Positions 1 through 62,774 of a DNA stretch of 62,774 bases are shown here, piece after piece. The stretch comes from an uncultured Phycisphaerales bacterium (lineage in GTDB: Bacteria > Planctomycetota > Phycisphaerae > Phycisphaerales > UBA1924), in contig CALKJW010000031.1 in assembly GCA_937995595.1 (NCBI GenBank), forward strand, positions 1 through 62,774, in the 5' to 3' direction. Both the position numbers and the translations under genes were made by a program. Under the pieces are notes generated by a model, which saw nothing but the letters and a program-made list of their open reading frames with translations, did no database searches and was not told where the DNA came from. The stretch's first letter is position 1; each line of letters begins with the position of its first letter.

Positions 1-1255
1 TTATATCGCTGACGACCTCGCCCGCGATGACCGTGCCCACGCAGCGGGTCGTGTACTCGAACGGGTCGCCGTCGTAGAGCGCCACGTCCCCGTCCTTGCC
101 GACCTCCAGCGAACCGACGCGGGTGTCGATGCCCAGCAGCCGCGCCGCGTCGATGGTGACCGTCGCCAGCGCGCCCTCGAAGCCCAGCCCGCGCGCCGCG
201 GCGACCGCCGCCTCGAACAGCACCACGCGCGTCTTGGGCACGTACCCCTCGTAGCCGCTCTGGAGCGCGACGAGCAGGCCCGCCTCGCGCAGTTTCGCGG
301 CGGTGGTGAACGACGCGTTCTCCGTCTCGCCGTAGGCGCGCATCATCGTCGGGTGCACGATCACGCTCACGCCCGCGGCCTTGAGCCGATCGGCCAGCAG
401 CGTCGCCTCGGCCCCGCCGTCGAGGATCATGCGGAACCCGAACTCCTCCCTGAGCCGCAGCGCGGCCTCGATGTCCTGTGCCCGCTGCGCGGTGATCATC
501 AGCGGCACCTCGCCGCGGAGCGCGGCCGCGAGCGCTTCGAGCCGCAGGTTCCGGTCGGGCTTCTTCTGGTCGTTCTTCGCGGCGTCGAGTTTCTCGGCGT
601 ACTCGCGCGCCCGGATCAGTTCGGCGCGGAGGATCGCGACCACCTTGGCGCGCGTGCCGGGGCCGCGGCTCCCGTCCTTCTGGGCCGACGGGCCCAGCGT
701 GCAGGCGATCGCGCCCAGCGGGCTGACGAGCGCTTCCTCGACCGTGCGGCCGACGGTCTTGACGATGATCGTCTGCCCGCTGACGGTCTCGCCGGGCGCG
801 TGGCCGGTGTGCACGGTGGTGACGCCGAACGAGCGCACCCACTCGACGAGCCGGTCGGCGGGGTTGTAGGCGTCGACGGCGCGCAGTTCGGGCTGGATGG
901 GCGCGCTGCGCTCGAGTTGGTCGCTGTCGTGGCGCGTGTTGAACAGGCCCGAGAGGCCGACCGTCGAGTGGGCGTCGATCAGCCCGGGCGTCGCGACCAC
1001 CGCCTCGAGCACGCGGTGCCCGGCGGGGATGGCGACCTGCGCCGCGGGGCCGACCGCCGCGACCCTGCCGTCGGTGATGACGACGACGCCGTCGGCGATG
1101 GTGCCGGCCGGGCCCATGGTGTGCAGCGTGCGGGCGCGGACCGCGACCTGCGCCGCCGCCGGGTCCGGCGCGCACGCGAGCAGCGCGGCCGCGCACAGAG
1201 CAAGCATGCGTGCCACTGATATCATGTAAGTCATGTCATAAGGATTGCGAATCAT
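1..1255 (-). CDS. Amidohydrolase-family protein, 3'-truncated by window edge; probable metal-free paralog
   Basis: The coding frame reads from an ATG at 1255 to the left edge (418 codons, no stop seen; the apparent TAA at 1-3 is out of frame). In-frame ATGs also lie at 1234, 1225 and 1207; the last gives a compact signal peptide (MLALCAAALLAC). The 1255 start sits 2 nt after the stop of the upstream paralog, which suggests translational coupling. The fold is that of cyclic amidohydrolases: an N-terminal beta-sandwich, TPGLIDAHS, GETVSGQT, LRLREEFGFR and the C-terminal VGSLEVGKDGDVALYDGDPF. Compared with its neighbour, the metal ligands are missing: HNH is HST, the HHHTH stretch reads MITAQ, and HTDD reads QSGY. 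It is probably exported and may not be a hydrolase. Family assignment is firm; lack of catalysis is inferred. Confidence 0.85.
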   Translation of the reverse strand, partial: MIRNPYDMTYMISVARMLALCAAALLACAPDPAAAQVAVRARTLHTMGPAGTIADGVVVITDGRVAAVGPAAQVAIPAGHRVLEAVVATPGLIDAHSTVGLSGLFNTRHDSDQLERSAPIQPELRAVDAYNPADRLVEWVRSFGVTTVHTGHAPGETVSGQTIIVKTVGRTVEEALVSPLGAIACTLGPSAQKDGSRGPGTRAKVVAILRAELIRAREYAEKLDAAKNDQKKPDRNLRLEALAAALRGEVPLMITAQRAQDIEAALRLREEFGFRMILDGGAEATLLADRLKAAGVSVIVHPTMMRAYGETENASFTTAAKLREAGLLVALQSGYEGYVPKTRVVLFEAAVAAARGLGFEGALATVTIDAARLLGIDTRVGSLEVGKDGDVALYDGDPFEYTTRCVGTVIAGEVVSDI

Positions 1256-1257
1256 GT

Positions 1258-2685
1258 TCACTTGCCCCCCGCCTGCCAGAGCGTGCCGCTGCGTCCGAAC
1301 ACGAAACTGTCCGAGTCAAAGCAGCAGAAGTAGGGCGTCTGGTCGCGTCCCGCGCCGAACCCGCCGTCGGCGTGCAGGCGGTCCTTCTCGTCCGACAGGT
1401 CGAACACGCGCACGCCCTCGACCCACGTCTGCTCGACGCGCGTGTACACGCTGAACGGGTCGCCCGACAGCACCACAAAGTCGGCGTCCTTGCCGACCTC
1501 CAGCGTGCCCACGCGGTCCTGCAGGTCCATCATCTCGGCCCCGCGGATGGTCAGCGCGGCCAGCGCGCCGGCGCGGCTCATGCCGGCTCGGACGCCCAGC
1601 GCGGCCATCCGCAGAAACAGCCGCGAATCGGTGATCCAGTCGTCGGTGTGGAAGGCGACCTTCACGCCCGCGCGCTCCAGCACCGCGCCGGTCTCGAAAC
1701 TCAGTTCCGCGGCTTCCATCTTGCCGCCCGGAGAGTCGACGAGGATGATCGAGCACGGCACGCCCGCCGCGGCGATCTCGTCGGCCACCTTCCACGCCTC
1801 GCTCACGTGGTGCAGCACCACGCGGAAGCCGAACTCCTCGCGCAGCCGCAGCACGGTCATGATGTCGTCGGCCCGGTGCGTGTGGTGGTGCACGATGCGC
1901 GAGCCGTCGAGCACCTCGCCCAGCGCTTCGAGGCCCAGGTCTCGCCCGCGCGCGGGCCTGGGCGCGGCGCCGCCCTCCGCGCCCGCGCCGTCGGCGGGCG
2001 CGTCGTCGCCGTTCTCCGGCGCGGGCGGCGAGTCCTTCCTGCCGCGGTTCCTGTACTCCTGCGCGCGGGTGAAGAGTTCCCGCACCATCGCCGCGGCCTT
2101 GCCGCGCGTGCCGGCGAAGGGCGGGTCGCGCATCGGGTTGGTGCCGTTGGCCATCTTGATGCCGCCCATCGGCCGGCCCGCTTCGTCGCGGATCATCATC
2201 TGCTCGATGCTCCGCACCGGGCGCAGTTTCACGTACACCGTCTGGCCGCTGAGCAGGTGCCCCGAGCCGGGCATGAGGTTGAGCGTCGTCAGCCCGCCGG
2301 CGACGGCGCGGCGAAAGCCCGAGTCCATCGCGTTGATCGAGTCGTACACGCGCACGTCGGGCTGCAGCGTCGAACTGCCATCGGCCCCGCCCACGCCGCC
2401 GATGTGGTTGTGCGTGTCGACCAGGCCGGGCATGATCACCTTGCCCGTGCAGTCGATGACCGTCGCGCCCGCTGGCACGCGCACGGTCCGAGCGTCGCCG
2501 ACCGCGGCGATCCTGCCGCCGGTCACCACCAGCGTCCCGCGCTCGATCTCGTCGCCGGCGATGGTGATGAGCCGCGCATTGGTGAAGGCCACGGGCGCAT
2601 CCTGCGCCGCGCCGGCCAAGGGCGGCGCGCCGACAAAGACAGCCAATACAACCAGCGCGGCAAGCGCGAAGAGAAGTCGGTGCAC
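1258..2685 (-). CDS. Secreted amidohydrolase (metal-dependent)
   Basis: This is a 475-residue protein with an N-terminal signal peptide (about residues 1-26, ending in AGAAQ). It has the amidohydrolase superfamily layout: KVIMPGLVDTHNHIGG carries the HxH metal motif, SGQTVYVK follows, then HHHTHRADD, VLHHVSEAW and FHTDDWITDS supply further His and Asp ligands. The tail TLEVGKDADFVVLSGDPF is typical of imidazolonepropionase/dihydroorotase-like enzymes. A Gly/Ala/Pro-rich insert with acidic residues lies in the middle. Substrate cannot be read from sequence. It is first of a two-gene unit with the degenerate paralog downstream. Confidence 0.9.
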   Translation of the reverse strand: MHRLLFALAALVVLAVFVGAPPLAGAAQDAPVAFTNARLITIAGDEIERGTLVVTGGRIAAVGDARTVRVPAGATVIDCTGKVIMPGLVDTHNHIGGVGGADGSSTLQPDVRVYDSINAMDSGFRRAVAGGLTTLNLMPGSGHLLSGQTVYVKLRPVRSIEQMMIRDEAGRPMGGIKMANGTNPMRDPPFAGTRGKAAAMVRELFTRAQEYRNRGRKDSPPAPENGDDAPADGAGAEGGAAPRPARGRDLGLEALGEVLDGSRIVHHHTHRADDIMTVLRLREEFGFRVVLHHVSEAWKVADEIAAAGVPCSIILVDSPGGKMEAAELSFETGAVLERAGVKVAFHTDDWITDSRLFLRMAALGVRAGMSRAGALAALTIRGAEMMDLQDRVGTLEVGKDADFVVLSGDPFSVYTRVEQTWVEGVRVFDLSDEKDRLHADGGFGAGRDQTPYFCCFDSDSFVFGRSGTLWQAGGK

Positions 2686-2843
2686 GTGACGCTCCGGAGT
2701 TCGGGACCACGAACGCGAACGACGCCAGTGTACGTCGAACGCGCGCAGTGGCGCGGCGTCCGGGTCGAGCGCCGGGCGATCAGGCGACCGGTCTTCGCGA
2801 GTGCCGCGGCAGGCCGGACGCCTGCCGCTCCAGATCAGGGAAG

Positions 2844-2916
2844 TGGAGCGGAAGGGACTCGAACCCTCGACCCCTAGCTTGCAAAGCTAGTGCTCTACCA
2901 ATTGAGCTACCGCCCC
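2844..2916 (-). tRNA. tRNA-Ala (TGC)
   Basis: 73 nt fold into a standard cloverleaf. Acceptor GGGGCGG pairs with CCGCTCC through a G3:U70 wobble, the alanine identity element. The D stem is GCTC/GAGC, the anticodon stem CTAGC/GCTAG encloses TTTGCAA (anticodon TGC), and the T loop is TTCGAGT. The discriminator base is A; CCA is not encoded. Confidence 0.97.
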
Positions 2917-3005
2917 AGCGCCCCCCAAAGTGCAAAGCACACCGCCGCGAAATGGCTCGCCGCGGGGCATGAACCCCATCGACCGGCGGCGCGGCGACCG
3001 GGAAG

Positions 3006-3097
3006 CGGAGAGGGGGGGATTCGAACCCCCGATACAGAGTGATACTCCGTATAACGGTTTAGCAAACCGTCGCCTTCAGCCTCTCGGCCACCTCTCC
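3006..3097 (-). tRNA. tRNA-Ser (GCT)
   Basis: Class II tRNA of about 92 nt. Acceptor GGAGAGG pairs with CCTCTCC, the discriminator is G, the anticodon stem ACGGT/ACCGT surrounds TTGCTAA (anticodon GCT), and a long variable arm (TATACGGAGTATCACTCTGTA region) precedes the GGGGG-TTCGAAT-CCCCC T arm. It lies about 90 bp from the tRNA-Ala gene on the same strand, so the two may be co-transcribed. Confidence 0.96.
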
Positions 3098-3238
3098 GGC
3101 GACGGGGCAAGTGTAGACGGCACGGGCAACCCGGCCAACGAGCCCTGGCCGGTCCCGAAACGGCCGCGGCCGCAAGCGGCGGGGGTTCAGCGTCGCCGAG
3201 CGAGTTGAAGTGGGAGGGGTGGTCCTGTACCGACCCGG

Positions 3239-4339
3239 TCACCCCGCGCACCCGGCGAACCACGCGGCGAGAAAGGCGAAGATGTCGGCCACCTGCACGC
3301 CGTCGGTGCCGTCGAAGTCGGCGCGCGGGTCGGTCGCGAACCACGCGGCGAGAAAGGCGAAGATGTCCGCGACTTCGACAGGTCCGTTGTCGTCGAAGTC
3401 GGCGCGGCAGTCGATCACCGGCGCGGTGTTGAGCGGGTCGTCGGCCCGCGCGACCCACTGCCCATTGCCGGGCGCGCCGGCGATGAGTTGCCCCGCGCTC
3501 TGCCCGCTGCCGCTGGAGTCGGCAACCACGGTGCCAGCGCCCTCCTCGAAACGGAAGTTGCCGACCAGTCCCGGCGTGCCGGGTCGCTGCACGCGCGCCA
3601 TCACGCGCTGCACGTCCGCCGCGCCCAGCGCGACCGACCAGACGCGGAACTCGTCGAGAAAGCCCCTGTACGACGGGTACGCGCTGCCCGCGTCGTGCTT
3701 CTCCGCCGCGAGGACGATGAACGGGCACCACGGCGTGACCTTGCCGCTCACGCCGTTGTTGGGATAACTGATGTCGTCGCGCGAGCGGTTGGGCGGGCTG
3801 GCGTTGTCGAGCGCGCCGTCGACGTAGATGCGCTTGACGCCGGTCGCGTGGTCGCGCACGCAGCAGACGTGCCGCCACGTCCCGGTCAGCACGTTGACGG
3901 TTCCTTCGAGCGTGTGCTCGCTGTCGAGCGCGCCCGAGTCGGCGCGCCCGGTGCCGAAGCGCACCCGCCCGCCGGCCAGCGAGATGCCCCAGTCGCGCGA
4001 CGAGTCGCCCCAGATGTCGCGGTCGGCGACGATGTTGCCCTCGATCCAGCGGAAGTCGAAGAACTCGCCCCCGCCGCTGTGCGCGGTCGGGTTATCGGCG
4101 AGCACGCCGCGGACCCAGAAGTCGATGGTGAACGACCCCGCGCCGACGTCGCAGGGCTGCGAGGCGTCGGGCCCCGGTGCGTTGTCGTCGATGCCGATCC
4201 GCACGCGGTCCTGCTGGCCCGGTGGGCCCACGCCCGTGCCGAAGAACCGCAGGGCATGGTGCGAGCCGGGCTGCGCCGTCGCGGCGTGCGTCAGCACCGA
4301 AAGCCCGAGAACCGCGGCGGCAAGAGCAGCGCAACGCAT
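3239..4339 (-). CDS. Secreted LamG-domain protein with GC-type dockerin tail
   Basis: 366 residues. A signal peptide (about 1-22, LTHAATAQ) is followed by a concanavalin/LamG-like beta-sandwich: SFTIDFWVRG, WRHVCCVRDHATGVKRIYVDG and GFLDEFRVWSVAL are hallmark segments. The last ~60 residues hold two dockerin-like calcium repeats, ADFDDNGPVEVADIFAFL and ADFDGTDGVQVADIFAFL, each followed by AWF, and end in AGCAG. The Gly-Cys end defines the planctomycete 'GC-type dockerin' tail, thought to attach proteins to the cell surface. The likely role is binding extracellular carbohydrate or protein. It stands alone, convergent to nothing obvious. Confidence 0.88.
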   Translation of the reverse strand: MRCAALAAAVLGLSVLTHAATAQPGSHHALRFFGTGVGPPGQQDRVRIGIDDNAPGPDASQPCDVGAGSFTIDFWVRGVLADNPTAHSGGGEFFDFRWIEGNIVADRDIWGDSSRDWGISLAGGRVRFGTGRADSGALDSEHTLEGTVNVLTGTWRHVCCVRDHATGVKRIYVDGALDNASPPNRSRDDISYPNNGVSGKVTPWCPFIVLAAEKHDAGSAYPSYRGFLDEFRVWSVALGAADVQRVMARVQRPGTPGLVGNFRFEEGAGTVVADSSGSGQSAGQLIAGAPGNGQWVARADDPLNTAPVIDCRADFDDNGPVEVADIFAFLAAWFATDPRADFDGTDGVQVADIFAFLAAWFAGCAG

Positions 4340-4400
4340 GCGGACAATCTACCACACGAACAGGACGGATGCACGCGGCGGGGAGGTGGTGTTGGGGGGC

Positions 4401-4853
4401 TCAGCCGAGCCCGGCGGCGCGCAGCCGGCCGATCAGTTCCGCCGCGCGCTCGGGCGAAACGCCGCAGTCGCGCTCCGCCGCGGGGCGCACCCAGACGGTC
4501 GCGCGCGGGTCGTGGTCCGTCGGCGCGGCGTACCGCGGGATGACGTGCCAGTGCACGTGGCCGACGACGTTGCCCAGACACTCGTAGTTGAGGCGCGCGG
4601 GCGCGAACGCGCGGCCGACCGCGCCAGCGACGTGCGCGACGTCCTCCCACAGGCGGAGTTGCCGCGCCAGCGGCAGCGCGTGCAGATGCTCGGCGTGGTC
4701 CTTCAGCACCACCACGCACCAGCCTTCGTAGCGCTGGTGCTCGTGCAGGAACACGACCGACTCGCGCAGTTCGCAGATCCGCAACGCCGCGGCGGGATCA
4801 CCCGCCCGCGCGCACAGCGGGCACGATGCAAGCCTCGATGCCTGTTGCCCCAT
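4401..4853 (-). CDS. HIT-family hydrolase
   Basis: 150 residues from the ATG at 4853; an upstream extension in the same frame looks non-coding and overlaps a repeat element. The histidine-triad motif reads GHVHWHVIPRY (HxHxH), the nucleotide-phosphate-binding catalytic centre of HIT proteins (Hint/Fhit/GalT superfamily). An N-terminal CPLC pair may be half of a zinc site, as in many bacterial HIT proteins. The helix EHLHALPLARQLRLWEDV precedes the triad in the usual position. The expected activity is hydrolysis of nucleoside phosphoramidates or dinucleoside polyphosphates; substrate unknown. Confidence 0.88.
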   Translation of the reverse strand: MGQQASRLASCPLCARAGDPAAALRICELRESVVFLHEHQRYEGWCVVVLKDHAEHLHALPLARQLRLWEDVAHVAGAVGRAFAPARLNYECLGNVVGHVHWHVIPRYAAPTDHDPRATVWVRPAAERDCGVSPERAAELIGRLRAAGLG

Positions 4854-4901
4854 GCCTCGGCGCCTTCTGGAATGTTCATCCCTGCAAAGACAACAGACTC
4901 T

Positions 4902-5046
4902 GACCACGGAGAACACCGAAGCCACTGAGAAGAAGCGGGAGCGATCGGGCCAGTGAACGGAAGAAGTCGCGTGCACGGGGTCTCCCGCTCCCGCACGTCC
5001 GCTCTCCGTGCCTTCCGCGCTCTCCGCGCCTCCGCGCCTCCGCGGT
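4902..5046. repeat. Intergenic inverted repeat (CCACGGAG / CTCCGCGG type)
   Basis: The left arm at 4902-4933 begins ACCACGGAGAACACCGAAG and the right arm at 5001-5046 ends CGCGCCTCCGCGGTG, built of CTCCGYG words. The arms are imperfect reverse complements, so the transcript could fold back. A related element lies at 49524-49637. Position is between the HIT gene and murA. Confidence 0.6.
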
Positions 5047-5063
5047 GCAAACTCTCCACGCTT

Positions 5064-6431
5064 TCACACGGCGACCGCTTCGCTCGGCGCGGCCTGCTTC
5101 TCGCTCACGCGCTGGATGTCGGCGCCGAGCATCCGCAGGCGCTCTTCCATGCGCTCGTACCCGCGGTCGAGGTGGTACACGCGGCTGACCATCGTCGTTC
5201 CCTCGGCCGCGAGGCCCGCGATGACCAGGCACGCCGAGGCGCGCAGGTCGCTGGCCATCACCGGCGCGCCGACCAGTTTCCTCACGCCGCTGATGATCGC
5301 CGTCGGCCCCTGCCGCAGCACCTTCGCGCCCATGCGCCCGAGTTCGGCCACGTGCAGGAAGCGCTCGGGATAGATGCGCTCGGTCACGACCGAGTTGCCC
5401 TCGGCCATCGTGAGCAGCGCGACCAGTTGGGCCTGCAGGTCCGTCGGGAAGCCCGGGTGCGGCTGCGTGGTCACCTCGATCGGTCGAAGCAGGCGCGAGC
5501 ACGTGACGCGCACCGTCGTGCGCATCGGGTCGCGCCCGGCGGTGGGGGGGCCCTTCTCCTCGGAGAGGATCACGCCCACGCGGCTCAGCGCGTCGCACGC
5601 CGCGATCATCGCGTCCATCGGGCAGTTGTCGAGCGTCACGTCGCCGTTGGTCGCCGCCGCGGCGATCATGTAGGTGCCGGCCTCGATGCGGTCGGGGATG
5701 ACCGCGTGCTCGGCGCCGCCGAGCGCCTCGACGCCGTCGATGATGATGCGCGGCGAGCCCGCCCCGCGGATCCTCGCGCCCATCGAGTTGAGCAGTTTCG
5801 CAAGGTCCACGATCTCCGGCTCGCACGCGGCGCACTCGATCATCGTCTGGCCCTCGGCCAGCGTCGCGGCCGACATGACGTTGGCCGTGCCCAGCACGGT
5901 GGAGCCGAACGGACCGCCGAGGAAGATGCGCCCGCCCCTGAGCCTGCCGCCCTTCCCGCCCGGCACGCGCGCGACGATGTCGCCCTGGTGCAGTTGGATC
6001 TCCGCGCCCAGCCCGCGCAGCCCGTGCAGGTGCAGATCGACCGGCCGGTCGCCGATGGCGCACCCGCCGGGCATCGAAACCCGCGCAAAGCCGCGCCGCG
6101 CCAGCATCGGCCCCAGCGTGCAGATGCTCGCGCGCATGGTCTTGACGATCTCGTACTTGGCGTGGCTGGCCGACTCGTCCTGCGAGTGGATGACCATCTT
6201 GCCGCCGGCGAAACTCGCATCGGGCGGGGGGGCGAAGTCGACATGGCAGCCCAGTTCCGTCAGCAGGCGGACCATGTTGCGGATGTCCGCCAGGTCGGGC
6301 ACGTCGTTGAGCAGCAGCGGCCGGTCGGTGAGCAGGGCCGCGGCCATGAGCGGCAGCGCGGCGTTCTTCGAGCCCTTGATCGTGAGGCGACCGTTCAGGC
6401 GTGCCCCGCCGCTGATGACGAACTGATCCAT
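5064..6431 (-). CDS. murA: UDP-N-acetylglucosamine 1-carboxyvinyltransferase
   Basis: 455 residues starting MDQFVISGGARLNGRL. MurA transfers enolpyruvate from PEP to UDP-GlcNAc, the first committed step of peptidoglycan synthesis, in the cytoplasm. The catalytic cysteine lies in PGGCAIGDRPVDLHL (Cys124). GSKNAALPLMAAALL is the conserved N-terminal UDP-sugar/PEP-binding lysine region. Also visible are TVRVTCSR, HPGFPTDLQAQ and VSRVYHLDRGYERMEERL. Length is slightly above the usual 420-430, from small insertions such as DASFAGG. The start is chosen by homology; an upstream extension is GC-rich noise. The gene supports a peptidoglycan-containing planctomycete. Confidence 0.97.
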   Translation of the reverse strand: MDQFVISGGARLNGRLTIKGSKNAALPLMAAALLTDRPLLLNDVPDLADIRNMVRLLTELGCHVDFAPPPDASFAGGKMVIHSQDESASHAKYEIVKTMRASICTLGPMLARRGFARVSMPGGCAIGDRPVDLHLHGLRGLGAEIQLHQGDIVARVPGGKGGRLRGGRIFLGGPFGSTVLGTANVMSAATLAEGQTMIECAACEPEIVDLAKLLNSMGARIRGAGSPRIIIDGVEALGGAEHAVIPDRIEAGTYMIAAAATNGDVTLDNCPMDAMIAACDALSRVGVILSEEKGPPTAGRDPMRTTVRVTCSRLLRPIEVTTQPHPGFPTDLQAQLVALLTMAEGNSVVTERIYPERFLHVAELGRMGAKVLRQGPTAIISGVRKLVGAPVMASDLRASACLVIAGLAAEGTTMVSRVYHLDRGYERMEERLRMLGADIQRVSEKQAAPSEAVAV

Positions 6432-6792
6432 CTTCTGTACGCTCCGTCGCAGGGCCGGCGCACGTCTGATAACGCCGCGCCGGGCAAGGTGGGGGTGAGG
6501 ATAGCGAACCGCCGCGCCCTGTGCATCGGTCCGTTGGGCCCGGCCGCACCAACGACCGGCCGGCCCGTCGGCGTGTCCGGCAACGCCGTCATAAAGCGTT
6601 GTGCGATTAACACTTGTGCGCGCGGATCGCGTGACAGGCCGGGCCTGAATTCGACTTTGGATGTCGAGTCGGCGTGCTCCTGTGTTGGGAGCGGCCGGGC
6701 CGGGGCATGATGCCGCGGCACACAGCACCGGGGACCGGCAGGGAAGCAGCAGTCGTCCGGGCCAGGGCCCGGCGGGAAAGCGAAGGACTTCG
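6432..6792. other. Divergent intergenic region murA / fibro-slime gene
   Basis: No gene is seen. A direct repeat TTGTGCG occurs at 6599-6605 and 6614-6620 around an AT-rich core (ATTAACAC), in the place expected for promoters of the two divergent genes. A small inverted repeat CGACT...AGTCG lies near 6655-6675. I could not fix -35/-10 boxes confidently. Confidence 0.4.
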
Positions 6793-7746
6793 ATGAACGC
6801 CAGCACGATCTTCAAGGGCTCGTTCGGCGCCGCCGGCCTGACGGCCGCGTTGCTCCTGGCGAGCATGGGCACGACCGGCGGCGCGGCTCGGACCGCCGAG
6901 GCGCAGCAGAGCGCGGGCGGCGGGACGTCGCTGCCCGAGACCATCCAACTCACGGGCGTGGTGCGCGACTTCAAGGCGCGCAACGTCGCGGGCGGGCACC
7001 CCGACTTCCAGCGTCAGCCGACCGCTGGGTTTGGTCACTACGCCTACCAGGTCGCCGACACGCTGGACTCCGACGGCAAGCCGCAGTTCTCGTCCACCGG
7101 CTACAAGGTGACGACGCAGTGGCGCGACGCGCAGGGCCGCAACCGCATGCCGCCCCGCCCGCACGTGGCCAGCCGCTCCGGCGACGTCGCCGGCGCACGC
7201 TCGACGACGACCGGCGGCGCGCTGACCACCGCGGACAACTTCCGCCAGTGGTTCCGCAACGTCGACGGCCTGAACCTGTCGCGACCGCTCTCGCTGACGC
7301 TCCGCCGCCGGGCCGGCACGAACGTGTACGTGTTCGACGACCGCGAGGACCCCGCGTTCTCGTCGCTGGGCGGGTTCTTCCCTATCAACGGCGAGTTGTG
7401 GGGCAACTCGGGCCTGACCACGCCCGACAAGAACTTCCACTTCACGTTCGAGCTCGACACCACGTTCATCTACCGGCGCGGCGCGGGGCAGGTCTTCACC
7501 TTCACGGGTGACGACGACGTGTGGGTGTTCGTCGACGGCAAGTGCGTGATCGACCTCGGCGGCGTGCACGCGGCGATCAGCCAGACCATCGACCTGGACC
7601 GATGCGAGTGGCTGCAGGACGGTCAGCGCTACAGCCTGAAGTTCTTCTTCTGCGAGCGCCACACGACCCAGTCGAACTTCCGCATCGAGACCACGCTCGA
7701 ACTGCAGAACGCGCGGCTGCCCGCCACCACCGCGCTGGCCGACTGA
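6793..7746 (+). CDS. Secreted fibro-slime domain protein
   Basis: 317 residues with a signal peptide (about 1-36, TAEAQQ). The protein matches the fibro-slime/PA14-like fold: QLTGVVRDFKARN at the start, GHPDFQ, then WFRNVDGLNLS, the core FTFTGDDDVWVFVDGKCVIDLGG, HAAISQTIDL and YSLKFFFCERHTTQSNF. Such domains occur in surface adhesins of Dictyostelium, Fibrobacter and many planctomycetes; ligand unknown. There is no dockerin or PEP-CTERM tail, so it may be released or held by another route. A GAAGGACTTCG stretch before the ATG offers a weak ribosome-binding site. A strong intrinsic terminator follows. Confidence 0.85.
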   Translation: MNASTIFKGSFGAAGLTAALLLASMGTTGGAARTAEAQQSAGGGTSLPETIQLTGVVRDFKARNVAGGHPDFQRQPTAGFGHYAYQVADTLDSDGKPQFSSTGYKVTTQWRDAQGRNRMPPRPHVASRSGDVAGARSTTTGGALTTADNFRQWFRNVDGLNLSRPLSLTLRRRAGTNVYVFDDREDPAFSSLGGFFPINGELWGNSGLTTPDKNFHFTFELDTTFIYRRGAGQVFTFTGDDDVWVFVDGKCVIDLGGVHAAISQTIDLDRCEWLQDGQRYSLKFFFCERHTTQSNFRIETTLELQNARLPATTALAD

Positions 7747-7840
7747 AACCCGCCGCGCCATCTCCCCGGACCCGCGACGCGGCGCCGCCTCGAACCCTGC
7801 CGACTCTCGCGCCCGCCCGACCGGATGATCGCTGTGCACG

Positions 7841-7879
7841 GACCGCCCGGGGCCGCAAGGCTTGGGCGGTTCGCTTTTT
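7841..7879 (+). terminator. Intrinsic terminator after fibro-slime gene
   Basis: ACCGCCC and GGGCGGT pair, with an inner GGCC-GCAA-GGCT stem, followed by TCGCTTTTTG. Confidence 0.8.
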
Positions 7880-8001
7880 GATGCGCGGAAGGCGCCGCGG
7901 ACCGTGTGCCGGCGGGTCCCGCCGATGGTCGTCATCCCGCCCCCGTCGCACTCGGCGCTGCGCACGCCGCATTCCGGCTTCGCGTTCCTACCATCCGCCC
8001 C

Positions 8002-9876
8002 ATGGCCTTCGACCCGGTGCAGATCCTCTCCGAGCGCTTCGGCGCGGCGATCGCGCGGGCCTTCCCCGACGCCGCGGCGGGCGGCGCGCCCGACGCGCTC
8101 CTCAAGCCCACGCAGAACCCGAAGTTCGGCGACTTCCAGTGCAACGCCGCGATGCCGCTGGCCAAGGCCGTCGGCAGGCCGCCGCGCGAGGTCGCGCAGG
8201 CGATCATCGACGCCGCCGCGGCCGACGCCGACCTGGGCGCGATCGTCGAGCCGCTCTCGGCGGCGAGCATCGCCGGCCCGGGGTTCATCAACATCGCGCT
8301 GCGGTCCGACGCGCTCGCGGGGCTGCTGGCGAAGTTCGACACGCCCGCGCTGGGCATCGAGCCGCCCGCGACGCCGCAGACCATCGTCGTCGACCTCTGC
8401 GGAGTGAACCTCGCCAAGCAGATGCACGTCGGCCACCTGCGCGCGGTCGTCATCGGCGACGCGCTGGCGCGCACCTTCGAGCGCATCGGGCACAGGGTCA
8501 TCCGCCAGAACCACGTCGGCGACTGGGGCCTCCCCATCGCGATGGTCACCGCGCGCCTGCTGGAGATGCAGCGCGCCGGGCGCGACATCGCCGCGCTCGA
8601 CCTGGACGCCATCGAGAAACTCTACAGGGCCGCGCAGAAGGAGGCCGACGCCGACGAGCGGGGCCTGGCCGCGGCGAGAAAGTACGGCCTGGGCCCCAAG
8701 GCGCTGGCCGAACTCGAGGAGCAGGTGGCCGGGGCCGGCGAGTCGCTCGCCAGGGCCAAGGCGACGCTGGTCGCGCTGCAGAACCATGACCCGGAGACGT
8801 TCGCCGTCTGGCAGCGGATCGCCGACGTGACGATGCGCGAGTGCCTCGCCGTGTGCGCGCGCCTGGGCGCCAACGTCACCGCCGAGCACTCGGCCGGCGA
8901 GTCGTCCTACGCCGAGGAACTGGCGCCGATGGTCGATGAACTGGTCCGCCGCGGCATCGCCGAGGAGTCCGACGGCGCGCTGGTCATCCGCAACGAGGGC
9001 ATCGAGGAGCCGACGATCATCCGCAAGTCGGCCAAGGGGGGCGGCGGGTTCCTCTACGCCACGACCGACATCGCCGCGATCCGCCGGCGCGTGCAGAAAC
9101 TCGGCGCCGACCGCGTGATCTACTGCGTCGACGCGCGCCAGGCGCTGCACTTCAGGCAGGTGTTCGCCAGCGCGACGCGCGCCGGCTTCGCGACCAGGCC
9201 CGGCGCGGGCGCGCCCTCGCGCCTCGAGCACGCCGCGTTCGGCATGGTCCTCGGGCCCGACAACCGCCCCTTCAAGACGCGCACCGGCGAGAACGTCAAG
9301 CTCAGCGACCTGCTCGACGAGGCCGAGGAGCGCGCCGCCGCGGCGGTCCGCGAGAAGAACCCCGATCTGCCGCCCGACGAGGCCCGCGCCGTCTCGACCG
9401 CCGTCGCGATGGCCGCGATCAAGTACGTCGATCTCTCCAACGACCGCGCCAAGGACTACGTGTTCTCGTTCGACCGCATGCTCGCCTTCGAGGGCAACAC
9501 CGGCCCCTACCTGCTCTACGCGCTGGTGCGCATCCGCAGCATCTTCCGCAGGGCCGCGGAGCGCGGCGGCGCGGGCGACGCGTGGCGGCGCGCGCCGGTC
9601 GTCGTCGGCGGCAGGGAGGAGAAGGACCTGGCGCTCGCGCTGCTGCGGTACCCCGGCGCGGTCCGCTCGGTCGCCGAGTCGCTCGAACCGCACCGGCTCT
9701 GCCAGTACCTGTTCGAGCTGGCGCAGACCTTCAGCGTGTTCGTCACCAACTGCCACGTCCTCAACGCCGAGACCGACGCCCTGCGCGACAGCCGTCTGCG
9801 CCTGTGCGACATCACGCAGCGCGTGATGGCCGACGGCCTGTCGATGCTCGGCATCCGCCCGCTGGACCGAATGTAG
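8002..9876 (+). CDS. argS: Arginine--tRNA ligase
   Basis: 624 residues starting MAFDPVQILSERFG. ArgRS charges tRNA-Arg with arginine in the cytoplasm. The N-terminal Arg_tRNA_synt_N domain shows NPKFGDFQCNAAMPLAK. The class I signature is VNLAKQMHVGHLRAVVIGDAL with HVGH in place of HIGH, followed by NHVGDWGLPIAM. GENVKLSDLLDEA is the usual KMSK-less region. The DALR anticodon-binding domain closes with TNCHVLNAETDALRDSRLRL and LGIRPLDRM. The ATG at 8002 fits the conserved N-terminus; the frame is open upstream but reads as noise. It is a single gene, convergent with the CNNM/CorC gene only 16 bp away. Confidence 0.97.
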   Translation: MAFDPVQILSERFGAAIARAFPDAAAGGAPDALLKPTQNPKFGDFQCNAAMPLAKAVGRPPREVAQAIIDAAAADADLGAIVEPLSAASIAGPGFINIALRSDALAGLLAKFDTPALGIEPPATPQTIVVDLCGVNLAKQMHVGHLRAVVIGDALARTFERIGHRVIRQNHVGDWGLPIAMVTARLLEMQRAGRDIAALDLDAIEKLYRAAQKEADADERGLAAARKYGLGPKALAELEEQVAGAGESLARAKATLVALQNHDPETFAVWQRIADVTMRECLAVCARLGANVTAEHSAGESSYAEELAPMVDELVRRGIAEESDGALVIRNEGIEEPTIIRKSAKGGGGFLYATTDIAAIRRRVQKLGADRVIYCVDARQALHFRQVFASATRAGFATRPGAGAPSRLEHAAFGMVLGPDNRPFKTRTGENVKLSDLLDEAEERAAAAVREKNPDLPPDEARAVSTAVAMAAIKYVDLSNDRAKDYVFSFDRMLAFEGNTGPYLLYALVRIRSIFRRAAERGGAGDAWRRAPVVVGGREEKDLALALLRYPGAVRSVAESLEPHRLCQYLFELAQTFSVFVTNCHVLNAETDALRDSRLRLCDITQRVMADGLSMLGIRPLDRM

Positions 9877-9892
9877 CCTCCGCGCCGGCGGG

Positions 9893-11239
9893 TCACTTGG
9901 CCCGGTCGGCCTCGCGCGCCGCCGCGGCGGGCTCCGGCGCGGGCTCCTCGGGCCGCACCTGCACGCGCACGCGGACCACGCGCATCGGCGTCGCCTCCAG
10001 CACGGTGATGGTCGTGCGGCCCACCTGGATGCTCTCGTTGGTCTCGGGGATGCGACCGAACGCCGCGAGCACGTACCCCGCGATGGTGTCGTACTCCTCG
10101 GCCTCGGGGATCGCCGCGCCCAGCGGCTCCAGCGCGTCGTTGACGTCGTGGATCTCCGCGCGCGCGTCGCACTCGAGGATGCCCTCCTCGGCGCGCACCT
10201 CGATCCGCGGCGGTTCGTCCTCGGCCTTCTCGTACTCGTCGTGGATCTCGCCGAAGACCTCCTCGATGATGTCCTCGAGCGTCACGACGCCCGCGGTGCC
10301 GCCGTACTCGTCGGCAACCACCGCGATGTGCACGCGCCGCGCGACGAACTCGTCGAGCAGTTGCCGAACCGTCTTGGACTCGGGCACCACCATCGCCGGG
10401 CGCACGATCGTCCGCAGGTCGAACCCCCTGCCCGACTGCGTGCCCTCGCCCGCCAGCCAGCGCAGCAGGTCCTTGACGTAGAAGAACCCGGCGATGTCGT
10501 CGAGGCTGCCCCGATAGACCGGGATGCGCGAGTGCCGCGCACGCCGCACGAACGCCGCGATCTGACCGAGGTTGCTCGACAGGTCGATCGCCTCGATCTC
10601 GTTCCGCGGCGTCATGATCTGCTCGACCGTGCGGTCCTTGAAACGCATGACCGCCTCGATCATGTCGCGCTCGCGCTCGTCCACGCCGCCCTCGCGCTCG
10701 CCCTCGTCCAGCGCGCTGAGCACCTCGGCCTCCACGTCCGCCGCGGCGTCGTCGGGCCGGTTGCCCGACAGCCCGCGCACCGCGCGGTCGAACGCCGCGG
10801 CGATCGGGCGCAGCGGCGCGCCGACCGCGTGCGCCGCGCGCACCACCCCCGAGAGCGCGAACACCAGCCGCTCGCCCGCGTGAAGCGACACCGCCTCCGG
10901 GATGAACACGCCCAACACCCACAGCGCCAGCGCGGCCAGCGCGCCCCCCAGCAGCGCGTCGGGCCACTGCGGCGAGCCCACGCCCCGCAGCCACGCCACC
11001 CAGAACACCAGCGCGATCGTCGCGCCCAGGTTGAACGGCGTCCGCACCAGCGCGACCGCGCGCGCGTGCCCAGCCACGTCGTCCAGAATCGCCGCGACCC
11101 GGCGCTTCCGCGCCGCGTTCGACGAGGCCGACGCGATCTCCTCGAGCGTCGTCCGCACAAGGTCCACCAGCGACGCGTGCAGCGAACTCAGCACCGCGCC
11201 CACCGCCAGCAGCGCCAGGGCCAGCAGGCCGGGGTTCAT
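9893..11239 (-). CDS. CNNM/CorC (hemolysin C-like) transporter-associated protein
   Basis: 448 residues. An N-terminal DUF21/CNNM membrane domain (about 1-160) has hydrophobic helices MNPGLLALALLAVGAVLS, GATIALVFWVAW and LLGGALAALALWVLGVFIPE. Two CBS domains (about 205-330) contain VEQIMTPRNEIEAIDLS, HSRIPVYRG, FFYVKDLL and AVVADEYGGTAGVVTLEDIIEEVFGEI, the CorC/HlyC hallmark. A C-terminal CorC_HlyC domain (EYDTIAGYVLAAFGRIPE) follows. The family acts in Mg2+/Co2+ handling; 'hemolysin' is historical. Its ATG overlaps the ybeY stop by 4 nt (ATGA), so the pair is one transcription unit, an arrangement widespread in bacteria. Confidence 0.93.
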   Translation of the reverse strand: MNPGLLALALLAVGAVLSSLHASLVDLVRTTLEEIASASSNAARKRRVAAILDDVAGHARAVALVRTPFNLGATIALVFWVAWLRGVGSPQWPDALLGGALAALALWVLGVFIPEAVSLHAGERLVFALSGVVRAAHAVGAPLRPIAAAFDRAVRGLSGNRPDDAAADVEAEVLSALDEGEREGGVDERERDMIEAVMRFKDRTVEQIMTPRNEIEAIDLSSNLGQIAAFVRRARHSRIPVYRGSLDDIAGFFYVKDLLRWLAGEGTQSGRGFDLRTIVRPAMVVPESKTVRQLLDEFVARRVHIAVVADEYGGTAGVVTLEDIIEEVFGEIHDEYEKAEDEPPRIEVRAEEGILECDARAEIHDVNDALEPLGAAIPEAEEYDTIAGYVLAAFGRIPETNESIQVGRTTITVLEATPMRVVRVRVQVRPEEPAPEPAAAAREADRAK

Positions 11240-11811
11240 CGCGCGCCCTCCCCCGCCTCGGGCGCGGCGAACGTCCGGCCCACGCCGATCGCCTCCAGCA
11301 CGCGGTCCTCCTCCTCGTGCATCGCGCGGTGCCCGGCCTCGTCGTGGTCGTCAAACCCCAGACAGTGCAGCACGCCGTGCACGATGTACAGCAGCAACTC
11401 GCGCTCCACGTTCAGGCCGCGCGCCGCCGCCTGCCGACGGGCCTCGTCCGCGCACACCAGGATGTCGGTGTCCAGCGGCCCGCCCGCCGAAGGGTCGTCG
11501 CGAAGGTCAAAGGTCAGCACGTCCGTCGTGCCGGGTACACCCGAGTACTTCTCGTGGGCCACCGCCATCTCGTCGTCGCCGACGATCCGCACCCGGACCT
11601 CGCCGGCATACGCCAAGACACCCGCCGCGGCGGCCGCCCTGTCGGCCAGCCAGCGGAGACCCGCACGAGTCATAAGATCATGCGGATCAAGAACTTCCAT
11701 GCAACTGTGCTCGTCGGACTTCGGCTCCCGTGCCCCGCCACGCCCGCCGCGGCCGGCCGCCGCCGGCGCGCCGGGCCCGCCAATCCGCCGAGAGTTCCCG
11801 TGTGCGCTCAT
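11236..11811 (-). CDS. ybeY: Endoribonuclease YbeY (rRNA maturation factor)
   Basis: 191 residues from the ATG at 11811, which has a GGGAGGGAAG ribosome-binding site. The alternative ATG at 11700 would give 154 residues without the Gly/Ala/Arg-rich N-terminal extension, closer to the family length. The zinc motif is HGVLHCLGFDDHDEAGH, and EKYSGVPGTTDVLTFDL is the conserved N-terminal segment. YbeY is a metal-dependent single-strand RNase used in 16S rRNA 3'-end maturation and ribosome quality control. It is translationally coupled to the CNNM/CorC gene downstream. Confidence 0.93.
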   Translation of the reverse strand: MSAHGNSRRIGGPGAPAAAGRGGRGGAREPKSDEHSCMEVLDPHDLMTRAGLRWLADRAAAAAGVLAYAGEVRVRIVGDDEMAVAHEKYSGVPGTTDVLTFDLRDDPSAGGPLDTDILVCADEARRQAAARGLNVERELLLYIVHGVLHCLGFDDHDEAGHRAMHEEEDRVLEAIGVGRTFAAPEAGEGAR

Positions 11812-11847
11812 GGACGTTCTTCCCTCCCCGACCCGTGAATGTTCCAA

Positions 11848-11875
11848 ATGATACCGACTGCCAAGGTTTGAGCAA
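11848..11875 (-). promoter_or_regulatory. Putative sigma-70 promoter of ybeY-corC
   Basis: On the minus strand TTGCTC (11875-11870), a 16-bp spacer and TATCAT (11853-11848) lie about 40 bp upstream of the ybeY start. Confidence 0.55.
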
Positions 11876-11890
11876 CCCGTTGGGCGAGAA

Positions 11891-11914
11891 TTGTTCGTAT
11901 TTTGATAGGAACAA
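11891..11914. promoter_or_regulatory. AT-rich inverted repeat TTGTTC...GAACAA
   Basis: Perfect 6-bp arms TTGTTC (11891-11896) and GAACAA (11909-11914) flank an AT-rich 12-bp core. It sits just upstream of the promoter of ybeY and about 45 bp past the end of gatC. It could be a protein-binding site or part of a weak terminator for gatC. Confidence 0.35.
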
Positions 11915-11958
11915 CAGGCTTTGGCCGTCGTGGGGGCCCTTCGTTCGTGGACGTTCAC

Positions 11959-12282
11959 TCAGGCCCCGTCGCCCCCGCCGATGATCTTGGGGACGGCGAT
12001 CAGGCCACCTTCGGCGGCGGGGGCGATGTCCAGCAGTGCCTGCCGCGGCAGCGAGGGGCCGGGCTCATCGGGCCGCAGGCGGTTGGTTTCTTCGACGGGG
12101 TTGGCCAGCGGCTCGACGCCGGACAGGTCGAGGTCGCGGAGGCGCTCGACGTAGGCGAGCACCGCGCCGAGTTGGCCGCGGTAGCGCTCGACCTGCTCAT
12201 CGGTCAGCCCCAGCCGCGCCAGGTGCGCCACCTTGCGGACCTGCTCGGCGGTGAGGGGGGGAGGGTGGGGGGCACGGGACAT
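11959..12282 (-). CDS. gatC: Aspartyl/glutamyl-tRNA(Asn/Gln) amidotransferase subunit C
   Basis: 107 residues. GatC is the small subunit of the GatCAB complex that amidates mischarged Glu-tRNA-Gln or Asp-tRNA-Asn. The family signature is clear: LTAEQVRKVAHLARLGLTDEQ, then AVLAYVERLRDLDLSGVEPLANP, LRPDEPGPSLPR and the C-terminal FxVPKII-like segment (GGLIAVPKIIGG). The start MSRAPHPPPLTAEQ at 12282 gives a normal length; a longer frame upstream overlaps a terminator and is rejected. gatA and gatB are not in the window. Confidence 0.93.
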   Translation of the reverse strand: MSRAPHPPPLTAEQVRKVAHLARLGLTDEQVERYRGQLGAVLAYVERLRDLDLSGVEPLANPVEETNRLRPDEPGPSLPRQALLDIAPAAEGGLIAVPKIIGGGDGA

Positions 12283-12337
12283 TCTGGGGCATGCTACCAA
12301 TCCGACCCCGCGGCATGCAAGATTGGCGAAGAATGAC

Positions 12338-12365
12338 AAGGCCCCCGTCGCGTGACGGGGGCCTT
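12338..12365 (-). terminator. Intrinsic terminator after S9 peptidase
   Basis: A perfect 11-bp stem AAGGCCCCCGT/ACGGGGGCCTT with a short loop lies between the peptidase stop and gatC; a moderately T-rich stretch follows on the minus strand. Confidence 0.75.
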
Positions 12366-12393
12366 GACGTCAACACTGCGCTGTGGGCGTGGG

Positions 12394-14517
12394 TCAGTTT
12401 GAGCCCGCCGCCTCGCTCAGGCCGTTGATGAGTTCGACGCCCGCCGGCACGGTCAGGTTCGCGCCCTTGAGCGCGTCGCCGATCGGCTCGGCGCGCCCGC
12501 CGAGATTGGCCGCGAGGAACTGTTCGGCGATGGCGTAGAACGACAGCCGGTTCTCCGGCTTGCGGAAGCCGTGGCCCTCCTCGGGGTAGAGCACGTACGT
12601 GACCGGGATGTTGCGGTCCATCATGGCCTTGACGATCTGGTCGCTCTCGGCCTGCTTGACGCGCGGGTCGTTGGCGCCCTGCGCGATGAGCAGCGGCTTG
12701 GTGATCCGATCGACGAAGTGGATCGGGGAGCGCGACTTCAGGAAGGCGCGGCCCTCCTCGGTGCGGTGGTCGCCGGTCTTGCGGGTCAGCACGTCGATGT
12801 ACGGGCCCCAGTGCGGCGGGATGGAGTTGAGCAGCGTTTCAAGGTTCGACGGGCCGACGATGTCGACGCCGCAGGCGAACACGTCGGGCGTGAAGGTCAG
12901 GCCGACGAGCGTCGCGTAGCCGCCGTACGAGCCGCCGTAGATCGCGACCCTGGCCTTGTCGGCGATCTTCCTGTCGACCGCCCAGTTCACGGCGTCGATC
13001 AGGTCGTCGTGCATCTTGCCGGCCCACTCGAGGTTGCCGGCATTCAGGAAGCGCTTGCCGAAGCCCGTCGAGCCGCGGTAGTTGACGCTCAGCACGGCGT
13101 AGCCGCGGTTGGCCAGCCACTGGTGCTCGGGGTCGTAGCCCCAGTCGTCGCGCGCGGTGGGGCCGCCGTGCACGTTCAGCACCAGCGGCACAGGACGGTT
13201 GGGCACGCCGTCGTTGTCGGGGTCGGTGCCGGGCGGGAGCGTGAGGTAGGAGACGAGTTTGAGCCCGTCGCGCGCCGGGATGATCACCGCGTGCATGCGC
13301 GAGAGCGGGTACTTGTCCAGTTCGGGCTGGGTCTTGAACAGCAGCGTGCGGGTCGGCTTGCCCTCCCTGCCGACGCGGTCGTAGAGGTACACCGAGGGCG
13401 AGGCGCGGTCGGGGACGAACGCGACCGTCCAGTAGCGGTCGTCCAGCGAGCGACTGGTGACCAGCATCTTCGCCTCGTGGTCGATCTTCTTGAGGAACTC
13501 GAAGTCCCTGACGATGTCCTGGCTCAGGATCGTCCACCACGGCGTGTCGTAGGTGAACTCGACCGCCTGGATGCGGTTCTCCGTCGGGTGCGCGATGATC
13601 GCGCCCGCGTCGCAGTTGTCGCGCCCGATCACCTGGCTCCTGGCGCCCGTCGCCGTGTCGATCGCGACGATCGCCGCGGTGTCGCGCCCGCGGCTGTCGC
13701 GCGCGTAGAGCACCTTGCCCGAGGCGTCGAACATCAGCGGCTCGAAGTTGTCCACGTCCTCGGCCGGGATCTCCTGGAACGGCTCCCACGAAAGCGCCCC
13801 GTCGGCCGACTTCTGCGCCCGCAGCATCGCCATGCTGCCGTCGGGGTTGGGGCGCACGGCGAAACGCACCGCGAAGTTGTCATCGGTGACAAAGCCCAAG
13901 AAGCCCTGGTTCTCGGCCACCAGCGTCATCTCGCCGGTGGTGATGTTCACGCGGTACAGGTCGTGCAGCGCGGGGTTGCGCTTGTTCAGGCCGATGAGCA
14001 CCTCGTTGGGCACGCGGTGGCTGACGTTCTCGATGCGCGCCGCGGGCCGGAGTTTGTCGCCGCCGGGGAGCCGGATCGGCTCGCCGTCGGGCCCGAGGAT
14101 CTCCTCGAACGGCGTGAGGTCGCGCGCCGGGCCGCCGGCCTTCACGTCCTGGCTGTACACCTTCCAGTTCTCGTCGCCGCCCCTGTCCTGCACGTACAGG
14201 ATGTGGCTGCCGCTGTAGGCCCACGAGTAACTCGGGATGCCGCGCCCGCGGTCGGCCGTCACCGGCACGGCCTTCTCGATGTCGTCGATCGGCGCGACGT
14301 GGATGTTCATCACGCCGTCGACCGGCGCCAGGAACGCGATCCGCGTCCCGTCCGGCGAGACCCGCGCCTGCGAGCGCACCGGGTTGCCGAAGAACACGCT
14401 CCGCGGCACGAGCGGCGCGGACACGCGCGAGGCGTCCGGCGCGGCCTGCTGGCCCATCGCCGGAACCCATGCCGCCGCGCCGATCACCAACGGAACACTC
14501 AACGCCAAGGTCTTCAT
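12394..14517 (-). CDS. Secreted S9-family (prolyl oligopeptidase-like) peptidase
   Basis: 707 residues. A signal peptide (1-22, VPAMGQQ) precedes a WD40/TolB-like beta-propeller with SPDGTRIAFLAPVDG and PSYSWAYSGSHILYVQD. The C-terminal alpha/beta-hydrolase domain carries the triad: Ser530 in YGGSYGGYATL, Asp617 in QGANDPRV and His649 in PEEGHGF; VLNVHGGPTARD gives the oxyanion region. This is the acylaminoacyl-peptidase/dipeptidyl-peptidase branch of family S9. The start MKTLALSVPL at 14517 is supported by the signal peptide. It probably cleaves short peptides in the periplasm, complementing the secreted endoproteases further on. A terminator follows. Confidence 0.93.
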   Translation of the reverse strand: MKTLALSVPLVIGAAAWVPAMGQQAAPDASRVSAPLVPRSVFFGNPVRSQARVSPDGTRIAFLAPVDGVMNIHVAPIDDIEKAVPVTADRGRGIPSYSWAYSGSHILYVQDRGGDENWKVYSQDVKAGGPARDLTPFEEILGPDGEPIRLPGGDKLRPAARIENVSHRVPNEVLIGLNKRNPALHDLYRVNITTGEMTLVAENQGFLGFVTDDNFAVRFAVRPNPDGSMAMLRAQKSADGALSWEPFQEIPAEDVDNFEPLMFDASGKVLYARDSRGRDTAAIVAIDTATGARSQVIGRDNCDAGAIIAHPTENRIQAVEFTYDTPWWTILSQDIVRDFEFLKKIDHEAKMLVTSRSLDDRYWTVAFVPDRASPSVYLYDRVGREGKPTRTLLFKTQPELDKYPLSRMHAVIIPARDGLKLVSYLTLPPGTDPDNDGVPNRPVPLVLNVHGGPTARDDWGYDPEHQWLANRGYAVLSVNYRGSTGFGKRFLNAGNLEWAGKMHDDLIDAVNWAVDRKIADKARVAIYGGSYGGYATLVGLTFTPDVFACGVDIVGPSNLETLLNSIPPHWGPYIDVLTRKTGDHRTEEGRAFLKSRSPIHFVDRITKPLLIAQGANDPRVKQAESDQIVKAMMDRNIPVTYVLYPEEGHGFRKPENRLSFYAIAEQFLAANLGGRAEPIGDALKGANLTVPAGVELINGLSEAAGSN

Positions 14518-14611
14518 GCAGCATCTCCAACCCCGCCCCGCCCGCCCGCACCGGGAAGGTGTAGGGAACCGCCAAGTGTAGGTTTCAGCGGTGCTTCCGC
14601 CGCGAGCGTCG

Positions 14612-15355
14612 TCACGCTGTTGTTTGGGGTGCGGTCGGTCCCGCGCCGGTGACCTTGGCCAGCGCACGGTTGGCGATGTGGCCGATCACCGCCACCACGA
14701 TGATGGTCAGCACGATGCCGCCGATGACGACCTCGCGCGGGGCGCGGCCGGGGCTGAGCGTCTCGCTGGTCAGGTCCTGCACGCCCGAACCGAGATACAC
14801 CGCCAGCGCGGTGCGCGGCGCCATGCCGATGAGCGTCCCGAGCGCGAAGGGCGCGACCTTCACGCCCGCGCTGGCCATGACCAGGTTGGTCAGCGCGAAC
14901 GGTGAGTTCGGCGGCAGGCGCAGCAGGATGACGATGCCGAGGGTCTTGAGAAACCCGTGCCCGATCAGCGCGTCGCGGATCGCGCGGGCCTTCACGTTGG
15001 CCTCGATCATGTCCTCCACGCGGTGCCGCGAGACCGTCCGCGCCACCGTGTAGCCCAGCAGCGACGCGCCGACGAACCCCGTCAGCGCGGCGGGGAGGCC
15101 CAGCGCCATCTTGAAGCACCAGCCGCCGAGGATGGCCTGCGCGTACGTCGGCAGCATGCCCAGCCCGGCGAGGACGATGAACGCGCACACGTACACCGCC
15201 ACGCCCAGCGCGCCGTGCGACTGCAGCCACTCCGACACGGTCTTGATCTTCCACAGCAGCGCGATCCCCGCCAGCGGCGGCATCGCCACCCACGCCAGTC
15301 CCAGCAGGCCGGTCGGGCCCAGCGCGTAGAGAAACCGCGCGATGCGCACCGGCAT
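14612..15355 (-). CDS. TVP38/TMEM64 (DedA-superfamily) membrane protein
   Basis: 247 residues from the ATG at 15355; a longer frame with a GTG start at about 15412 is possible. Hydrophobic helices include TGLLGLAWVAMPPLAGIALLW, VAVYVCAFIVLAGLG, LGLPAALTGFVGASLLG, LGIVILLRL and VVIGGIVLTIIVVAVIG. The VTT/SNARE-associated core is recognisable in YTVARTVSRHR...LLRLPPNSPFALTNLVMASAGV and FALGTLIGMAPRTAL. Members of this superfamily are implicated in phospholipid scrambling; the bacterial role is not settled. It is divergent from the attenuator-like locus. Confidence 0.88.
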   Translation of the reverse strand: MPVRIARFLYALGPTGLLGLAWVAMPPLAGIALLWKIKTVSEWLQSHGALGVAVYVCAFIVLAGLGMLPTYAQAILGGWCFKMALGLPAALTGFVGASLLGYTVARTVSRHRVEDMIEANVKARAIRDALIGHGFLKTLGIVILLRLPPNSPFALTNLVMASAGVKVAPFALGTLIGMAPRTALAVYLGSGVQDLTSETLSPGRAPREVVIGGIVLTIIVVAVIGHIANRALAKVTGAGPTAPQTTA

Positions 15356-15459
15356 CGAAGCGGCAGTCTCCGCGCGCGAATCTGGAGAACCTGGCGAAGC
15401 GCTGTCGCTCACGGGCAACAGGCTAGGCACCGCCGTGCGCCGATTCGTGCGCGAGCCGC

Positions 15460-15487
15460 TTGACCGCGCCCGATTGTGTGGTACTCT
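15460..15487 (+). promoter_or_regulatory. Sigma-70-like promoter of leader ORF
   Basis: TTGACC (15460-15465), a 16-bp spacer and TACTCT (15482-15487). Transcription would begin at or just before the ATG at 15495, giving a leaderless message. Confidence 0.6.
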
Positions 15488-15494
15488 TGCTGCG

Positions 15495-15578
15495 ATGACC
15501 TTCTGCTTCGGCCAGTGGATGCACACGTGCCACACCGCCAAGGGCGGCGCGCGTTGTTCCCTGGTCCGGGCCGTGTAA
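15495..15578 (+). CDS. Putative leader peptide, 27 aa
   Basis: A short ORF (MTFCFGQWMHTCHTAKGG...) lies 7 nt past a good -10 box and ends 30 nt before an intrinsic terminator. It holds three Cys, two Phe, two His and one Trp. CCGCC (15535-15539), GGGCGGC (15542-15548) and the terminator arm GCCGCCC (15610-15616) are mutually complementary, so an antiterminator structure is possible. This is the architecture of ribosome-mediated attenuation. The alternative is a small RNA of about 140 nt that happens to contain an ORF. The regulated amino acid cannot be decided from the codons. Confidence 0.4.
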   Translation: MTFCFGQWMHTCHTAKGGARCSLVRAV

Positions 15579-15607
15579 GGCCTCCCCGATCAAGGACGCA
15601 TCCAACG

Positions 15608-15634
15608 CCGCCGCCCGCACGGGCGGCGGTTTTT
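15608..15634 (+). terminator. Intrinsic terminator/attenuator
   Basis: A perfect 9-bp stem CCGCCGCCC/GGGCGGCGG with a GCAC tetraloop is followed by TTTTT. Confidence 0.9.
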
Positions 15635-15713
15635 GTTTCCGACCCTGCCGATCCGCACGCCGCATCTGACCCGACCGCGATCCACCAAACTACACGCCGG
15701 AGGACCACCAGCC

Positions 15714-15998
15714 ATGAACGCGACCATCGCACCCGCCGAACCGATACGCGCCGCCGCGCCGGGCCTGCCCCGACCCGCTCTCATCGGCGCCGACAGCCCC
15801 GACCTGTCGGCCCGCGCGGGGATGTGCTCGACGCGGCGGCGTTCGGCCGACACGTGCGCGACCGGCGGCGAGCCCTCGGGAGGGGACGCGGCGCGCGGTG
15901 ACGATGAGCCCCCGCAACGCCCCGTGTGGCCGCCGCGCGGGACGGCGAGCACCGCGCTGCTGACCATCGGCCGCCCGCCGCGGGCGCTGCGCGTGTGA
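15714..15998 (+). CDS. Short orphan ORF downstream of attenuator
   Basis: 94 codons starting [22 protein letters not shown] strong ribosome-binding site GGAGGACCACCAGCC precedes the ATG, and the third-position GC of the first ~35 codons looks coding. After that the composition becomes Arg/Pro/Thr-rich and unlike a folded protein, which suggests a truncated or frame-shifted remnant of a once-longer gene. I recognise no family. It would be expressed only when the terminator at 15608-15634 is read through. Confidence 0.3.
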
Positions 15999-16296
15999 GC
16001 GCGGAACAACCGGCGCGCAGGGTGTGTGCGGCGCGCCGTTCAACGGTCACGGATTGACCGAGCCGCCCGCGCGCGGAGACGCGCCGGGCGGCGATTGCAC
16101 GCGGATCGTTCACGCTGCGCGAAGCGCCGCTGAATCCGGCCCGTGCCGCTGCCCGAATCCTCATCCAGACCTCCGGACGGCCGCACGGCAGCGGAACCGC
16201 TGGAGCGTTGGGCCCACCGCGACAGCCGGGCGAGCGTGCGCTCGCCCACCGACCTGCCGGGATCCGTCCTCTCGATCACTCACGAAAGGACACCCC

Positions 16297-17244
16297 ATGA
16301 CCACGACCCGCCACGTTCTGGCGCTCTGCGCCGGCCTGCTCACGCTCTGCGGCTTCGCCGCCGCTGCGCCGACCACGGGCCAGACGGTCTCGCCCGCGTC
16401 CGCGTCTTTGCGGGCCGAGCAGGACATCATCGCCACGGCGATGGGCAACAAGGACTTCTCGACGCTGGTGACGGCGATCAAGGCCGCGGACCTGGTCGAG
16501 GCGCTGCAGGGCGCGGGCCCTTTCACGGTCTTTGCGCCGACCAACGCGGCGTTCGCCAAGATCGACCCCAAGACCCTCGACGAACTGCTCAGGAACAAGC
16601 CGCTCCTGCAGGGCGTGCTGAAGTACCACGTCGTCTCGGGCCGCGCGCTCGCGGCGGACGTTGTGAAGCAGAACGCGTGGGCCACGCTCAACGGCCAGCG
16701 CATCGATGTGAAGGCCTCGGACGGCAAGGTGACGATCGACGACGCGACCGTCACCGCGACGGACATCAAGTGCAGCAACGGCGTCATCCACGTGATCGAC
16801 ACGGTCATCATGCCCAGCACGATCGACGTGGTCGCCACGGCGATGCAGGCCGGCAAGTTCAAGACGCTGTGCGCGGCGGTCGAGGCGGCGGGACTGGCCT
16901 CGATTCTGCAGGGCGAGGGGCCGTTCACGGTCTTTGCGCCGACCGACGACGCGTTCGCCAAACTGCCCGCGGGCACGGTCGAGAGCCTGCTCAAGCCTGA
17001 GAACAAGAGCAAACTCGTCTCGGTGCTGACCTACCACGTCGTGCCCGGGCGCGTCTTCTCCGACAAGGCCGTCGCGAGCAGGACCCTCAAGACGGTGCAG
17101 GGTCAGGAGATCACGATCGCGGTGAAGGACGGCAAGGCGATGGCGGACAAGGCGACGATCGTCAAGACCGACATCGACGCGAGCAACGGCGTGATCCACG
17201 TGATCGACGCGGTGCTCATGCCCGCCGAGACCGGCGCGAAGTAG
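16297..17244 (+). CDS. Secreted protein with two fasciclin (FAS1) domains
   Basis: 315 residues. A signal peptide (about 1-24, FAAAAPT) is followed by two FAS1 repeats of about 135 residues. Each shows the H1 and H2 boxes: [16 protein letters not shown]...YHVVSG and [16 protein letters not shown]...TYHVVPGR, and each ends in [14 protein letters not shown]. FAS1 domains are extracellular adhesion or matrix modules. An AAAGGA ribosome-binding site lies before the ATG at 16297. No anchoring tail is present. A GC-rich hairpin terminator follows. Confidence 0.94.
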
Positions 17245-17289
17245 GGCACTGGCCCGACGGCCACGTCGCCGGACGGTCGTGCAGTTGTG

Positions 17290-17330
17290 CGGCCGGTGCG
17301 CCCCCGGGGGCGGGCCGGCCGTTCTCACTT
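17290..17330 (+). terminator. Hairpin terminator after fasciclin gene
   Basis: CGGCCGG (17290-17296) pairs with CCGGCCG (17315-17321), with an inner GCCCCC/GGGGGC stem; TTCTCACTTT follows. Confidence 0.6.
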
Positions 17331-17437
17331 TGCGAATGGCAGCCGACAAAACGGCCGCGGCCGCGCTCGAAGCCTGCCGGAGATGGCGGGCGACGAGCGC
17401 GGCCGGGCGTTGTCGTTGCTGCGGGAGTTGAACCGTT

Positions 17438-18082
17438 TCAGCGGCGGCGGCGGAACGCGACCAGGCCGCCCAGGCCGAGCAGGGCGGAGGCGCCCGGCGC
17501 GGGGATGTTCAGTTCGAAGCGGTGCGAGTGCGTCGTGAGCGATCCCTGTCCCGGATCGCGGCTCTCGGTGCCGATCGTCGGCAGCGAGGTGGAGAGGAAC
17601 CACGCCCCGTTCACACCGGCGTCGATGACCATCTCGACGTAGCCCGCGGCAGGGATGCCGAAGTCCGAGTCCTTCAGGCCCGGCGCGGACTCGAACGTGA
17701 TCGTCCAGATGAAGTTGCCCGCGCCGGGCAGGTTCACCGCGAACGCGTCGTGGAACGATCCATCGGCGTTGTAGAAGTTGAACGTCACGCCGCCGCCGAC
17801 CGTGTCAACACCGCCCACGAAGCGGAACGAGTTGAGCAGCATGTACGGCGAGTCGGTGTACGTCGAGACGTAGTCGTCGAACCCGGCGCTGCCCGAGGCC
17901 GGTGGGAACGCCGCGAACGGACCCGTCATGGCCGAGAACACCGTGGTGATGTTGCTGCGGGGGACAAAGCCTCCGCCATCGCCATCGGGGATCGGCTCCC
18001 AACTCACCACGTTCGCCACGCGCGCGTGGGCGGTGCCCGCCGCGGCGGCGACAACCATCGCAAACAACAGCGACGCCTTCAT
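17438..18082 (-). CDS. PEP-CTERM-type secreted protein
   Basis: 214 residues with a signal peptide (1-20, AGTAHA) and a C-terminal sorting tail IPAPGASALLGLGGLVAFRRRR: a PAPG motif, a short hydrophobic helix and four Arg, the planctomycete form of the PEP-CTERM signal processed by exosortase/archaeosortase-like enzymes. The middle is a beta-rich domain of no family I recognise (SFRFVGGVDTVGGGVTFNFYN, FIWTITFESAPG). A strong GAGGAGGAAG ribosome-binding site precedes the ATG. A promoter about 165 bp upstream implies a long 5' UTR. Confidence 0.85.
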   Translation of the reverse strand: MKASLLFAMVVAAAAGTAHARVANVVSWEPIPDGDGGGFVPRSNITTVFSAMTGPFAAFPPASGSAGFDDYVSTYTDSPYMLLNSFRFVGGVDTVGGGVTFNFYNADGSFHDAFAVNLPGAGNFIWTITFESAPGLKDSDFGIPAAGYVEMVIDAGVNGAWFLSTSLPTIGTESRDPGQGSLTTHSHRFELNIPAPGASALLGLGGLVAFRRRR

Positions 18083-18249
18083 CTCTCTTCCTCCTCGGCG
18101 GCCCGACGAACGCGGACGCGCACACGCCTCTCTCCGGCGCCCGGACGGCACCGCCCGGCGCACCACGCGACAGCCCGACACGAGCCGGTCTGCCGAACCT
18201 CTGGCCTGTGGAAGGAAGGTCTCTCTCAATCCTCCAACGGCCGAACATC

Positions 18250-18279
18250 AGTATGCCACGCGATTGACGTGCATGTCAA
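18250..18279 (-). promoter_or_regulatory. Sigma-70-like promoter with overlapping palindrome
   Basis: On the minus strand TTGACA (18279-18274), 18-bp spacer, CATACT (18255-18250). The imperfect palindrome TTGACGTGCATGTCAA at 18264-18279 covers the -35 box and could be an operator. Confidence 0.6.
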
Positions 18280-18350
18280 GGACTTTGCAAGTTTACGTTC
18301 GGACCCGGTCGTTCTCGGCCCACGCCCCGCCGCGGCTCCGTACGCACGCC

Positions 18351-20648
18351 TCACGGGCAACCGGCAAACCATGCCGAAAGGAATGCGAAAATGTCGTTCA
18401 CGGTCACGCCGCCCACGCCGTCAAAGTTGGCCGACGGCTGACCGGCGAACCACGCCGACAGGAAGGCGAAGATGTCCGGCACGTCCACACCGTTGGCCCC
18501 GTCGAAGTTGGCCGGGCAGCAGGTGGTGGGGTTGCCGGGCTGGCCGCACGCCAGACCCGCCGTCCACGTCCCGCCGCACTGGGCCTGCGTCGTCACGGCA
18601 CACGAGGTGCCGACGCAGCACGCCCCGGTCGGCGTGCCGATGGTGAACACGCCGATGCCCGACCCGACCGAGCCCAGTCCGTCCGAGTTGGTGACCGAGA
18701 CGTTGCGCGACGTCAGCAGCGCGCCGGGCGCGACGACGAACGACAGGCCGGTGATCTGCGTCCCGAGGTAGTTCACGGTCGGCGTCCCCGTGACGGTGAC
18801 GCCCGTCCCCGAGACCGACACCTGGCCGGCGCTTGTGACGCCCTTGAAGTTCGACCCGGTGATGACCACGGGCACGGTCGTTCCCGGCGCGGCGATCGAC
18901 GGCGAGACGCTCTGCACCGTGGTCGTCGCGCCCCACACCGTCACGCTGATCGAGTCGGTGCTCGAGACGCCGTTGGAGTCCGTCACGCGCAGCGCGGCGA
19001 GGAACGCGCCGTTGGACGGGTACGTGAACGTCGTCGGCGAGCCCGACTTGTCGAAGTTGCCGTCGTTGTCAAAGTCCCACGCGTAACTCGACGCGCTCAG
19101 CGTCGCGCCCGGCTCGGTGGCGCGCGAGTTGATGTGCCCCATGAACCACGCCTGCGTGTCGGCCTGCACGCGCTTGTTCAGGCCCGCGACGGCCTTCGGA
19201 GCCGTCGGCGCGCCGCCGATGCGCACAAGCAGGTCGTACATCTGCACGATCTGGTTGGCCTGCTGGTTGGTGCCGTGGTCGCGCACGCGGATGTAGTACG
19301 TCCCCGCCGCGAGCGAGCCGAGGCTCACCGTCTCGGGCTGGCCCGCGGGCGCGCCGGTGGACTCGGCGACGAGCGCCTGCGACGAGTTGCGCAGTTGCAG
19401 CAGCAGGTTCCCCGCCTCCAGCGAGTTGACGTCCACCGTCGAGCCGCCGGAGCAGCCCGTGGTCTGCGTCGCCGTCGAGTACGTCAGCCCGATCGGGGTC
19501 ACGGTGATCGTCACCGACCGGGGCGCGCCCAGCGTGAACACGAACCAGTCCTCGGCGGTGTTGTTCGGGCCCGACGAGCCGTTGGTCGAGAGGTTGCGGA
19601 GCAGGAGCGAGCGCGACGCCGGCAGGGCCAGTTCGCCCAGGTTTGCCGGCGTCGCCGTGCTGTGGTTGCCGGAGAAGATGTCCCCGTAGTTGCGCTGACC
19701 GCCGCGGAGGTCGTCGTGCTGCAGCCCGCCGATCGCGCCGCCGACCTGTGGCTCCATGAGTTTGGTCAGGTCGCACGGCACGACGTGGCGCAGCCCGAGG
19801 CCGTGCCCGTGCTCGTGCGCGACGGTGTTGCGCAGGTAGCGGTAGTCGTTGCCCATGCTGGCCAGGTACGCCGGCAGGAAGTACGACGTGTTGATGACCA
19901 TGTCCCCGCCGGAAAGCGAGCCGCCGCCCGACCCCAGCGGGTAGGCGTTGTAGGCCAGGATGCCCGCCGCGGTGCCCAGCGCGACACCGCCGATGCGGAT
20001 GTCGCCCCGGACCGCCTGGCGCGCCGTCAACTGGTCCATCGCCGAGTTGTTGTCGGCCACCTCGGTGTAGTCGACGCCCACCCACGCGCGCCACGACGCC
20101 AGCGCCTGACGGATGATCTCGCGCCCGCGGTCGAGGTCGCCGAACACCGACATCAGCGACGAGTTGAGCGAGTTGGGCCCGGTGGGGAAGCCCGATCCGG
20201 TCAGCCCCCACGTGGTGCCGTCGTCCGGGAACGAGTACGTCAGCGACGCGCGGGCGGCGTTGCCCGACGTCTGGATGCTCGCCTGCCCGACCCACGCGTT
20301 GGGCTCGAGGTAGTAGCGCGGGTTGAGCCCGCCGGGACCGTCGGCCGGCGCGAGCAGGCCGGTGCGATCGAAGACTCGCAGCCATTCCTTCTCGGTCAGG
20401 TCGTCGCGGTAGCAGGTCGGCCACGCGCCCATCCGCAGCAGCAGCGTGCCGCGGGTGCGCGCGGGGTCCGCGCTCCTCGCCGCGGCACGTTCGACCGCCG
20501 CCTCCAGCGGCGAGGCCGGCCCGCCGAGCGTCGAGTACTCCACGCGGAGGCCCGGCCCGGCGGCAGGCGCGGACGGACCCGCAGCCCCCAGAGCCGCCGC
20601 AGCCAATGCCCCGATGGCAACACGGTTCACAGTCATGGTCTTCCACAT
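18351..20648 (-). CDS. Secreted metzincin metalloprotease with PKD-like domain and GC-type dockerin tail
   Basis: 765 residues; a second ATG at 20636 is possible. A signal peptide is followed by a protease domain with the zinc motif HEHGHGLGLRH (His278, Glu279, His282, His288) and a Met-turn TKLMEP (Met298), as in matrixins and related metzincins. A PPC-like beta-sandwich follows (GTYYIRVRDHG), then a PKD-like segment (YAWDFDNDGNFDKSGS), an IPT-like segment (VQSVSPSIAAPGTTVPVVI) and a Cys-rich stretch (GACCVGTSCAVT). The end is two dockerin repeats, ANFDGANGVDVPDIFAF and ANFDGVGGVTVNDIFAF, closing in FAGCP. It is an extracellular, probably surface-held protease and the last of three same-strand dockerin proteases. 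Confidence 0.9.
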   Translation of the reverse strand: MWKTMTVNRVAIGALAAAALGAAGPSAPAAGPGLRVEYSTLGGPASPLEAAVERAAARSADPARTRGTLLLRMGAWPTCYRDDLTEKEWLRVFDRTGLLAPADGPGGLNPRYYLEPNAWVGQASIQTSGNAARASLTYSFPDDGTTWGLTGSGFPTGPNSLNSSLMSVFGDLDRGREIIRQALASWRAWVGVDYTEVADNNSAMDQLTARQAVRGDIRIGGVALGTAAGILAYNAYPLGSGGGSLSGGDMVINTSYFLPAYLASMGNDYRYLRNTVAHEHGHGLGLRHVVPCDLTKLMEPQVGGAIGGLQHDDLRGGQRNYGDIFSGNHSTATPANLGELALPASRSLLLRNLSTNGSSGPNNTAEDWFVFTLGAPRSVTITVTPIGLTYSTATQTTGCSGGSTVDVNSLEAGNLLLQLRNSSQALVAESTGAPAGQPETVSLGSLAAGTYYIRVRDHGTNQQANQIVQMYDLLVRIGGAPTAPKAVAGLNKRVQADTQAWFMGHINSRATEPGATLSASSYAWDFDNDGNFDKSGSPTTFTYPSNGAFLAALRVTDSNGVSSTDSISVTVWGATTTVQSVSPSIAAPGTTVPVVITGSNFKGVTSAGQVSVSGTGVTVTGTPTVNYLGTQITGLSFVVAPGALLTSRNVSVTNSDGLGSVGSGIGVFTIGTPTGACCVGTSCAVTTQAQCGGTWTAGLACGQPGNPTTCCPANFDGANGVDVPDIFAFLSAWFAGQPSANFDGVGGVTVNDIFAFLSAWFAGCP

Positions 20649-20670
20649 AACTCGACGACGGACATGCGAT

Positions 20671-20705
20671 GACGGCCGCGCACATCCTCGCTGTGCGCGG
20701 CCGTC
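20671..20705. repeat. Perfect 14-bp hairpin
   Basis: GACGGCCGCGCACA (20671-20684) and TGTGCGCGGCCGTC (20692-20705) are exact reverse complements around TCCTCGC. It lies 23 bp upstream of the metzincin start, without a T tract on either side. Confidence 0.7.
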
Positions 20706-20739
20706 AACAACATACCTGCCCGGTCCGGCCGCGCCCAGA

Positions 20740-20766
20740 GAAAACCGCTGTGATCGGGCGGTTTTC
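20740..20766 (-). terminator. Hairpin terminator after M4/M36-like protease
   Basis: GAAAACCG (20740-20747) and CGGTTTTC (20759-20766) form an 8-bp stem just after the protease stop; the minus-strand side ends in TTTTC. Confidence 0.6.
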
Positions 20767-20792
20767 AGGGGTGCGGCGGGGTTATCGATCCC

Positions 20793-23600
20793 TTACGGGC
20801 AGGGCTCGAAGTACCAGGAGAGGAAGACGAAGATGTCCGAAACCTGCAGGCCCGCGGTGCCGTCGACGTCCGCCGCGGGGTTGTTGCCGAACCACGCCGA
20901 CAGGAAGGCGAAGATGTCGGGCACCTCGACGGCGCCGTTGCCGTCAAAGTCGGCCGGGCAGGCCGTCGGGCAGGTAAAGCCGGTGATGAGGAAGTCGTCC
21001 AGCGCGGCCTCGACGAGCGAGCCGGCGCCGAAGTCCGACGCGACGAACCGGAGTTTCATGTTCGCGGTCGGGGTGATCCGGTCGGCGACGTTGAACTCGT
21101 AGTACAGCCAGCCGCCGACGGTCTCGGGGCCGGTGGGCCCGACGGTCTCGACGTTGGTCCACATCTCGCCGCCGTCGTTGGAGATGTCGACGACGAACAC
21201 GTCCGCGCCGGGGGCCGCGCCGGTGTTGTTCGAGTACCACCTCCAGTAGGAGATCTTCGGCGCCACGACGTTCGAGAGGTCGAACGTGGGGCTGTTGAGC
21301 GTGGTCGCGCCGTTGTCGACGTCCTCGGCGCCCAGCGACGCGCCGGGCGGGGCGTTGCCGGTCACGAAGCACTGCGTGCCGGGGGCGGGCGTGTGGTCGT
21401 CCTCGGGCTGCGCGGCGGTGCCGTTGGGATCAACACGCACCCAGATGCCGAGGTTGGCCGTGTCGGTCGGTGCGCCGACCGTCCAGCCGCGGCTGACCTC
21501 GAAGTCGTCGTCGAAGACCGTCTCCTGCCCGCCCGCGCTGATGGACGTGACCCACGCCGAGGGCGCGCCGGTCGGGTGATAGACCAGCAGGTTCTCGGTG
21601 TCGCGGGCCGCGAAGTAGTACCGCACCTGCGTGCCGCACGGCGACGCGGGGATGTGCGCGTCGTACAGGTTCGTGCCCACGGGGGTCATCGGCCCGGCGA
21701 CCCAGCCGCCGCCGATGTTGTAGGCAAACGACGCGACGCCCGGCTGCGGGGCGCCCGAGATCGGGATGACCTGCACGCGGATGGTCGCGCCGGCCGTCGG
21801 CGAGATGGCCTGCGGCAGGCCGTCGGGGAACACAAAGCCGATGCTCGGCAGCGTCGGGCCGGGCAGGCCGTGATCGGCAAAGCCGTTGTTGATCTGCGTG
21901 TAGTGCGGCGTGCCGTTCATGATGTTGGCGTCGTTGTCGTCCAGCGTCAGGAACGTGATGGTGATGTCGTGCGCGATGGTCGAGCCGACGTGCATCAGCG
22001 GCGAGTTGATCGCCAGCGCGCTGAGGATCTGCCGGTAGTCGGCCGGGTTGGTGGCCAGCAGGTTGTTCCGCACGCTCCACACGCAGCCCGAGAGCAGCAT
22101 GCCGCACGAGTGCGCCGCGCTGCCGCAGGTCGAGCAGCCCGAGGCGCTGTACTGGCACGTGTTGTTCGCGTTGCGGATGCCGTTGGCGCACGTCTGGAAC
22201 CCGATGCCCAGGCGCGGGTCGTCGGTGATCAGCAGCGCGGTCACGTCGCTGAACCCCTCGCCGTACGCGCCCTGCCCCGAGCCGGCCGACTGCACCAGGT
22301 GGTGCCCGTACTCGTGGTGCACGACCGTGCCGAACGCGGTGTTGTTGCAACCGCCGCCGGCGGTGTAGAAGTTGATCGACGTGCCGTTGTAGAACGCGTT
22401 GCACGTGTTGGCGATGTTCACGTTGACCGCGAACTCCGTCACGCTCGCCACGCCGGGGTACGTCGGGTGGTACGCCAGCACGTAGTCGCGCACCACGTTC
22501 GACTGCACGTACGCGTTCACCTCCGCGCGCAGCAGTTCCGAGTCGTTGGCCGGGTTGTGGACAAAGTCCACCGGGCCCGGCGGCGTCACCGTCTGCGAGA
22601 GCGTCGTCGTCGTCTGGGCCTGGTTGTACACGCGGAACCACTGGCCGCGCGGCGAACTGGTCACCGTCACCGCCGACGAGCCGGGGTGCGGGATCGTGAA
22701 GTTGCCGTTGGCGTCGGCGAAGGCGACGTTGCCGCCCGTCACCTGCACGCGCGCGTACGGCATGGGCGTGAGCACCTCGGGCGAGCACGCGTCGGCCGCG
22801 TAACTGTTGGTCGCCATGCCGCGCACCGTGCCGGTGATGTCGACGTGGTGGATCTGGCTCTCGCGGTGCAGCACGGCGCCGTTGAGCGCGTCGACGATGA
22901 ACAGCCACTGCTGCGGCACGCCGTCGGCGCCCGCCGGACCGTGGGCGACAAACTCCCACGCCAGCGCGGGCGGGGCCGGCAGGTCCGGCGTGCCGGCGAA
23001 GATCACCAGCCGCCCCGGCTCGAAGCGGTCGAGCTTGGGGAAGATGCCGCGGGCCGACTCGTTCGCGGCGGCCTGTTCGATCGCCGCGGCCCGCACGCCC
23101 GCGCCCACGCGGAAGTTGCCCAGGTGCTTCAGGCCGCTGGTCACCAGCACCAGCGGCGAGTGCTCGTCGTTGCGGACCAGCAGCCGGACGTCGGAGCGCC
23201 ACACGGGCAGGCCGTCGCGCTGCTGGAGGTACGAGACCAGCGTGAAGCGGAAGCCGTTCTTCTGCTGGTCCCACATCACCGGCAGCAGGTGCGCGCCGTC
23301 GGCGTTCAGGCCGCCGGGCGTCAGGTCCGCGAACTCCGCGCCGAACAGCCCCGCGCACCGGCGCAGGAACGCCAGCGCGCTGGCCTGTGGCGTCGGCCCG
23401 TGCGAGAACGCCGGGCCGTACACGCACGTCACTCGGTCCGCGACGGTCAGCAGTTGCGCGCCGGGTTGCTGCTCAAGCAGCGCGGCGTGCGCCCGCTGCA
23501 CCCCGCCGCCCGGGGCCGCCGAGTCGGCGCCCAGCGCCGCGCCCGCGGCAAGAAGAACGGCCGTCGCCGCGACCAACATCCGGTGTGTGCCATGCGTCAT
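20793..23600 (-). CDS. Secreted gluzincin (M4/M36-like) metalloprotease with dockerin tail
   Basis: 935 residues from the ATG at 23600, with a GAGGGA ribosome-binding site and a signal peptide (AGAALGADS). An FTP-like propeptide (about 40-250: LQQRDGLPVWRSDVRLLV, WLFIVDALNGAVLHR) precedes a carboxypeptidase-regulatory-like beta-sandwich (TPMPYARVQVTGG...ADANGNFTIP). The catalytic region has HHEYGHHLV (His429, Glu430, His433) and YGEGFSDV (Glu448), as in families M4 and M36. A beta-sandwich C-terminal region (ISYWRWYSNNTGAAPG) and two dockerin repeats follow, ending in SWYFEPCP, a degenerate form of the usual AWFAGC end. It is probably a surface-anchored endoprotease activated by propeptide removal. 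Confidence 0.9.
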   Translation of the reverse strand: MTHGTHRMLVAATAVLLAAGAALGADSAAPGGGVQRAHAALLEQQPGAQLLTVADRVTCVYGPAFSHGPTPQASALAFLRRCAGLFGAEFADLTPGGLNADGAHLLPVMWDQQKNGFRFTLVSYLQQRDGLPVWRSDVRLLVRNDEHSPLVLVTSGLKHLGNFRVGAGVRAAAIEQAAANESARGIFPKLDRFEPGRLVIFAGTPDLPAPPALAWEFVAHGPAGADGVPQQWLFIVDALNGAVLHRESQIHHVDITGTVRGMATNSYAADACSPEVLTPMPYARVQVTGGNVAFADANGNFTIPHPGSSAVTVTSSPRGQWFRVYNQAQTTTTLSQTVTPPGPVDFVHNPANDSELLRAEVNAYVQSNVVRDYVLAYHPTYPGVASVTEFAVNVNIANTCNAFYNGTSINFYTAGGGCNNTAFGTVVHHEYGHHLVQSAGSGQGAYGEGFSDVTALLITDDPRLGIGFQTCANGIRNANNTCQYSASGCSTCGSAAHSCGMLLSGCVWSVRNNLLATNPADYRQILSALAINSPLMHVGSTIAHDITITFLTLDDNDANIMNGTPHYTQINNGFADHGLPGPTLPSIGFVFPDGLPQAISPTAGATIRVQVIPISGAPQPGVASFAYNIGGGWVAGPMTPVGTNLYDAHIPASPCGTQVRYYFAARDTENLLVYHPTGAPSAWVTSISAGGQETVFDDDFEVSRGWTVGAPTDTANLGIWVRVDPNGTAAQPEDDHTPAPGTQCFVTGNAPPGASLGAEDVDNGATTLNSPTFDLSNVVAPKISYWRWYSNNTGAAPGADVFVVDISNDGGEMWTNVETVGPTGPETVGGWLYYEFNVADRITPTANMKLRFVASDFGAGSLVEAALDDFLITGFTCPTACPADFDGNGAVEVPDIFAFLSAWFGNNPAADVDGTAGLQVSDIFVFLSWYFEPCP

Positions 23601-23723
23601 GTGCGGATCCCTCGTCTTCTTGGCCCGCTCCCGGGCCGTGTCAGATACGCTCCCGACGACCGCCGCGGCGATGGTGTCGCGTCGGCCCAACAGAACACCC
23701 ACGGAGGTTGCGGACCTCGCCGG

Positions 23724-26195
23724 TCAGCAGCCGGCGAACCAGTCGGACAGGTACGCGAAGATGTCGGCGACCTGAACGCCGTCGGCGCCGTCCCAGTCGG
23801 CCTGCGGGTTGCCCGCGAACCACAGGCCCAGGAAGGTGAAGATGTCGCTGACGCCCAGCCCCGGCGTGCCGTCGATGTCCGGCGGGCAGGGGTTGGGGAT
23901 GTTCACCGTCAACACCGCCGCGTCGCTCGGCACGCTCGCGCAGGCGTTGATGACCAGCACGTCGTAGTTGCCCGCGTCGGCGCTCTGCACGGGGTTGATG
24001 GTCAGCACCGACGACTGCACGCCGCTGGTGCGCGAGTTGTTGCTCAGCGCGACGCCGTTGCGCCGCCACTGGTACTGCAGCCCGGTGCCGGTCGCGGCGA
24101 CGCTGAACACCGCCATCGAGCCCTCGTCCACCGTCTGGCTCTGCGGCTGGCCGGTGATCGTCGCGCCCGCGCACGGCTCGGAGATGTTGCCCGAAGCGAC
24201 GACCGCGAAGCCCTGCGGCCCCTGGTTGACCGCCGTGCCGCGGATGCGCACCGTCCACAGGCCCGAGGTCGGCGTGTTGATGAGCACCTGCTCGACGTTG
24301 TTCTTGTTGTCGGCCGTGCCGCCGGCCGACGACTGGCCGGAGGTGAAGACGTTGCCGAGGTACGTCGTGCCCGAGGGGGAGACGACCTCGAGGTCGAGGT
24401 TGTTGATGACCGGGTTCGAGGCGTTCACCGCCGCGGGCGGGCCGGTGAAGACCATCGTCACCTTCAGCGGCGTCTGCGAGCCGTTGCACTGGAACTGGTG
24501 CTCGACCACCTGGCCGGTGGTCAGGCCGCCCGCGGCGTGCCGCACGTCGCGCAGCCAGAGTCTGCGCGTCGTGTCGGCCGGGAAGTACAGGACGTTGTCG
24601 AGCAGCAGGCGGCCCCAGCCCTCGGCGTTGGAGGGATAGCCGGTCACGCCGGTCATGTCGACCGTGCCGTTGAGCAGCGTGGCGCGGATGAGCGCCCCGG
24701 TGGGGACGAACGCGTCGGCCGCGTTGGCCGTGCCGCTGGGATGGAAGCCCTCGGTGTAGTACTGCCGCACCAGCAGGCCGCCGGCCGAGACCGCCGGGCA
24801 GGCCATCGATGTGCCCGAGAGGCTCGTCGTGCCGCAGGTGCTGTTGCTGGCCGACACGGTGTCGCAGCCGGGGGCGTAGATCTCGGGCTTGCGCCGGCCG
24901 TCGAAGGTCGGGCCCGCGCCGCCGTAGCAGCGGTTGGCCTGGTTCGGCGTGTCGCTGGTCGCGCCGACGCCCAGCACGTTGATGGAGTTCTCGGGGGTCT
25001 TGAGCGTCGACTGGTTGCTGACGGCGAAGGCCACCACGCTGTCCTGGTTGTTCCAGGTGTGCACGTCGATCTGCCGGCACCAGGTCGTGTACGCCGTCGT
25101 GCCGTCGTCGCCCCACGAGTTGCTGTGCACCCGTGCGCCGTCGTTGAACGCGTCGTTGAGCCGCGGCTCGAGCGTGCCCGTGCTCGACCAGATGTTGCTG
25201 GCGTTGGAGAACGACATCCGCGCGCGGTACGCGATCCCGTCGTGTGTCGTGTACGCGTCATAGGGCGTCGCGTCGCCGGCGATCGTCCCCGCAACGTGCG
25301 TGCCGTGCGTGTCGTTGCTCCCGGCGTTCCGCCACCCGACGAACTTGCGGTGCGTCGGACCGGGCGCGACCGTGTCGCTGAACATGCAGTGCGTCAGCCG
25401 CGGCGTGCCGTCGATCACGCCCGCGATCTGCCCTTGGCCGGTCAGCCCCGCGTTCCACAGCGGCAACTGCCCGCTCGTGTTGCTCTGGATGATCCAGCGC
25501 GTCGAGTCGTTGCGGAACGTGCCCTCGGGCGCGTCCTCGACAAACTGCACCGTCGCCAGCGAGGCCAGCCCGCGCGCCGCCGCGGGCGTCGTCTCCGCGT
25601 CGATGAGCCACTGCCCGCCGACGAAGTTCGAGTCGATGACGTTCGCCTTCGCCGCGGCCAGCGCGGCGGCGGCCTCGTCGGTGTTCTCGCCCTCGAACAG
25701 CACGACCACGATCTTGCACAGGCCCCGGGCCTGCAGGTCCTGACGGTACACGGTCTTGTACGGTCGCGCGTCGAGCTCGGGGTCGATCTTCCACTCCGCA
25801 CGGAACGCGCCGACCCACTCGACAAACGGCAGGGCCCGCAACACGGCCAGCCGGTCCGCGTCCAGCGGTTCCATCCACGCGTGCTCGGGCAGGTAACTGG
25901 TCAGGCGCAGGCCCGCGGCGGTCAGCGCCTCGTGCCGCGCGGGCGTCATCGGGCCGTCGAGTTTCACCACGTGCCAGCCGGGCGAAAAGCCCTCGTTGGT
26001 CAGCAGGAAGTCGGTGTCGGGCGAGGTCTCAAAGTCGCCGGTCCGCAGTTGCAACAGGCCCTTGCCGGGGGTCTGCGCCGGCACGTCCACCCTCGCCGCG
26101 GCCAGCCCGCACACACTCGTCAGCGCGAGAACGGCTCCGATTTGCACACACCGGCCGGCCCGTGCGGCCGACGACGACGCTCGCAGATTTGACAT
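23724..26195 (-). CDS. Secreted subtilisin-family (S8) protease with Ig-like domain and GC-type dockerin tail
   Basis: 823 residues from the ATG at 26195, preceded by GGAGGCGTGG. After a signal peptide (LTSVCGLAAA) and a propeptide-like region, the triad is Asp262 (AGVIDGTPRL), His297 (NDTHGTHVAGT) and Ser463 (SLSGTSMACPA). A post-catalytic beta-sandwich (NLDLEVVSPSGTTYLG) is followed by an Ig-like domain (GQPQSQTVDEGSMAVF...DAGNYDVLV). The dockerin tail (DIDGTPGLGVSDIFTF, ADWDGADGVQVADIFAY) ends exactly in FAGC. It is first in a run of three same-strand dockerin-tailed proteases, 123 bp from the next, suggesting coordinated secretion. Confidence 0.92.
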   Translation of the reverse strand: MSNLRASSSAARAGRCVQIGAVLALTSVCGLAAARVDVPAQTPGKGLLQLRTGDFETSPDTDFLLTNEGFSPGWHVVKLDGPMTPARHEALTAAGLRLTSYLPEHAWMEPLDADRLAVLRALPFVEWVGAFRAEWKIDPELDARPYKTVYRQDLQARGLCKIVVVLFEGENTDEAAAALAAAKANVIDSNFVGGQWLIDAETTPAAARGLASLATVQFVEDAPEGTFRNDSTRWIIQSNTSGQLPLWNAGLTGQGQIAGVIDGTPRLTHCMFSDTVAPGPTHRKFVGWRNAGSNDTHGTHVAGTIAGDATPYDAYTTHDGIAYRARMSFSNASNIWSSTGTLEPRLNDAFNDGARVHSNSWGDDGTTAYTTWCRQIDVHTWNNQDSVVAFAVSNQSTLKTPENSINVLGVGATSDTPNQANRCYGGAGPTFDGRRKPEIYAPGCDTVSASNSTCGTTSLSGTSMACPAVSAGGLLVRQYYTEGFHPSGTANAADAFVPTGALIRATLLNGTVDMTGVTGYPSNAEGWGRLLLDNVLYFPADTTRRLWLRDVRHAAGGLTTGQVVEHQFQCNGSQTPLKVTMVFTGPPAAVNASNPVINNLDLEVVSPSGTTYLGNVFTSGQSSAGGTADNKNNVEQVLINTPTSGLWTVRIRGTAVNQGPQGFAVVASGNISEPCAGATITGQPQSQTVDEGSMAVFSVAATGTGLQYQWRRNGVALSNNSRTSGVQSSVLTINPVQSADAGNYDVLVINACASVPSDAAVLTVNIPNPCPPDIDGTPGLGVSDIFTFLGLWFAGNPQADWDGADGVQVADIFAYLSDWFAGC

Positions 26196-26477
26196 CCACG
26201 CCTCCAATCAACCCGCGCCGAGTTACGGACCGAACTCGGGGCGAACGCCCCAACCCGACTAGGTCAGTCTAACGCCGGCCCCGATCTGAGCAACGCTTCG
26301 GATCGAAAAGAACCCGATCCGGGGACCCGTTGTCAAAGCGGAGCCGGTCCTATACGCAGCCTGATCCCGGCGGTTCTTGTCCTGAATGGGTCGTTTTTGA
26401 CGGTTTATCGGCCCGCCCGTGCGGCGGACCCGGTCCGGGCCCGTTCGCACGGTCCGCTTCCACTACACTCCCGGCCC

Positions 26478-28223
26478 ATGCTCGCGCAGCCGTCCGGCTT
26501 CCGTTTGCAAAGGTCCGCGCCGCACTACGTGCTGCTCGTGTTCCTGATTGCGCTGCTGTGCGTGACGCTGCTGTACCCCATCTTCCTCACCGTCGGCGGC
26601 GCGTTCGTGCGGACCGACGCCTCCGGCGCGCGCCGGTTCACCCTCGACCACCTGTCGCTGGTGTTCCAGGACCCGCGGCTGCTCCGCGGCCTGTTCAACT
26701 CCTTCCGCATCGCCGCGACCACCACCGCCCTGACGATCGTCATCGCGCTGCCGCTGGCGGTGTGCGCGGCCAAGTACCGCTTCCCGCTCAAGGGGGTGTT
26801 CGGCTCGCTCATCCTCGTGCCGCTGATCCTGCCGCCGTTCGTGGGCGCGCTGGGCATGCAGGCGCTGCTGGGGCGCGAGGGCGCGATCAACGCGCTGCTG
26901 GGCTCGCAGTTCGACTTCCTCGGCAACGCGAAGTTCTGGGGCGTGGTCGCGCTGCAGGCCCTGGCGCTCTACCCGATCATCTACCTCAACGCGACCGCCG
27001 CGCTGGCCAACCTCGACCCCGCGCTCGAGGAAGCGGCCGAGAACCTGGGCTGCGGGCCGGTGCGGCGGTTCTTCACCATCACGCTCCCGCTCATCCGCCC
27101 CGGCCTGTTCGCGGGCGCGACGATCGTCTTCATCTGGTCGTTCACCGAACTCGGCACCCCGCTGGTCTTCGACTACGCCGAGGTCACGCCGGTGCAGATC
27201 TTCACCGGCCTCAAGGAGGTCGAGACCAGCGCCGAGCCCTACGCGCTCACCGTCGTCATGCTCTTCTCGGCGATCACCATCTACACCTTCGGGCGCGTGA
27301 TGTTCGGCGGCAGGGCCTACGCGATGTACGCCAAGGCCTCGCGCGCCGGCGGCGAGCGCGCCCTGGCCGGCCCCGGCGCGTGGGCCGTGACCGGCCTGTT
27401 CACGCTCGTCACGACCTGCGCGCTGCTGCCGCACGTCGGCGTGGTCCTGCTCGCGCTCACCGCGCCGGGCCAGTGGTACCAGACCGTCCTGCCCACCAGT
27501 TTCACGCTCGAACACTTCGGCGTCGCGCTGGGCCACCCCGAGAGTTTCCGCTCGATCGTCAACTCACTCAAACTCGCCTCCGCGGCGGTGGCGATCGACC
27601 TGCTGCTGGGCGTCCTCATCGGCTGGGTGCTGGTGCGCACCAGCATCCGCGGGCGCGGCGTGCTCGACGCGCTGTGCATGCTCCCGCTCGCCGTGCCCGG
27701 TCTGGTGATGGCCTTCGGCTTCGTCGCCGTGTCGCTGGGCTGGCCGTTCGGCAAGGGCCAGCCGCTGGAGGGGCTGGTGTCGGTGACCGGCGTGTCGCCC
27801 AACCCCGTCCCGCTGCTCATCATCGCCTACGCGGTGCGGCGGCTGCCGTACATCGTCCGCGCGACGGTCGCGGGCCTTCAGCAGACCAGCGGCGAACTCG
27901 AGGAAGCGGCGATGAACCTCGGCGCTTCGAGGTCCTACGCGGTGCGCAAGGTCATCCTGCCGCTCATCGCCGCGAACCTGACGGCCGGCGCGCTGCTGGC
28001 GTTCAGTTTCTGCATGCTCGAGGTGTCGGACTCGCTCATCCTCGCCCAGCAGCAGAAGGACTTCCCGATCACCAAGGCGATCTTCATGTTCCTCAACCGC
28101 CTGGGCGACGGGCCGTACATCGCCAGCGCGATGGGCGTGTGGGGCATGGCGCTGCTGACCGTCACGCTCGTGGGCGCGGCGGCGCTGATGGGCAGGAAAC
28201 TCGGGTCGATCTTCAGGGTGTAG
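26478..28223 (+). CDS. ABC transporter permease, fused two-domain (FbpB/ThiP type)
   Basis: 581 residues. Two BPD_transp_1 halves each have about six helices and an EAA loop that docks the ATPase: EEAAENLGCGPVRRFFTITLP (first half) and EEAAMNLGASRSYAVRKVILP (second half). The fused 12-helix form is typical of importers for ferric iron, thiamine, 2-aminoethylphosphonate or spermidine-type substrates. No substrate-binding protein or ATPase gene lies in the window, so the substrate is unknown. TACACT lies 8 bp before the ATG, so the message may be nearly leaderless. Confidence 0.93.
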   Translation: MLAQPSGFRLQRSAPHYVLLVFLIALLCVTLLYPIFLTVGGAFVRTDASGARRFTLDHLSLVFQDPRLLRGLFNSFRIAATTTALTIVIALPLAVCAAKYRFPLKGVFGSLILVPLILPPFVGALGMQALLGREGAINALLGSQFDFLGNAKFWGVVALQALALYPIIYLNATAALANLDPALEEAAENLGCGPVRRFFTITLPLIRPGLFAGATIVFIWSFTELGTPLVFDYAEVTPVQIFTGLKEVETSAEPYALTVVMLFSAITIYTFGRVMFGGRAYAMYAKASRAGGERALAGPGAWAVTGLFTLVTTCALLPHVGVVLLALTAPGQWYQTVLPTSFTLEHFGVALGHPESFRSIVNSLKLASAAVAIDLLLGVLIGWVLVRTSIRGRGVLDALCMLPLAVPGLVMAFGFVAVSLGWPFGKGQPLEGLVSVTGVSPNPVPLLIIAYAVRRLPYIVRATVAGLQQTSGELEEAAMNLGASRSYAVRKVILPLIAANLTAGALLAFSFCMLEVSDSLILAQQQKDFPITKAIFMFLNRLGDGPYIASAMGVWGMALLTVTLVGAAALMGRKLGSIFRV

Positions 28224-28346
28224 CGAGCCGGGGACCGCGCGTTCGCAGCGCGGGCCCTGCCGCGCACGCGGCGCCGCCGGGCGGCACCGATCCGCCGCGT
28301 CAACCTATACTCGCTTGATCCAATCCCATCGCAGCGAGGCCCGTCC

Positions 28347-29150
28347 ATGTCCACCTCCGGCGGCCCGAGTCTGGCCAACATCAAAGACCCGAACATCCAC
28401 GGCAACCGCAACTACTGGACCCGCTACGACTGGCCCGAGGCCGGCGACGAGTGGAGCAAGCCCTGGGGCGGGTCCGACGCGCTGTGGTTCTCGGGCATCC
28501 TGCCGCGGCTGCACCCGTTCCTCCCCGCCGGGCACGTGCTGGAGATCGCCCCGGGCTTCGGGCGCGTGACCAACCACCTGCGCCGCTACTGCCGCAAGTT
28601 GACGATCGTGGACCTGGTGCCCAAGTGCATCGACGCCTGCCGCGAGCGCTTCAAGGACGACACGCACATCGCCTACGTCGTCAACGACGGCCGCTCGCTG
28701 GAGGCGGTGGCGGACAACTCGGTCGACCTGTGCGTCTCGTGGGACTCGCTGGTGCACGTCGAGCACGAGACGGTGCGCGAATACCTGCGGCAACTGCGGA
28801 CCAAACTGCGCCCCGGCGGCGTGGGGTTCATCCACCACTCCAACCTCGGCGTGCACGCGGCGGACCTCAAGGGCGACGAGGGGCCGCACATCCTCGGCGG
28901 ACGCCGACCGAGCATGACCGCCGAGAAGTTCCGCAACGACTGCAAGGAGTTCGGCCTCCGCTGCCTGAGCCAGGAGATCGTGCCGTGGACGGGCGCGGGC
29001 CTCTGGCTCGACAGTTTCTCGCTGTTCATGCGCGACGAGGCCAACGCCAACCTCGACCCGATCGTGGAGTTCCGCCACGACTGGGGCAGCGAGGTGGCCA
29101 ACTCGGCCCGCCTTGCGCGGCTGTACCGCAAGCCCAGCGAAGTGGGCTGA
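28347..29150 (+). CDS. Class I SAM-dependent methyltransferase
   Basis: 267 residues. The SAM-binding Rossmann fold shows motif I as VLEIAPGFGRVTNHL, motif II as LTIVDLVPKCID and motif IV as VDLCVSWDSLVHVEHETV; LRPGGVGFIHHSN is motif VI. The N-terminus (NYWTRYDWPEAGDEW) resembles small-molecule or sugar methyltransferases found in glycan clusters, but the substrate is not evident. A TATACT box lies about 35 bp upstream. The histidine-kinase gene follows after 70 bp. Confidence 0.88.
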   Translation: MSTSGGPSLANIKDPNIHGNRNYWTRYDWPEAGDEWSKPWGGSDALWFSGILPRLHPFLPAGHVLEIAPGFGRVTNHLRRYCRKLTIVDLVPKCIDACRERFKDDTHIAYVVNDGRSLEAVADNSVDLCVSWDSLVHVEHETVREYLRQLRTKLRPGGVGFIHHSNLGVHAADLKGDEGPHILGGRRPSMTAEKFRNDCKEFGLRCLSQEIVPWTGAGLWLDSFSLFMRDEANANLDPIVEFRHDWGSEVANSARLARLYRKPSEVG

Positions 29151-29220
29151 CGAACCGCGACCGTCAGGCAGTGGCGTCCGTCTGCGGGCTCCGTCCGCGC
29201 TCCCCTGCGTACCGTCTTCC

Positions 29221-30942
29221 GTGCTGACGCTCACCGTCATCCAGGGGCCTGACAAGGGCAAGACCTTCGCCCTCCCGCTCAACGAGCCGCAACTCATCGG
29301 CCGATCGTCCGAGGCCCTGCCCACGACCGACACCACCGTCTCGCGCCGGCACGCCGAACTCACGCCCGACGACGGCGAGTGGTACATCCGCGACCTGGAC
29401 AGCCAGAACGGCACCTACGTCAACGGCGTGCGCATCGCCGAGCGCACCCGCCTGCGACTGGGCGACCAGGTGCGCACCGGCTCGACGCTCTGGATGTTCG
29501 GCCGTCGCGAGGAGGACGAGTCGCGCGACGTGATCCGCGTCGTCCGGGCCGACCAGATGGACACGCAGGTCGAGCGGACGCTGCCGTCCAACGACGACTC
29601 GGTGATCCTCGCCGAGCCCGAGCCGCGCTCGGCGGCGGTGCACCACCTGCAAGTCATCTACCGCCTCACCGCGCTGACGGCGCAGACGACCAACCGCGAC
29701 GAACTGCTCGCGGGCGTGATGGAACTGGTCTTCAACGAGTTCAAGCCCGAGCGCGGCTTCATCCTGCTGCACGACGAGCCCGCGCCCGGGCAGGCCGACG
29801 CGCCGGCCCGCCCCAAGGGCCCGCCCGCCACGCCGCGCCCGGTGGTCGTCAAGTACCGTACGCCGCCCAAGGACAAGAAGGACGCGCGCATCCACGTCTC
29901 GCGCACCATCCTGCAGCACGCCATGAACGGCAGCGAGGGCGTGCTGAGCAGCAACGCCATGGCCGACCCGCGATTCGCCAAGGGCGACAGCGTGCAGCAG
30001 TTCCACATCCGCTCGGCGCTCTGCTCGCCGATCGAGTTCGGCGACCGCAAGTTCGGCGCCATCTACGTCGATTCCTCCATCGCCAACTACACCTTCACCC
30101 CCGAGCAGCTCGCGCTGCTCAACGCCATCGCCCGCCACACCGGCCTGGCCCTCGCCAACGCCGAGGGCTTCGCCAAGCGCCTGCAGACCGAGCGACTGGC
30201 CGCCATCGGCGAGACCGTCGCCAGCCTCTCGCACTCCATCAAGAACATCCTGCAGGGCCTTCGCGGCGGGGCGGACGTGGTGGAGATGGGCCTGAAGAAG
30301 GAGGACCTCAAGATCGCGCGCGGCGGGTGGGCCATCCTCAAGCGCAACATCGACCGCATCATGGGCCTGACGATGAACATGCTGGCCTACTCGGCCCGCC
30401 GCACGCTGGAGTACGAACTGGTCAAGGTCGGCCCGCTCATCGAGGACTGCGCGCAACTGCTGCACGACCTGTGCGCCGCGCGCGGCGTCGCGCTCATCAT
30501 CGACGCCGACCCCGAAATGCCGCCCGTGCAACTCGACCAGAGCCTGATGCACCAGGCGCTCATCAACCTCATGAGCAACGCCGTCGAGGCCGTCGAGCCC
30601 CAGACCGGCGCGGTCACCGTGCGCGCCGCCTACCTGCCCGCGCAGGGGCAGGCCCGCGCCATGGTCCGCATTGACGTCATCGACAACGGGCCCGGCATCG
30701 CCCCCGAACGCCACGCCTCCATCTTCCAGCCCTTCCAGACCACCAAGGGCCTGCGCGGCACCGGTCTGGGTTTGGCCGTCACCAAGCGCATCATCGAGGA
30801 GCACGGCGGGCGCGTGCGCGTCGAGTCGACGCAGGGGCGCGGCGCCACGTTCAGCATCATCGTCCCGGCCGACGGCCCGCGCGCCGACCCGTCCGCCACC
30901 GCCGCGTCCAGATCGGGCAACGCCGACGACCACGACCTGTAA
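29221..30942 (+). CDS. FHA-GAF sensor histidine kinase
   Basis: 573 residues from the GTG at 29221, chosen because the FHA domain begins there (LTVIQGPDKGKTFAL); the frame upstream looks like noise. The FHA domain (about 1-95) has GRSSE, VSRRHAEL and DSQNGTYVNG, the phosphothreonine-binding signature. A GAF domain (about 140-315) follows with RGFILLH and SALCSPIEFGDRKFGAIYVDS. The kinase core has the phospho-acceptor His338 in ASLSHSIKNILQGL, the N box HQALINLMSNAVEA and G boxes DNGPGIAPE and GTGLGLAVTKRI. No membrane helix is seen, so it is cytoplasmic. FHA plus HisKA suggests input from Ser/Thr kinases. No response regulator is adjacent. Confidence 0.93.
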   Translation: MLTLTVIQGPDKGKTFALPLNEPQLIGRSSEALPTTDTTVSRRHAELTPDDGEWYIRDLDSQNGTYVNGVRIAERTRLRLGDQVRTGSTLWMFGRREEDESRDVIRVVRADQMDTQVERTLPSNDDSVILAEPEPRSAAVHHLQVIYRLTALTAQTTNRDELLAGVMELVFNEFKPERGFILLHDEPAPGQADAPARPKGPPATPRPVVVKYRTPPKDKKDARIHVSRTILQHAMNGSEGVLSSNAMADPRFAKGDSVQQFHIRSALCSPIEFGDRKFGAIYVDSSIANYTFTPEQLALLNAIARHTGLALANAEGFAKRLQTERLAAIGETVASLSHSIKNILQGLRGGADVVEMGLKKEDLKIARGGWAILKRNIDRIMGLTMNMLAYSARRTLEYELVKVGPLIEDCAQLLHDLCAARGVALIIDADPEMPPVQLDQSLMHQALINLMSNAVEAVEPQTGAVTVRAAYLPAQGQARAMVRIDVIDNGPGIAPERHASIFQPFQTTKGLRGTGLGLAVTKRIIEEHGGRVRVESTQGRGATFSIIVPADGPRADPSATAASRSGNADDHDL

Positions 30943-31023
30943 GGACGGTGTACGGAGCCGCCGCATCGACGCGGCCGGTCCCGAAACGCTAATCTCTGCG
31001 GTCCCAAGGAGCCTTCGGTCGCC

Positions 31024-31701
31024 ATGAGTACAGGCGCAGCACCACGGCCATCGACCCACCGCCGCGGCCCCCGGGCACGCGATTCGATCGCGTTCATCCG
31101 CGAGTTCATCCGCCACCCCGGCCGCATCGGCGCCATCGCCCCCAGCGGGCGCGCGCTCGCCGCGGCGATGGTCCGCGGCATCGACTTTGCGCACACCCGC
31201 GCGGTGCTGGAGTTCGGGCCGGGCACGGGCGTGTTCACCAAGGCGATCCTCGACGCGATGCCCCACGACTGGCTCGACCCGCGCCAGACCGGGCGGCCCG
31301 GCAACGGGCGCGGCCGGTTCATCGCGATCGAGTTCAACACCAAGATGGCCGCGGCGGTGCGCCGGCAGTTCCCCGAGGCGCTGGTCGTCAACGACGACGC
31401 CGCGAACGTCGAGGGCATCTGCCGGCGCGAGGGTGTCGAGCCCGGCACGGTCGACGCGATCATCAGCGGACTGGCGTGGACGAGCATCCCCGAGCAGCCG
31501 CGCCGGCGCATCCTCGAAGCGACGCACCGCGTCCTGCGGCCGGGCGGCGAGTTCCGCACGTTCACCTATCAGGCCTCGATGCTCGTGCGCAGCGCGTGGG
31601 TCTTCCGGCGCATGCTGCGCGAGACCTTCAGCCAGGTGCACGTCGGGCGCGTGGTGTGGGCCAACATGCCGCCGGCGTTCGTGTACCGCTGCGTGAAATG
31701 A
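31024..31701 (+). CDS. Phospholipid N-methyltransferase-like SAM methyltransferase
   Basis: 225 residues. The N-terminus FIREFIRHPGRIGAIAPSGRALAAAM is the hallmark of PmtA/phospholipid methyltransferases and rRNA-dimethylase-like relatives. The SAM motif reads AVLEFGPGTGVFTKAIL, and FIAIEFNTKMAAAVRRQFP and VDAIISGLAWTSIP follow the family pattern. The likely reaction is methylation of phosphatidylethanolamine or another lipid; ornithine-lipid or hydrophobic small-molecule substrates are alternatives. An AAGGAG site lies upstream. The gene is convergent with the pirin gene across a repeat element. Confidence 0.85.
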   Translation: MSTGAAPRPSTHRRGPRARDSIAFIREFIRHPGRIGAIAPSGRALAAAMVRGIDFAHTRAVLEFGPGTGVFTKAILDAMPHDWLDPRQTGRPGNGRGRFIAIEFNTKMAAAVRRQFPEALVVNDDAANVEGICRREGVEPGTVDAIISGLAWTSIPEQPRRRILEATHRVLRPGGEFRTFTYQASMLVRSAWVFRRMLRETFSQVHVGRVVWANMPPAFVYRCVK

Positions 31702-31729
31702 TCGGAACGGGGGGTACGCGAGCGCGGAG

Positions 31730-31817
31730 GTCCTGAGTCCTGAAGTCTTGAGTCCTGTGAGTGATCTGAGACTCAGGACTGAGCAGTCAGGACCCAGGAC
31801 TCAGGACTCAGGACTTC
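31730..31817. repeat. Heptamer-based inverted repeat (TCCTGAG / CTCAGGA)
   Basis: The left arm (31730-31757) is built of TCCTGAG/AGTCCTG units and the right arm (31772-31817) of the complementary CAGGACT units, so transcripts from either side can fold into a long hairpin. It sits between two convergent genes and may act as a bidirectional terminator. A second copy is at 54531-54636. Confidence 0.75.
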
Positions 31818-31834
31818 ACGACGCCGGACCACGC

Positions 31835-32539
31835 CTACGCCAGGTCGAACAGCAGCAACTCGCTGTCCTGCGCGGCGTCGATGCGCACCTCGGCCTCGTC
31901 CTCGACCGCCGCGCCGTCGCCCGGCGCAAGCGCGTGGCCGTTCACGCTGACCGCGCCGCGCACGACCTGCACCCACGCGCCGCGCCCGGGGGCCAGCGCG
32001 TGCGAGAGCGTCGAGCCCGCCGACGGCAGCGAGGCGTAGACGCGGGCGTCCTGATGGATCGCCAGCGAACCTTCCGCGCCGTCGGGCGAGGCGACCAGCC
32101 GCAGCGCGTCGCGCCGCTCGCTCTCGGCAAAGGGCCTCTGGTCGTAGCGCGGCGTGTGCCCCTTGCGGTCGGGGAAGATCCAGACCTGCAGCAGGTGCGC
32201 GGGCGCGGCGTCGGAGGCGTTGTGCTCGCTGTGCACGATGCCGGTGCCGGCGGAGATGCGCTGCACCTCGCCGGGCCGCAGGATGGCGGTGTGGCCGGCG
32301 CCGATGCGGTCGCCGTGCCGCAGCGCGCCCGAGACCATGTAGGTGATGATCTCCATGTCGCTGTGCGGGTGGGGGTCGAACCCGAAGCCGGGCGCGACGC
32401 GGTCCTCGTTCATCACGCGCATCGAGCGGAAGCGCACGTGCGCGGGGTCGCGGTAGTCGGCGAACGAGAAGGTGTGCCGCGCGCTCAGCCAGCCGTGCTC
32501 GCCGCGCCCGCGGTCTTCGGACTTCCGGATGCGGATCAT
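31835..32539 (-). CDS. Pirin-family protein (quercetinase-like bicupin)
   Basis: 234 residues from the ATG at 32539, preceded by GGAGGTTCCCC. The YhhW/pirin type is clear: HGWLSARHTFSFADYRDP, FRSMRVMNEDRVAPGFGFDPHPHSDMEIITYMVSG and GTGIVHSEHN supply the metal ligands (His-x-His, His, Glu region) of the N-terminal cupin. The C-terminal cupin ends in AQDSELLLFDLA. Members can oxidise quercetin in vitro; the biological role is mostly unknown and often stress-related. A palindrome upstream and a MarR gene on the same strand suggest a regulated unit. Confidence 0.93.
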   Translation of the reverse strand: MIRIRKSEDRGRGEHGWLSARHTFSFADYRDPAHVRFRSMRVMNEDRVAPGFGFDPHPHSDMEIITYMVSGALRHGDRIGAGHTAILRPGEVQRISAGTGIVHSEHNASDAAPAHLLQVWIFPDRKGHTPRYDQRPFAESERRDALRLVASPDGAEGSLAIHQDARVYASLPSAGSTLSHALAPGRGAWVQVVRGAVSVNGHALAPGDGAAVEDEAEVRIDAAQDSELLLFDLA

Positions 32540-32564
32540 GGGGAACCTCCGTGGCACAATCGTT

Positions 32565-32589
32565 GTGATCACGATACTTGTTGCAACAA
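32565..32589. promoter_or_regulatory. Two adjacent palindromes upstream of pirin gene
   Basis: GTGATCAC (32565-32572) and TTGTTGCAACAA (32578-32589) are both perfect palindromes in an AT-richer patch 26-50 bp upstream of the pirin ATG, where an operator would sit. MarR-type regulators bind palindromes of this size, and a MarR gene lies 2 kb away. Confidence 0.5.
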
Positions 32590-32630
32590 CAATATCCGCC
32601 CGCACGCCGCGGATCAACCCCCGCGGCCTC

Positions 32631-32673
32631 GGGGCGTGGGGGGGGGGCGGGGGGGGCGTGGGGGGCGTGGCAG
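32631..32673 (+). other. G-run tract with quadruplex potential
   Basis: Consecutive runs of 4, 10, 8, 6, 3 and 5 G, separated by 1-5 nt, lie just past the 3' end of the GH20-like gene (which is on the other strand). Confidence 0.6.
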
Positions 32674-32683
32674 GGAGTGGGGG

Positions 32684-34552
32684 CTACTTCAGGCCGTCGA
32701 TCACCCGTTGCAGCGGGGCGCACGACTCCTCCAGCCCGCCGGGGCGGCTGCGCAGCAGCCACAGGCGACGGTGCTCGGCCAGCAGCGCGCGGGCGCGCTC
32801 CGCCAGATCGGCGCGATCGGCGCGACCCAGACCCCCATCCCGACGCCACGCCGCGCCGTGCTCGGCCGCGAACCGCGCGTACGCCAGCGTGTGCGCGATC
32901 TCGTCGCGCACCAGCGCGTCGCCGACACGCGGCGTCTGCGCGGCCAGTTCGCCCACACGCGCCGCGACGCGCGCAAAGGCCTCCGCCTCCGCCTGCACGT
33001 AGCGCCCTCTCTGCCCGGCGTTCCAGCCCTCGGGAGCCTCCACCGGCGGGTGCAGGTCGGTGAAGATCGCCGTCGCGTTGCGCACGCCCGGCTCGGCCCG
33101 CCGCGGCACGCGGCACGTGCGCCGCAGGTCCACGTCGGCGTCCCCCAGTTCGTCCAGCCACGGGCCGATGCGGCCGCTCGCGTCGCCGAATGCGTGCAGC
33201 GACGCCGCGCGGGCGTCGAACGATCGCGCCGCGCCCGCGTTCCACGCCGCGGCCGCGCCGTGCGCGATCCCCGCCAGCGCGACCGGCCACTGCTGGTGGT
33301 GCCCGGCGTCGCCCCAGTCGGTGATCAGGAACCCCGCCTCGCCCGCGGCCGCGCCCTGCTCGGCGGCGCGGGCGATGTTCTCGCGCCGCTCGGCGGTGCG
33401 ACCGGTGATCGAGCGCCAACTCGACGTGCCGGGGCAGACCCACGCCTGCATGCCCGCCCCGCGGATCTCTTCGCACCAGCGGTCAAAGGCCGCGTCGGGC
33501 TCGTAGCCCCACGCCAGGCCGATCAGGTCGTTCGGCAGGTCGCGCAGGCACTCGGGACGCGACAGCGCGATGTCGGCCCAGAACATCGGGCGCCTGCCCA
33601 GCGCGTGCGCGACCTCGCACACCCGGTTGACGAACTCGACGTAGAGCGACACGCGCCCCGCTTCGCCCCCGCCGCGCCGCGCCACCTCCGGCGCGCTGCG
33701 GCCGAACCCCACGTCGAACGTCTCGTCGCATCCGATGTTCACCAGCGGCGAGGCGAAGCACGGGCAGAGTTGCCCGAGCAGGTCGCGCACCAACCCGATG
33801 CTCCCCGGCAGCGCGGGGCAGAGCGAGAACGGCCCGCGGCGCGGGTACTCGAGGAACCGCCACTCGTTTTCGCCCTCGATCTCGGCCAGCGCGTTGTAGC
33901 GCGGCAGCCGCAGCCAGCGCGCCAGGTGGCCGAAGCAGTTCTGGTTCGCGGCCAGTTCGACGCCCCGGGCCCGGCAGTAGGCGTCCAGGTCGCGCGCCTC
34001 GTCGGGCGTGACCGGCGACGCGTCGCGCCAGACCTCCTCGTGGCCGGCGTAGGCGAAGGCGTGCTCGGTGTAGAACTGCAGGTGGTTGATCTTGAGCGAG
34101 GCGAACAGATCGACCGCTTCGCGCAGCGATTCCATCGTCGGCACGCGCGTGCGCGAGACGTCGAGCATCACGCCGCGCACGGCGAACGACGGCTCGTCGT
34201 CGATCTCCATCGCCGGCAGCGCGACGGGGTACAGGGCGAGCAGTTGCGCCAGCGTGCGCAGCGCGTAGGTCGCGCCCCGGGCGGTCGAGGCTCGCACGGT
34301 CACGGCGGGCCATCTCGACGCGCCGGCCGTCCACGGGCGGACGGTGAGGCGGTAGCCCTCGGGGTGTCGGACGCGCTGGTCCGCGGCGTCGAGCGCCAGC
34401 CAGCCGCGCGCCGTGTCGGCGTCGCGCAGGCGGTCGGTCCGCAATGACCACTCCCGCACGCCCCGCGCCGTGCCCGGCGGCACCTGCGCCAGGCCGGCGG
34501 TGATCGTCAGCCGGCGCGGCGCGGGCAGCAGGATCGGGCCGTCCGGTCGCAT
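32684..34552 (-). CDS. Glycoside hydrolase family 20-like (beta-N-acetylhexosaminidase)
   Basis: 622 residues from the ATG at 34552. An N-terminal GH20b-like domain (about 1-120: TARGATYALRTLAQLL) is followed by a TIM barrel beginning FAVRGVMLDVSRTRVPTMESL. HLQFYTEHAFAY, ARGVELAANQNCFGHL and the catalytic Asp276-Glu277 pair in VNIGCDETFDVG match the substrate-assisted mechanism of GH20. No signal peptide is visible, so it is probably cytoplasmic, trimming GlcNAc/GalNAc-type glycosides. Its ATG is 1 bp past the MarR stop, so the two genes form a coupled pair. Confidence 0.82.
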   Translation of the reverse strand: MRPDGPILLPAPRRLTITAGLAQVPPGTARGVREWSLRTDRLRDADTARGWLALDAADQRVRHPEGYRLTVRPWTAGASRWPAVTVRASTARGATYALRTLAQLLALYPVALPAMEIDDEPSFAVRGVMLDVSRTRVPTMESLREAVDLFASLKINHLQFYTEHAFAYAGHEEVWRDASPVTPDEARDLDAYCRARGVELAANQNCFGHLARWLRLPRYNALAEIEGENEWRFLEYPRRGPFSLCPALPGSIGLVRDLLGQLCPCFASPLVNIGCDETFDVGFGRSAPEVARRGGGEAGRVSLYVEFVNRVCEVAHALGRRPMFWADIALSRPECLRDLPNDLIGLAWGYEPDAAFDRWCEEIRGAGMQAWVCPGTSSWRSITGRTAERRENIARAAEQGAAAGEAGFLITDWGDAGHHQQWPVALAGIAHGAAAAWNAGAARSFDARAASLHAFGDASGRIGPWLDELGDADVDLRRTCRVPRRAEPGVRNATAIFTDLHPPVEAPEGWNAGQRGRYVQAEAEAFARVAARVGELAAQTPRVGDALVRDEIAHTLAYARFAAEHGAAWRRDGGLGRADRADLAERARALLAEHRRLWLLRSRPGGLEESCAPLQRVIDGLK

Positions 34553-34553
34553 G

Positions 34554-35117
34554 TCAGAGGGTAGTGGAAATCCGCCGGCGCGGCGCGCCGCGCTCCGATC
34601 GCGTGCGCCCGGGCCCGCAGCGTTCACGCGCCTTGACGAGCAGCGCGCTGAGCGTCGCCAGTTCGGCGCGGGTCAGGTGCCCGAGTTGGCTCGCGTGCAG
34701 GTCGCGCACCGGCCGGTCCAGCCGCGCCAGCAGCGACAGGCCCGCGCGGGTGATCCGCACCCGCACCACGCGCCGGTCCTCGCCGCGCCGGTCGCGTTCG
34801 GCCAGACCGGCCTCGACCAGCCGGTCGACCAGTCGCGTCACGTCGGGGACGCGCGAGACCAGTTGCTCGCCGATGACGCGGCACGCGACGCCGCCGGGCC
34901 CGTGCCCGCGCAGGATCCGCAGCGCGTTGTACGTCGGGTTGGTCAGGCCGTGGGCGCGGAAGAGCCGCGCGAACGCCGCGTCCAGTTCGGCGCCGGTGCG
35001 CAGGACGTTGAGGTACGCCTCCTCCTCGGGGCTGTCGAAGGGCCGCTTCCTGCCGATCTGCGTGCGAAGGTCCGCGGGCATCGGGGCTCCGGGGCGAATG
35101 GTCGTTGTCACAGGCAT
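34554..35117 (-). CDS. MarR-family transcriptional regulator
   Basis: 187 residues; an alternative start is the ATG at 35081. The winged helix shows LTNPTYNALRILRGHGPGG, the recognition helix VISEQL-like (VIGEQLVSRVPDVTRLVDRLVEAGL) and the wing ERDRRGEDRRVVRVRITRAG, a clear MarR pattern. It probably represses its own unit and perhaps the pirin gene downstream; ligand unknown. The Arg-rich C-terminus (ARERCGPGRTRSERG) is unusual. It is tightly coupled to the GH20-like gene. Confidence 0.92.
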   Translation of the reverse strand: MPVTTTIRPGAPMPADLRTQIGRKRPFDSPEEEAYLNVLRTGAELDAAFARLFRAHGLTNPTYNALRILRGHGPGGVACRVIGEQLVSRVPDVTRLVDRLVEAGLAERDRRGEDRRVVRVRITRAGLSLLARLDRPVRDLHASQLGHLTRAELATLSALLVKARERCGPGRTRSERGAPRRRISTTL

Positions 35118-35145
35118 CTGCCCGTGGCGACGAGCATACCGCGCC

Positions 35146-37011
35146 TCAGGCCACGCCCGCCAGCCGCCGCACCGTCATGTCGAAGTTGTGCACCATGTTG
35201 GCCCGCAGGCCGTACACGACGGCGACGTAGGCCAGCGCGGCGACGGCCGAGCCCATCAGCAGCGAGACCCGCGCCGACGACATCGCGTGCGACTGCACCG
35301 TCTGCTGCAGCGCCGACTCGGGCGCGATCGCCGCGTTCACCGCCGTCGCCGGCGACATCGCCGCCAGCGCCGCGCCCACGAACGGGATGTCCACGCCCGC
35401 CTTGTGCCCGCACAGGCCGACGATGCCCGCGACCAGCCCGACCAGCCCCACCGTCGCGACCACCGCCGACAGCGAGCCCTTGCTCTTGAGCGACCACTGC
35501 ATCCCGACCATCACCACAAACGCCATGAACGGCACCGTCACCAGCGCCACCGCCACCGCCCCCTCGGGCAGGATCGCCGGGGCCGACTCCGTCACCCCCG
35601 GCGGCGCGTTGAACAGCGCGTACGTCACCATCACCCCGCCCGTGCGCGACACCATCCCCACCTGGTGCGCCAGCACGTACAGGCCCGCCATCGCCAGAGT
35701 CCCCACCGGCACCGCGATCAGCGGCAGCAGGTACGCCACCATCCCGCGCATCTTCCCGCCCAGGTACGCGGCCGGGGTGATCGGCGTCGTCAGCAGCAGG
35801 TCGAGCGTGCCGTCCTCGCGCTCGCGCGCGACGCTGGTCGCGGCCATGTTCACCGCCACCAGCGTGATCACCGCCAGTTCGCCGATCACCGTGAAGTACA
35901 CCACGTCTCGGAAGGTCTCGGGCGCGACGATCCCGCCGCCGTGAAAGTACAGCACCACGCCCAGCGCCCACAGCGCCCCGCACAGGATGAACGACCACCG
36001 CGCCAGCATCCGACCGAAGGTCGCGTTGCGGGCCGCGGCCTCGCGCCAGGCGATCGGGTTGTGCCACACGTGCCGCGCGGGGCGCGACTCGGCGCCCCTG
36101 GCCCCGAGGCCGAACATCCGCCGGTACCACGGCACGCCGCCGCGACCGCCCAGGCCCCCCAGTCCCGCCAGCCCGCCGATGCGCACGGTGATCGTCGAGG
36201 CGACCATCAGCGCCACGCTCAGACCGCCCGAGAGCAGGCACCAGGTGAGGACGGGCTTCTCGAGGAACCACGCCGCCAGGCCGGCCTGCGAGCCCTCGGG
36301 GTACGCGGCGTAGCCCGTGGGGTTCAGCAGCGCGGCCAGCGCGAGGAAGGGGTTGATCGACGTCATCCACGTGACCAGCCCGCCCCCGCCGATGAGCGTG
36401 TCCACGCCGTACGTGACGGCCAGGTAACTCACGACCGAGACGTAGAAGGCGAACACCGCCCGCTTGCCGACCAGACGGCTCACCGACAGCGCGATCGCCA
36501 TCGAACCCACCAGCAGCGCGGCGCACGCCGCGACCGCGTAACTGGCGAAGATGGAGCGCCCCGGCACGCCGCCGAAGTACTGCGTCAGCGCGAACAGCGG
36601 CAGGCTCGACACCAGCAGCGCGAGGATGAAGAACAGCCGGCCGAAGAGGTTGCCCAGCACGATCTCCGCGGCGGACATGGGCGTGGTGAGCAGGATGTCC
36701 CACGTGCGCGGGTTGGCCTCCTGCGCGATGGCCCCGGCCATGAAGACCGGCGCAAGCACGCAGATCAGCGCGATCTGCAGGTAGGCGACGACGGCGAACG
36801 CGCTCGACGCCGCCGCGGCGAGTTTGAGTTGCGTCAGGTCGCCTCCCGCGGGCATGACCAGCAGCAGGTACAGCAGCGTGACGATCAACGCACCGAGGTA
36901 GATGGTGCGGATGTACAGGTGACGCGTGCGGCGCGAGCCGCCCTGCACCAGGCGCACCGCGATCGGGTTGATCGGGCCGAGTCGCAGCAGCCAGCGGAGG
37001 GCGACGGGCAT
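35146..37011 (-). CDS. ABC-2 type transporter permease, internally duplicated
   Basis: 621 residues from the ATG at 37011. Two membrane halves each contain the motif WDILLTTPMSAAEIVLGNL and LDLLLTTPITPAAYLGGKM, with preceding RTWD/EDGT sequences, so the gene looks like a fusion or duplication of the ABC-2 module. About twelve hydrophobic helices are seen (GALIVTLLYLLLV, LFFILALLVSSLPLFAL, VTLVAVNMAATS and others). Family members export lipids, polysaccharides or drugs. No ATPase gene is next to it. It lies 70 bp downstream of the halogenase-like gene on the same strand. Confidence 0.88.
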   Translation of the reverse strand: MPVALRWLLRLGPINPIAVRLVQGGSRRTRHLYIRTIYLGALIVTLLYLLLVMPAGGDLTQLKLAAAASSAFAVVAYLQIALICVLAPVFMAGAIAQEANPRTWDILLTTPMSAAEIVLGNLFGRLFFILALLVSSLPLFALTQYFGGVPGRSIFASYAVAACAALLVGSMAIALSVSRLVGKRAVFAFYVSVVSYLAVTYGVDTLIGGGGLVTWMTSINPFLALAALLNPTGYAAYPEGSQAGLAAWFLEKPVLTWCLLSGGLSVALMVASTITVRIGGLAGLGGLGGRGGVPWYRRMFGLGARGAESRPARHVWHNPIAWREAAARNATFGRMLARWSFILCGALWALGVVLYFHGGGIVAPETFRDVVYFTVIGELAVITLVAVNMAATSVAREREDGTLDLLLTTPITPAAYLGGKMRGMVAYLLPLIAVPVGTLAMAGLYVLAHQVGMVSRTGGVMVTYALFNAPPGVTESAPAILPEGAVAVALVTVPFMAFVVMVGMQWSLKSKGSLSAVVATVGLVGLVAGIVGLCGHKAGVDIPFVGAALAAMSPATAVNAAIAPESALQQTVQSHAMSSARVSLLMGSAVAALAYVAVVYGLRANMVHNFDMTVRRLAGVA

Positions 37012-37081
37012 GGCCCGAGATGGTACGGCGGGCACGGGGCGCGGGCCGTCTTCTGACCGCGCCGCGGCGTTGACGCGGGCG

Positions 37082-38833
37082 TCACGCGGGCCGCTTGTAC
37101 GGGCCCCACTCCGCCGTGTAGATCTGCTTGCCCTCGCGCGGGCTCTCCAGTTGGATGGCGGGGCGTCCGGGCCTGTGAGAGCAGGAGACCCACCCGTTCA
37201 CGGCCATGGCCTCCAGGCACATGATGCACTGCTGGTAGGTGTTCTCGATCGCGTCGGCCGGTGTCGAGGCGCGCAGCAGCGCGAGCAGTTGGTGCGTGAA
37301 GCGCTCCGCGTCGGGCGTGGTCCTGAGGATGTCGTGCACCGGCCTGTATCCGCCCGCGAGCGTGAGCGTGCGCTCGCCGCGGACGTACGCCTGCACCGGC
37401 ACGATGCGCCCGTTCTGCAGGCCGGCCACGGTGGTGCGCGTCGCGCCCAGCAGGTTGAGCCTGAAGTGGTTCTTCCCGCTGATGAGGAAGTCGACGCCCG
37501 CGTCGCCGACGTGGTTGAGCCGCCACTGCACCTGCTTGATCCCCGCCAGGTCGAGGCCGCCGATGACGAACTGCCCGAGGATGTCGTCGATACCCCCGTT
37601 GCTGAGCCATCGGAACGCGTCGGCGGGGTTGAGCGTCAGGCCGCTCTCTTTGGCGATCCTGCTGCAGTTCTCCTGGATCGCGCTGAACAGGCCGTTGCCC
37701 GTGTACCAGTAGTCGGCAAAGCGGATGTGCTGCCGGACGCGCTTGAGCTGGATCGACTCGTACTGCCCCAGCAGCCAGCGCGGGTCGTGCTCGCCGCGGT
37801 CCAGTTCGAGGATGGTGTACGCCAGGTGCTGCGCGCAGGTGTGCGTGAGCGTGAGGCCCGCCGAGAGGATCGGGTCGGCAAATCCCAGGCACTCGCCGCA
37901 CAGGAACCAGTTCTTCCCGTACGCCCGCTCGGCGACGTACGACCAGTCGGTGGTGGAGTCGATCCGGCCGCGCGGCTTTCCGTCGCCGATCAGTTTCATC
38001 ACCAGCGGGTCCGACCGGATGGCCTCGTGGTACAGGTCCTCGGGCTTCCTGCCGGATTTCTTGTAGTACTCGGCGTTGCACACCAGGCCGATGCTCGTCC
38101 GGTCGAGCGCGAGGGCGATGAACCAGATCCAGCCGTACGCCGTCGAGCGGATGTGGATGCGCGTCGCGCCGCCCTCCCAGATGCCGGCGTTCATGCCCGG
38201 CGCGGCCCAGTAGTCCCAGAAGGCGATGTTGCGCAGCAGCGTGGGCGCGTCAACCTGCACGCCCAGCGCCCGCCGCAGCACCGCCGCGTTGCCCGACGCG
38301 TCGACGTAGTGGCGCGCCGTGACGCGCTCGCCGTTCTCCAGGACCAGCGATCGGACAACGTCGTCGGCGTGCTCGACCGCGGCGACCTTGGTTCCCTGCC
38401 TGACCTCGCAGCCCATCGACTCGGCGTGGTCGAGCAGGATGCGGTCGTACTCGGCGCGGTCCACCTGCAGCGCGACGCGCGTGCGCCACCCCTCGTACTT
38501 CCCGGGCCGCGTGTAGTCCTTGGGGATCTCGCTGACCGGGATGAAGCCGAACGTCCACGGTTCGGTCGTCTTGCCCCAGGTGTACGTCGCGCCGAACTTG
38601 ATGGGGAAGTCCGCGGCCTCGACCTTGTCCCACACGCCCATCTCGTGCAGGATGCGTCCGATCGGCGGCAACTGGCTCTCGCCGATGTGGTCGCGCGGGA
38701 AGCGCTCGCGCTCCAGCACGAGCACGCGCAGGTCCGGGTTGTACTTCTTCAGCAGCGTGCCCACGGTCGAACCGCCCGGACCGCCACCGACGATGGCCAC
38801 GTCGTACCGATTCTCAGTCTGTGTCGCGGACAT
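37082..38833 (-). CDS. FAD-dependent halogenase-like oxidoreductase
   Basis: 583 residues from the ATG at 38833, with a GAGGAGAGC site. The FAD-binding fingerprint is VAIVGGGPGGSTVGTLL. GESQLPP, a lysine in FPIKFGATYTWG (Lys79), GWIWFIAL (WxW at 235-237) and FADPILSAG (318-326) match the tryptophan-halogenase/single-component halogenase family; the last fits the FxxPxxSxG motif used to tell halogenases from hydroxylases. The C-terminal ~200 residues (FADYWYTGNGLF...) are alpha-helical and longer than in tryptophan halogenases, nearer to phenol/pyrrole halogenases. The substrate is unknown and no carrier-protein or PKS/NRPS gene is adjacent. Non-halogenating oxygenase activity remains possible. 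Confidence 0.85.
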   Translation of the reverse strand: MSATQTENRYDVAIVGGGPGGSTVGTLLKKYNPDLRVLVLERERFPRDHIGESQLPPIGRILHEMGVWDKVEAADFPIKFGATYTWGKTTEPWTFGFIPVSEIPKDYTRPGKYEGWRTRVALQVDRAEYDRILLDHAESMGCEVRQGTKVAAVEHADDVVRSLVLENGERVTARHYVDASGNAAVLRRALGVQVDAPTLLRNIAFWDYWAAPGMNAGIWEGGATRIHIRSTAYGWIWFIALALDRTSIGLVCNAEYYKKSGRKPEDLYHEAIRSDPLVMKLIGDGKPRGRIDSTTDWSYVAERAYGKNWFLCGECLGFADPILSAGLTLTHTCAQHLAYTILELDRGEHDPRWLLGQYESIQLKRVRQHIRFADYWYTGNGLFSAIQENCSRIAKESGLTLNPADAFRWLSNGGIDDILGQFVIGGLDLAGIKQVQWRLNHVGDAGVDFLISGKNHFRLNLLGATRTTVAGLQNGRIVPVQAYVRGERTLTLAGGYRPVHDILRTTPDAERFTHQLLALLRASTPADAIENTYQQCIMCLEAMAVNGWVSCSHRPGRPAIQLESPREGKQIYTAEWGPYKRPA

Positions 38834-39305
38834 CAGCCCGCTCTCCTCACCACCGCGCCGCGCGCCAACCCCGTCGCAACAGGCATCCCGGTGCGTGTAT
38901 ATCGGGCCGCGGCGACCGAGGCAAGACCCGTGGTCAGGGATTGCACGCAGGGAAGCCAAGGATTTGTTTTTTGTAAGGTATTCGGTTTCGCCCGTGGTGT
39001 GCTGTAAGTGTTGATTCGGCAGAAGATTCGGTTCTCGGTCCGGTTTCGAGCCCGGCGCGGGTGAAAGCGGTCCGTTCGCGACGGGATTCGATCACTTTTC
39101 TCTTGCATGTCGCTCAACAGTGGGGTATCTTCGGGGTTGGATGGAGAGAGGTACTCCCAGGAAACTCGGGGCACCTCGTCAATCGTGTTCGTTTTCGGCT
39201 GTGGTTTCGTGCGCTCCGCCGCGAAGCCCACAGCCCGCGGTCGTCGGTGCGTGTGCAACCGGGCCCGAGGTGTGAAAAGCGGTGGAGCACTTGGGAGATT
39301 TGAAA
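38834..39305. other. Divergent intergenic region halogenase / PEP-CTERM gene
   Basis: No gene is seen. An AT-rich patch (about 38960-39010, GGATTTGTTTTTTGTAAGG) is in place for the halogenase promoter, and the other half holds the PEP-CTERM promoter at 39103-39131 plus a long 5' UTR. Confidence 0.6.
39103..39131 (+). promoter_or_regulatory. Sigma-70-like promoter of PEP-CTERM gene
   Basis: TTGCAT (39103-39108), 17-bp spacer, TATCTT (39126-39131). The 5' UTR to the ATG at 39306 would be about 168 nt. Confidence 0.65.
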
Positions 39306-39941
39306 ATGAAGATCGCTTCTGTTTTGGCTTCGGTTGCCGGACTGGCGATTGCCAGCGCGGCGATGGCGCAGGGGTTCCAGACCTACGGCGGCGCGGTGGA
39401 TCCCGCGGTGCCCATCCCCGACAACAACCAGGCGGGCGCCTCGGTGTCGGTCGATGTGGCCTCCAACGGCTTTGACATCGTCGGCGACATCTACGTCGGT
39501 ATCATCGTCCGCCACACGTGGCAGGGCGACCTCCGCATCACGCTGACCAGCCCGGGCGGCACCACGGTCGTCCTGACCGACCGCCCCGGCGTGCCGCAGA
39601 GCACCTTCGGCTTCTCGGCCGACAACTTCGGCGACCCCGCCGCGGGCATCCCGATGATCTTCGATGTCGCCCCGTTCGCGACGCAGACCTACGACCTGCC
39701 GCAGGTCGCCAGCCCCGGCATCGCCAACGTGACCGGTTCGTGGCTGGCCGAGGGCGACCTGGCCACCTTCATCGGCGAGAACAAGGTCGGCGTGTGGACG
39801 CTGTCCGTCGTTGACAACGCCGGTGGCGACACGGGCGCGATCGAGTTCTTCTCCTTGACCATCGGCAAGGTCCCGGCCCCCGGCGCTGCCGCGCTGCTGG
39901 GCTTGGGCGGCCTCGTCGCCGCTCGCCGCCGTCGCAACTGA
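39306..39941 (+). CDS. PEP-CTERM protein with proprotein-convertase P-like domain
   Basis: 211 residues. A signal peptide (1-22, ASAAMAQ) precedes a beta-sandwich resembling the proprotein-convertase P domain: VGIIVRHTWQGDLRITLTSPGG, ENKVGVWTLSVVDNAGGDTGAIEFFSLTI. The tail is VPAPGAAALLGLGGLVAARRRRN, the exosortase-type sorting signal. A surface or matrix role is likely. The last ~80 nt and 3' flank are almost the same as those of the next gene. Confidence 0.9.
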   Translation: MKIASVLASVAGLAIASAAMAQGFQTYGGAVDPAVPIPDNNQAGASVSVDVASNGFDIVGDIYVGIIVRHTWQGDLRITLTSPGGTTVVLTDRPGVPQSTFGFSADNFGDPAAGIPMIFDVAPFATQTYDLPQVASPGIANVTGSWLAEGDLATFIGENKVGVWTLSVVDNAGGDTGAIEFFSLTIGKVPAPGAAALLGLGGLVAARRRRN

Positions 39942-39974
39942 CGGCGAACCGCCTCGGACATCCTGATTCATCCG

Positions 39975-40010
39975 CAACCGCCCGGTCCTTGCCGCCGGGC
40001 GGTTGTTTTT
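39975..40010 (+). terminator. Intrinsic terminator after first PEP-CTERM gene
   Basis: CAACCGCCCGG/CCGGGCGGTTG stem (11 bp) followed by TTTTT. Confidence 0.9.
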
Positions 40011-40112
40011 GTCCTGCACAACCGACGCCGACGGCTCCCGTCACGCCGTCCGGCACGCTGCGGGCCTGCTTAGGCCGGTCACAGAAAGCGCGCCCGCGAG
40101 CATGGAAATCCC

Positions 40113-40140
40113 TTGCCATCCACGGCAAATCTGGTAGATT
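40113..40140 (+). promoter_or_regulatory. Sigma-70-like promoter of second PEP-CTERM gene
   Basis: TTGCCA (40113-40118), 16-bp spacer, TAGATT (40135-40140). The 5' UTR would be about 175 nt. With the terminator at 39975-40010 this fills the 379-bp gap. Confidence 0.55.
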
Positions 40141-40320
40141 CACAGTATTCCAAGCAATGCTCCGAACTGGAGACTCGGCGCACCAACTTGAGGGTCGTTT
40201 GTGGTGTGAGGGAGAGGTTGTGCGCACTGCGCCTGCCGCGAGCAACCGAATCCCGGTTCAAACTTCGTGTGCATCGCGCACCACGTGTCGTGGCGCGGCA
40301 GCAGGAGAGAGGAGAGAGGT

Positions 40321-41346
40321 ATGAGAGTCCATGTGTGGGTTGCGTTTGTCGCCGGCGCGGCGGTGTCTTCCGCCGCGATGGCGCAGTTCTCGGAAACCGA
40401 AGACAACAACACCAAGGCGACGGCCAACATCATCGGGCCCGTTGTCCCCGGCAGCACGCTGACGGGGACTTCGACCGGCACGAGCACAACGGCCACGGGG
40501 ATCGCCACGGCCGACTACTTCCGACTCGACTTCGGTGGCGGCCCGCTGGGCATCTACCGCTGGACGGCGGAACTGACCTCGCAGACCGCCGGCCACACGG
40601 CGACCATCCGCGGGCTGAGCCAGACCGGCGCCGCCGCGGCCCCGTGGATGCCGGGCATGCAGGTCGGCACGCCGCAGGCCGGCACCGACACCGCCCCGCA
40701 GTCGAGCCAGACGGTGGGAACGACGCGCGTGAACGCGTGGTACTCCTTCGGCCGTCCGCACTCGATGTTCTACCGCGTGACCGGCACCACGTCGACGACC
40801 GAGCAGTACACCGCGACCTTCTCGTCGTCGGTGGTGACGCCGCTGAACGCGGGCACGTTCCAGCCCGGGGCGATCACCATCAACTCCAACGGCCAGGGGC
40901 ACTCGACCGACACCGACTTCTGGGTCTATGACAGCAACTTCAACGCGATCGTCGGCTACGGCAACGACGACGCGAGCGCGAACAGCGGCGGGAGCGTGAC
41001 CACCGGCACGCAGGCGTTCATGATCCGCGACTTCGCCCCCGGCACCTACTACCTGGCGATCTCCAACTTCAACCTCGCCAACAACCAGCCGTCGCCGTCG
41101 GACGACGCCTTCCGCACCGGCTCGATTCTCGACTTCCCGGACATGGTGCTGAACAGCTCGACCACGGCGAACCTGAACGTCACATTCACCATCTCGGACG
41201 CGTTCGGCAACTCCGTCCAGACCGCCGCGACCAAGGTCGCCGCCTTCGACATCGTCTGGGCGCAGTTCACGGTTGTCCCCGCCCCCGGCGCCGCCGCGCT
41301 GCTGGGTCTGGGCGGCCTTGTCGCCGCTCGTCGCCGTCGCAACTGA
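40321..41346 (+). CDS. PEP-CTERM secreted protein with PPC-like repeats
   Basis: 341 residues. A signal peptide (1-22, SSAAMAQ) is followed by FSETEDNNTKATAN, the common start of bacterial pre-peptidase C-like (PPC) domains in planctomycete surface proteins. A second half repeats the pattern (DTDFWVYDSNFNAIVGYGNDDAS...GTYYLAISNFNLA). The sorting tail VPAPGAAALLGLGGLVAARRRRN is the same as in the preceding gene. A GGAGAGAGGT ribosome-binding site immediately precedes the ATG at 40321. Function is probably structural or adhesive. Confidence 0.9.
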   Translation: MRVHVWVAFVAGAAVSSAAMAQFSETEDNNTKATANIIGPVVPGSTLTGTSTGTSTTATGIATADYFRLDFGGGPLGIYRWTAELTSQTAGHTATIRGLSQTGAAAAPWMPGMQVGTPQAGTDTAPQSSQTVGTTRVNAWYSFGRPHSMFYRVTGTTSTTEQYTATFSSSVVTPLNAGTFQPGAITINSNGQGHSTDTDFWVYDSNFNAIVGYGNDDASANSGGSVTTGTQAFMIRDFAPGTYYLAISNFNLANNQPSPSDDAFRTGSILDFPDMVLNSSTTANLNVTFTISDAFGNSVQTAATKVAAFDIVWAQFTVVPAPGAAALLGLGGLVAARRRRN

Positions 41347-41379
41347 CGGCGAACCGCCTCGGACATCCTGATTCATCCG

Positions 41380-41416
41380 CAACCGCCCGGCCCCGCCGCC
41401 GGGCGGTTGTTGTTTA
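41380..41416 (+). terminator. Intrinsic terminator after second PEP-CTERM gene
   Basis: CAACCGCCCGG/CCGGGCGGTTG stem followed by TTGTTT; near copy of the terminator at 39975. Confidence 0.85.
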
Positions 41417-41429
41417 AGCGCAAACGAAC

Positions 41430-41458
41430 AAGGCCCCGGGTTTCGAGCCCGGGGCCTT
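41430..41458 (-). terminator. Intrinsic terminator of clpC
   Basis: A perfect 11-bp stem AAGGCCCCGGG/CCCGGGGCCTT with a 7-nt loop, followed on the minus strand by TTGTTCGTTTG. Confidence 0.8.
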
Positions 41459-41494
41459 GGGGTGCGATCGATCACGCGTCCGGCCGCGGCGGCG

Positions 41495-44077
41495 TCAGGA
41501 GCCCGCGCCGCTCTCGGCCTTGGCCGGGGCCTGCGGCACCTTCTCGACCGGGGCCTCGGTGGTCTCGAAGAAGAGCATCTCGGCGGGCTTGCCGTCGGGC
41601 GTGTCCTTGCGGGTCACGGCGATGTTGCACGGCCGCTTGATGCCCTGCTGCAGCAGCATCTCGCTCAGCGGGTCCTCGATGTAGGTGCCGACGGCGCGGC
41701 GGAGGGGGCGTGCGCCGAAGTCGGGGTTGTAGCCCTTCTCGATCAGGAAGTCCTTGGCCTTCTGGTCCAGCGCGAGGTGGATGCCCTGGGCCGCCAGGCG
41801 CGAGGCGACCTTCGAGACCTCGTAGTCGACGATGGTGACCAGGTCGTTCTTGGTCAGCGGGCGGAAGACGATGACGTCGTCGAGGCGGTTGATGAACTCG
41901 GGCCGGAAGAACCGCTCGATCTCCTTCATCAGGATGCCCTTGATGTTGTCGAAGTCGACGGTCTCGCTGCGCTTGGAGAACCCGAACCCGCCGCCGCCCT
42001 TGATCAGGTCGGCGCCGATGTTGGAGGTCATGATCAGCACGCAGTTGCGGAAGTCGACGTTGCGCCCGAACGAGTCGGTCAGCCGTCCCTCCTCCATGAT
42101 CTGCAGCAGCATGTTGAACACGTCCGGGTGCGCCTTCTCGACCTCGTCGAGCAGGATCACGCTGTAGGGCCGGCGCCGCACCCGCTCGGTGAGTTGCCCG
42201 CCCTCTTCGTAGCCGACGTAGCCGGGGGGCGCGCCCACCAGGCGGCTGACGTTGTGCTTCTCCATGTACTCGGACATGTCCAGCGTGATGAGCGCGTCCT
42301 CGTCGCCGAACATGAACTCGGCGAGCGTCTTGGCGACCATCGTCTTGCCGACGCCCGAGGGGCCGACGAAGATGAACGAGCCCATCGGCCGCTTGGGGTC
42401 CTTCAGGCCCGCGCGGGCGCGCCGGATCGCCTTGGCGATGGCCTTGATGGCCTCGTCCTGCGAGACGACCTTCTTGTGCAGTTCGTTCTCCAGTTCGAGC
42501 AGGCGCTGCGCCTCCTCCTTCTCCAGCCGCTGCAGCGGCACGCCGGTCATCTTGCTCACGACCTCGGCGACGACATCCTCGTCGACGATGCCCGAGACCT
42601 CCTTGGCCTTCTCGCGCCACTGCCGCTGGATCGTCTCCTTCTCGCGGCGCAACTGCTCGGCCTTGTCGCGCAGTTCCGCGGCCTTCTCGTAGTCGGCCGC
42701 CTTCACCGCCTCGTCCTTGGCGACGGTCAGCCGCTCGATCTCGCCCTCCAGGTCCGCCAGGTTCGGCGGCTTGGTCATGCTCTTGATGCGCACCCGCGCG
42801 CCGGCCTCGTCGATCACGTCGATCGACTTGTCGGGCTGCACACGCCCCGAGATGTACCGGCCCGAGAGTTCCACCGCCGCGCGGATCGCCGCGTCGGTGA
42901 TCTGCACCCGGTGGTGCTTCTCGTACTTGTCGCGCAGGCCCTTGAGGATCTCGACGGCCTGCTCGTCGGTGGGCGGGTCGACCACGATCGACTGGAACCG
43001 GCGGGCCAGCGCGGCGTCCTTCTCGATGTACTTGCGGTACTCGTCGAACGTCGTCGCGCCGATGCACTGGATCTCGCCGCGCGCCAGCGCGGGCTTGTGC
43101 ACGTTCGACGCGTCGATCGCGCCCTCGGCCCCGCCGGCGCCGACCAGCGTGTGCAACTCGTCGATGAACAGGATGACGTTGCCCGCCTTGCGGACCTCGT
43201 TCATCACCGCCTTGATGCGCTCCTCGAACTGCCCGCGGTACTTGGTCCCCGCGACCATCATCGCCAGGTCCAGCACCACCAGCCGCCGGTCGTGCAGGAT
43301 GTCGGGCACGTCGCCGGCGACGATGCGCTGGGCCATGCCCTCGACGATCGCCGTCTTGCCCACGCCCGCCTCGCCCAGCAGCACCGGGTTGTTCTTGGTG
43401 CGCCGGCACAGCACCTGCACCAGACGCTCGATCTCGGTCGCGCGCCCGATCACCGGGTCCAACTGCCCCTCGCGGGCCAGTTCGGTCAGGTCGCGGCCGA
43501 AACTGTCCAGCGCGGGCGTCTTGCTCTTGCCCTTGGCGCGGGCCTCGGCCGGGCCGGAGGGGCCCGAGCCCATCGCCGGACCGCCGCCGCCCGAGGGCTC
43601 CCCGCCCCCGCCCATGCCCGTCGCCTCCTCGCTCTCGGCGCCCGCGCCCAGCAGGTTCAGCACCTCCTCGCGGACCTCCTCGAGTTTCAGGTTCAGGTTC
43701 ATCAGCACTTGCGCCGCGACGCCGTCGTGCTCGCGCAGCAGGCCCAGCAGAAGGTGCTCGGTCCCCACGTAGTTGTGGTTCAGGTTCCGCGCCTCTTCGA
43801 TCGCGTACTCGATCACCTTCTTGGCCCGCGGCGTCTGGGGCAGTTTGCCCATCGTCACCATGTCCGGGCCGCTCTTGACGAGTTTCTCGACCTCCAGCCG
43901 CACCTTGCGCAGATCGACGTCGAGGTTCTTCAGAACGTTCGCGCCGACGCCCGAGCCCTCCTTCACCAGGCCGAGGAGGATGTGCTCGGTCCCGATGTAC
44001 TCGTGGTTGAACCGCTGGGCCTCCTGGTTGGCCAGGGCCATGACCTTGCGGGCTCGATCGGTGAAGCGTTCAAACAT
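41495..44077 (-). CDS. clpC: ATP-dependent Clp protease ATP-binding subunit ClpC
   Basis: 860 residues starting [20 protein letters not shown]. ClpC unfolds proteins for degradation by ClpP. Two Clp_N repeats ([16 protein letters not shown] and [16 protein letters not shown]), AAA-1 with Walker A GEAGVGKT and Walker [10 protein letters not shown], a UVR/middle domain ([19 protein letters not shown]) and AAA-2 with GPSGVGKT and [13 protein letters not shown] are all present. GFGFSKRS may be the ClpP-docking loop. A Gly-rich linker with Met ([16 protein letters not shown]) separates the N domain. The ATG has a GGAAGGTGTGCG ribosome-binding site. No ctsR/mcsAB genes are adjacent. Confidence 0.97.
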
Positions 44078-44625
44078 CGCACACCTTCCTTCGGGCGTCC
44101 CGGCCCATTGCGCGGCCGCGGCGCCCGACACGGGGCACGCGACCGCACCGTTTCTACACGGCAGCGGCCGCGGGCGTTCGGAACCTCCCCGCCGCGAAAC
44201 GACTCCGCGGCCGGGGGCCGGTTCCATCGACAAACCCCCTGCCGGCCTCAAGCCCGCAGGGAAACTCGCACCCACGCCCCCGCACCCCTGCCCCGTACCC
44301 CCTTCATCCTGTTCCGAATCGTTGCACCATTCGATTCGTTTCCAAGCCTGGACGGGCCTCGAAGACCGGCCGGCGTCACCAAACTTGCGCGAATCTGCCC
44401 GTCGGAGCCGACCCGCGCGTCGCTGTATCGACTGCACACGGCGTGCCGCTGTGCCGGATAACCCCACCCGCCGCCGACCGGAATTTCTCGCTCATAGGAG
44501 CAAATCGGTCTCTAGAACCGCCGGTTGTGGGGGATCTACTGGGTCGGCTACGGCACCGGGACTGACAGTGTGGCAGTTGCCTTGGCCGCTGGCCAAGATT
44601 GGCCACCATCGCAGATGTCTGGGTT
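44078..44625. other. 548-bp gene-free region upstream of clpC
   Basis: I find no convincing ORF or RNA gene. The segment is less GC-rich around 44300-44360 and 44460-44530, which fits a clpC promoter and long 5' UTR, but I see no CIRCE element or clear -35/-10 pair. Confidence 0.5.
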
Positions 44626-45894
44626 CTAGCGCGGCCGGACGTCGGTCGGAGCGTTCGCCGTCGCCGCGGGTTGCGGGCGGCCCGAGACCACCGGGCGGGA
44701 GGTGTCCCGTGCGGCCACCGCGGCGTCGGCCACGATCTGGATCGGGATGTTCACCTCGGTCGCCGGTTCGGCCCCCGGCGGCAGGCCGCCGAGCCTCGCC
44801 GCGCCCTTGTCGCGGACGATGACCTTGAGCGTGTACCGGCCGACCGAGAGTTCGGCGGGCAGGTCGATGCGCTGCACGAGAAAGAAGTCGCGGCGCTTGC
44901 TCTGCGACACGTCGCGGTGGGTCTGCTCCTTGACGAACCACTGCAGCGACCCGTCCGCGGCGTAGAGGTGGATCTCCTGGCTGAGTTCAAGGGCCCACTT
45001 CTCCGGCGAGCCGGGGCGCGACAGCGACGTCGGCCGTCCGTCCAGTGGCGGCAACTCGGCCTCGCGCGCCTGGGCGTAGTTCTCGACCTCGGTGTACACG
45101 ATCATCGGGATCCGCTGGCGCGCGACGAACGTGCTCGACGCGTACGGCGTGTAGCGCCCGAACGAGTCCACGCGCCGGCAGAGCGCGACGTTGCCGAGCG
45201 TCAGCGTTTCCGGCGGCGCGGCCGCGGGCTGAGGGGGCGTCGCGCGGTCCACCGTCGTCCGCACCGCGTCGGCCAGCGCGCGCGGGTCCGCGCCGCTGTC
45301 GGCCTGCTCCTCGAGTTGCGACATCAACGCGCGCACCGATTCGACCGTCTGCCGCTCGCGCGCCGTCAGCCGCGGCAGCAGCGCCTGCAACTCCGCCGCG
45401 GCGACGCCGGGCTGGATCGCCTCCAGCGCGATCAGCGGCAGCACGGCCTTGAGCGGGCTGTCGGCCGATGCGCCCTCGGCGTTCAGGATCTCCGCCAGCC
45501 GCTTGGCGTACTCGATGCGCCGCTCGCGCTCGGTCGGCCGCGCCGGCTCGACGGCCGGTTCGGTCGCCACAGGCGTCTGGACGGGCGCGGGCCCCGACGC
45601 GGGCGCGGGAGAGGGCTGAGGCTGCGGGGTCTCGGTCGCCGCGGCGGGGGGGGGCGTGGTGGGGGACGACTCGGCCAAGCGCGCGAACATCGCCTGCAGG
45701 TCCAGCGCGGCGGACTCGTAGACGCTCCGCGGCGACTCGGCCTGCGCCGGACGCGCCGCCCCGGTCACCGGGCGGTCCTCGCCGCGGCGCGTGCCCGTTT
45801 GCGGTGTCGTCTTCTGACCGCACGACAGCACCGTCGCGGCGGCCAGCAACGGGGCGACGCGGCCGACAATGTGTGCGGGACGCCGCGGCGTCAT
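44626..45894 (-). CDS. Putative lipoprotein of unknown function
   Basis: 422 residues. The N-terminus (MTPRRPAHIVGRVAPLLAAATVLSCGQKT) has a lipobox-like VLSC, so membrane anchoring through Cys25 is likely. A low-complexity Pro/Ala/Thr linker (about 70-115) leads to a helical segment (ERERRIEYAKRLAEILN, LTARERQTVESVRALMSQL) and a C-terminal beta-rich domain (TLGNVALCRRVDSFGRYTPY, YTEVENYAQARE, FFLVQRIDLPAELSVGRYTLKVIVRD). The last part resembles a surface beta-sandwich seen in uncharacterised planctomycete proteins. I do not recognise a named family. It follows holA on the same strand. Confidence 0.8.
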   Translation of the reverse strand: MTPRRPAHIVGRVAPLLAAATVLSCGQKTTPQTGTRRGEDRPVTGAARPAQAESPRSVYESAALDLQAMFARLAESSPTTPPPAAATETPQPQPSPAPASGPAPVQTPVATEPAVEPARPTERERRIEYAKRLAEILNAEGASADSPLKAVLPLIALEAIQPGVAAAELQALLPRLTARERQTVESVRALMSQLEEQADSGADPRALADAVRTTVDRATPPQPAAAPPETLTLGNVALCRRVDSFGRYTPYASSTFVARQRIPMIVYTEVENYAQAREAELPPLDGRPTSLSRPGSPEKWALELSQEIHLYAADGSLQWFVKEQTHRDVSQSKRRDFFLVQRIDLPAELSVGRYTLKVIVRDKGAARLGGLPPGAEPATEVNIPIQIVADAAVAARDTSRPVVSGRPQPAATANAPTDVRPR

Positions 45895-46018
45895 CGTGGG
45901 GGAGCCTCCTGCTCGCAGGACGCGGCTCGGGCGTTGCGCCTCGACGCGCCAGACCGTTTCATCGGCCCCTGGGGCGGCGGGGCTTGGAAAAGCGTGCCCG
46001 GCCGACGCCCGACCCCGC

Positions 46019-47137
46019 TCAACGCGGCGCAAACGCCGCCGAGAACTCGACGGCCAGCGTTTCCAGGTTCCGGTACGGCTCGCCGCGACCGGACTTGTTC
46101 GCCAGGTCGATGCCGACGGTCCGGTCGAGGAGTTTCGCGGCGTCGCGGGCCGACAGCCGGCGCGCCGCGTTGAACACGCCCGCGCTGTCGCTCCAGAGGC
46201 GGAGTTTGCCGGTGTACGCGGCGGGGTTCTCGCCCGCGTCGGCCAGACGCCGCACGGCGTGCACCTTCTTGGCCAGTTCGACAAAGCACCACGTGAGCAT
46301 CACCTCGTCGTGGCGCGAGACCTCGACCATCTCGCGCATGTGCGCGAGCGTGGCGCGCGCGTCGCCCGAGGCGATGGTGCTCTGCAGCCGCCAGAACTCC
46401 TCTTCGCGCGACTGCCCCGTCATCGCGCGGACCAGGTCCACGGTGACGGGCGCGCCCTGCCCGCCCGCGGCCAGCGCGAGTTTCTCGATCTCGTTGTCGA
46501 TGCGGCCCAGGTCGGCCCCCACCGCGGCCACCAGCAGCCGCGCCGCCTCGGGGTCGAGCGTGGTGCTGTGGCGCAGCGCGGCGCGCTTCACGGCCCACCC
46601 CGCCGCGCGGGCCGCGTCCAGCGTCTCGCACTTGATGATCGCCCCACGCTCGCCGAGGGCCGCGACGGCCTTGTCGAGGTTGCCCGGCCGCCACGACGCG
46701 GCCCGCAGCACCAGCGTGGCCGATTCGCTCGGGTCCGCCGCGTACGACTCCATGAGTCTGCGCACATCGGCGGTCGCGACGCCGCGCCGCCCCTTGGCCG
46801 GCGCCTCGTCCTCGTCCTCGCCCTTCTTGAGCAACTGGTCGGCGTTCTCGAGGATCACGACCTTGTGCTGCTGCATCAGGCCGAACGACCGGCACTCGTC
46901 GAAGATGTCGGCGACCATCGTCGCCGTCGGCTGTGCGCCGTCGAAGCGGACGACGTCGAGCGCCTCCGGCCCGCCCAGTTCCCCGGCCAGCGACTCTTTG
47001 AGCACCCGCAGGTGCTCGTCCTGCATGTAGCGGTCCTCCCCGTGCAGAATACCCACGCGGGTGCGCGCGGAGAACCGGTCGGGCGCACCGCCACCGGCCG
47101 CGGCGGGGGTTACAGAACTGGCGGCTTTGCGGGCCAT
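46019..47137 (-). CDS. holA: DNA polymerase III subunit delta
   Basis: 372 residues. HolA opens the beta clamp during loading. The P-loop-like start VGILHGEDRYMQDEHLRVLKESL, the KVVILENADQLLKK segment (Walker-B-like position), ATLVLRAASWRPGNLDKAVAAL and the C-terminal collar AMTGQSREEEFWRLQSTIASGDARATL fit the family. A non-conserved acidic insert (KGEDEDEAPAKGRRG) follows the second motif. The start MARKAASSVTPAAAGG includes a short low-complexity leader. Confidence 0.9.
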   Translation of the reverse strand: MARKAASSVTPAAAGGGAPDRFSARTRVGILHGEDRYMQDEHLRVLKESLAGELGGPEALDVVRFDGAQPTATMVADIFDECRSFGLMQQHKVVILENADQLLKKGEDEDEAPAKGRRGVATADVRRLMESYAADPSESATLVLRAASWRPGNLDKAVAALGERGAIIKCETLDAARAAGWAVKRAALRHSTTLDPEAARLLVAAVGADLGRIDNEIEKLALAAGGQGAPVTVDLVRAMTGQSREEEFWRLQSTIASGDARATLAHMREMVEVSRHDEVMLTWCFVELAKKVHAVRRLADAGENPAAYTGKLRLWSDSAGVFNAARRLSARDAAKLLDRTVGIDLANKSGRGEPYRNLETLAVEFSAAFAPR

Positions 47138-47209
47138 GGTCGGAGGTTAGGCCCCGACCGATCGGCGCGCCAACGATTGCACCGGCGGGGCGGGGCAGGA
47201 GGCGCGGAT

Positions 47210-47812
47210 ATGAACGCTCGGCGGTTGGTGTTGACGGTCGCGGCGTGTGCGGCGGGCTTTGCCGCGGCGACAAGCCTCGGCGCGCGCCTGGCACAGCCCG
47301 GCGCGGGGGGCGCGGGGGGCGGGGGCCAGGCCAACGTGCGCGACCAGAGCAAGCCCGTCAAGCAGCACGCCGAACTGCTCAAACTCGTCGGCGAGTACAC
47401 CACGCTCTCGAAACTGGCCGTGGGCGACATGGACCCACTGGAATCGACCGGCACGGCGAGGGTGACGTCGATGCTCGACGGCCGGTTCGTCGCGATCGAG
47501 GAAACGGGCGAGACCATGGGCCTGCCGACCCGCAGTTTCAAACTCCTCGGCTTCAACAGCGAGTCGAAGAAGTACGAGTCGGTGTGGACGTACACGCGCT
47601 CGACGGCGATGATGACGTTCGCCGGCACGGGCGACGACGACGCGCGGTCGTTCACGCTCCAGGGCGGGTACGACGAGGCGGACGGGCGCAGCCTGTACCG
47701 CGTCACATTCAAACGCACCGGCGAGGCCGCGTTCGTGCTGAAGATGGAGGCGCTGGCCAGCGACAACTCCGCCGTCGCGACGCTCGAAACGACCTACACC
47801 CGCAAGAACTGA
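47210..47812 (+). CDS. Secreted DUF1579-family protein
   Basis: 200 residues with an AGGAGG ribosome-binding site and a signal peptide (about 1-29, LGARLAQ). The pattern EHAELLKLVGEYTT...GTARVTSMLDGRFVAIEETG...LLGFNSESKKYESVWTYTRSTAMMTFAG matches DUF1579, small beta-barrel proteins of unknown function that are abundant in planctomycetes. It is divergent from holA and followed by argB. Confidence 0.85.
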   Translation: MNARRLVLTVAACAAGFAAATSLGARLAQPGAGGAGGGGQANVRDQSKPVKQHAELLKLVGEYTTLSKLAVGDMDPLESTGTARVTSMLDGRFVAIEETGETMGLPTRSFKLLGFNSESKKYESVWTYTRSTAMMTFAGTGDDDARSFTLQGGYDEADGRSLYRVTFKRTGEAAFVLKMEALASDNSAVATLETTYTRKN

Positions 47813-47874
47813 CCCCGGCCGCCCCGCGGCACCCGTCGACCAACCGCACCCGCCCCGCAGGACTGTGAGCGCCC

Positions 47875-48768
47875 ATGGAGTTCGCGATCGACAAAGCCAA
47901 GGCGCTCATCGAGGCCCACCGGTACATCCTCTCGTTCCGCGACCGCATCGTGGTGGTGAAGGTCGGCGGGTCGATCCAGGACGACGACGAGAAGATGCGG
48001 GCGCTGCTGACCGACGTGTCGTTCATGTCGGCCGTGGGCATGCGCCCGGTGATCGTGCACGGCGGGGGCAAGTCGATCAACCGCGCGATGGACGACGCGG
48101 GCCTGAAGGCCCGGTTCATCCAGGGCCGCCGCTACACCGACCGGCGGACGCTCGAGATCGCCGAGCGCGTGCTGGTGCGCGAGGTCAACGCGGGGCTGGT
48201 CGAGCAACTCAACGCCTCGGGCTCGCGCGCCGTGGGCCTGCACTCGATGGGCTCGTGCGTGCTCTTCGCCGAGCGTCTGGGCCTGCCGGGGCCCGACGGC
48301 GCGCATGTCGATCTGGGCTACGTCGGCACCATCGTCGACGTGAACACGGTCCTGCTCCGGGCGCTGTGCGACGACGGGTACATCCCCGTGCTCGCGCCCG
48401 TGGCCGTGGCGCGGCAGGCCGACGAGCACGGGGTGTGGAAACTCAACGTGAACGCCGACACCGCGGCCGGGCACGTCGCCGCGGCGCTGCGGGCCGAGAA
48501 ACTCGTCGTCTGTTCCGACACGCACGGCATCCGCACCGACCCGTCCAACCCGGATTCGTACGCGTCGAGCATGACCCAGCGGCAGATCGAGCGGCTGGTG
48601 GCCAGCGGGGTGATCGGCGAGGGCATGCTGCCCAAGGTCGAGGCGTGCCTGATGGCGGTCCGCGCGGGCGTGCCCAAGGCGCACATCGTCGACGGGCGCG
48701 TGCCCCACTCGATCCTGCTGGAGATCTACACCGACGCGGGCATCGGGACGCAGATCACGCTGGAATAG
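47875..48768 (+). CDS. argB: Acetylglutamate kinase
   Basis: 297 residues. ArgB phosphorylates N-acetylglutamate, the second step of arginine synthesis. The amino-acid-kinase fold shows IVVVKVGGSIQDDD (Gly-rich phosphate loop), RPVIVHGGGKSINRAM, NVNADTAAGHVAAALRAEKLVV and the C-terminal GMLPKVEACLMAVRAGVPKAHIVDGRVPHSILLEI. The N-terminal helix (MEFAIDKAKALIEAHRYILSF) resembles that of the hexameric, arginine-feedback-inhibited type. No other arg biosynthesis genes lie nearby; argS is 38 kb away. Confidence 0.96.
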   Translation: MEFAIDKAKALIEAHRYILSFRDRIVVVKVGGSIQDDDEKMRALLTDVSFMSAVGMRPVIVHGGGKSINRAMDDAGLKARFIQGRRYTDRRTLEIAERVLVREVNAGLVEQLNASGSRAVGLHSMGSCVLFAERLGLPGPDGAHVDLGYVGTIVDVNTVLLRALCDDGYIPVLAPVAVARQADEHGVWKLNVNADTAAGHVAAALRAEKLVVCSDTHGIRTDPSNPDSYASSMTQRQIERLVASGVIGEGMLPKVEACLMAVRAGVPKAHIVDGRVPHSILLEIYTDAGIGTQITLE

Positions 48769-48791
48769 ACCGCGGGGGCCAGGAGCGAGCG

Positions 48792-49409
48792 ATGTCCAAG
48801 GGCCAGCATCTGACTTCGTACCAGCAGGGGATCGTCAGGCGGTACTACAACAACCTCGACACCATCAGCCTGCAGAAACTGGGCGAACTGGTGTCGGACA
48901 TCGCGGTCTGCACCGACCCGAAGAAGATCGGCGACCTCTGGCAGCGGGTGCACAAGGCGCTGCAGAAGTCGCCCGCGGACCAACTCAGGGCCTCGCGCAT
49001 CGTCGCCGAGCGCAACACCGAGGCGCTGGCGAAACTGGTGGGCGAGTTGTCGAGCATGAAGCCGACCGGCGCGCCCCCGCCGCGAACCGCGCCCCCCGCG
49101 CCGACCGCCGCGCCACCGGCCTCTCCCGCCGCGGCGGCGCCCGCGCCGACCGCCGCGCCGATGGAGATCACGCCCGAGGTGCTGACGCGCGCTCTCGCGG
49201 CGTTCAAGAAGCGCCTGAAACTCACGCAGTTGGAGCAGGACTCCAAACTCGGCCGCTCGCCGCTCTCAAGCGGCAAGGCACGCGTCACCGCGATCACCCC
49301 GCCGCGCGAGTTCCCCCGCGCCGTGTGGGACGAACTGTTCGCGCAGAACAAGATCCGCCCCGTCGGCGGCGGGATGTTCGAACTGGTCTGGACGCCCGGC
49401 GGAAAGTGA
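48792..49409 (+). CDS. Conserved-looking protein of unknown function after argB
   Basis: 205 residues, 23 bp after argB, with an AGGAGCGAGCG ribosome-binding site, so the two are probably co-transcribed. The N-terminal ~95 residues are helical and charged (YQQGIVRRYYNNLDTISLQKLGELVSDI, KIGDLWQRVHKALQK). A Pro/Ala linker (about 97-125) leads to a C-terminal domain (LTRALAAFKKRLKLTQLEQDSKLGRSPLSSGK, WDELFAQNKIRPVGGGMFELVW). The pattern is that of a cytoplasmic two-domain protein typical of Phycisphaerae, but I know no named family. Confidence 0.8.
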   Translation: MSKGQHLTSYQQGIVRRYYNNLDTISLQKLGELVSDIAVCTDPKKIGDLWQRVHKALQKSPADQLRASRIVAERNTEALAKLVGELSSMKPTGAPPPRTAPPAPTAAPPASPAAAAPAPTAAPMEITPEVLTRALAAFKKRLKLTQLEQDSKLGRSPLSSGKARVTAITPPREFPRAVWDELFAQNKIRPVGGGMFELVWTPGGK

Positions 49410-49523
49410 GCGCGGCCGTCGGCGACAGGGCGATCAACGCGCCCGGGGAACCCGGCCGCACCCCGCGCCGGCCTCATACGCCTTCCCGATCAGACCCGTG
49501 CCGCGAAGAAGGCTCGAAAGTAC

Positions 49524-49637
49524 TTGACCGCAGGGGCGCAGTGAGCGCCGAACCATCAGGGATTGCGAACGCTTCGGGATTCGCGGTCGATCCTCTGTTG
49601 CTTCCGCTTTCTCCGCGTCCTCGGCGCCTCTGCGGTG
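49524..49637. repeat. Intergenic inverted repeat, second copy
   Basis: ACCGCAGGGGCGC (from 49525) and GCGCCTCTGCGGT (to 49636) are near-perfect reverse complements, with CTCCGCGTCCTCGG words inside the right arm. It is of the same kind as the element at 4902-5046. Confidence 0.6.
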
Positions 49638-49684
49638 AGTCCCGACTTCGATCCGTCACGCCCGAGATCGAGCGAGAGTCCGAA

Positions 49685-51346
49685 TCAGTGCCCCGCGCAG
49701 CCCGCGAACCACGCGTTGAGGAACGCGAACACGTCGAGCGGGCTCGGCGCGCCGCCGCTGCGGTCGAAGTCGGCCCTCGCCTCGCCCGCGAACCACGCGT
49801 TGAGGAACACAAAAAGGTCGCTCGGCCCGCGTTGCCCGTCGTGGTCAAAGTCCACGCTCGGCCCGCAGTCACAGGCCCGCAGCAGCGCCTCGGCGCACGC
49901 CTCGCCCCACGCGCGGTAACCTTCGATGCTCAGGTGCGCCTGATCCCCGCCGGGGTACGAGCCGTCGGCGTACCACCCGTTGGCCGTGAACTCCTGCGGC
50001 GTCGAAACGTGATACCCGTTGAGCATCGCGACGTTGGCGTTGGCGTCGCAGATCTGTCGCCACGCCCGCGTGGCGTCGTGCTGCACGATGTTCCACTGCC
50101 ACCCGTCGCCCGCGCCGGGCTGCGTCTCGTTCCAGTACGGCGGCTGCGGGTGGTACGAGCCGACGAGGAAGTACAGGTTCCGCTCGTCGTGCCCCGCGCC
50201 GACCCAGTAGTCGCGCATGATGTTGATCACCGACTGGAAGTTCTGCCGCATCCCCTCGACGCTGTTGGTCGGTGCGCCCGCGGGCCAGTCGCCGCCCGGC
50301 GGACGCGCCATGCCGCGCTCGTAGACCACCGCCGGGATCGTCCAGTTGGCGTCGTTGCCGCCGTGGACGATCTGCACCAGCAGCGTCGGCGGGCCGTTCT
50401 GCAGGCGCGTGACCTGCCGGAACCACTCCGTCATCCGGGTCTGGTCGGCGCGGTCGAGCAGCGACAGCGCGGCGTCGCGGCAGGTCCGCCCGCCCTGGTA
50501 CAGCAGCGGCGAGTAGGCGATGCCGCGCGTCGTCGCGAGGTTCTCGACGCGCGTCCAGCGCGACAGGAACGGGCCGCGCGCGCCCCGCTGGTTGGGGAAG
50601 TCCGTCAGGCAGAACAGGATGCCGTGCTCGCCCCGGTCGCCGGCGGGTACGGACAACGCGTGATCGCGCCGCCCCGGCACGCCCAGCCCGCTGGTGGTCA
50701 CGCTCGACGAGGCGAACAGCGTGTACGCGCTGCCGGGCCACAACTCGCGAGCGGTCGGCGACACAAAGCCAAGGTCCGACCCGGCCGCGGCGGGCCAGTG
50801 GTACACCGTGAAGTGCCAGCGCAGCGTGCCGGTGATGTCGATCGGGTGCCCGGCGTTGATCCCGACGCCGGTGTTGATGATCCACGACACCCCGGCCCCG
50901 TGCGGCAGGTACGCGTACCCGGCGGGGAATCCGGCGTCCAGCGGCAGGTCGCCCAGTGCGCGGAGCATGGGCGCCGGCGCGCCCGACGACAGATAGCCGA
51001 TGAGGAACGAGGAGGATTCGAAGATCTCCGTGCCCCACGCGCCCCAGCCGCCGATCGGATCGACACGCGTGGCGTAGCAGCCCAGGCGCGCGGCGAACGC
51101 CCGCGCCATGCCGTCTTCGTGCCCGCTGGTCATCGCCGAACGCGTGTTGCTGTCGCCGATGATGGCCATGTCCACGCGGCGGTTGCGCGCCGCCTCGAAG
51201 AACGGGGCGACCGCCTCGGCGCGGTACGCGGCGAACGGGTTGGGGTCGCGCGCCGTGAACGGCGCGCCGATGTCGCCCGCGCCGGCGGCGTGGCAGACGA
51301 ACGCGGCCGCGACGCACGCGGCGATGATGCACAATCTCGTCGCCAT
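49685..51346 (-). CDS. Secreted SGNH/GDSL-type hydrolase with GC-type dockerin tail
   Basis: 553 residues from the ATG at 51346. A signal peptide (about 1-23, CHAAGAGD) leads to an SGNH fold: block I MAIIGDSNTRS (Ser66), a catalytic DxxH in GGDQAHLSIEGY, and an Asn in QIVHGGNDANW (block III GxND-like). Family members are esterases of carbohydrates, lipids or acylated glycans. The C-terminal repeats are VDFDHDGQRGPSDLFVFLNAWF and ADFDRSGGAPSPLDVFAFLNAWF, ending in AGCAGH, a slightly extended GC-type end. It is probably an extracellular surface-bound esterase. Confidence 0.86.
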   Translation of the reverse strand: MATRLCIIAACVAAAFVCHAAGAGDIGAPFTARDPNPFAAYRAEAVAPFFEAARNRRVDMAIIGDSNTRSAMTSGHEDGMARAFAARLGCYATRVDPIGGWGAWGTEIFESSSFLIGYLSSGAPAPMLRALGDLPLDAGFPAGYAYLPHGAGVSWIINTGVGINAGHPIDITGTLRWHFTVYHWPAAAGSDLGFVSPTARELWPGSAYTLFASSSVTTSGLGVPGRRDHALSVPAGDRGEHGILFCLTDFPNQRGARGPFLSRWTRVENLATTRGIAYSPLLYQGGRTCRDAALSLLDRADQTRMTEWFRQVTRLQNGPPTLLVQIVHGGNDANWTIPAVVYERGMARPPGGDWPAGAPTNSVEGMRQNFQSVINIMRDYWVGAGHDERNLYFLVGSYHPQPPYWNETQPGAGDGWQWNIVQHDATRAWRQICDANANVAMLNGYHVSTPQEFTANGWYADGSYPGGDQAHLSIEGYRAWGEACAEALLRACDCGPSVDFDHDGQRGPSDLFVFLNAWFAGEARADFDRSGGAPSPLDVFAFLNAWFAGCAGH

Positions 51347-51425
51347 GTAGAGTCTGTACCCGCTGATCGGTCCGGTGTCGACGAAAGTCCGCGGTTTGCG
51401 CCGAACATTGCGCGGTTTTGTCGGC

Positions 51426-52643
51426 CTATTCGGTGCCTGCACGGGTTTGTGCGCTCATCGCGCCCGATTGCCGCCTGAACTCTGCCCACAGGCGGTCGAC
51501 CAACCCGCCGTAGACGACCGAGGGCGTGAAGTGGGCCCGCGCATACTCGCGCGCGGCCAGGCCCATCCGGTGGCAGCGGTCGGGGTCGTCCAGAAGCGAC
51601 TCGATCGCGCGGACGAACTCGGCCTCGTCGCCGGGCGTGCAGAGCAGCCCGGTCCGGCCGTCGATGACCTCGTCGGGGATGCCGCCCAGACGCGACGCGA
51701 CCGCCGCGACGCCCGCGCCAGCGGCCTCGACGAGCACCCAGGGCGACATGTCGCGCCGCGTGGGCAGCACGAACAGGTCCATCGTCGGCAGGAGTTCGTT
51801 GAGCAGTCGTTCGCGCGGCACACGCCCGTGCCACACGACGTTGCGGGCCGCGGGATCGTTCGGCGCGCCGTGCCCGATCACGTGCAGTTCGGCCCGGTCG
51901 GCCCAGCGCGACTGGTGCCAGCGCAGCAGTTCGGGCCCGCCCTTGCGGGCCCAGTCGTTGCCGACGATGGCGATGCGTGCGGCGCGCCCGCGCGCGGGGG
52001 TCTTGCCCGGCGGGGCGCCCGGCCCGATCTCGGTCGTCGTCGGCGGCACGAGCATCAGGCGCGATGGGTCGACGCCGTAGTCGTCGCGCGCCGAGTTGCC
52101 CGCGAACCATCCCATGCACGTGACCAGGTCGCACCGCGGCAGGATCGCCCGGTCGGCGCGGTCGAGCGGGCGCGTGGTGATGCGCGAGTCGCCGAAGTCC
52201 CGCACCGTGTTGGCCGCGGTCGCGTCGGTGTGCGCGCTGACGACGAACGGCCGGTCCGGCCGCCGCTCGATGAACGCCCGCGCGTGGTACTGCGGGCAAG
52301 CGACCACCGCGTCGAAGCAGTCCAGGTTCAGCACGCCCGAGTCGATCGCGCGCCGCATCCGCCAGCGCCACAGGTTCACCATGTTGGCGCACTGCAGGTC
52401 CATCGACCACGGGATCGGGCTCACGCGGAAGAGCACCTTCATCCACGCCGCGTTCACCAGTGCAAAGTGCGTCATCGCCACGTCGTCGCGCGTCGCGGCG
52501 TAGTCGGCCAGCGCCTTGGTGAACGACGACAGACCGAGGATCGGCAGGCCGATGTTGAGGATGCGCAGGCGGCCGTCGTGCCGCGCCGGGGGCAGCGTGG
52601 CCGGGCCGAACTGGCGCAGGTCGCGCACGGTGGCGACGATCAC
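51426..52643 (-). CDS. Glycosyltransferase family 4 protein
   Basis: 405 residues. The GT-B fold shows an N-terminal acceptor domain (LGLSSFTKALADYAATRDD, DCFDAVVACPQYHARAFIERR), the linker LMLVPPTTTEIGPG, and a donor domain with ARIAIVGNDWARKGGPELLRWH and the GT4 signature DMSPWVLVEAAGAGVAAVASRLGGIPDEVIDG. The usual EPFGLVxxEA is altered to SPWVLVEA. It probably adds a sugar to a cell-surface glycan; donor and acceptor are unknown. Confidence 0.9.
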   Translation of the reverse strand: MIVATVRDLRQFGPATLPPARHDGRLRILNIGLPILGLSSFTKALADYAATRDDVAMTHFALVNAAWMKVLFRVSPIPWSMDLQCANMVNLWRWRMRRAIDSGVLNLDCFDAVVACPQYHARAFIERRPDRPFVVSAHTDATAANTVRDFGDSRITTRPLDRADRAILPRCDLVTCMGWFAGNSARDDYGVDPSRLMLVPPTTTEIGPGAPPGKTPARGRAARIAIVGNDWARKGGPELLRWHQSRWADRAELHVIGHGAPNDPAARNVVWHGRVPRERLLNELLPTMDLFVLPTRRDMSPWVLVEAAGAGVAAVASRLGGIPDEVIDGRTGLLCTPGDEAEFVRAIESLLDDPDRCHRMGLAAREYARAHFTPSVVYGGLVDRLWAEFRRQSGAMSAQTRAGTE

Positions 52644-52844
52644 GGCGCGCCCCCGTTCCGCCCGCCGCGCGACGACAGCCGCGGGGCGCGTCGGCGGTTC
52701 GCGGCGGTGTGCTCTTCGGGCGTCATGGGTCGGGGCGCGGGTGCCGGCGTGCCGATGGGCCGCGTCGGTTCAACCGTATCGGCCGCGCGGGCGTGGGACA
52801 TTCGGCCGCCGGGCGGGGCAAAGGGCCCGGAGGCGGGGAGGGGG

Positions 52845-54494
52845 TCACCAGATGAAACGCATCCGGCCAAAGTCCGCCATGGGCATGGGGCCGGACTCTC
52901 TGTGGAGCGAGGGCCAGTAGACAAAGAACGCCCGGCCCAGCAGCAGTTCCCGCGGGATCACGCCCACCGTGTCGTCGAACTGCTGGGCCACCCACGGCTT
53001 GACCGAGTCCAGCAGGCGCATGTCGAGGCTCGCCGGCGAGTTGTCGCCGCAGGCGAAGAACTGGTGCGGGCCGAGGTGCACCGGCGCGGCGGGGCTGGTG
53101 GCGCGGGCCGGCCCGCGCAGCCGGCTGTGGTGCTTGAACGAGTCGGGCTGGTAGTGGATGTCGCGGTCGAGCCCGACGCGGTGCATCTTCAGCGGCGCGC
53201 CGGAGAACGCCCAGCGCACCTGCGGCGGGGTGTAGATGCGCGGGTCGGCCAGCACGTTGGGGCCGTCGCGCAGTTGCAGTTGCGCGTAGTGCTCGATCGG
53301 CTGCCCGGTGGCGCGCAGGATGCGCTCGCCGGGCCCCCAGTCGTACTCCCAGGGCTCGACCGCCGGCCGCCGGTCCACTTCCAGGTGCAGCGACTGATCG
53401 ACCATGGAGAACGCGACGTCGGTCACGCGCCCGGGCGCGAGCGCGCCGACGGAGCCGGTGCGCAGGTCTTCCCACTTGCCGTACGCGCCCGCCGCGCCGA
53501 GCAGTTCGCGCCGCCGCAGCGTCGCGGTCGTGCCCTCGATACGCGCCTGGAACTCGTAGCCGCGCGCGATGATCGAGGCCTCGACGACCAGCCCCGCGGC
53601 CTCGGGTTCGATGCCCGCGCGGAGGCGCACGTCCGACACCGGGAAGCGCTGCGTCTGCGCCGGCATCTCGTTGTACGCGTAGCGGTCGTTGATGGCCCAG
53701 GTCTCGCCGGCGCCGGGCGTCGTGATGCGCGGGCGCGCCTGGTTGAAGACCAGTTCGGTGCGCGTCGTGCCGGCGTAGGCGTACACCGCCGTGTCGTTGA
53801 GCGTCCAGCCCGGCGTCTCGCTCGTCCACGGCGGGCGGAACGACTCGGGCGGCGGCGGCGTGAAACTCGAATCAAAGACCGTCTGCCACACCGCGTTCTG
53901 CACCGCGCGCGGCTTGCGCGCGATCTTCCAGCCCGACTGCGCCCACGGGTTCCTGCCCTCCTCGCCCGCGGGCACGCCGCCGCGCCGGACGAACACGTCG
54001 CCGTCGACCAGCGCGATCTCCTCGCCGGGGAGCCCGATCAGCCGCTTGATGTAGTTCTCGGTGGGGATCTCGGGGTTCTTGAAGACGATCACGTCGAACC
54101 GCGCGGGGTCCATGATCGAGTAGAGGTACTTGAGCACGAGGATGCGGTCGCCCGAACTCAGCGGCACCCGCGCCCGCTGGATCTGCCGACCGGTGATCGG
54201 GTCGTGCACGGTGATGGGCGGCATCGGCGGCACGCCCTGCGGGTTGTAGTACGAGCCCGACGGTCCCTCGCGCGCGTACCACGGGCCGACCGGCCACACG
54301 TAACCCGACGAGGGGTCGCGGAACTTCATGTGCGCGCCCATGAGCGTCGGCGCCATCGACCCCGTCGGGATCACGAACGCCTCGACCACGAACCCGCGGA
54401 AGACAAACGCCAGCGCGAACGCGATGATGATCGAGATCAGCGTGTCCTTGATCGACTCGGGCTGGGCGTGGGGATGCGCGGCGTCGGTGGTCAT
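52845..54494 (-). CDS. lepB: Signal peptidase I, long planctomycete form
   Basis: 549 residues, about twice the E. coli length (324). One N-terminal membrane helix (IKDTLISIIIAFALAFVFRGFVVE) precedes box B PTGSMAPTL with the nucleophile Ser46; the general base is Lys150 in NYIKRLIGLPGEEI; box E GDNSPASLDMR is near the C-terminus. Between them lies about 250 residues of extra beta-rich sequence (about 180-450). The enzyme removes signal peptides at the membrane and must handle the many secreted proteins here. All catalytic residues are present. Confidence 0.94.
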   Translation of the reverse strand: MTTDAAHPHAQPESIKDTLISIIIAFALAFVFRGFVVEAFVIPTGSMAPTLMGAHMKFRDPSSGYVWPVGPWYAREGPSGSYYNPQGVPPMPPITVHDPITGRQIQRARVPLSSGDRILVLKYLYSIMDPARFDVIVFKNPEIPTENYIKRLIGLPGEEIALVDGDVFVRRGGVPAGEEGRNPWAQSGWKIARKPRAVQNAVWQTVFDSSFTPPPPESFRPPWTSETPGWTLNDTAVYAYAGTTRTELVFNQARPRITTPGAGETWAINDRYAYNEMPAQTQRFPVSDVRLRAGIEPEAAGLVVEASIIARGYEFQARIEGTTATLRRRELLGAAGAYGKWEDLRTGSVGALAPGRVTDVAFSMVDQSLHLEVDRRPAVEPWEYDWGPGERILRATGQPIEHYAQLQLRDGPNVLADPRIYTPPQVRWAFSGAPLKMHRVGLDRDIHYQPDSFKHHSRLRGPARATSPAAPVHLGPHQFFACGDNSPASLDMRLLDSVKPWVAQQFDDTVGVIPRELLLGRAFFVYWPSLHRESGPMPMADFGRMRFIW

Positions 54495-54530
54495 GCGGGG
54501 CAGGAGTCTATCGGCAAACGGGGATGCCCG

Positions 54531-54636
54531 GTGTCCTGAGTCCTTCGTCCCGAGTCCTGAGTGCTGATGAGGATGCTCCCCGCGGTCGCGCTGGATCCTG
54601 ACTCAGGACCCAGCACCTCAGGACTCGGGAATCAGG
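54531..54636. repeat. Heptamer-based inverted repeat, second copy
   Basis: TGTCCTGAGTCC and CGAGTCCTGAG units (54531-54563) face CTCAGGACCCAGC and CTCAGGACTCGG units (54600-54629). It is the same family as 31730-31817, here between two co-directional genes. Confidence 0.7.
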
Positions 54637-54654
54637 CGCCGACCTCCCGCCCGC

Positions 54655-55926
54655 TCACAGTTTCCGCAGCGCGTCAACGAGGCGGTCGATGTGCTCGGTG
54701 GTGTGCGCGGCGGAGATCTGCACGCGCAGCCGCGCGTGCCCCTCGGGCACCACCGGGTACCCGAAGCCGATGACGAACACGCCCAGTTCCAGCAGCCGCC
54801 TGCTCATCGCGATCGCCCTGGCCGTGTCGTGCACGATGATGGGGCAGATGGCGGTGGGGGACTTGAGCACGTCGAAGCCCGCCTCGCCGATCTTCCGCCG
54901 CGCGTAGGCGACGTTGTCCTTGAGCCGCTGCACGCGCTGCGGCTCGCGCAGCATGATCTCGATCGCCGCGTTGGCGCTGCACGCGACCGTGCACGGCAGC
55001 GCGTTGGAGAACAGCGTCGGCCGCCCGCGCTGCACGACCAGGTCGATCGCGCGACGGCCGGCCGCGATGAACCCGCCCGCCCCGCCGCCCAGGGCCTTGC
55101 CCAGCGTGCCGGTGAACAGGTCCACGCGGCCGGCGTTGGGCGCGGCGCTGCGTGCCGCGTTCTCGCCGCGGAGCGGCGTAGCGCCCGGAACCAGTTCATC
55201 GATCATCCCGAAGTGCTCGTGCGTGCCGCGCCCGCGCGCGCCCATCACGCCGTGCCCGTGCGAGTCGTCGACCACCAGCAGCGCGCCGTACTCGTCGCAC
55301 ATCTTCCGCATCGCGGGCAGGTCGGCGATCGAGCCCTCCATGCTGAACACGCCGTCGGTCACGACCCAGACCTGCCCGGTCGCGTCCCTGTTGGCGCGCG
55401 CGGCCTCGAGCGCCGCGCGCAGCGACTTCTCGCCCTCCAGCACGTTGTTCCTGTACACCGCCTTGTGCACGCCCTTCTTGATGGTCGTCGCCAGCCGGAT
55501 CGAGTCGATCAGGCACGCGTGGTTGAGTTCGTCGGAGATGATCGTGTCGCCCGGCTCGCACAAGGTCGGGAACAGCGCCTCGGCCGCGGTCCACGCGCTG
55601 ACGAACGTGTACGACGACTCGGTGCCCATCATCCGCGCGATGGTCCGCTCCAGCGTCTCGTGCGGCGTGAAGGTGCCGCAGATGAACCGCACGCTCGCCG
55701 TGCCCGCGCCGTAGTCGCGCAGCCCCTTGATCCCCGCCTCGACCACCTCCGGGTGGTTCGCAAGCCCCAGGTAGTTGTTCGAGCAGAAGCACAGGCACTC
55801 GCCGTAGCCGCGCAGGCGCACCGTCGCGTCCATCGGCCCCTCGATCATCTGCAGCATCTTGTACTGCCCCGAGTCGCGCAGTTGGGTCAGGATCGACTCG
55901 GCGCGGGCATCGAACAGCGAGGGCAT
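54655..55926 (-). CDS. Glycine C-acetyltransferase-like PLP enzyme (Kbl/BioF family)
   Basis: 423 residues from the ATG at 55926 (MPSLFDARAESILTQLRDSG). The alpha-oxoamine synthase signatures are CSNNYLGLANHPEV, GAGTASVRFICGT, DDSHGHGVMGARGRGT and the PLP lysine in LFTGTLGKALGGGAGGF. The best match by eye is 2-amino-3-ketobutyrate CoA ligase (kbl), which makes 2-amino-3-oxobutyrate from glycine and acetyl-CoA; serine palmitoyltransferase or BioF activity cannot be excluded. No threonine dehydrogenase (tdh) is adjacent. Confidence 0.85.
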   Translation of the reverse strand: MPSLFDARAESILTQLRDSGQYKMLQMIEGPMDATVRLRGYGECLCFCSNNYLGLANHPEVVEAGIKGLRDYGAGTASVRFICGTFTPHETLERTIARMMGTESSYTFVSAWTAAEALFPTLCEPGDTIISDELNHACLIDSIRLATTIKKGVHKAVYRNNVLEGEKSLRAALEAARANRDATGQVWVVTDGVFSMEGSIADLPAMRKMCDEYGALLVVDDSHGHGVMGARGRGTHEHFGMIDELVPGATPLRGENAARSAAPNAGRVDLFTGTLGKALGGGAGGFIAAGRRAIDLVVQRGRPTLFSNALPCTVACSANAAIEIMLREPQRVQRLKDNVAYARRKIGEAGFDVLKSPTAICPIIVHDTARAIAMSRRLLELGVFVIGFGYPVVPEGHARLRVQISAAHTTEHIDRLVDALRKL

Positions 55927-56093
55927 GGGTCGCGCTCCTGTGCATTCCGGACACGTTGGGCCGCTGCATCCGCGGAAACGGCAGGAGGGTATACCGTTCG
56001 ACCCGATCGACCCCGGGCCGTCCGTTCGGCGTGGCCGCATCCGGCCGTGGGGCACGGGTCGAACCCGACCACAACCAACGAAAGGAACCCCTG

Positions 56094-56711
56094 ATGAAGA
56101 TCTGCATCACGTGCGTCGCCGCCGTTCTCGCCGCCGCGGGCGCCGCGGCGGTCTCTCTCTCGGTCCCGGCCGCTCGCGCCGTCGCGCCGGCGGCCCCGGC
56201 CCCCACCGAGGCGGCGATGGCCTACGCGGTCGACACCGTGCACTCGTCGGTGATCTTCAAGGCCAGGCACAACAACGTCGCGAACTTCTACGGCCGGTTC
56301 GATCACGTCTCGGGCACGTTCTCGCTGGCCGACGGCGGCGCGTTCGACATCGCCATCAAGGCCGACTCGGTGCACTCGGGCAACCCCGGGCGCGACGACC
56401 ACCTGCGCAGCCCCGACTTCTTCTCAGCCAAGGAGTTCCCGACCATGAACTTCAAGAGTTCGTCGGTCAAGGCGCAGGGCACCGACACCTTCGAGGTCGC
56501 GGGCAACCTCACCTTCCGCGGCGTGACCCGGCCGCTGACGGTCGTGGTCAAGGCCACCGGCACCGGCGAGGCCAAGGGCAAGAAGATCGCCGGCATGGAG
56601 ACGAAGTTCACCATCAAGCGGTCCGACTTCGGCAACCGCTACGGCGTCGAGGGCGGCGCCCTCTCGGACGAGGTCGAGTTGATCGTCTCGCTCGAAGGCG
56701 TCGCGGGCTGA
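56094..56711 (+). CDS. YceI-family periplasmic protein
   Basis: 205 residues with a signal peptide (about 1-30, SVPAARA) and the YceI lipocalin-like pattern: AYAVDTVHSSVIFKARHNNVANFYGRFDHVSGTF, DDHLRSPDFFSAKEFPTMNFKSSSV, VAGNLTFRGVTRPLTVVVK and RSDFGNRYGV. YceI proteins bind isoprenoid or other lipid-like ligands in the periplasm. An AAAGGAACCCC site lies before the ATG, and a good terminator follows. Confidence 0.94.
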   Translation: MKICITCVAAVLAAAGAAAVSLSVPAARAVAPAAPAPTEAAMAYAVDTVHSSVIFKARHNNVANFYGRFDHVSGTFSLADGGAFDIAIKADSVHSGNPGRDDHLRSPDFFSAKEFPTMNFKSSSVKAQGTDTFEVAGNLTFRGVTRPLTVVVKATGTGEAKGKKIAGMETKFTIKRSDFGNRYGVEGGALSDEVELIVSLEGVAG

Positions 56712-56744
56712 CGCCGCGCACACGATTCGCCGCACACGCGCAGG

Positions 56745-56775
56745 CGGGCGGGCTCTCGGGCCCGCCCGTTCTGTT
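56745..56775 (+). terminator. Intrinsic terminator after yceI-like gene
   Basis: CGGGCGGGC/GCCCGCCCG stem (9 bp, 6-nt loop) followed by TTCTGTTT. Confidence 0.8.
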
Positions 56776-56808
56776 TCCGGCGCGGGGGGTTTGCCGAAAG
56801 GACAGAAC

Positions 56809-57693
56809 ATGGACCCAGCCATCTACCAGCCGTGGGTGTTCGGAGTCGGGGTCGGCACGGCCGTCACCGCGGTCGTCGCCGGCCTGTTTCTCAGGGCCAG
56901 GCCCAGCGCGGACAACCGCGCGTTCTCGATCCGTGTCGGCAGCCTCTGGCCCGGCGCGGTCATGATCGGCGTATGCGCGGTGGCGGGATGGGTCGGCCTG
57001 ATGCGCTCCGCGCCGCGCTGGCCGCCGACCGCCAGCGACGACCGGCTGGGCTGGGTCTTCGCCGGGCTGACCGTCCTGTGCGTGTTCGCGGGCCTGCTGC
57101 AGCGTTCCTTCGGCGTGCGCGCCGCGCTCGCCGCGGTCGCGGCGTTCTTCGCCGCGGCGTTCACCGTGTACTCGCCCAGCGTCGGCCTCGGTTCCGTGAC
57201 CGGCCGGACGTCCACCGTCGGCCTGAGCGCGCTGGGCATGCTGGCCGCGGCGGGCGCGCTGGGCACGCTGGAGTGGCGCGGGCGTCGCGTCGGCGCGGCG
57301 TTCATCGTCGCGGGCCTCGCCCTCGCCGCGGGCGCAGCGCTTATGCTTTCGGGCACTTCCAAGTTGGGGTTCGTGTCCTGGTCGATCGTCCCCGCCGCGG
57401 CGGTGGCGGCCGTCGTGTGCTCGCTGCGCGCCGGCGCGGCGCTGGGCAGCGCGGCCCACGTGTGCGCGTCGTGCGCGCTGGGCGCCGCGCTCGTGGCGGG
57501 CTTTGTCTACAGCGACCTCAAGTGGCTCAGCGCCGCGATCTTCGCGCTCTGCCCGCTGTGCGCGCTGGTCGCCGACGCCGTCCTCACGCCCGTGCTCAAG
57601 CCGCGGACGGCGGCCGTCGCGTGCGTGCTAGCCGCGGCGATCCCCGCCGCCGTCGCGGTGGTCGTCTCGGCCAACTTCAGGAACTACTTCTGA
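56809..57693 (+). CDS. Multi-pass membrane protein of unknown function
   Basis: 294 residues from the ATG at 56809, with AAAGGACAG upstream. At least eight hydrophobic helices are visible (YQPWVFGVGVGTAVTAVVA, PGAVMIGVCAVAGWVGL, LGWVFAGLTVLCVFAGLL, ALAAVAAFFAAAFTVY, VGAAFIVAGLALAAG, VPAAAVAAVVCSLRAG, AACVLAAAIPAAVAVVV among them). CASCALGAAL and LCPLCALVAD give paired cysteines at membrane faces. I recognise no family. Confidence 0.8.
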   Translation: MDPAIYQPWVFGVGVGTAVTAVVAGLFLRARPSADNRAFSIRVGSLWPGAVMIGVCAVAGWVGLMRSAPRWPPTASDDRLGWVFAGLTVLCVFAGLLQRSFGVRAALAAVAAFFAAAFTVYSPSVGLGSVTGRTSTVGLSALGMLAAAGALGTLEWRGRRVGAAFIVAGLALAAGAALMLSGTSKLGFVSWSIVPAAAVAAVVCSLRAGAALGSAAHVCASCALGAALVAGFVYSDLKWLSAAIFALCPLCALVADAVLTPVLKPRTAAVACVLAAAIPAAVAVVVSANFRNYF

Positions 57694-57696
57694 CGC

Positions 57697-58428
57697 TCAG
57701 CGTCGGCGCCGCGCGGCGAACGCCGCGGCGAGGACGCCCAGGCCGGTCGCGCCGGGCGCGGGGACGGGCGTCCACACGACCGTCAGTTGCGGGCGCGTCG
57801 AGGCGGTGCCGTTCTCGCGCGTGTTGAAGCGCTTGGCCGTGCCGCCGAAGCCCTCCTCGCCGAGAAGGATCCAGCCGAAGTTGGACGACGCGCCGTCCAC
57901 CCACGCCTGCACGTCCGCGACCATCCCCGCGCCGGACCAGAAGTACGCCCCGACACCGTCGACCAGTTCGGTCGCGCTGGCCGCGCCGACAAAGTCGCCG
58001 CCGGGCGTCGTCCACGGCGTCCCGCTGTAGAACCGGTGCGACCACGTCGCGTCGTTGGTCTGGGCCGGCGCGCCCATGCCCTCGTTGGCCGTCGCGTCCG
58101 AACCCGCCGAGCCCCAGTCGGCCAGCACGCGGTGCGGGCTGACGGGGTACGGACCGCCGAGGCTGCGCGACATGTGCAGCCGCAGCGTCGCCGAGGTGAT
58201 CGTCGAGCCCGCGGGGATCGCGCTCAGGTCGAACGTCAGCAGCGCGCGCCGGCGGTTGTTCTGGGCCGTCATGCCCGCGAACATGTAGATCCCCGCGCCG
58301 TTCGAGAACGGGCCCTCGCTGTAGATCGTGTTGTCGCGCGTGGCGACGAACGTCTGCGTGTCGGCGACGCTCGCCGCGCACGGGACCAGCACGCAGGCCA
58401 CGACACCAACGCCGACGAACGTGCGCAT
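57697..58428 (-). CDS. DNRLRE-domain protein with PEP-CTERM-type tail
   Basis: 243 residues from the ATG at 58428, with an AGGAGTG site. A signal peptide (about 1-22, AASVADT) precedes a DNRLRE-like beta-sandwich: TFVATRDNTIYSEG, RRRALLTFDLSAIPAGSTITSATLRLHMS, DATWSHRFYSGTPWTTPGGDF and DVQAWVDGASSNFGWILLGEE. The tail PVPAPGATGLGVLAAAFAARRRR is a PAPG-type sorting signal. A surface structural role is likely. Confidence 0.9.
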   Translation of the reverse strand: MRTFVGVGVVACVLVPCAASVADTQTFVATRDNTIYSEGPFSNGAGIYMFAGMTAQNNRRRALLTFDLSAIPAGSTITSATLRLHMSRSLGGPYPVSPHRVLADWGSAGSDATANEGMGAPAQTNDATWSHRFYSGTPWTTPGGDFVGAASATELVDGVGAYFWSGAGMVADVQAWVDGASSNFGWILLGEEGFGGTAKRFNTRENGTASTRPQLTVVWTPVPAPGATGLGVLAAAFAARRRR

Positions 58429-58773
58429 GAACAGCACTCCTGCCACCGGCCCGCGCGCCGATTCACCCCGCACGGGCGCACAACCACGACTTGCATACCG
58501 CATCCGGCGAGAGAGGCAGCCGGGACCATCTGTCACACTACCCCACGCCCCGCGAAATCCCAACAGGATTTGCCCCGAAAGTGCCGCGTCGTCGCGTTGG
58601 CCGCGGCAAGTTCGGTGGTAATCAGGGACCGGGGTTCAACTTGGGATGACCTTGCGGCCCCCACACCGGCACGGCGCCCGAACCGCCGGCCGCCGCGTGC
58701 TTCGCCCACAAGGCCCGTGGCGCTTCTCCGCCTCGGGCCTTGTCGCTCTTTGGCCGGCTTCGAGCCGCGGACG
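58429..58773. other. Gap between DNRLRE gene and tRNA-Arg
   Basis: No gene is seen. The only element I can suggest is the promoter at 58535-58563. Confidence 0.5.
58535..58563 (-). promoter_or_regulatory. Possible promoter of DNRLRE gene
   Basis: On the minus strand TTGGGA (58563-58558), 17-bp spacer, TAGTGT (58540-58535). Both boxes are weak matches. Confidence 0.35.
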
Positions 58774-58846
58774 CACGCCCGGAGGGATTCGAACCCCCGA
58801 CTTTCGGTTCCGAAGACCGACGCTCTATCCACTGAGCTACGGGCGC
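58774..58846 (-). tRNA. tRNA-Arg (TCG)
   Basis: 73 nt. Acceptor GCGCCCG pairs with CGGGCGT, D stem GCTC/GAGC, anticodon stem TCGGT/ACCGA around CTTCGGA (anticodon TCG), T arm GGGGG-TTCGAAT-CCCTC, discriminator G. No CCA is encoded. Confidence 0.95.
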
Positions 58847-58931
58847 AGGAACACGATCCTATGCCCCGCGGCCCGCGGCTTGGCCGGATTGGTCGCACGG
58901 CCCGGAACCGGCGTTACACTTGACCCTGTCC

Positions 58932-59165
58932 ATGTTCCGCCGCCTGTTCTTCGACGACTTCTCGATCCGCGCCGAGTTTGCCCGGCGGCTCACCTCGGCG
59001 TGGCTGACCCGCGCCCTGCGGGTCGGCGCGGCCCTGCCGCGGATCCCCACGCGCCGGGTCGCCGAGGACTGGTCTGGCGGCTACTCGTCGATCGTCGCCA
59101 CGCCGGAGGGCCGAGCGTGGGCCGACCGGTGGTGGGCCGAGGCGCTGGACGCCGTCGAAACCTGA
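58932..59165 (+). CDS. Small protein of unknown function, 77 aa
   Basis: MFRRLFFDDFSIRAEFARRL starts an amphipathic, charged protein with a Trp-rich C-terminal half (VAEDWSGGYSSIVATPEGRAWADRWWAEAL). Composition and third-position GC look coding. A TACACT box (58915-58920) 11 bp before the ATG could drive a nearly leaderless message. No family recognised. Confidence 0.6.
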   Translation: MFRRLFFDDFSIRAEFARRLTSAWLTRALRVGAALPRIPTRRVAEDWSGGYSSIVATPEGRAWADRWWAEALDAVET

Positions 59166-59308
59166 GCGGGCCCGTTTGCCGTCCGGCCCTGCGGCCGGGC
59201 CGCGCGCCAGCCGATAACGTGTGTGCCCCGAAAACGCCCCCGGCGCCGCGGCGTTAGAGTTGTGCCCCGCGCCCGCGCGGCCACTGGTCACATCGATCGG
59301 AGTGCGAC

Positions 59309-60268
59309 ATGCCCGAGACCACCGAGAACCCCGATCCGAAGGCCGCCGCCGCGCCGCCCGCCGCAGAGCCGACGGTCACGCGCCTGAGCCGCAACTGGCT
59401 CATCAAGCAGGGCGCGTTCCTGGTCGTCCTGCTGGTCTTCGGCGTGTGGGGGCTCGCCGACGCGCTGCACTTCTACCCGCGCCGCGGGCTCGAAGAGGCC
59501 TCCGCGCGCCTGCGCGAGCACCTGCAGGCCGCCGCCGCGGCGGGCAAACTCACGCCCGCCGATCTGAAGATCGAAGACCCGCGCGGCGAGCTCGCCGCAC
59601 TGCGCCCGCGCGCCGAGGAACTCCGCGGCGCGTCGCTGGGTTCCGCGGCCGACCGCGCGACGATCGACGCGCGCTTCCTCGATACCCGGCGCGAGTGGCT
59701 CGAATCGCTGGCCCGCGCCTGGCGACTGGGCCCCGAACCGCAGACGGTCGTATGGCCCGGACAGTCCGCCGCCGAACTGCCCGACGCCGCGACGCGCAGC
59801 GTGCTGTTCGATCACGTCCGCGGCGTGGGGCTGGTGGTCTCGACCAAGGGCGCGCAGCCGCAGGAGATCCCGCCGCAGCGACTGCTCGCCGAACTCACGC
59901 AGGTGTGGAGCGCCCGCAACGCCCCCAAGCCGCTGTCGAGTTACGACATGTTCTTCCAGTGGTTCTTCGTCGTTGCCGGTTTCGGCGGCGGCGGGTGGCT
60001 GAGCGTCGTGCTGCTGCGCGCCGCGTCGCGCACCTACCGCTGGAACCCGGCGACCCAGACCCTGACCCTGCCGGGCGGCGCGTCGTTCTCGCCCGCGGAC
60101 CTGAAGGAAGTGGACAAGCGCCGCTGGCACAAGTTCTTCGTCACCCTCCACCTCAAAGACGGCGCCTCGCACACGCTCGACCTGCTCCGCTACGTGCCGC
60201 TGGAGGACTGGGTGCTGGCCATGGAGCGCACGGCCTTCCCCGAGTCGGCCGAAAAGGCCGAGGCCTAA
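59309..60268 (+). CDS. Two-helix membrane protein of unknown function
   Basis: 319 residues. A short Pro/Ala-rich cytoplasmic start precedes one helix (GAFLVVLLVFGVWGLADAL, about 35-53). A periplasmic or extracytoplasmic helical domain (GLEEASARLREHLQAAAAAG ... RREWLESLARAWRL) follows, then a second helix (FFQWFFVVAGFGGGGWLSVVLL). The C-terminal PH-like segment is YRWNPATQTLTLPGG and DKRRWHKFFVTLHLKDG. This layout occurs in planctomycete orphans; I know no function. Confidence 0.8.
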   Translation: MPETTENPDPKAAAAPPAAEPTVTRLSRNWLIKQGAFLVVLLVFGVWGLADALHFYPRRGLEEASARLREHLQAAAAAGKLTPADLKIEDPRGELAALRPRAEELRGASLGSAADRATIDARFLDTRREWLESLARAWRLGPEPQTVVWPGQSAAELPDAATRSVLFDHVRGVGLVVSTKGAQPQEIPPQRLLAELTQVWSARNAPKPLSSYDMFFQWFFVVAGFGGGGWLSVVLLRAASRTYRWNPATQTLTLPGGASFSPADLKEVDKRRWHKFFVTLHLKDGASHTLDLLRYVPLEDWVLAMERTAFPESAEKAEA

Positions 60269-60397
60269 AGCGCGGAGTCGCAGGCGGCCCATCCCGCTCA
60301 GCCGGCCTGACGCCGCGCCGTCGGAAAGCGCCGAGCGCGGCTTCCGAACAAGCCCCGCGGCGGGCCGGCCTGTCGCCCGTCGCACCGGAGATCGTCC

Positions 60398-60928
60398 GTG
60401 GAGATCGTGGCCGCCGTCAGCGTGATCGTCGGCTGCCTGCTCGGCGTGCTGCTCGTCGCACTCACCCTGCCGGGCATCTGGTTCATGATCCTGGTGGCGA
60501 TCGGCTTCCAGGCGTACTTCGCGACCCGCGAGCCGCCGACGCTGATGTACGACTGGTGGACGCTCGGCGTGTGCGTCCTGCTGGGGATCACCGCCGAGGC
60601 GGTCGAGATCTTCGCCTCCGCGGTGGGGGCCAGGAAGGCCGGCGGCACGAAGCGCGGGGCCATCGGCTCGGTGATCGGCGGCATCCTCGGGGCGATCCTC
60701 GGCACCGTGCTGCTGGCGTTCCTGCCCGTGCTGGGCACGGTCCTCGGCGCCGCGCTGGGCGCGGGCGTCGGCGCGCTCGTCGCCGAACGACACAACGGGG
60801 CCAAGACCTGGCGGGAGGCGTCCACCATCGGCGCCGGCGCGGCGGTCGGAAGGCTCGCCGCGACCGTCGCCAAGGTCGGCTTCGCCGCGGTGGTCGCGGC
60901 GATCCTGTGCGTCGGCGCGTTCGTATGA
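60398..60928 (+). CDS. DUF456-family membrane protein
   Basis: 176 residues from a GTG with CGGAG upstream. It has the Gly-rich repeats of DUF456: VIVGCLLGVLLVALTLPGIWFMILV, GAIGSVIGGILGAILGTVLLAFLPVLGTVLGAALGAGVGAL and FAAVVAAILCVGAFV; EAVEIFASAVGARKAGGTKRG is the conserved cytoplasmic loop. Function unknown. Confidence 0.9.
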   Translation: MEIVAAVSVIVGCLLGVLLVALTLPGIWFMILVAIGFQAYFATREPPTLMYDWWTLGVCVLLGITAEAVEIFASAVGARKAGGTKRGAIGSVIGGILGAILGTVLLAFLPVLGTVLGAALGAGVGALVAERHNGAKTWREASTIGAGAAVGRLAATVAKVGFAAVVAAILCVGAFV

Positions 60929-61114
60929 CGTTCATGGTCCGTGAAGAACCCGTCAAGGACCGAACCCTCGCGGCAGCGGGCGGGTAAGGTTCAACTTCCG
61001 GCGACCCGGAGCCGATCCGCCCTGTACCATGGGCCGTCTGGCGGCGTCGCGGGCGGGCCCGCGCGCGTGCGAGCCATGGAAGGCGAGGGGCGGGGGAGGA
61101 GACCCCAGCGAGCG

Positions 61115-62650
61115 ATGTCCACCTTGGCACGAACCGACCCGGCGAACCCGCGCCCAGACAAGCGGTCCGCGCTCCACCTTGCGCGCCAGGATCAGGCCGA
61201 CCCGGCCGCCGCGAGCGACACCGGGATCAAGCACTTCGTGCTCGACACCAACGTCCTGCTGCACAACCCCAACGCGCTGTTCGTCTTCAAGGAGAACCAC
61301 GTCGTCATCCCGTTCGCCGTCATCGAGGAACTCGACAAGCTCAAGCGGCAGAACGACGACATCGGGCGCAACGCGCGCGAGTGCATCCGCCACCTCGACC
61401 GCCTCCGCTCGCGCGGCCGGCTCATCGACGGCGTGCGCTGGCCCGCGGCGAGCCCCACCGTCGGGCAGGCCTCCAGCGCGGGCGACGACGCGGCGACCGC
61501 CGAGGGCTGGGACGTGCGCATCGACGTCGCCGAGCACACCCGCCCCAGCGTGCTGCGCGAGGACACCCCCGACAACCGCATCATCGCCGTCGCGTGGAGC
61601 CTGCACACCCAGGGCAAGCGCGCGGTCTTTGTCTCCAAGGACCTCAACGCGCGGATCAAGTCCGACGCGCTGGGCGTCCGCACCGAGGACTTCGAGAACC
61701 AGAAGGTCGACGCCGACCGGCTGTACCGCGGCTTTCTCGAGGTCGAACTCTCCGGCGAACTCATCGACGAGTTGTACGCCGAGCGCATGCTCGCGCTGGA
61801 GCGCGTCGCCGAGGCGCTGGTCGACACCGACGAGGAGGGCGCGACCTACACGCGAGAACTCTTCGCCAACCAGTTCCTGATCCTCAAGGACTCGCGCGAC
61901 GAGAGCCACACGGGCCTCGCGCGCCGACTGGCCGACACCGGGCACCTCATCCCCGTCAACAACCCGCGCAAACCCACCTTCGGCATCATGGCCCGCAACG
62001 TGCAGCAGACCATGGCCATGGACCTGCTGCTCGACGACGAGGTGCGGCTGGTCACGCTGCTGGGCTCGGCCGGCACGGGCAAGACGCTGCTGGCCGTCGC
62101 CGCGGGCATGGCCAAGGTCTTCAACGAGGAGCGCTACGAGAAACTGCTCGTCGCGCGCCCCATCATGCCCATGGGGCGCGACATCGGCTACCTCCCCGGC
62201 GACAAGGACGAGAAACTCACCGCGTGGATGCAGCCGATCTTCGACAACCTCACGTACCTGCTCTCGACCCGCGGCAACCCCATGCACCAGTCGGCCGAGA
62301 GCCACACCACCGAGCAGCGCATCCGCAAACTCATGGCCGACGGCAAACTGGTGCTCGAACCGCTGACCTACATCCGCGGGCGGAGCATCCCGCACCAGTT
62401 CATGATCGTCGACGAGGCGCAGAACCTCACCCCGCACGAGATCAAGACCATCGTCTCGCGCGTCGGCGAGGGCACCAAGGTCGTGCTCACCGGCGACATC
62501 CAGCAGATCGACAACCCGTACCTCGACCAGTCCTCCAACGGCCTGTCCTACATCGTCGAGAAGATGAAGGGCATCCCGATCGTCGGCCACGTGATGCTCA
62601 CCAAGAGCGAACGCAGCGAACTGGCGAGCCTCGCAGCGAGCATGCTCTGA
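61115..62650 (+). CDS. PIN-PhoH family ATPase/ribonuclease
   Basis: 511 residues from the ATG at 61115. An N-terminal PIN domain (about 38-190) shows HFVLDTNVLLHNPNALF, PFAVIEELDKLKR and DNRIIAVAWSL, the acidic residues of a nuclease. The C-terminal PhoH domain has Walker A LLGSAGTGKTLLA, RPIMPMGRDIGYLPGD, Walker B FMIVDEAQNLTPHEIKTIVSRVGEGTK and LTGDIQQID. PIN-PhoH fusions (PhoH2 type) are RNA helicase/RNases. It is the last complete gene; the stop is at 62650. Confidence 0.95.
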   Translation: MSTLARTDPANPRPDKRSALHLARQDQADPAAASDTGIKHFVLDTNVLLHNPNALFVFKENHVVIPFAVIEELDKLKRQNDDIGRNARECIRHLDRLRSRGRLIDGVRWPAASPTVGQASSAGDDAATAEGWDVRIDVAEHTRPSVLREDTPDNRIIAVAWSLHTQGKRAVFVSKDLNARIKSDALGVRTEDFENQKVDADRLYRGFLEVELSGELIDELYAERMLALERVAEALVDTDEEGATYTRELFANQFLILKDSRDESHTGLARRLADTGHLIPVNNPRKPTFGIMARNVQQTMAMDLLLDDEVRLVTLLGSAGTGKTLLAVAAGMAKVFNEERYEKLLVARPIMPMGRDIGYLPGDKDEKLTAWMQPIFDNLTYLLSTRGNPMHQSAESHTTEQRIRKLMADGKLVLEPLTYIRGRSIPHQFMIVDEAQNLTPHEIKTIVSRVGEGTKVVLTGDIQQIDNPYLDQSSNGLSYIVEKMKGIPIVGHVMLTKSERSELASLAASML

Positions 62651-62730
62651 AGGAGCGTTCTCTGCCAAGCGGTGCACGGATGCAGTTGATACACAAGTGC
62701 TCACGGACTTGGGGAGTCCATCATCGACAC

Positions 62731-62762
62731 TTGACAAGGGTGGGGGGGGGGGGGGGTAGCGT
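62731..62762 (+). promoter_or_regulatory. Promoter-like element with 15-G spacer tract
   Basis: TTGACA (62731-62736) and TAGCGT (62757-62762) are separated by 20 bp that include G15 (62742-62756). The downstream gene is beyond the window. Confidence 0.4.
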
Positions 62763-62774
62763 GCGGATAAGGCC

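Follow-up and report, generated by a model that had tools for sequence, protein, structure and literature searches.

The chloramphenicol halogenase CmlS (PDB 3i3l) shares with the enzyme described here the catalytic domain of the flavin-dependent halogenases (FDH) and equivalents of E44, K71 and D277, the last being conserved as Asp in 83 of the 105 family members compared below. As many as 483 of the 550 CmlS residues align with our structure model (Z 32.2, rmsd 4.2), but the two proteins are only about 23% identical and CmlS Y350 corresponds to His369. The pyrrole and related halogenases PltA, Mpy16 and ChlB4 have in common with our enzyme the FPxKFGA lysine motif and FxDPIxSxG, and differ from it in their length of about 450 aa, and therefore in having no long C-terminal extension, in a GD motif where ours is GE, and in forming a separate group in the tree. 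FasV (8zop) and CndH (3e1t) give the best structural matches to the catalytic domain (Z 36.0 and 36.5), although their alignments reach no further than model residues 426 and 478, which is ahead of the winged helix predicted for our enzyme or in its first part. The peptidyl tryptophan dihydroxylase QhpG (PDB 7ctq) combines a FAD domain with a C-terminal winged helix, the layout predicted for our enzyme, and 412 of its 429 residues align with the model (Z 29.6, rmsd 5.6), but it is a hydroxylase and the identity is 15%. The QhpG paper places the catalytic domain up to residue 344 and the winged helix at 349-429, names CmlS as the nearest structure, and describes a protein substrate and Trp181/Trp183 in the channel; the alignment must therefore largely cover the QhpG winged helix. 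The leader-dependent peptidyl brominase SrpI resembles the role proposed below, as a flavin enzyme halogenating a ribosomal peptide, but according to its paper it has no recognition (RRE) domain. The PqqD-like RiPP recognition elements may share the three-strand, three-helix winged-helix order predicted for our C-terminal domain, but no sequence similarity between the two beats a MarR control.

The gene studied here lies in a stretch of 62,774 nucleotides from an uncultured Phycisphaerales bacterium, which we call the window. It is read on the minus strand from an ATG at 38833 to a stop codon at 37084-37082 and encodes 583 codons, with the following parts:

37082..38833, minus strand: halogenase-like flavoprotein gene, 583 aa
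37706..38833, minus strand: N-terminal FAD/halogenase catalytic domain, approximately residues 1-376, holding Glu52, Lys79, WIW235-237, Asp296, FADPILSAG 318-326 and His369
37163..37495, minus strand: predicted winged-helix domain (structure model), residues 447-557, within the extension 378-583

The initial annotation had described a halogenase-like flavoenzyme on the basis of sequence motifs. All of them are present at the exact positions, namely GxGxxG (G16-G21), GESQLPP (51-57), Lys79, WIW (235-237) and FADPILSAG (318-326), and the similarity to the family is far beyond chance. The Pfam model Trp_halogenase (PF04820) scored 115 bits against a curated cut-off of 21 (E 4.1e-33), and a phmmer search of the PDB returned CmlS (E 5e-45), FasV (1.3e-44) and PltA (1.6e-44), with Mpy16, ChlB4 and CndH as further best solved relatives by sequence. 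A family-profile search was led by PltA with 250 bits, ahead of Mpy16 (240) and ChlB4 (233); the PltA/CmlS-type halogenases spanned 226-250 bits against 36 bits for QhpG, the geranylgeranyl reductase structure 3oz2 obtained 39 bits, and the flavoprotein 3nix lay between with 167. Among the NCBIfam models, the window enzyme scored 177 bits with the CmlS equivalog (NF033113; cut-off 900), 98.9 with QhpG (NF049967; cut-off 240), and 70 and 48 with the LodB and GoxB maturases (NF038171, NF038174; cut-off 400); the geranylgeranyl reductase model TIGR02032 gave 82 bits (cut-off 158.8). All of these models score below their cut-offs; as judged from its sequence, the enzyme thus falls within the FDH superfamily but outside every named equivalog. 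A grouping with geranylgeranyl reductases, the outcome that the initial annotation had regarded as fatal to its claim, was rejected, the CmlS model and the PltA profile both scoring far above their reductase counterparts and Lys79 and Glu52 being found in every member compared. In the scans of the source genome the enzyme family was found at the window locus only, and a flavin reductase is encoded in the same genome.

To describe the active site we used a family set of 105 distinct full-length members from 95 loci, from which three loci repeating a named record and one partial sequence were left out. Glu52, Lys79, Trp235, Trp237, Ile239 and F-x-D-P are invariant in the 105 members, as is G21 of the GxGxxG fingerprint, and G16 and G18 are found in 103 (two gaps). 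PltA, CmlS and FasV have their Lys at the position of Lys79, and in PltA and CmlS it is the second Lys of a KK pair. The window sequence WIWFIA satisfies the WxWxI core, with the Pro of WxWxIP replaced by Ala240, and this Pro is present in 97/105 members. In the motif sources (PMC12871659, PMC10377541, PMC8407142), a published pipeline accepts WxWxI(P) as the FDH motif and a review reports variants or absence of WxWxIP in known FDHs. The tunnel motif Fx.Px.Sx.G is complete in the window enzyme (FADPILSAG, with Ser324); across the members the Ser position is occupied by Ala in 81 and by Ser in 24, and the GD motif is GE in 100. The tunnel Ser is kept in all of 20 shorter FDH-like paralogues, which were hand-picked from the shorter matches in a search of 301 genomes. 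A single offset maps CmlS E44, K71, D277 and Y350 onto E52, K79, D296 and H369; position 296 is Asp in 83 members, Asn in 21 and Glu in one, and at position 369 there are 98 His and seven Tyr. With Lys and Glu invariant, the tunnel Ser and GD replaced in most members and the Pro replaced in the window enzyme, halogenation is plausible from these residues, and more so in the window enzyme than across the family.

The AlphaFold2 model of the whole enzyme (pLDDT 85, pTM 0.88) gave a structural ranking headed by CndH, FasV, RadH, Bmp2 and CmlS, with Z values from 36.5 to 32.2, and in Foldseek CmlS was the top match of the whole model (E 1.2e-33). Hydroxylases follow closely in Z (PqsL 31.1, HspB 30.0, the p-hydroxybenzoate hydroxylases about 29), so the fold cannot separate a halogenase from a hydroxylase. 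The initial annotation had taken the motifs to indicate halogenases and not plain hydroxylases. Membership in the FDH superfamily was sustained, but the exclusion of hydroxylases was not, because the peptidyl-Trp hydroxylase QhpG shares the fold and has its two Trp residues in the channel, the window enzyme carries WIWFIA instead of WxWxIP, the tunnel Ser is absent from most members, and PqsL lies within about one Z unit of CmlS.

The extension that follows the catalytic domain (residues 378-583) matched no Pfam or NCBIfam family, and when the extensions of 20 sequences (the window enzyme and 19 relatives) were scanned, each family match was confined to one member. Modelled alone, the C-terminal piece reached pLDDT 80 and pTM 0.70, most of its core lying at 91-97 and one block at 78, and the core is ordered as strands, three helices and a strand. 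In a Foldseek search of the PDB its best match was the C-terminus of CmlS (E 4.6e-3, probability 0.99), which we take to be a winged helix; ranks 2-4 were unrelated and of low probability, and PKMT1, ThcOx and PqqD occupied ranks 5-8 with E > 0.3. The VIA-align search of the same piece listed in rows 1-8 TbiB1, TbtB (twice), MibB, ThcOx (twice), PqqD and NisB, six RiPP enzymes with Z 7.5-5.5, matched presumably through their recognition domains. Rows 9-13 held protein- or peptide-modifying enzymes, namely the hydroxylase MINA53 (twice), a histone methyltransferase-type enzyme, TglHI and PKMT1, and later rows were mixed; CmlS obtained Z 3.3. In this program Z below 8 may mean merely a common arrangement, and a family missing from its lists was not counted as absent. 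A sequence link to PqqD was rejected, since hhalign gave 5.9% over 55 columns and a MarR control the same 5.9% over 18 columns. From the model, the C-terminal domain is predicted to form a winged helix of the kind seen in peptide-modifying enzymes, and our best guess is a QhpG-type layout with a docking winged helix.

A search of 301 genomes from the order gave a match at E <= 1e-20 in 109 of them; the full-length enzyme (rows below 1e-150) is carried by 62, some with two or more copies, at times in tandem. A sample of 294 genomes across the phylum contained 10 with a match at 1e-60, four of these outside the class. The named relatives are 18 loci from MAGs, whose labels can err: 10 are labelled Phycisphaerales, Phycisphaerae, Phycisphaeraceae or Planctomycetota, five Armatimonadetes (two from one MAG), and one each Proteobacteria, Gammaproteobacteria and Xanthomonas. 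The family set is made up mostly of Phycisphaerae, together with Armatimonadota and proteobacterial MAGs. In the tree the 105 members form one group on a long stem (SH-aLRT 100, by a quick method), apart from PltA/Mpy16/ChlB4 and from the 20 shorter FDH-like paralogues of the order; its closeness to CmlS and FasV, two long branches, is only weakly supported (68). The paralogues (L131-L150) represent a second FDH-like set common in the same order, of about 400-470 aa and, by length, with no C-terminal extension. The papers listed on FDHs or halogenases in connection with planctomycetes, Phycisphaerae, PEP-CTERM or RiPP recognition elements, judged by title, included none describing this family, and none was found that joins tryptophan halogenase with TonB-dependent and LacI. 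The clade is a conserved group of halogenase-type flavoenzymes that falls outside the named families and carries a predicted docking-type extension.

The gene downstream of the enzyme is:

35146..37035, minus strand: ABC-2 permease, 629 aa, an order-wide gene that we judged to lie outside the system

The initial annotation had noted this permease as the next gene on the same strand, which is correct (46 bases separate the enzyme stop from the permease start), and had drawn from it a link to an exporter. The link looks accidental. The immediate neighbours of the permease in the window are the enzyme and a MarR-type regulator, the permease occurs in 270 of the 301 genomes against 62 for the enzyme, and it stands beside the enzyme in only three (G000, G228, G131) of the 58 enzyme-bearing genomes, out of 62, whose permease place is listed. 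An exporter operon was rejected as the system for these reasons. Of the exported small halogenated product suggested at first, the export is thus unsupported, and the C-terminal domain and the neighbours point elsewhere, while a small metabolite stays among the rival readings. The same annotation had reported no PKS/NRPS gene nearby; its NRPS part was borne out and extended by a search for the NRPS condensation domain across the genome assembly (96% complete), which found none.

At the 38 loci where genes had been called, each neighbour family occurs in six loci at most, and no short precursor-peptide family was recognised near the enzyme among the small-ORF clusters listed. A link to sugar uptake was rejected, the sugar ABC transporter or LacI genes found near the enzyme in L033, L044 and L049 not being general. 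We also observed, at 15 loci (L036, L051, L067, L068, L081, L088, L089, L092, L103, L105, L106, L112, L115, L117, L121), a secG-like gene (named by eye) 1-3 kb from the enzyme, in most cases with a yicC-like gene, which is a stable housekeeping place. At L061 (G131:C13) the enzyme, a tailed secreted-type protein and an ABC-2 permease stand together, in an order and orientation that differ from the window.

Upstream of the enzyme, and divergent from it, the window holds two genes for secreted-type proteins:

39282..39941, plus strand: P-domain protein, 219 aa, divergent from the enzyme, proposed partner or substrate
40267..41346, plus strand: another protein of secreted type, ending in the same tail; Pfam gives no match

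The P-domain protein has a signal-peptide-like start and a C-terminal tail that is hydrophobic and contains RRRR. Both proteins (39282-41346) share their last 23 letters (VPAPGAAALLGLGGLVAARRRRN), and their bodies differ.

The recurrent neighbour of the enzyme is a protein of secreted type whose hydrophobic C-terminal tail closes with RRRR or the like. A tail detector, designed after examples had been seen, found 13 such proteins within 1.5 kb of the enzyme gene (277 kb), six at 1.5-3 kb and five beyond 3 kb (677 kb). The near/far comparison, which leaves out the six of 24 matches at 1.5-3 kb and treats related genomes as independent, gave a binomial p of 0.0002, and p 0.001 when counted per locus (10 vs 4). 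Some tailed or P-domain proteins that a profile finds escape the detector, for example those at L037, L038 and L054 and the one nearest to the enzyme at L059. The 15 enzyme-bearing genomes contain 25 P-domain genes (counted from matches in 61 genomes, adjacent fragments merged), and six of them, in four genomes, lie within 3 kb of the enzyme; four genomes compare with 0.07 expected, in a sample in which the association was first noticed and with kinship between genomes ignored, and 3/14 genomes remain without the window's own. The same association of the enzyme with a tailed/P-domain neighbour was found at L037 and L038, in proteobacterial MAGs. By the detectors used, most loci are without an adjacent tailed protein. 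A special Trp in the neighbouring P-domain proteins was considered as the target; HTW/HSW also occurs in P-domain proteins from 5/12 fetched regions not beside the enzyme, and the idea therefore gains no support.

Comparison with G228, a genome of the same genus in which the gene order is that of the window, revealed a marked divergence at the locus. The flanks are 76-97% identical (permease 95.5, ClpC-type protein 97, MarR 78 and a GH20-type protein, in two pieces, 90 and 76; some names by eye). The enzyme is 59.8% identical and the second tailed protein 69%; the P-domain neighbour stands at 42%, although its signal peptide and tail are almost the same in both genomes. The window enzyme groups instead with the enzyme of another genus at another place (73% identity, support 100/100), and a clade of the window and G228 enzymes was rejected (lnL 81 worse). 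Among the 60 syntenic pairs listed, which overlap, the enzyme lies within five points of the flank median identity or above in 50; the other 10 fall further below, most of all the window pair (81 vs 59), then L053-L070 (71 vs 50), and the remaining low pairs are L070-L110 and pairs with L080 or L091. The drop in identity against the flanks and the grouping with the other-genus enzyme indicate that the enzyme gene was probably replaced at the window locus, together with a strong change in the core of its neighbour. Such a replacement fits a matched enzyme-neighbour pair, though the case stands alone, and the same picture would arise at a recombination hotspot.

Taking these data together, the reading we prefer, tentatively and with a confidence that stops short of probable, is an FDH-type enzyme from the CmlS/PltA branch whose substrate is docked, be it a peptide, a protein or a carrier-bound molecule. 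Its basis by sequence or prediction consists of the fold family, the invariant Lys, Glu and both Trp, and the predicted winged helix; the flavin reductase in the genome, the tailed neighbours and the shared divergence of enzyme and neighbour also speak for it. Considered separately, halogenation seems somewhat more probable than hydroxylation, and a docked substrate is mildly favoured over a free one; the C-terminal domain and the neighbours make a free small metabolite look less probable. In the mechanism proposed, a separate reductase would supply reduced FAD, which would react with O2; the resulting peroxyflavin would oxidise halide to HOX, which would move through the WIW/FADP tunnel and be held on Lys79, with Glu52 as the acid. 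The electrophile would then attack the substrate at an aromatic or enol group, the C-terminal winged helix perhaps keeping this substrate in place over the active site. Against this reading stand the Ala at the tunnel Ser and the GE motif in most members, while the shorter paralogues keep the Ser, and hydroxylase structures that align nearly as well as those of halogenases. The middling Z of the winged helix, the unrelated Foldseek ranks 2-4 and a PqqD profile equal to the MarR control also weigh against it, as do the lack of a precursor-peptide family among the small-ORF clusters listed, the many loci with no adjacent tailed protein and the group beside housekeeping genes. That the adjacent P-domain protein is the docked substrate in this genome is doubtful. 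A more far-reaching version, which we consider improbable, is a family of surface-protein halogenases, in which an aromatic residue of the adjoining secreted, C-terminally sorted protein would be halogenated, docked by the winged helix before export.

A CmlS-like halogenase of small molecules, its winged helix serving as a lid or tunnel wall and its product being a halogenated lipid, pigment or metabolite, is the nearest competitor, unlikely as we judge it. CmlS is the top Foldseek match of both the whole protein and the C-terminal piece, and PltA, Mpy16, ChlB4 and FasV are also close by profile, but the loci share no neighbour family beyond six of 38, the genome holds no NRPS condensation domain, CmlS Tyr350 is His in nearly all members, and the score with the CmlS equivalog is far from the required 900. 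A lower chance is given to a QhpG-like monooxygenase of peptides or small molecules that would use the peroxyflavin directly, with no halogenation; the two-domain layout, the 99 bits of the QhpG model, the 412 aligned residues and the absence of the tunnel Ser from most members speak for it, whereas the halogenase Lys is invariant, the profile scores lie with the PltA/CmlS type rather than with QhpG, and a scan of 150 genomes of the class found no protein above the QhpG cut-off. The GE motif and the Ala at the tunnel Ser in most members could also indicate a diverged flavoprotein that neither halogenates nor hydroxylates, such as a reductase, a redox partner or a dead paralogue in a structural role; catalytic positions that stay conserved in 105 members whose records bear the labels of several phyla, and the far lower scores of the geranylgeranyl reductase models, make this the least probable reading of all.

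The enzyme is carried by about one fifth of the sampled genomes of the order (62/301), and its meaning depends on the substrate. If docked proteins or peptides are acted on, the clade would represent a class of halogenases that carry a recognition domain of their own, which SrpI reportedly lacks, and a lead for site-directed protein halogenation. Should the surface-protein version hold, the enzyme and its substrate would form a cassette that is swapped as a unit at one fixed locus, and the cell surfaces of bacteria from several phyla would bear halogenation as a post-translational modification. With a small or carrier-bound substrate, it would be a large unassigned halogenase-type clade in which most members have lost the tunnel Ser and GD, and the roles of these residues could therefore be tested within it. 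Additionally, two enzyme copies stand side by side, head-to-tail, at L037, L044, L066, L067, L068, L069, L070 and L118; each copy is 44-48% identical to the window enzyme, and the two may possibly have different specificities.
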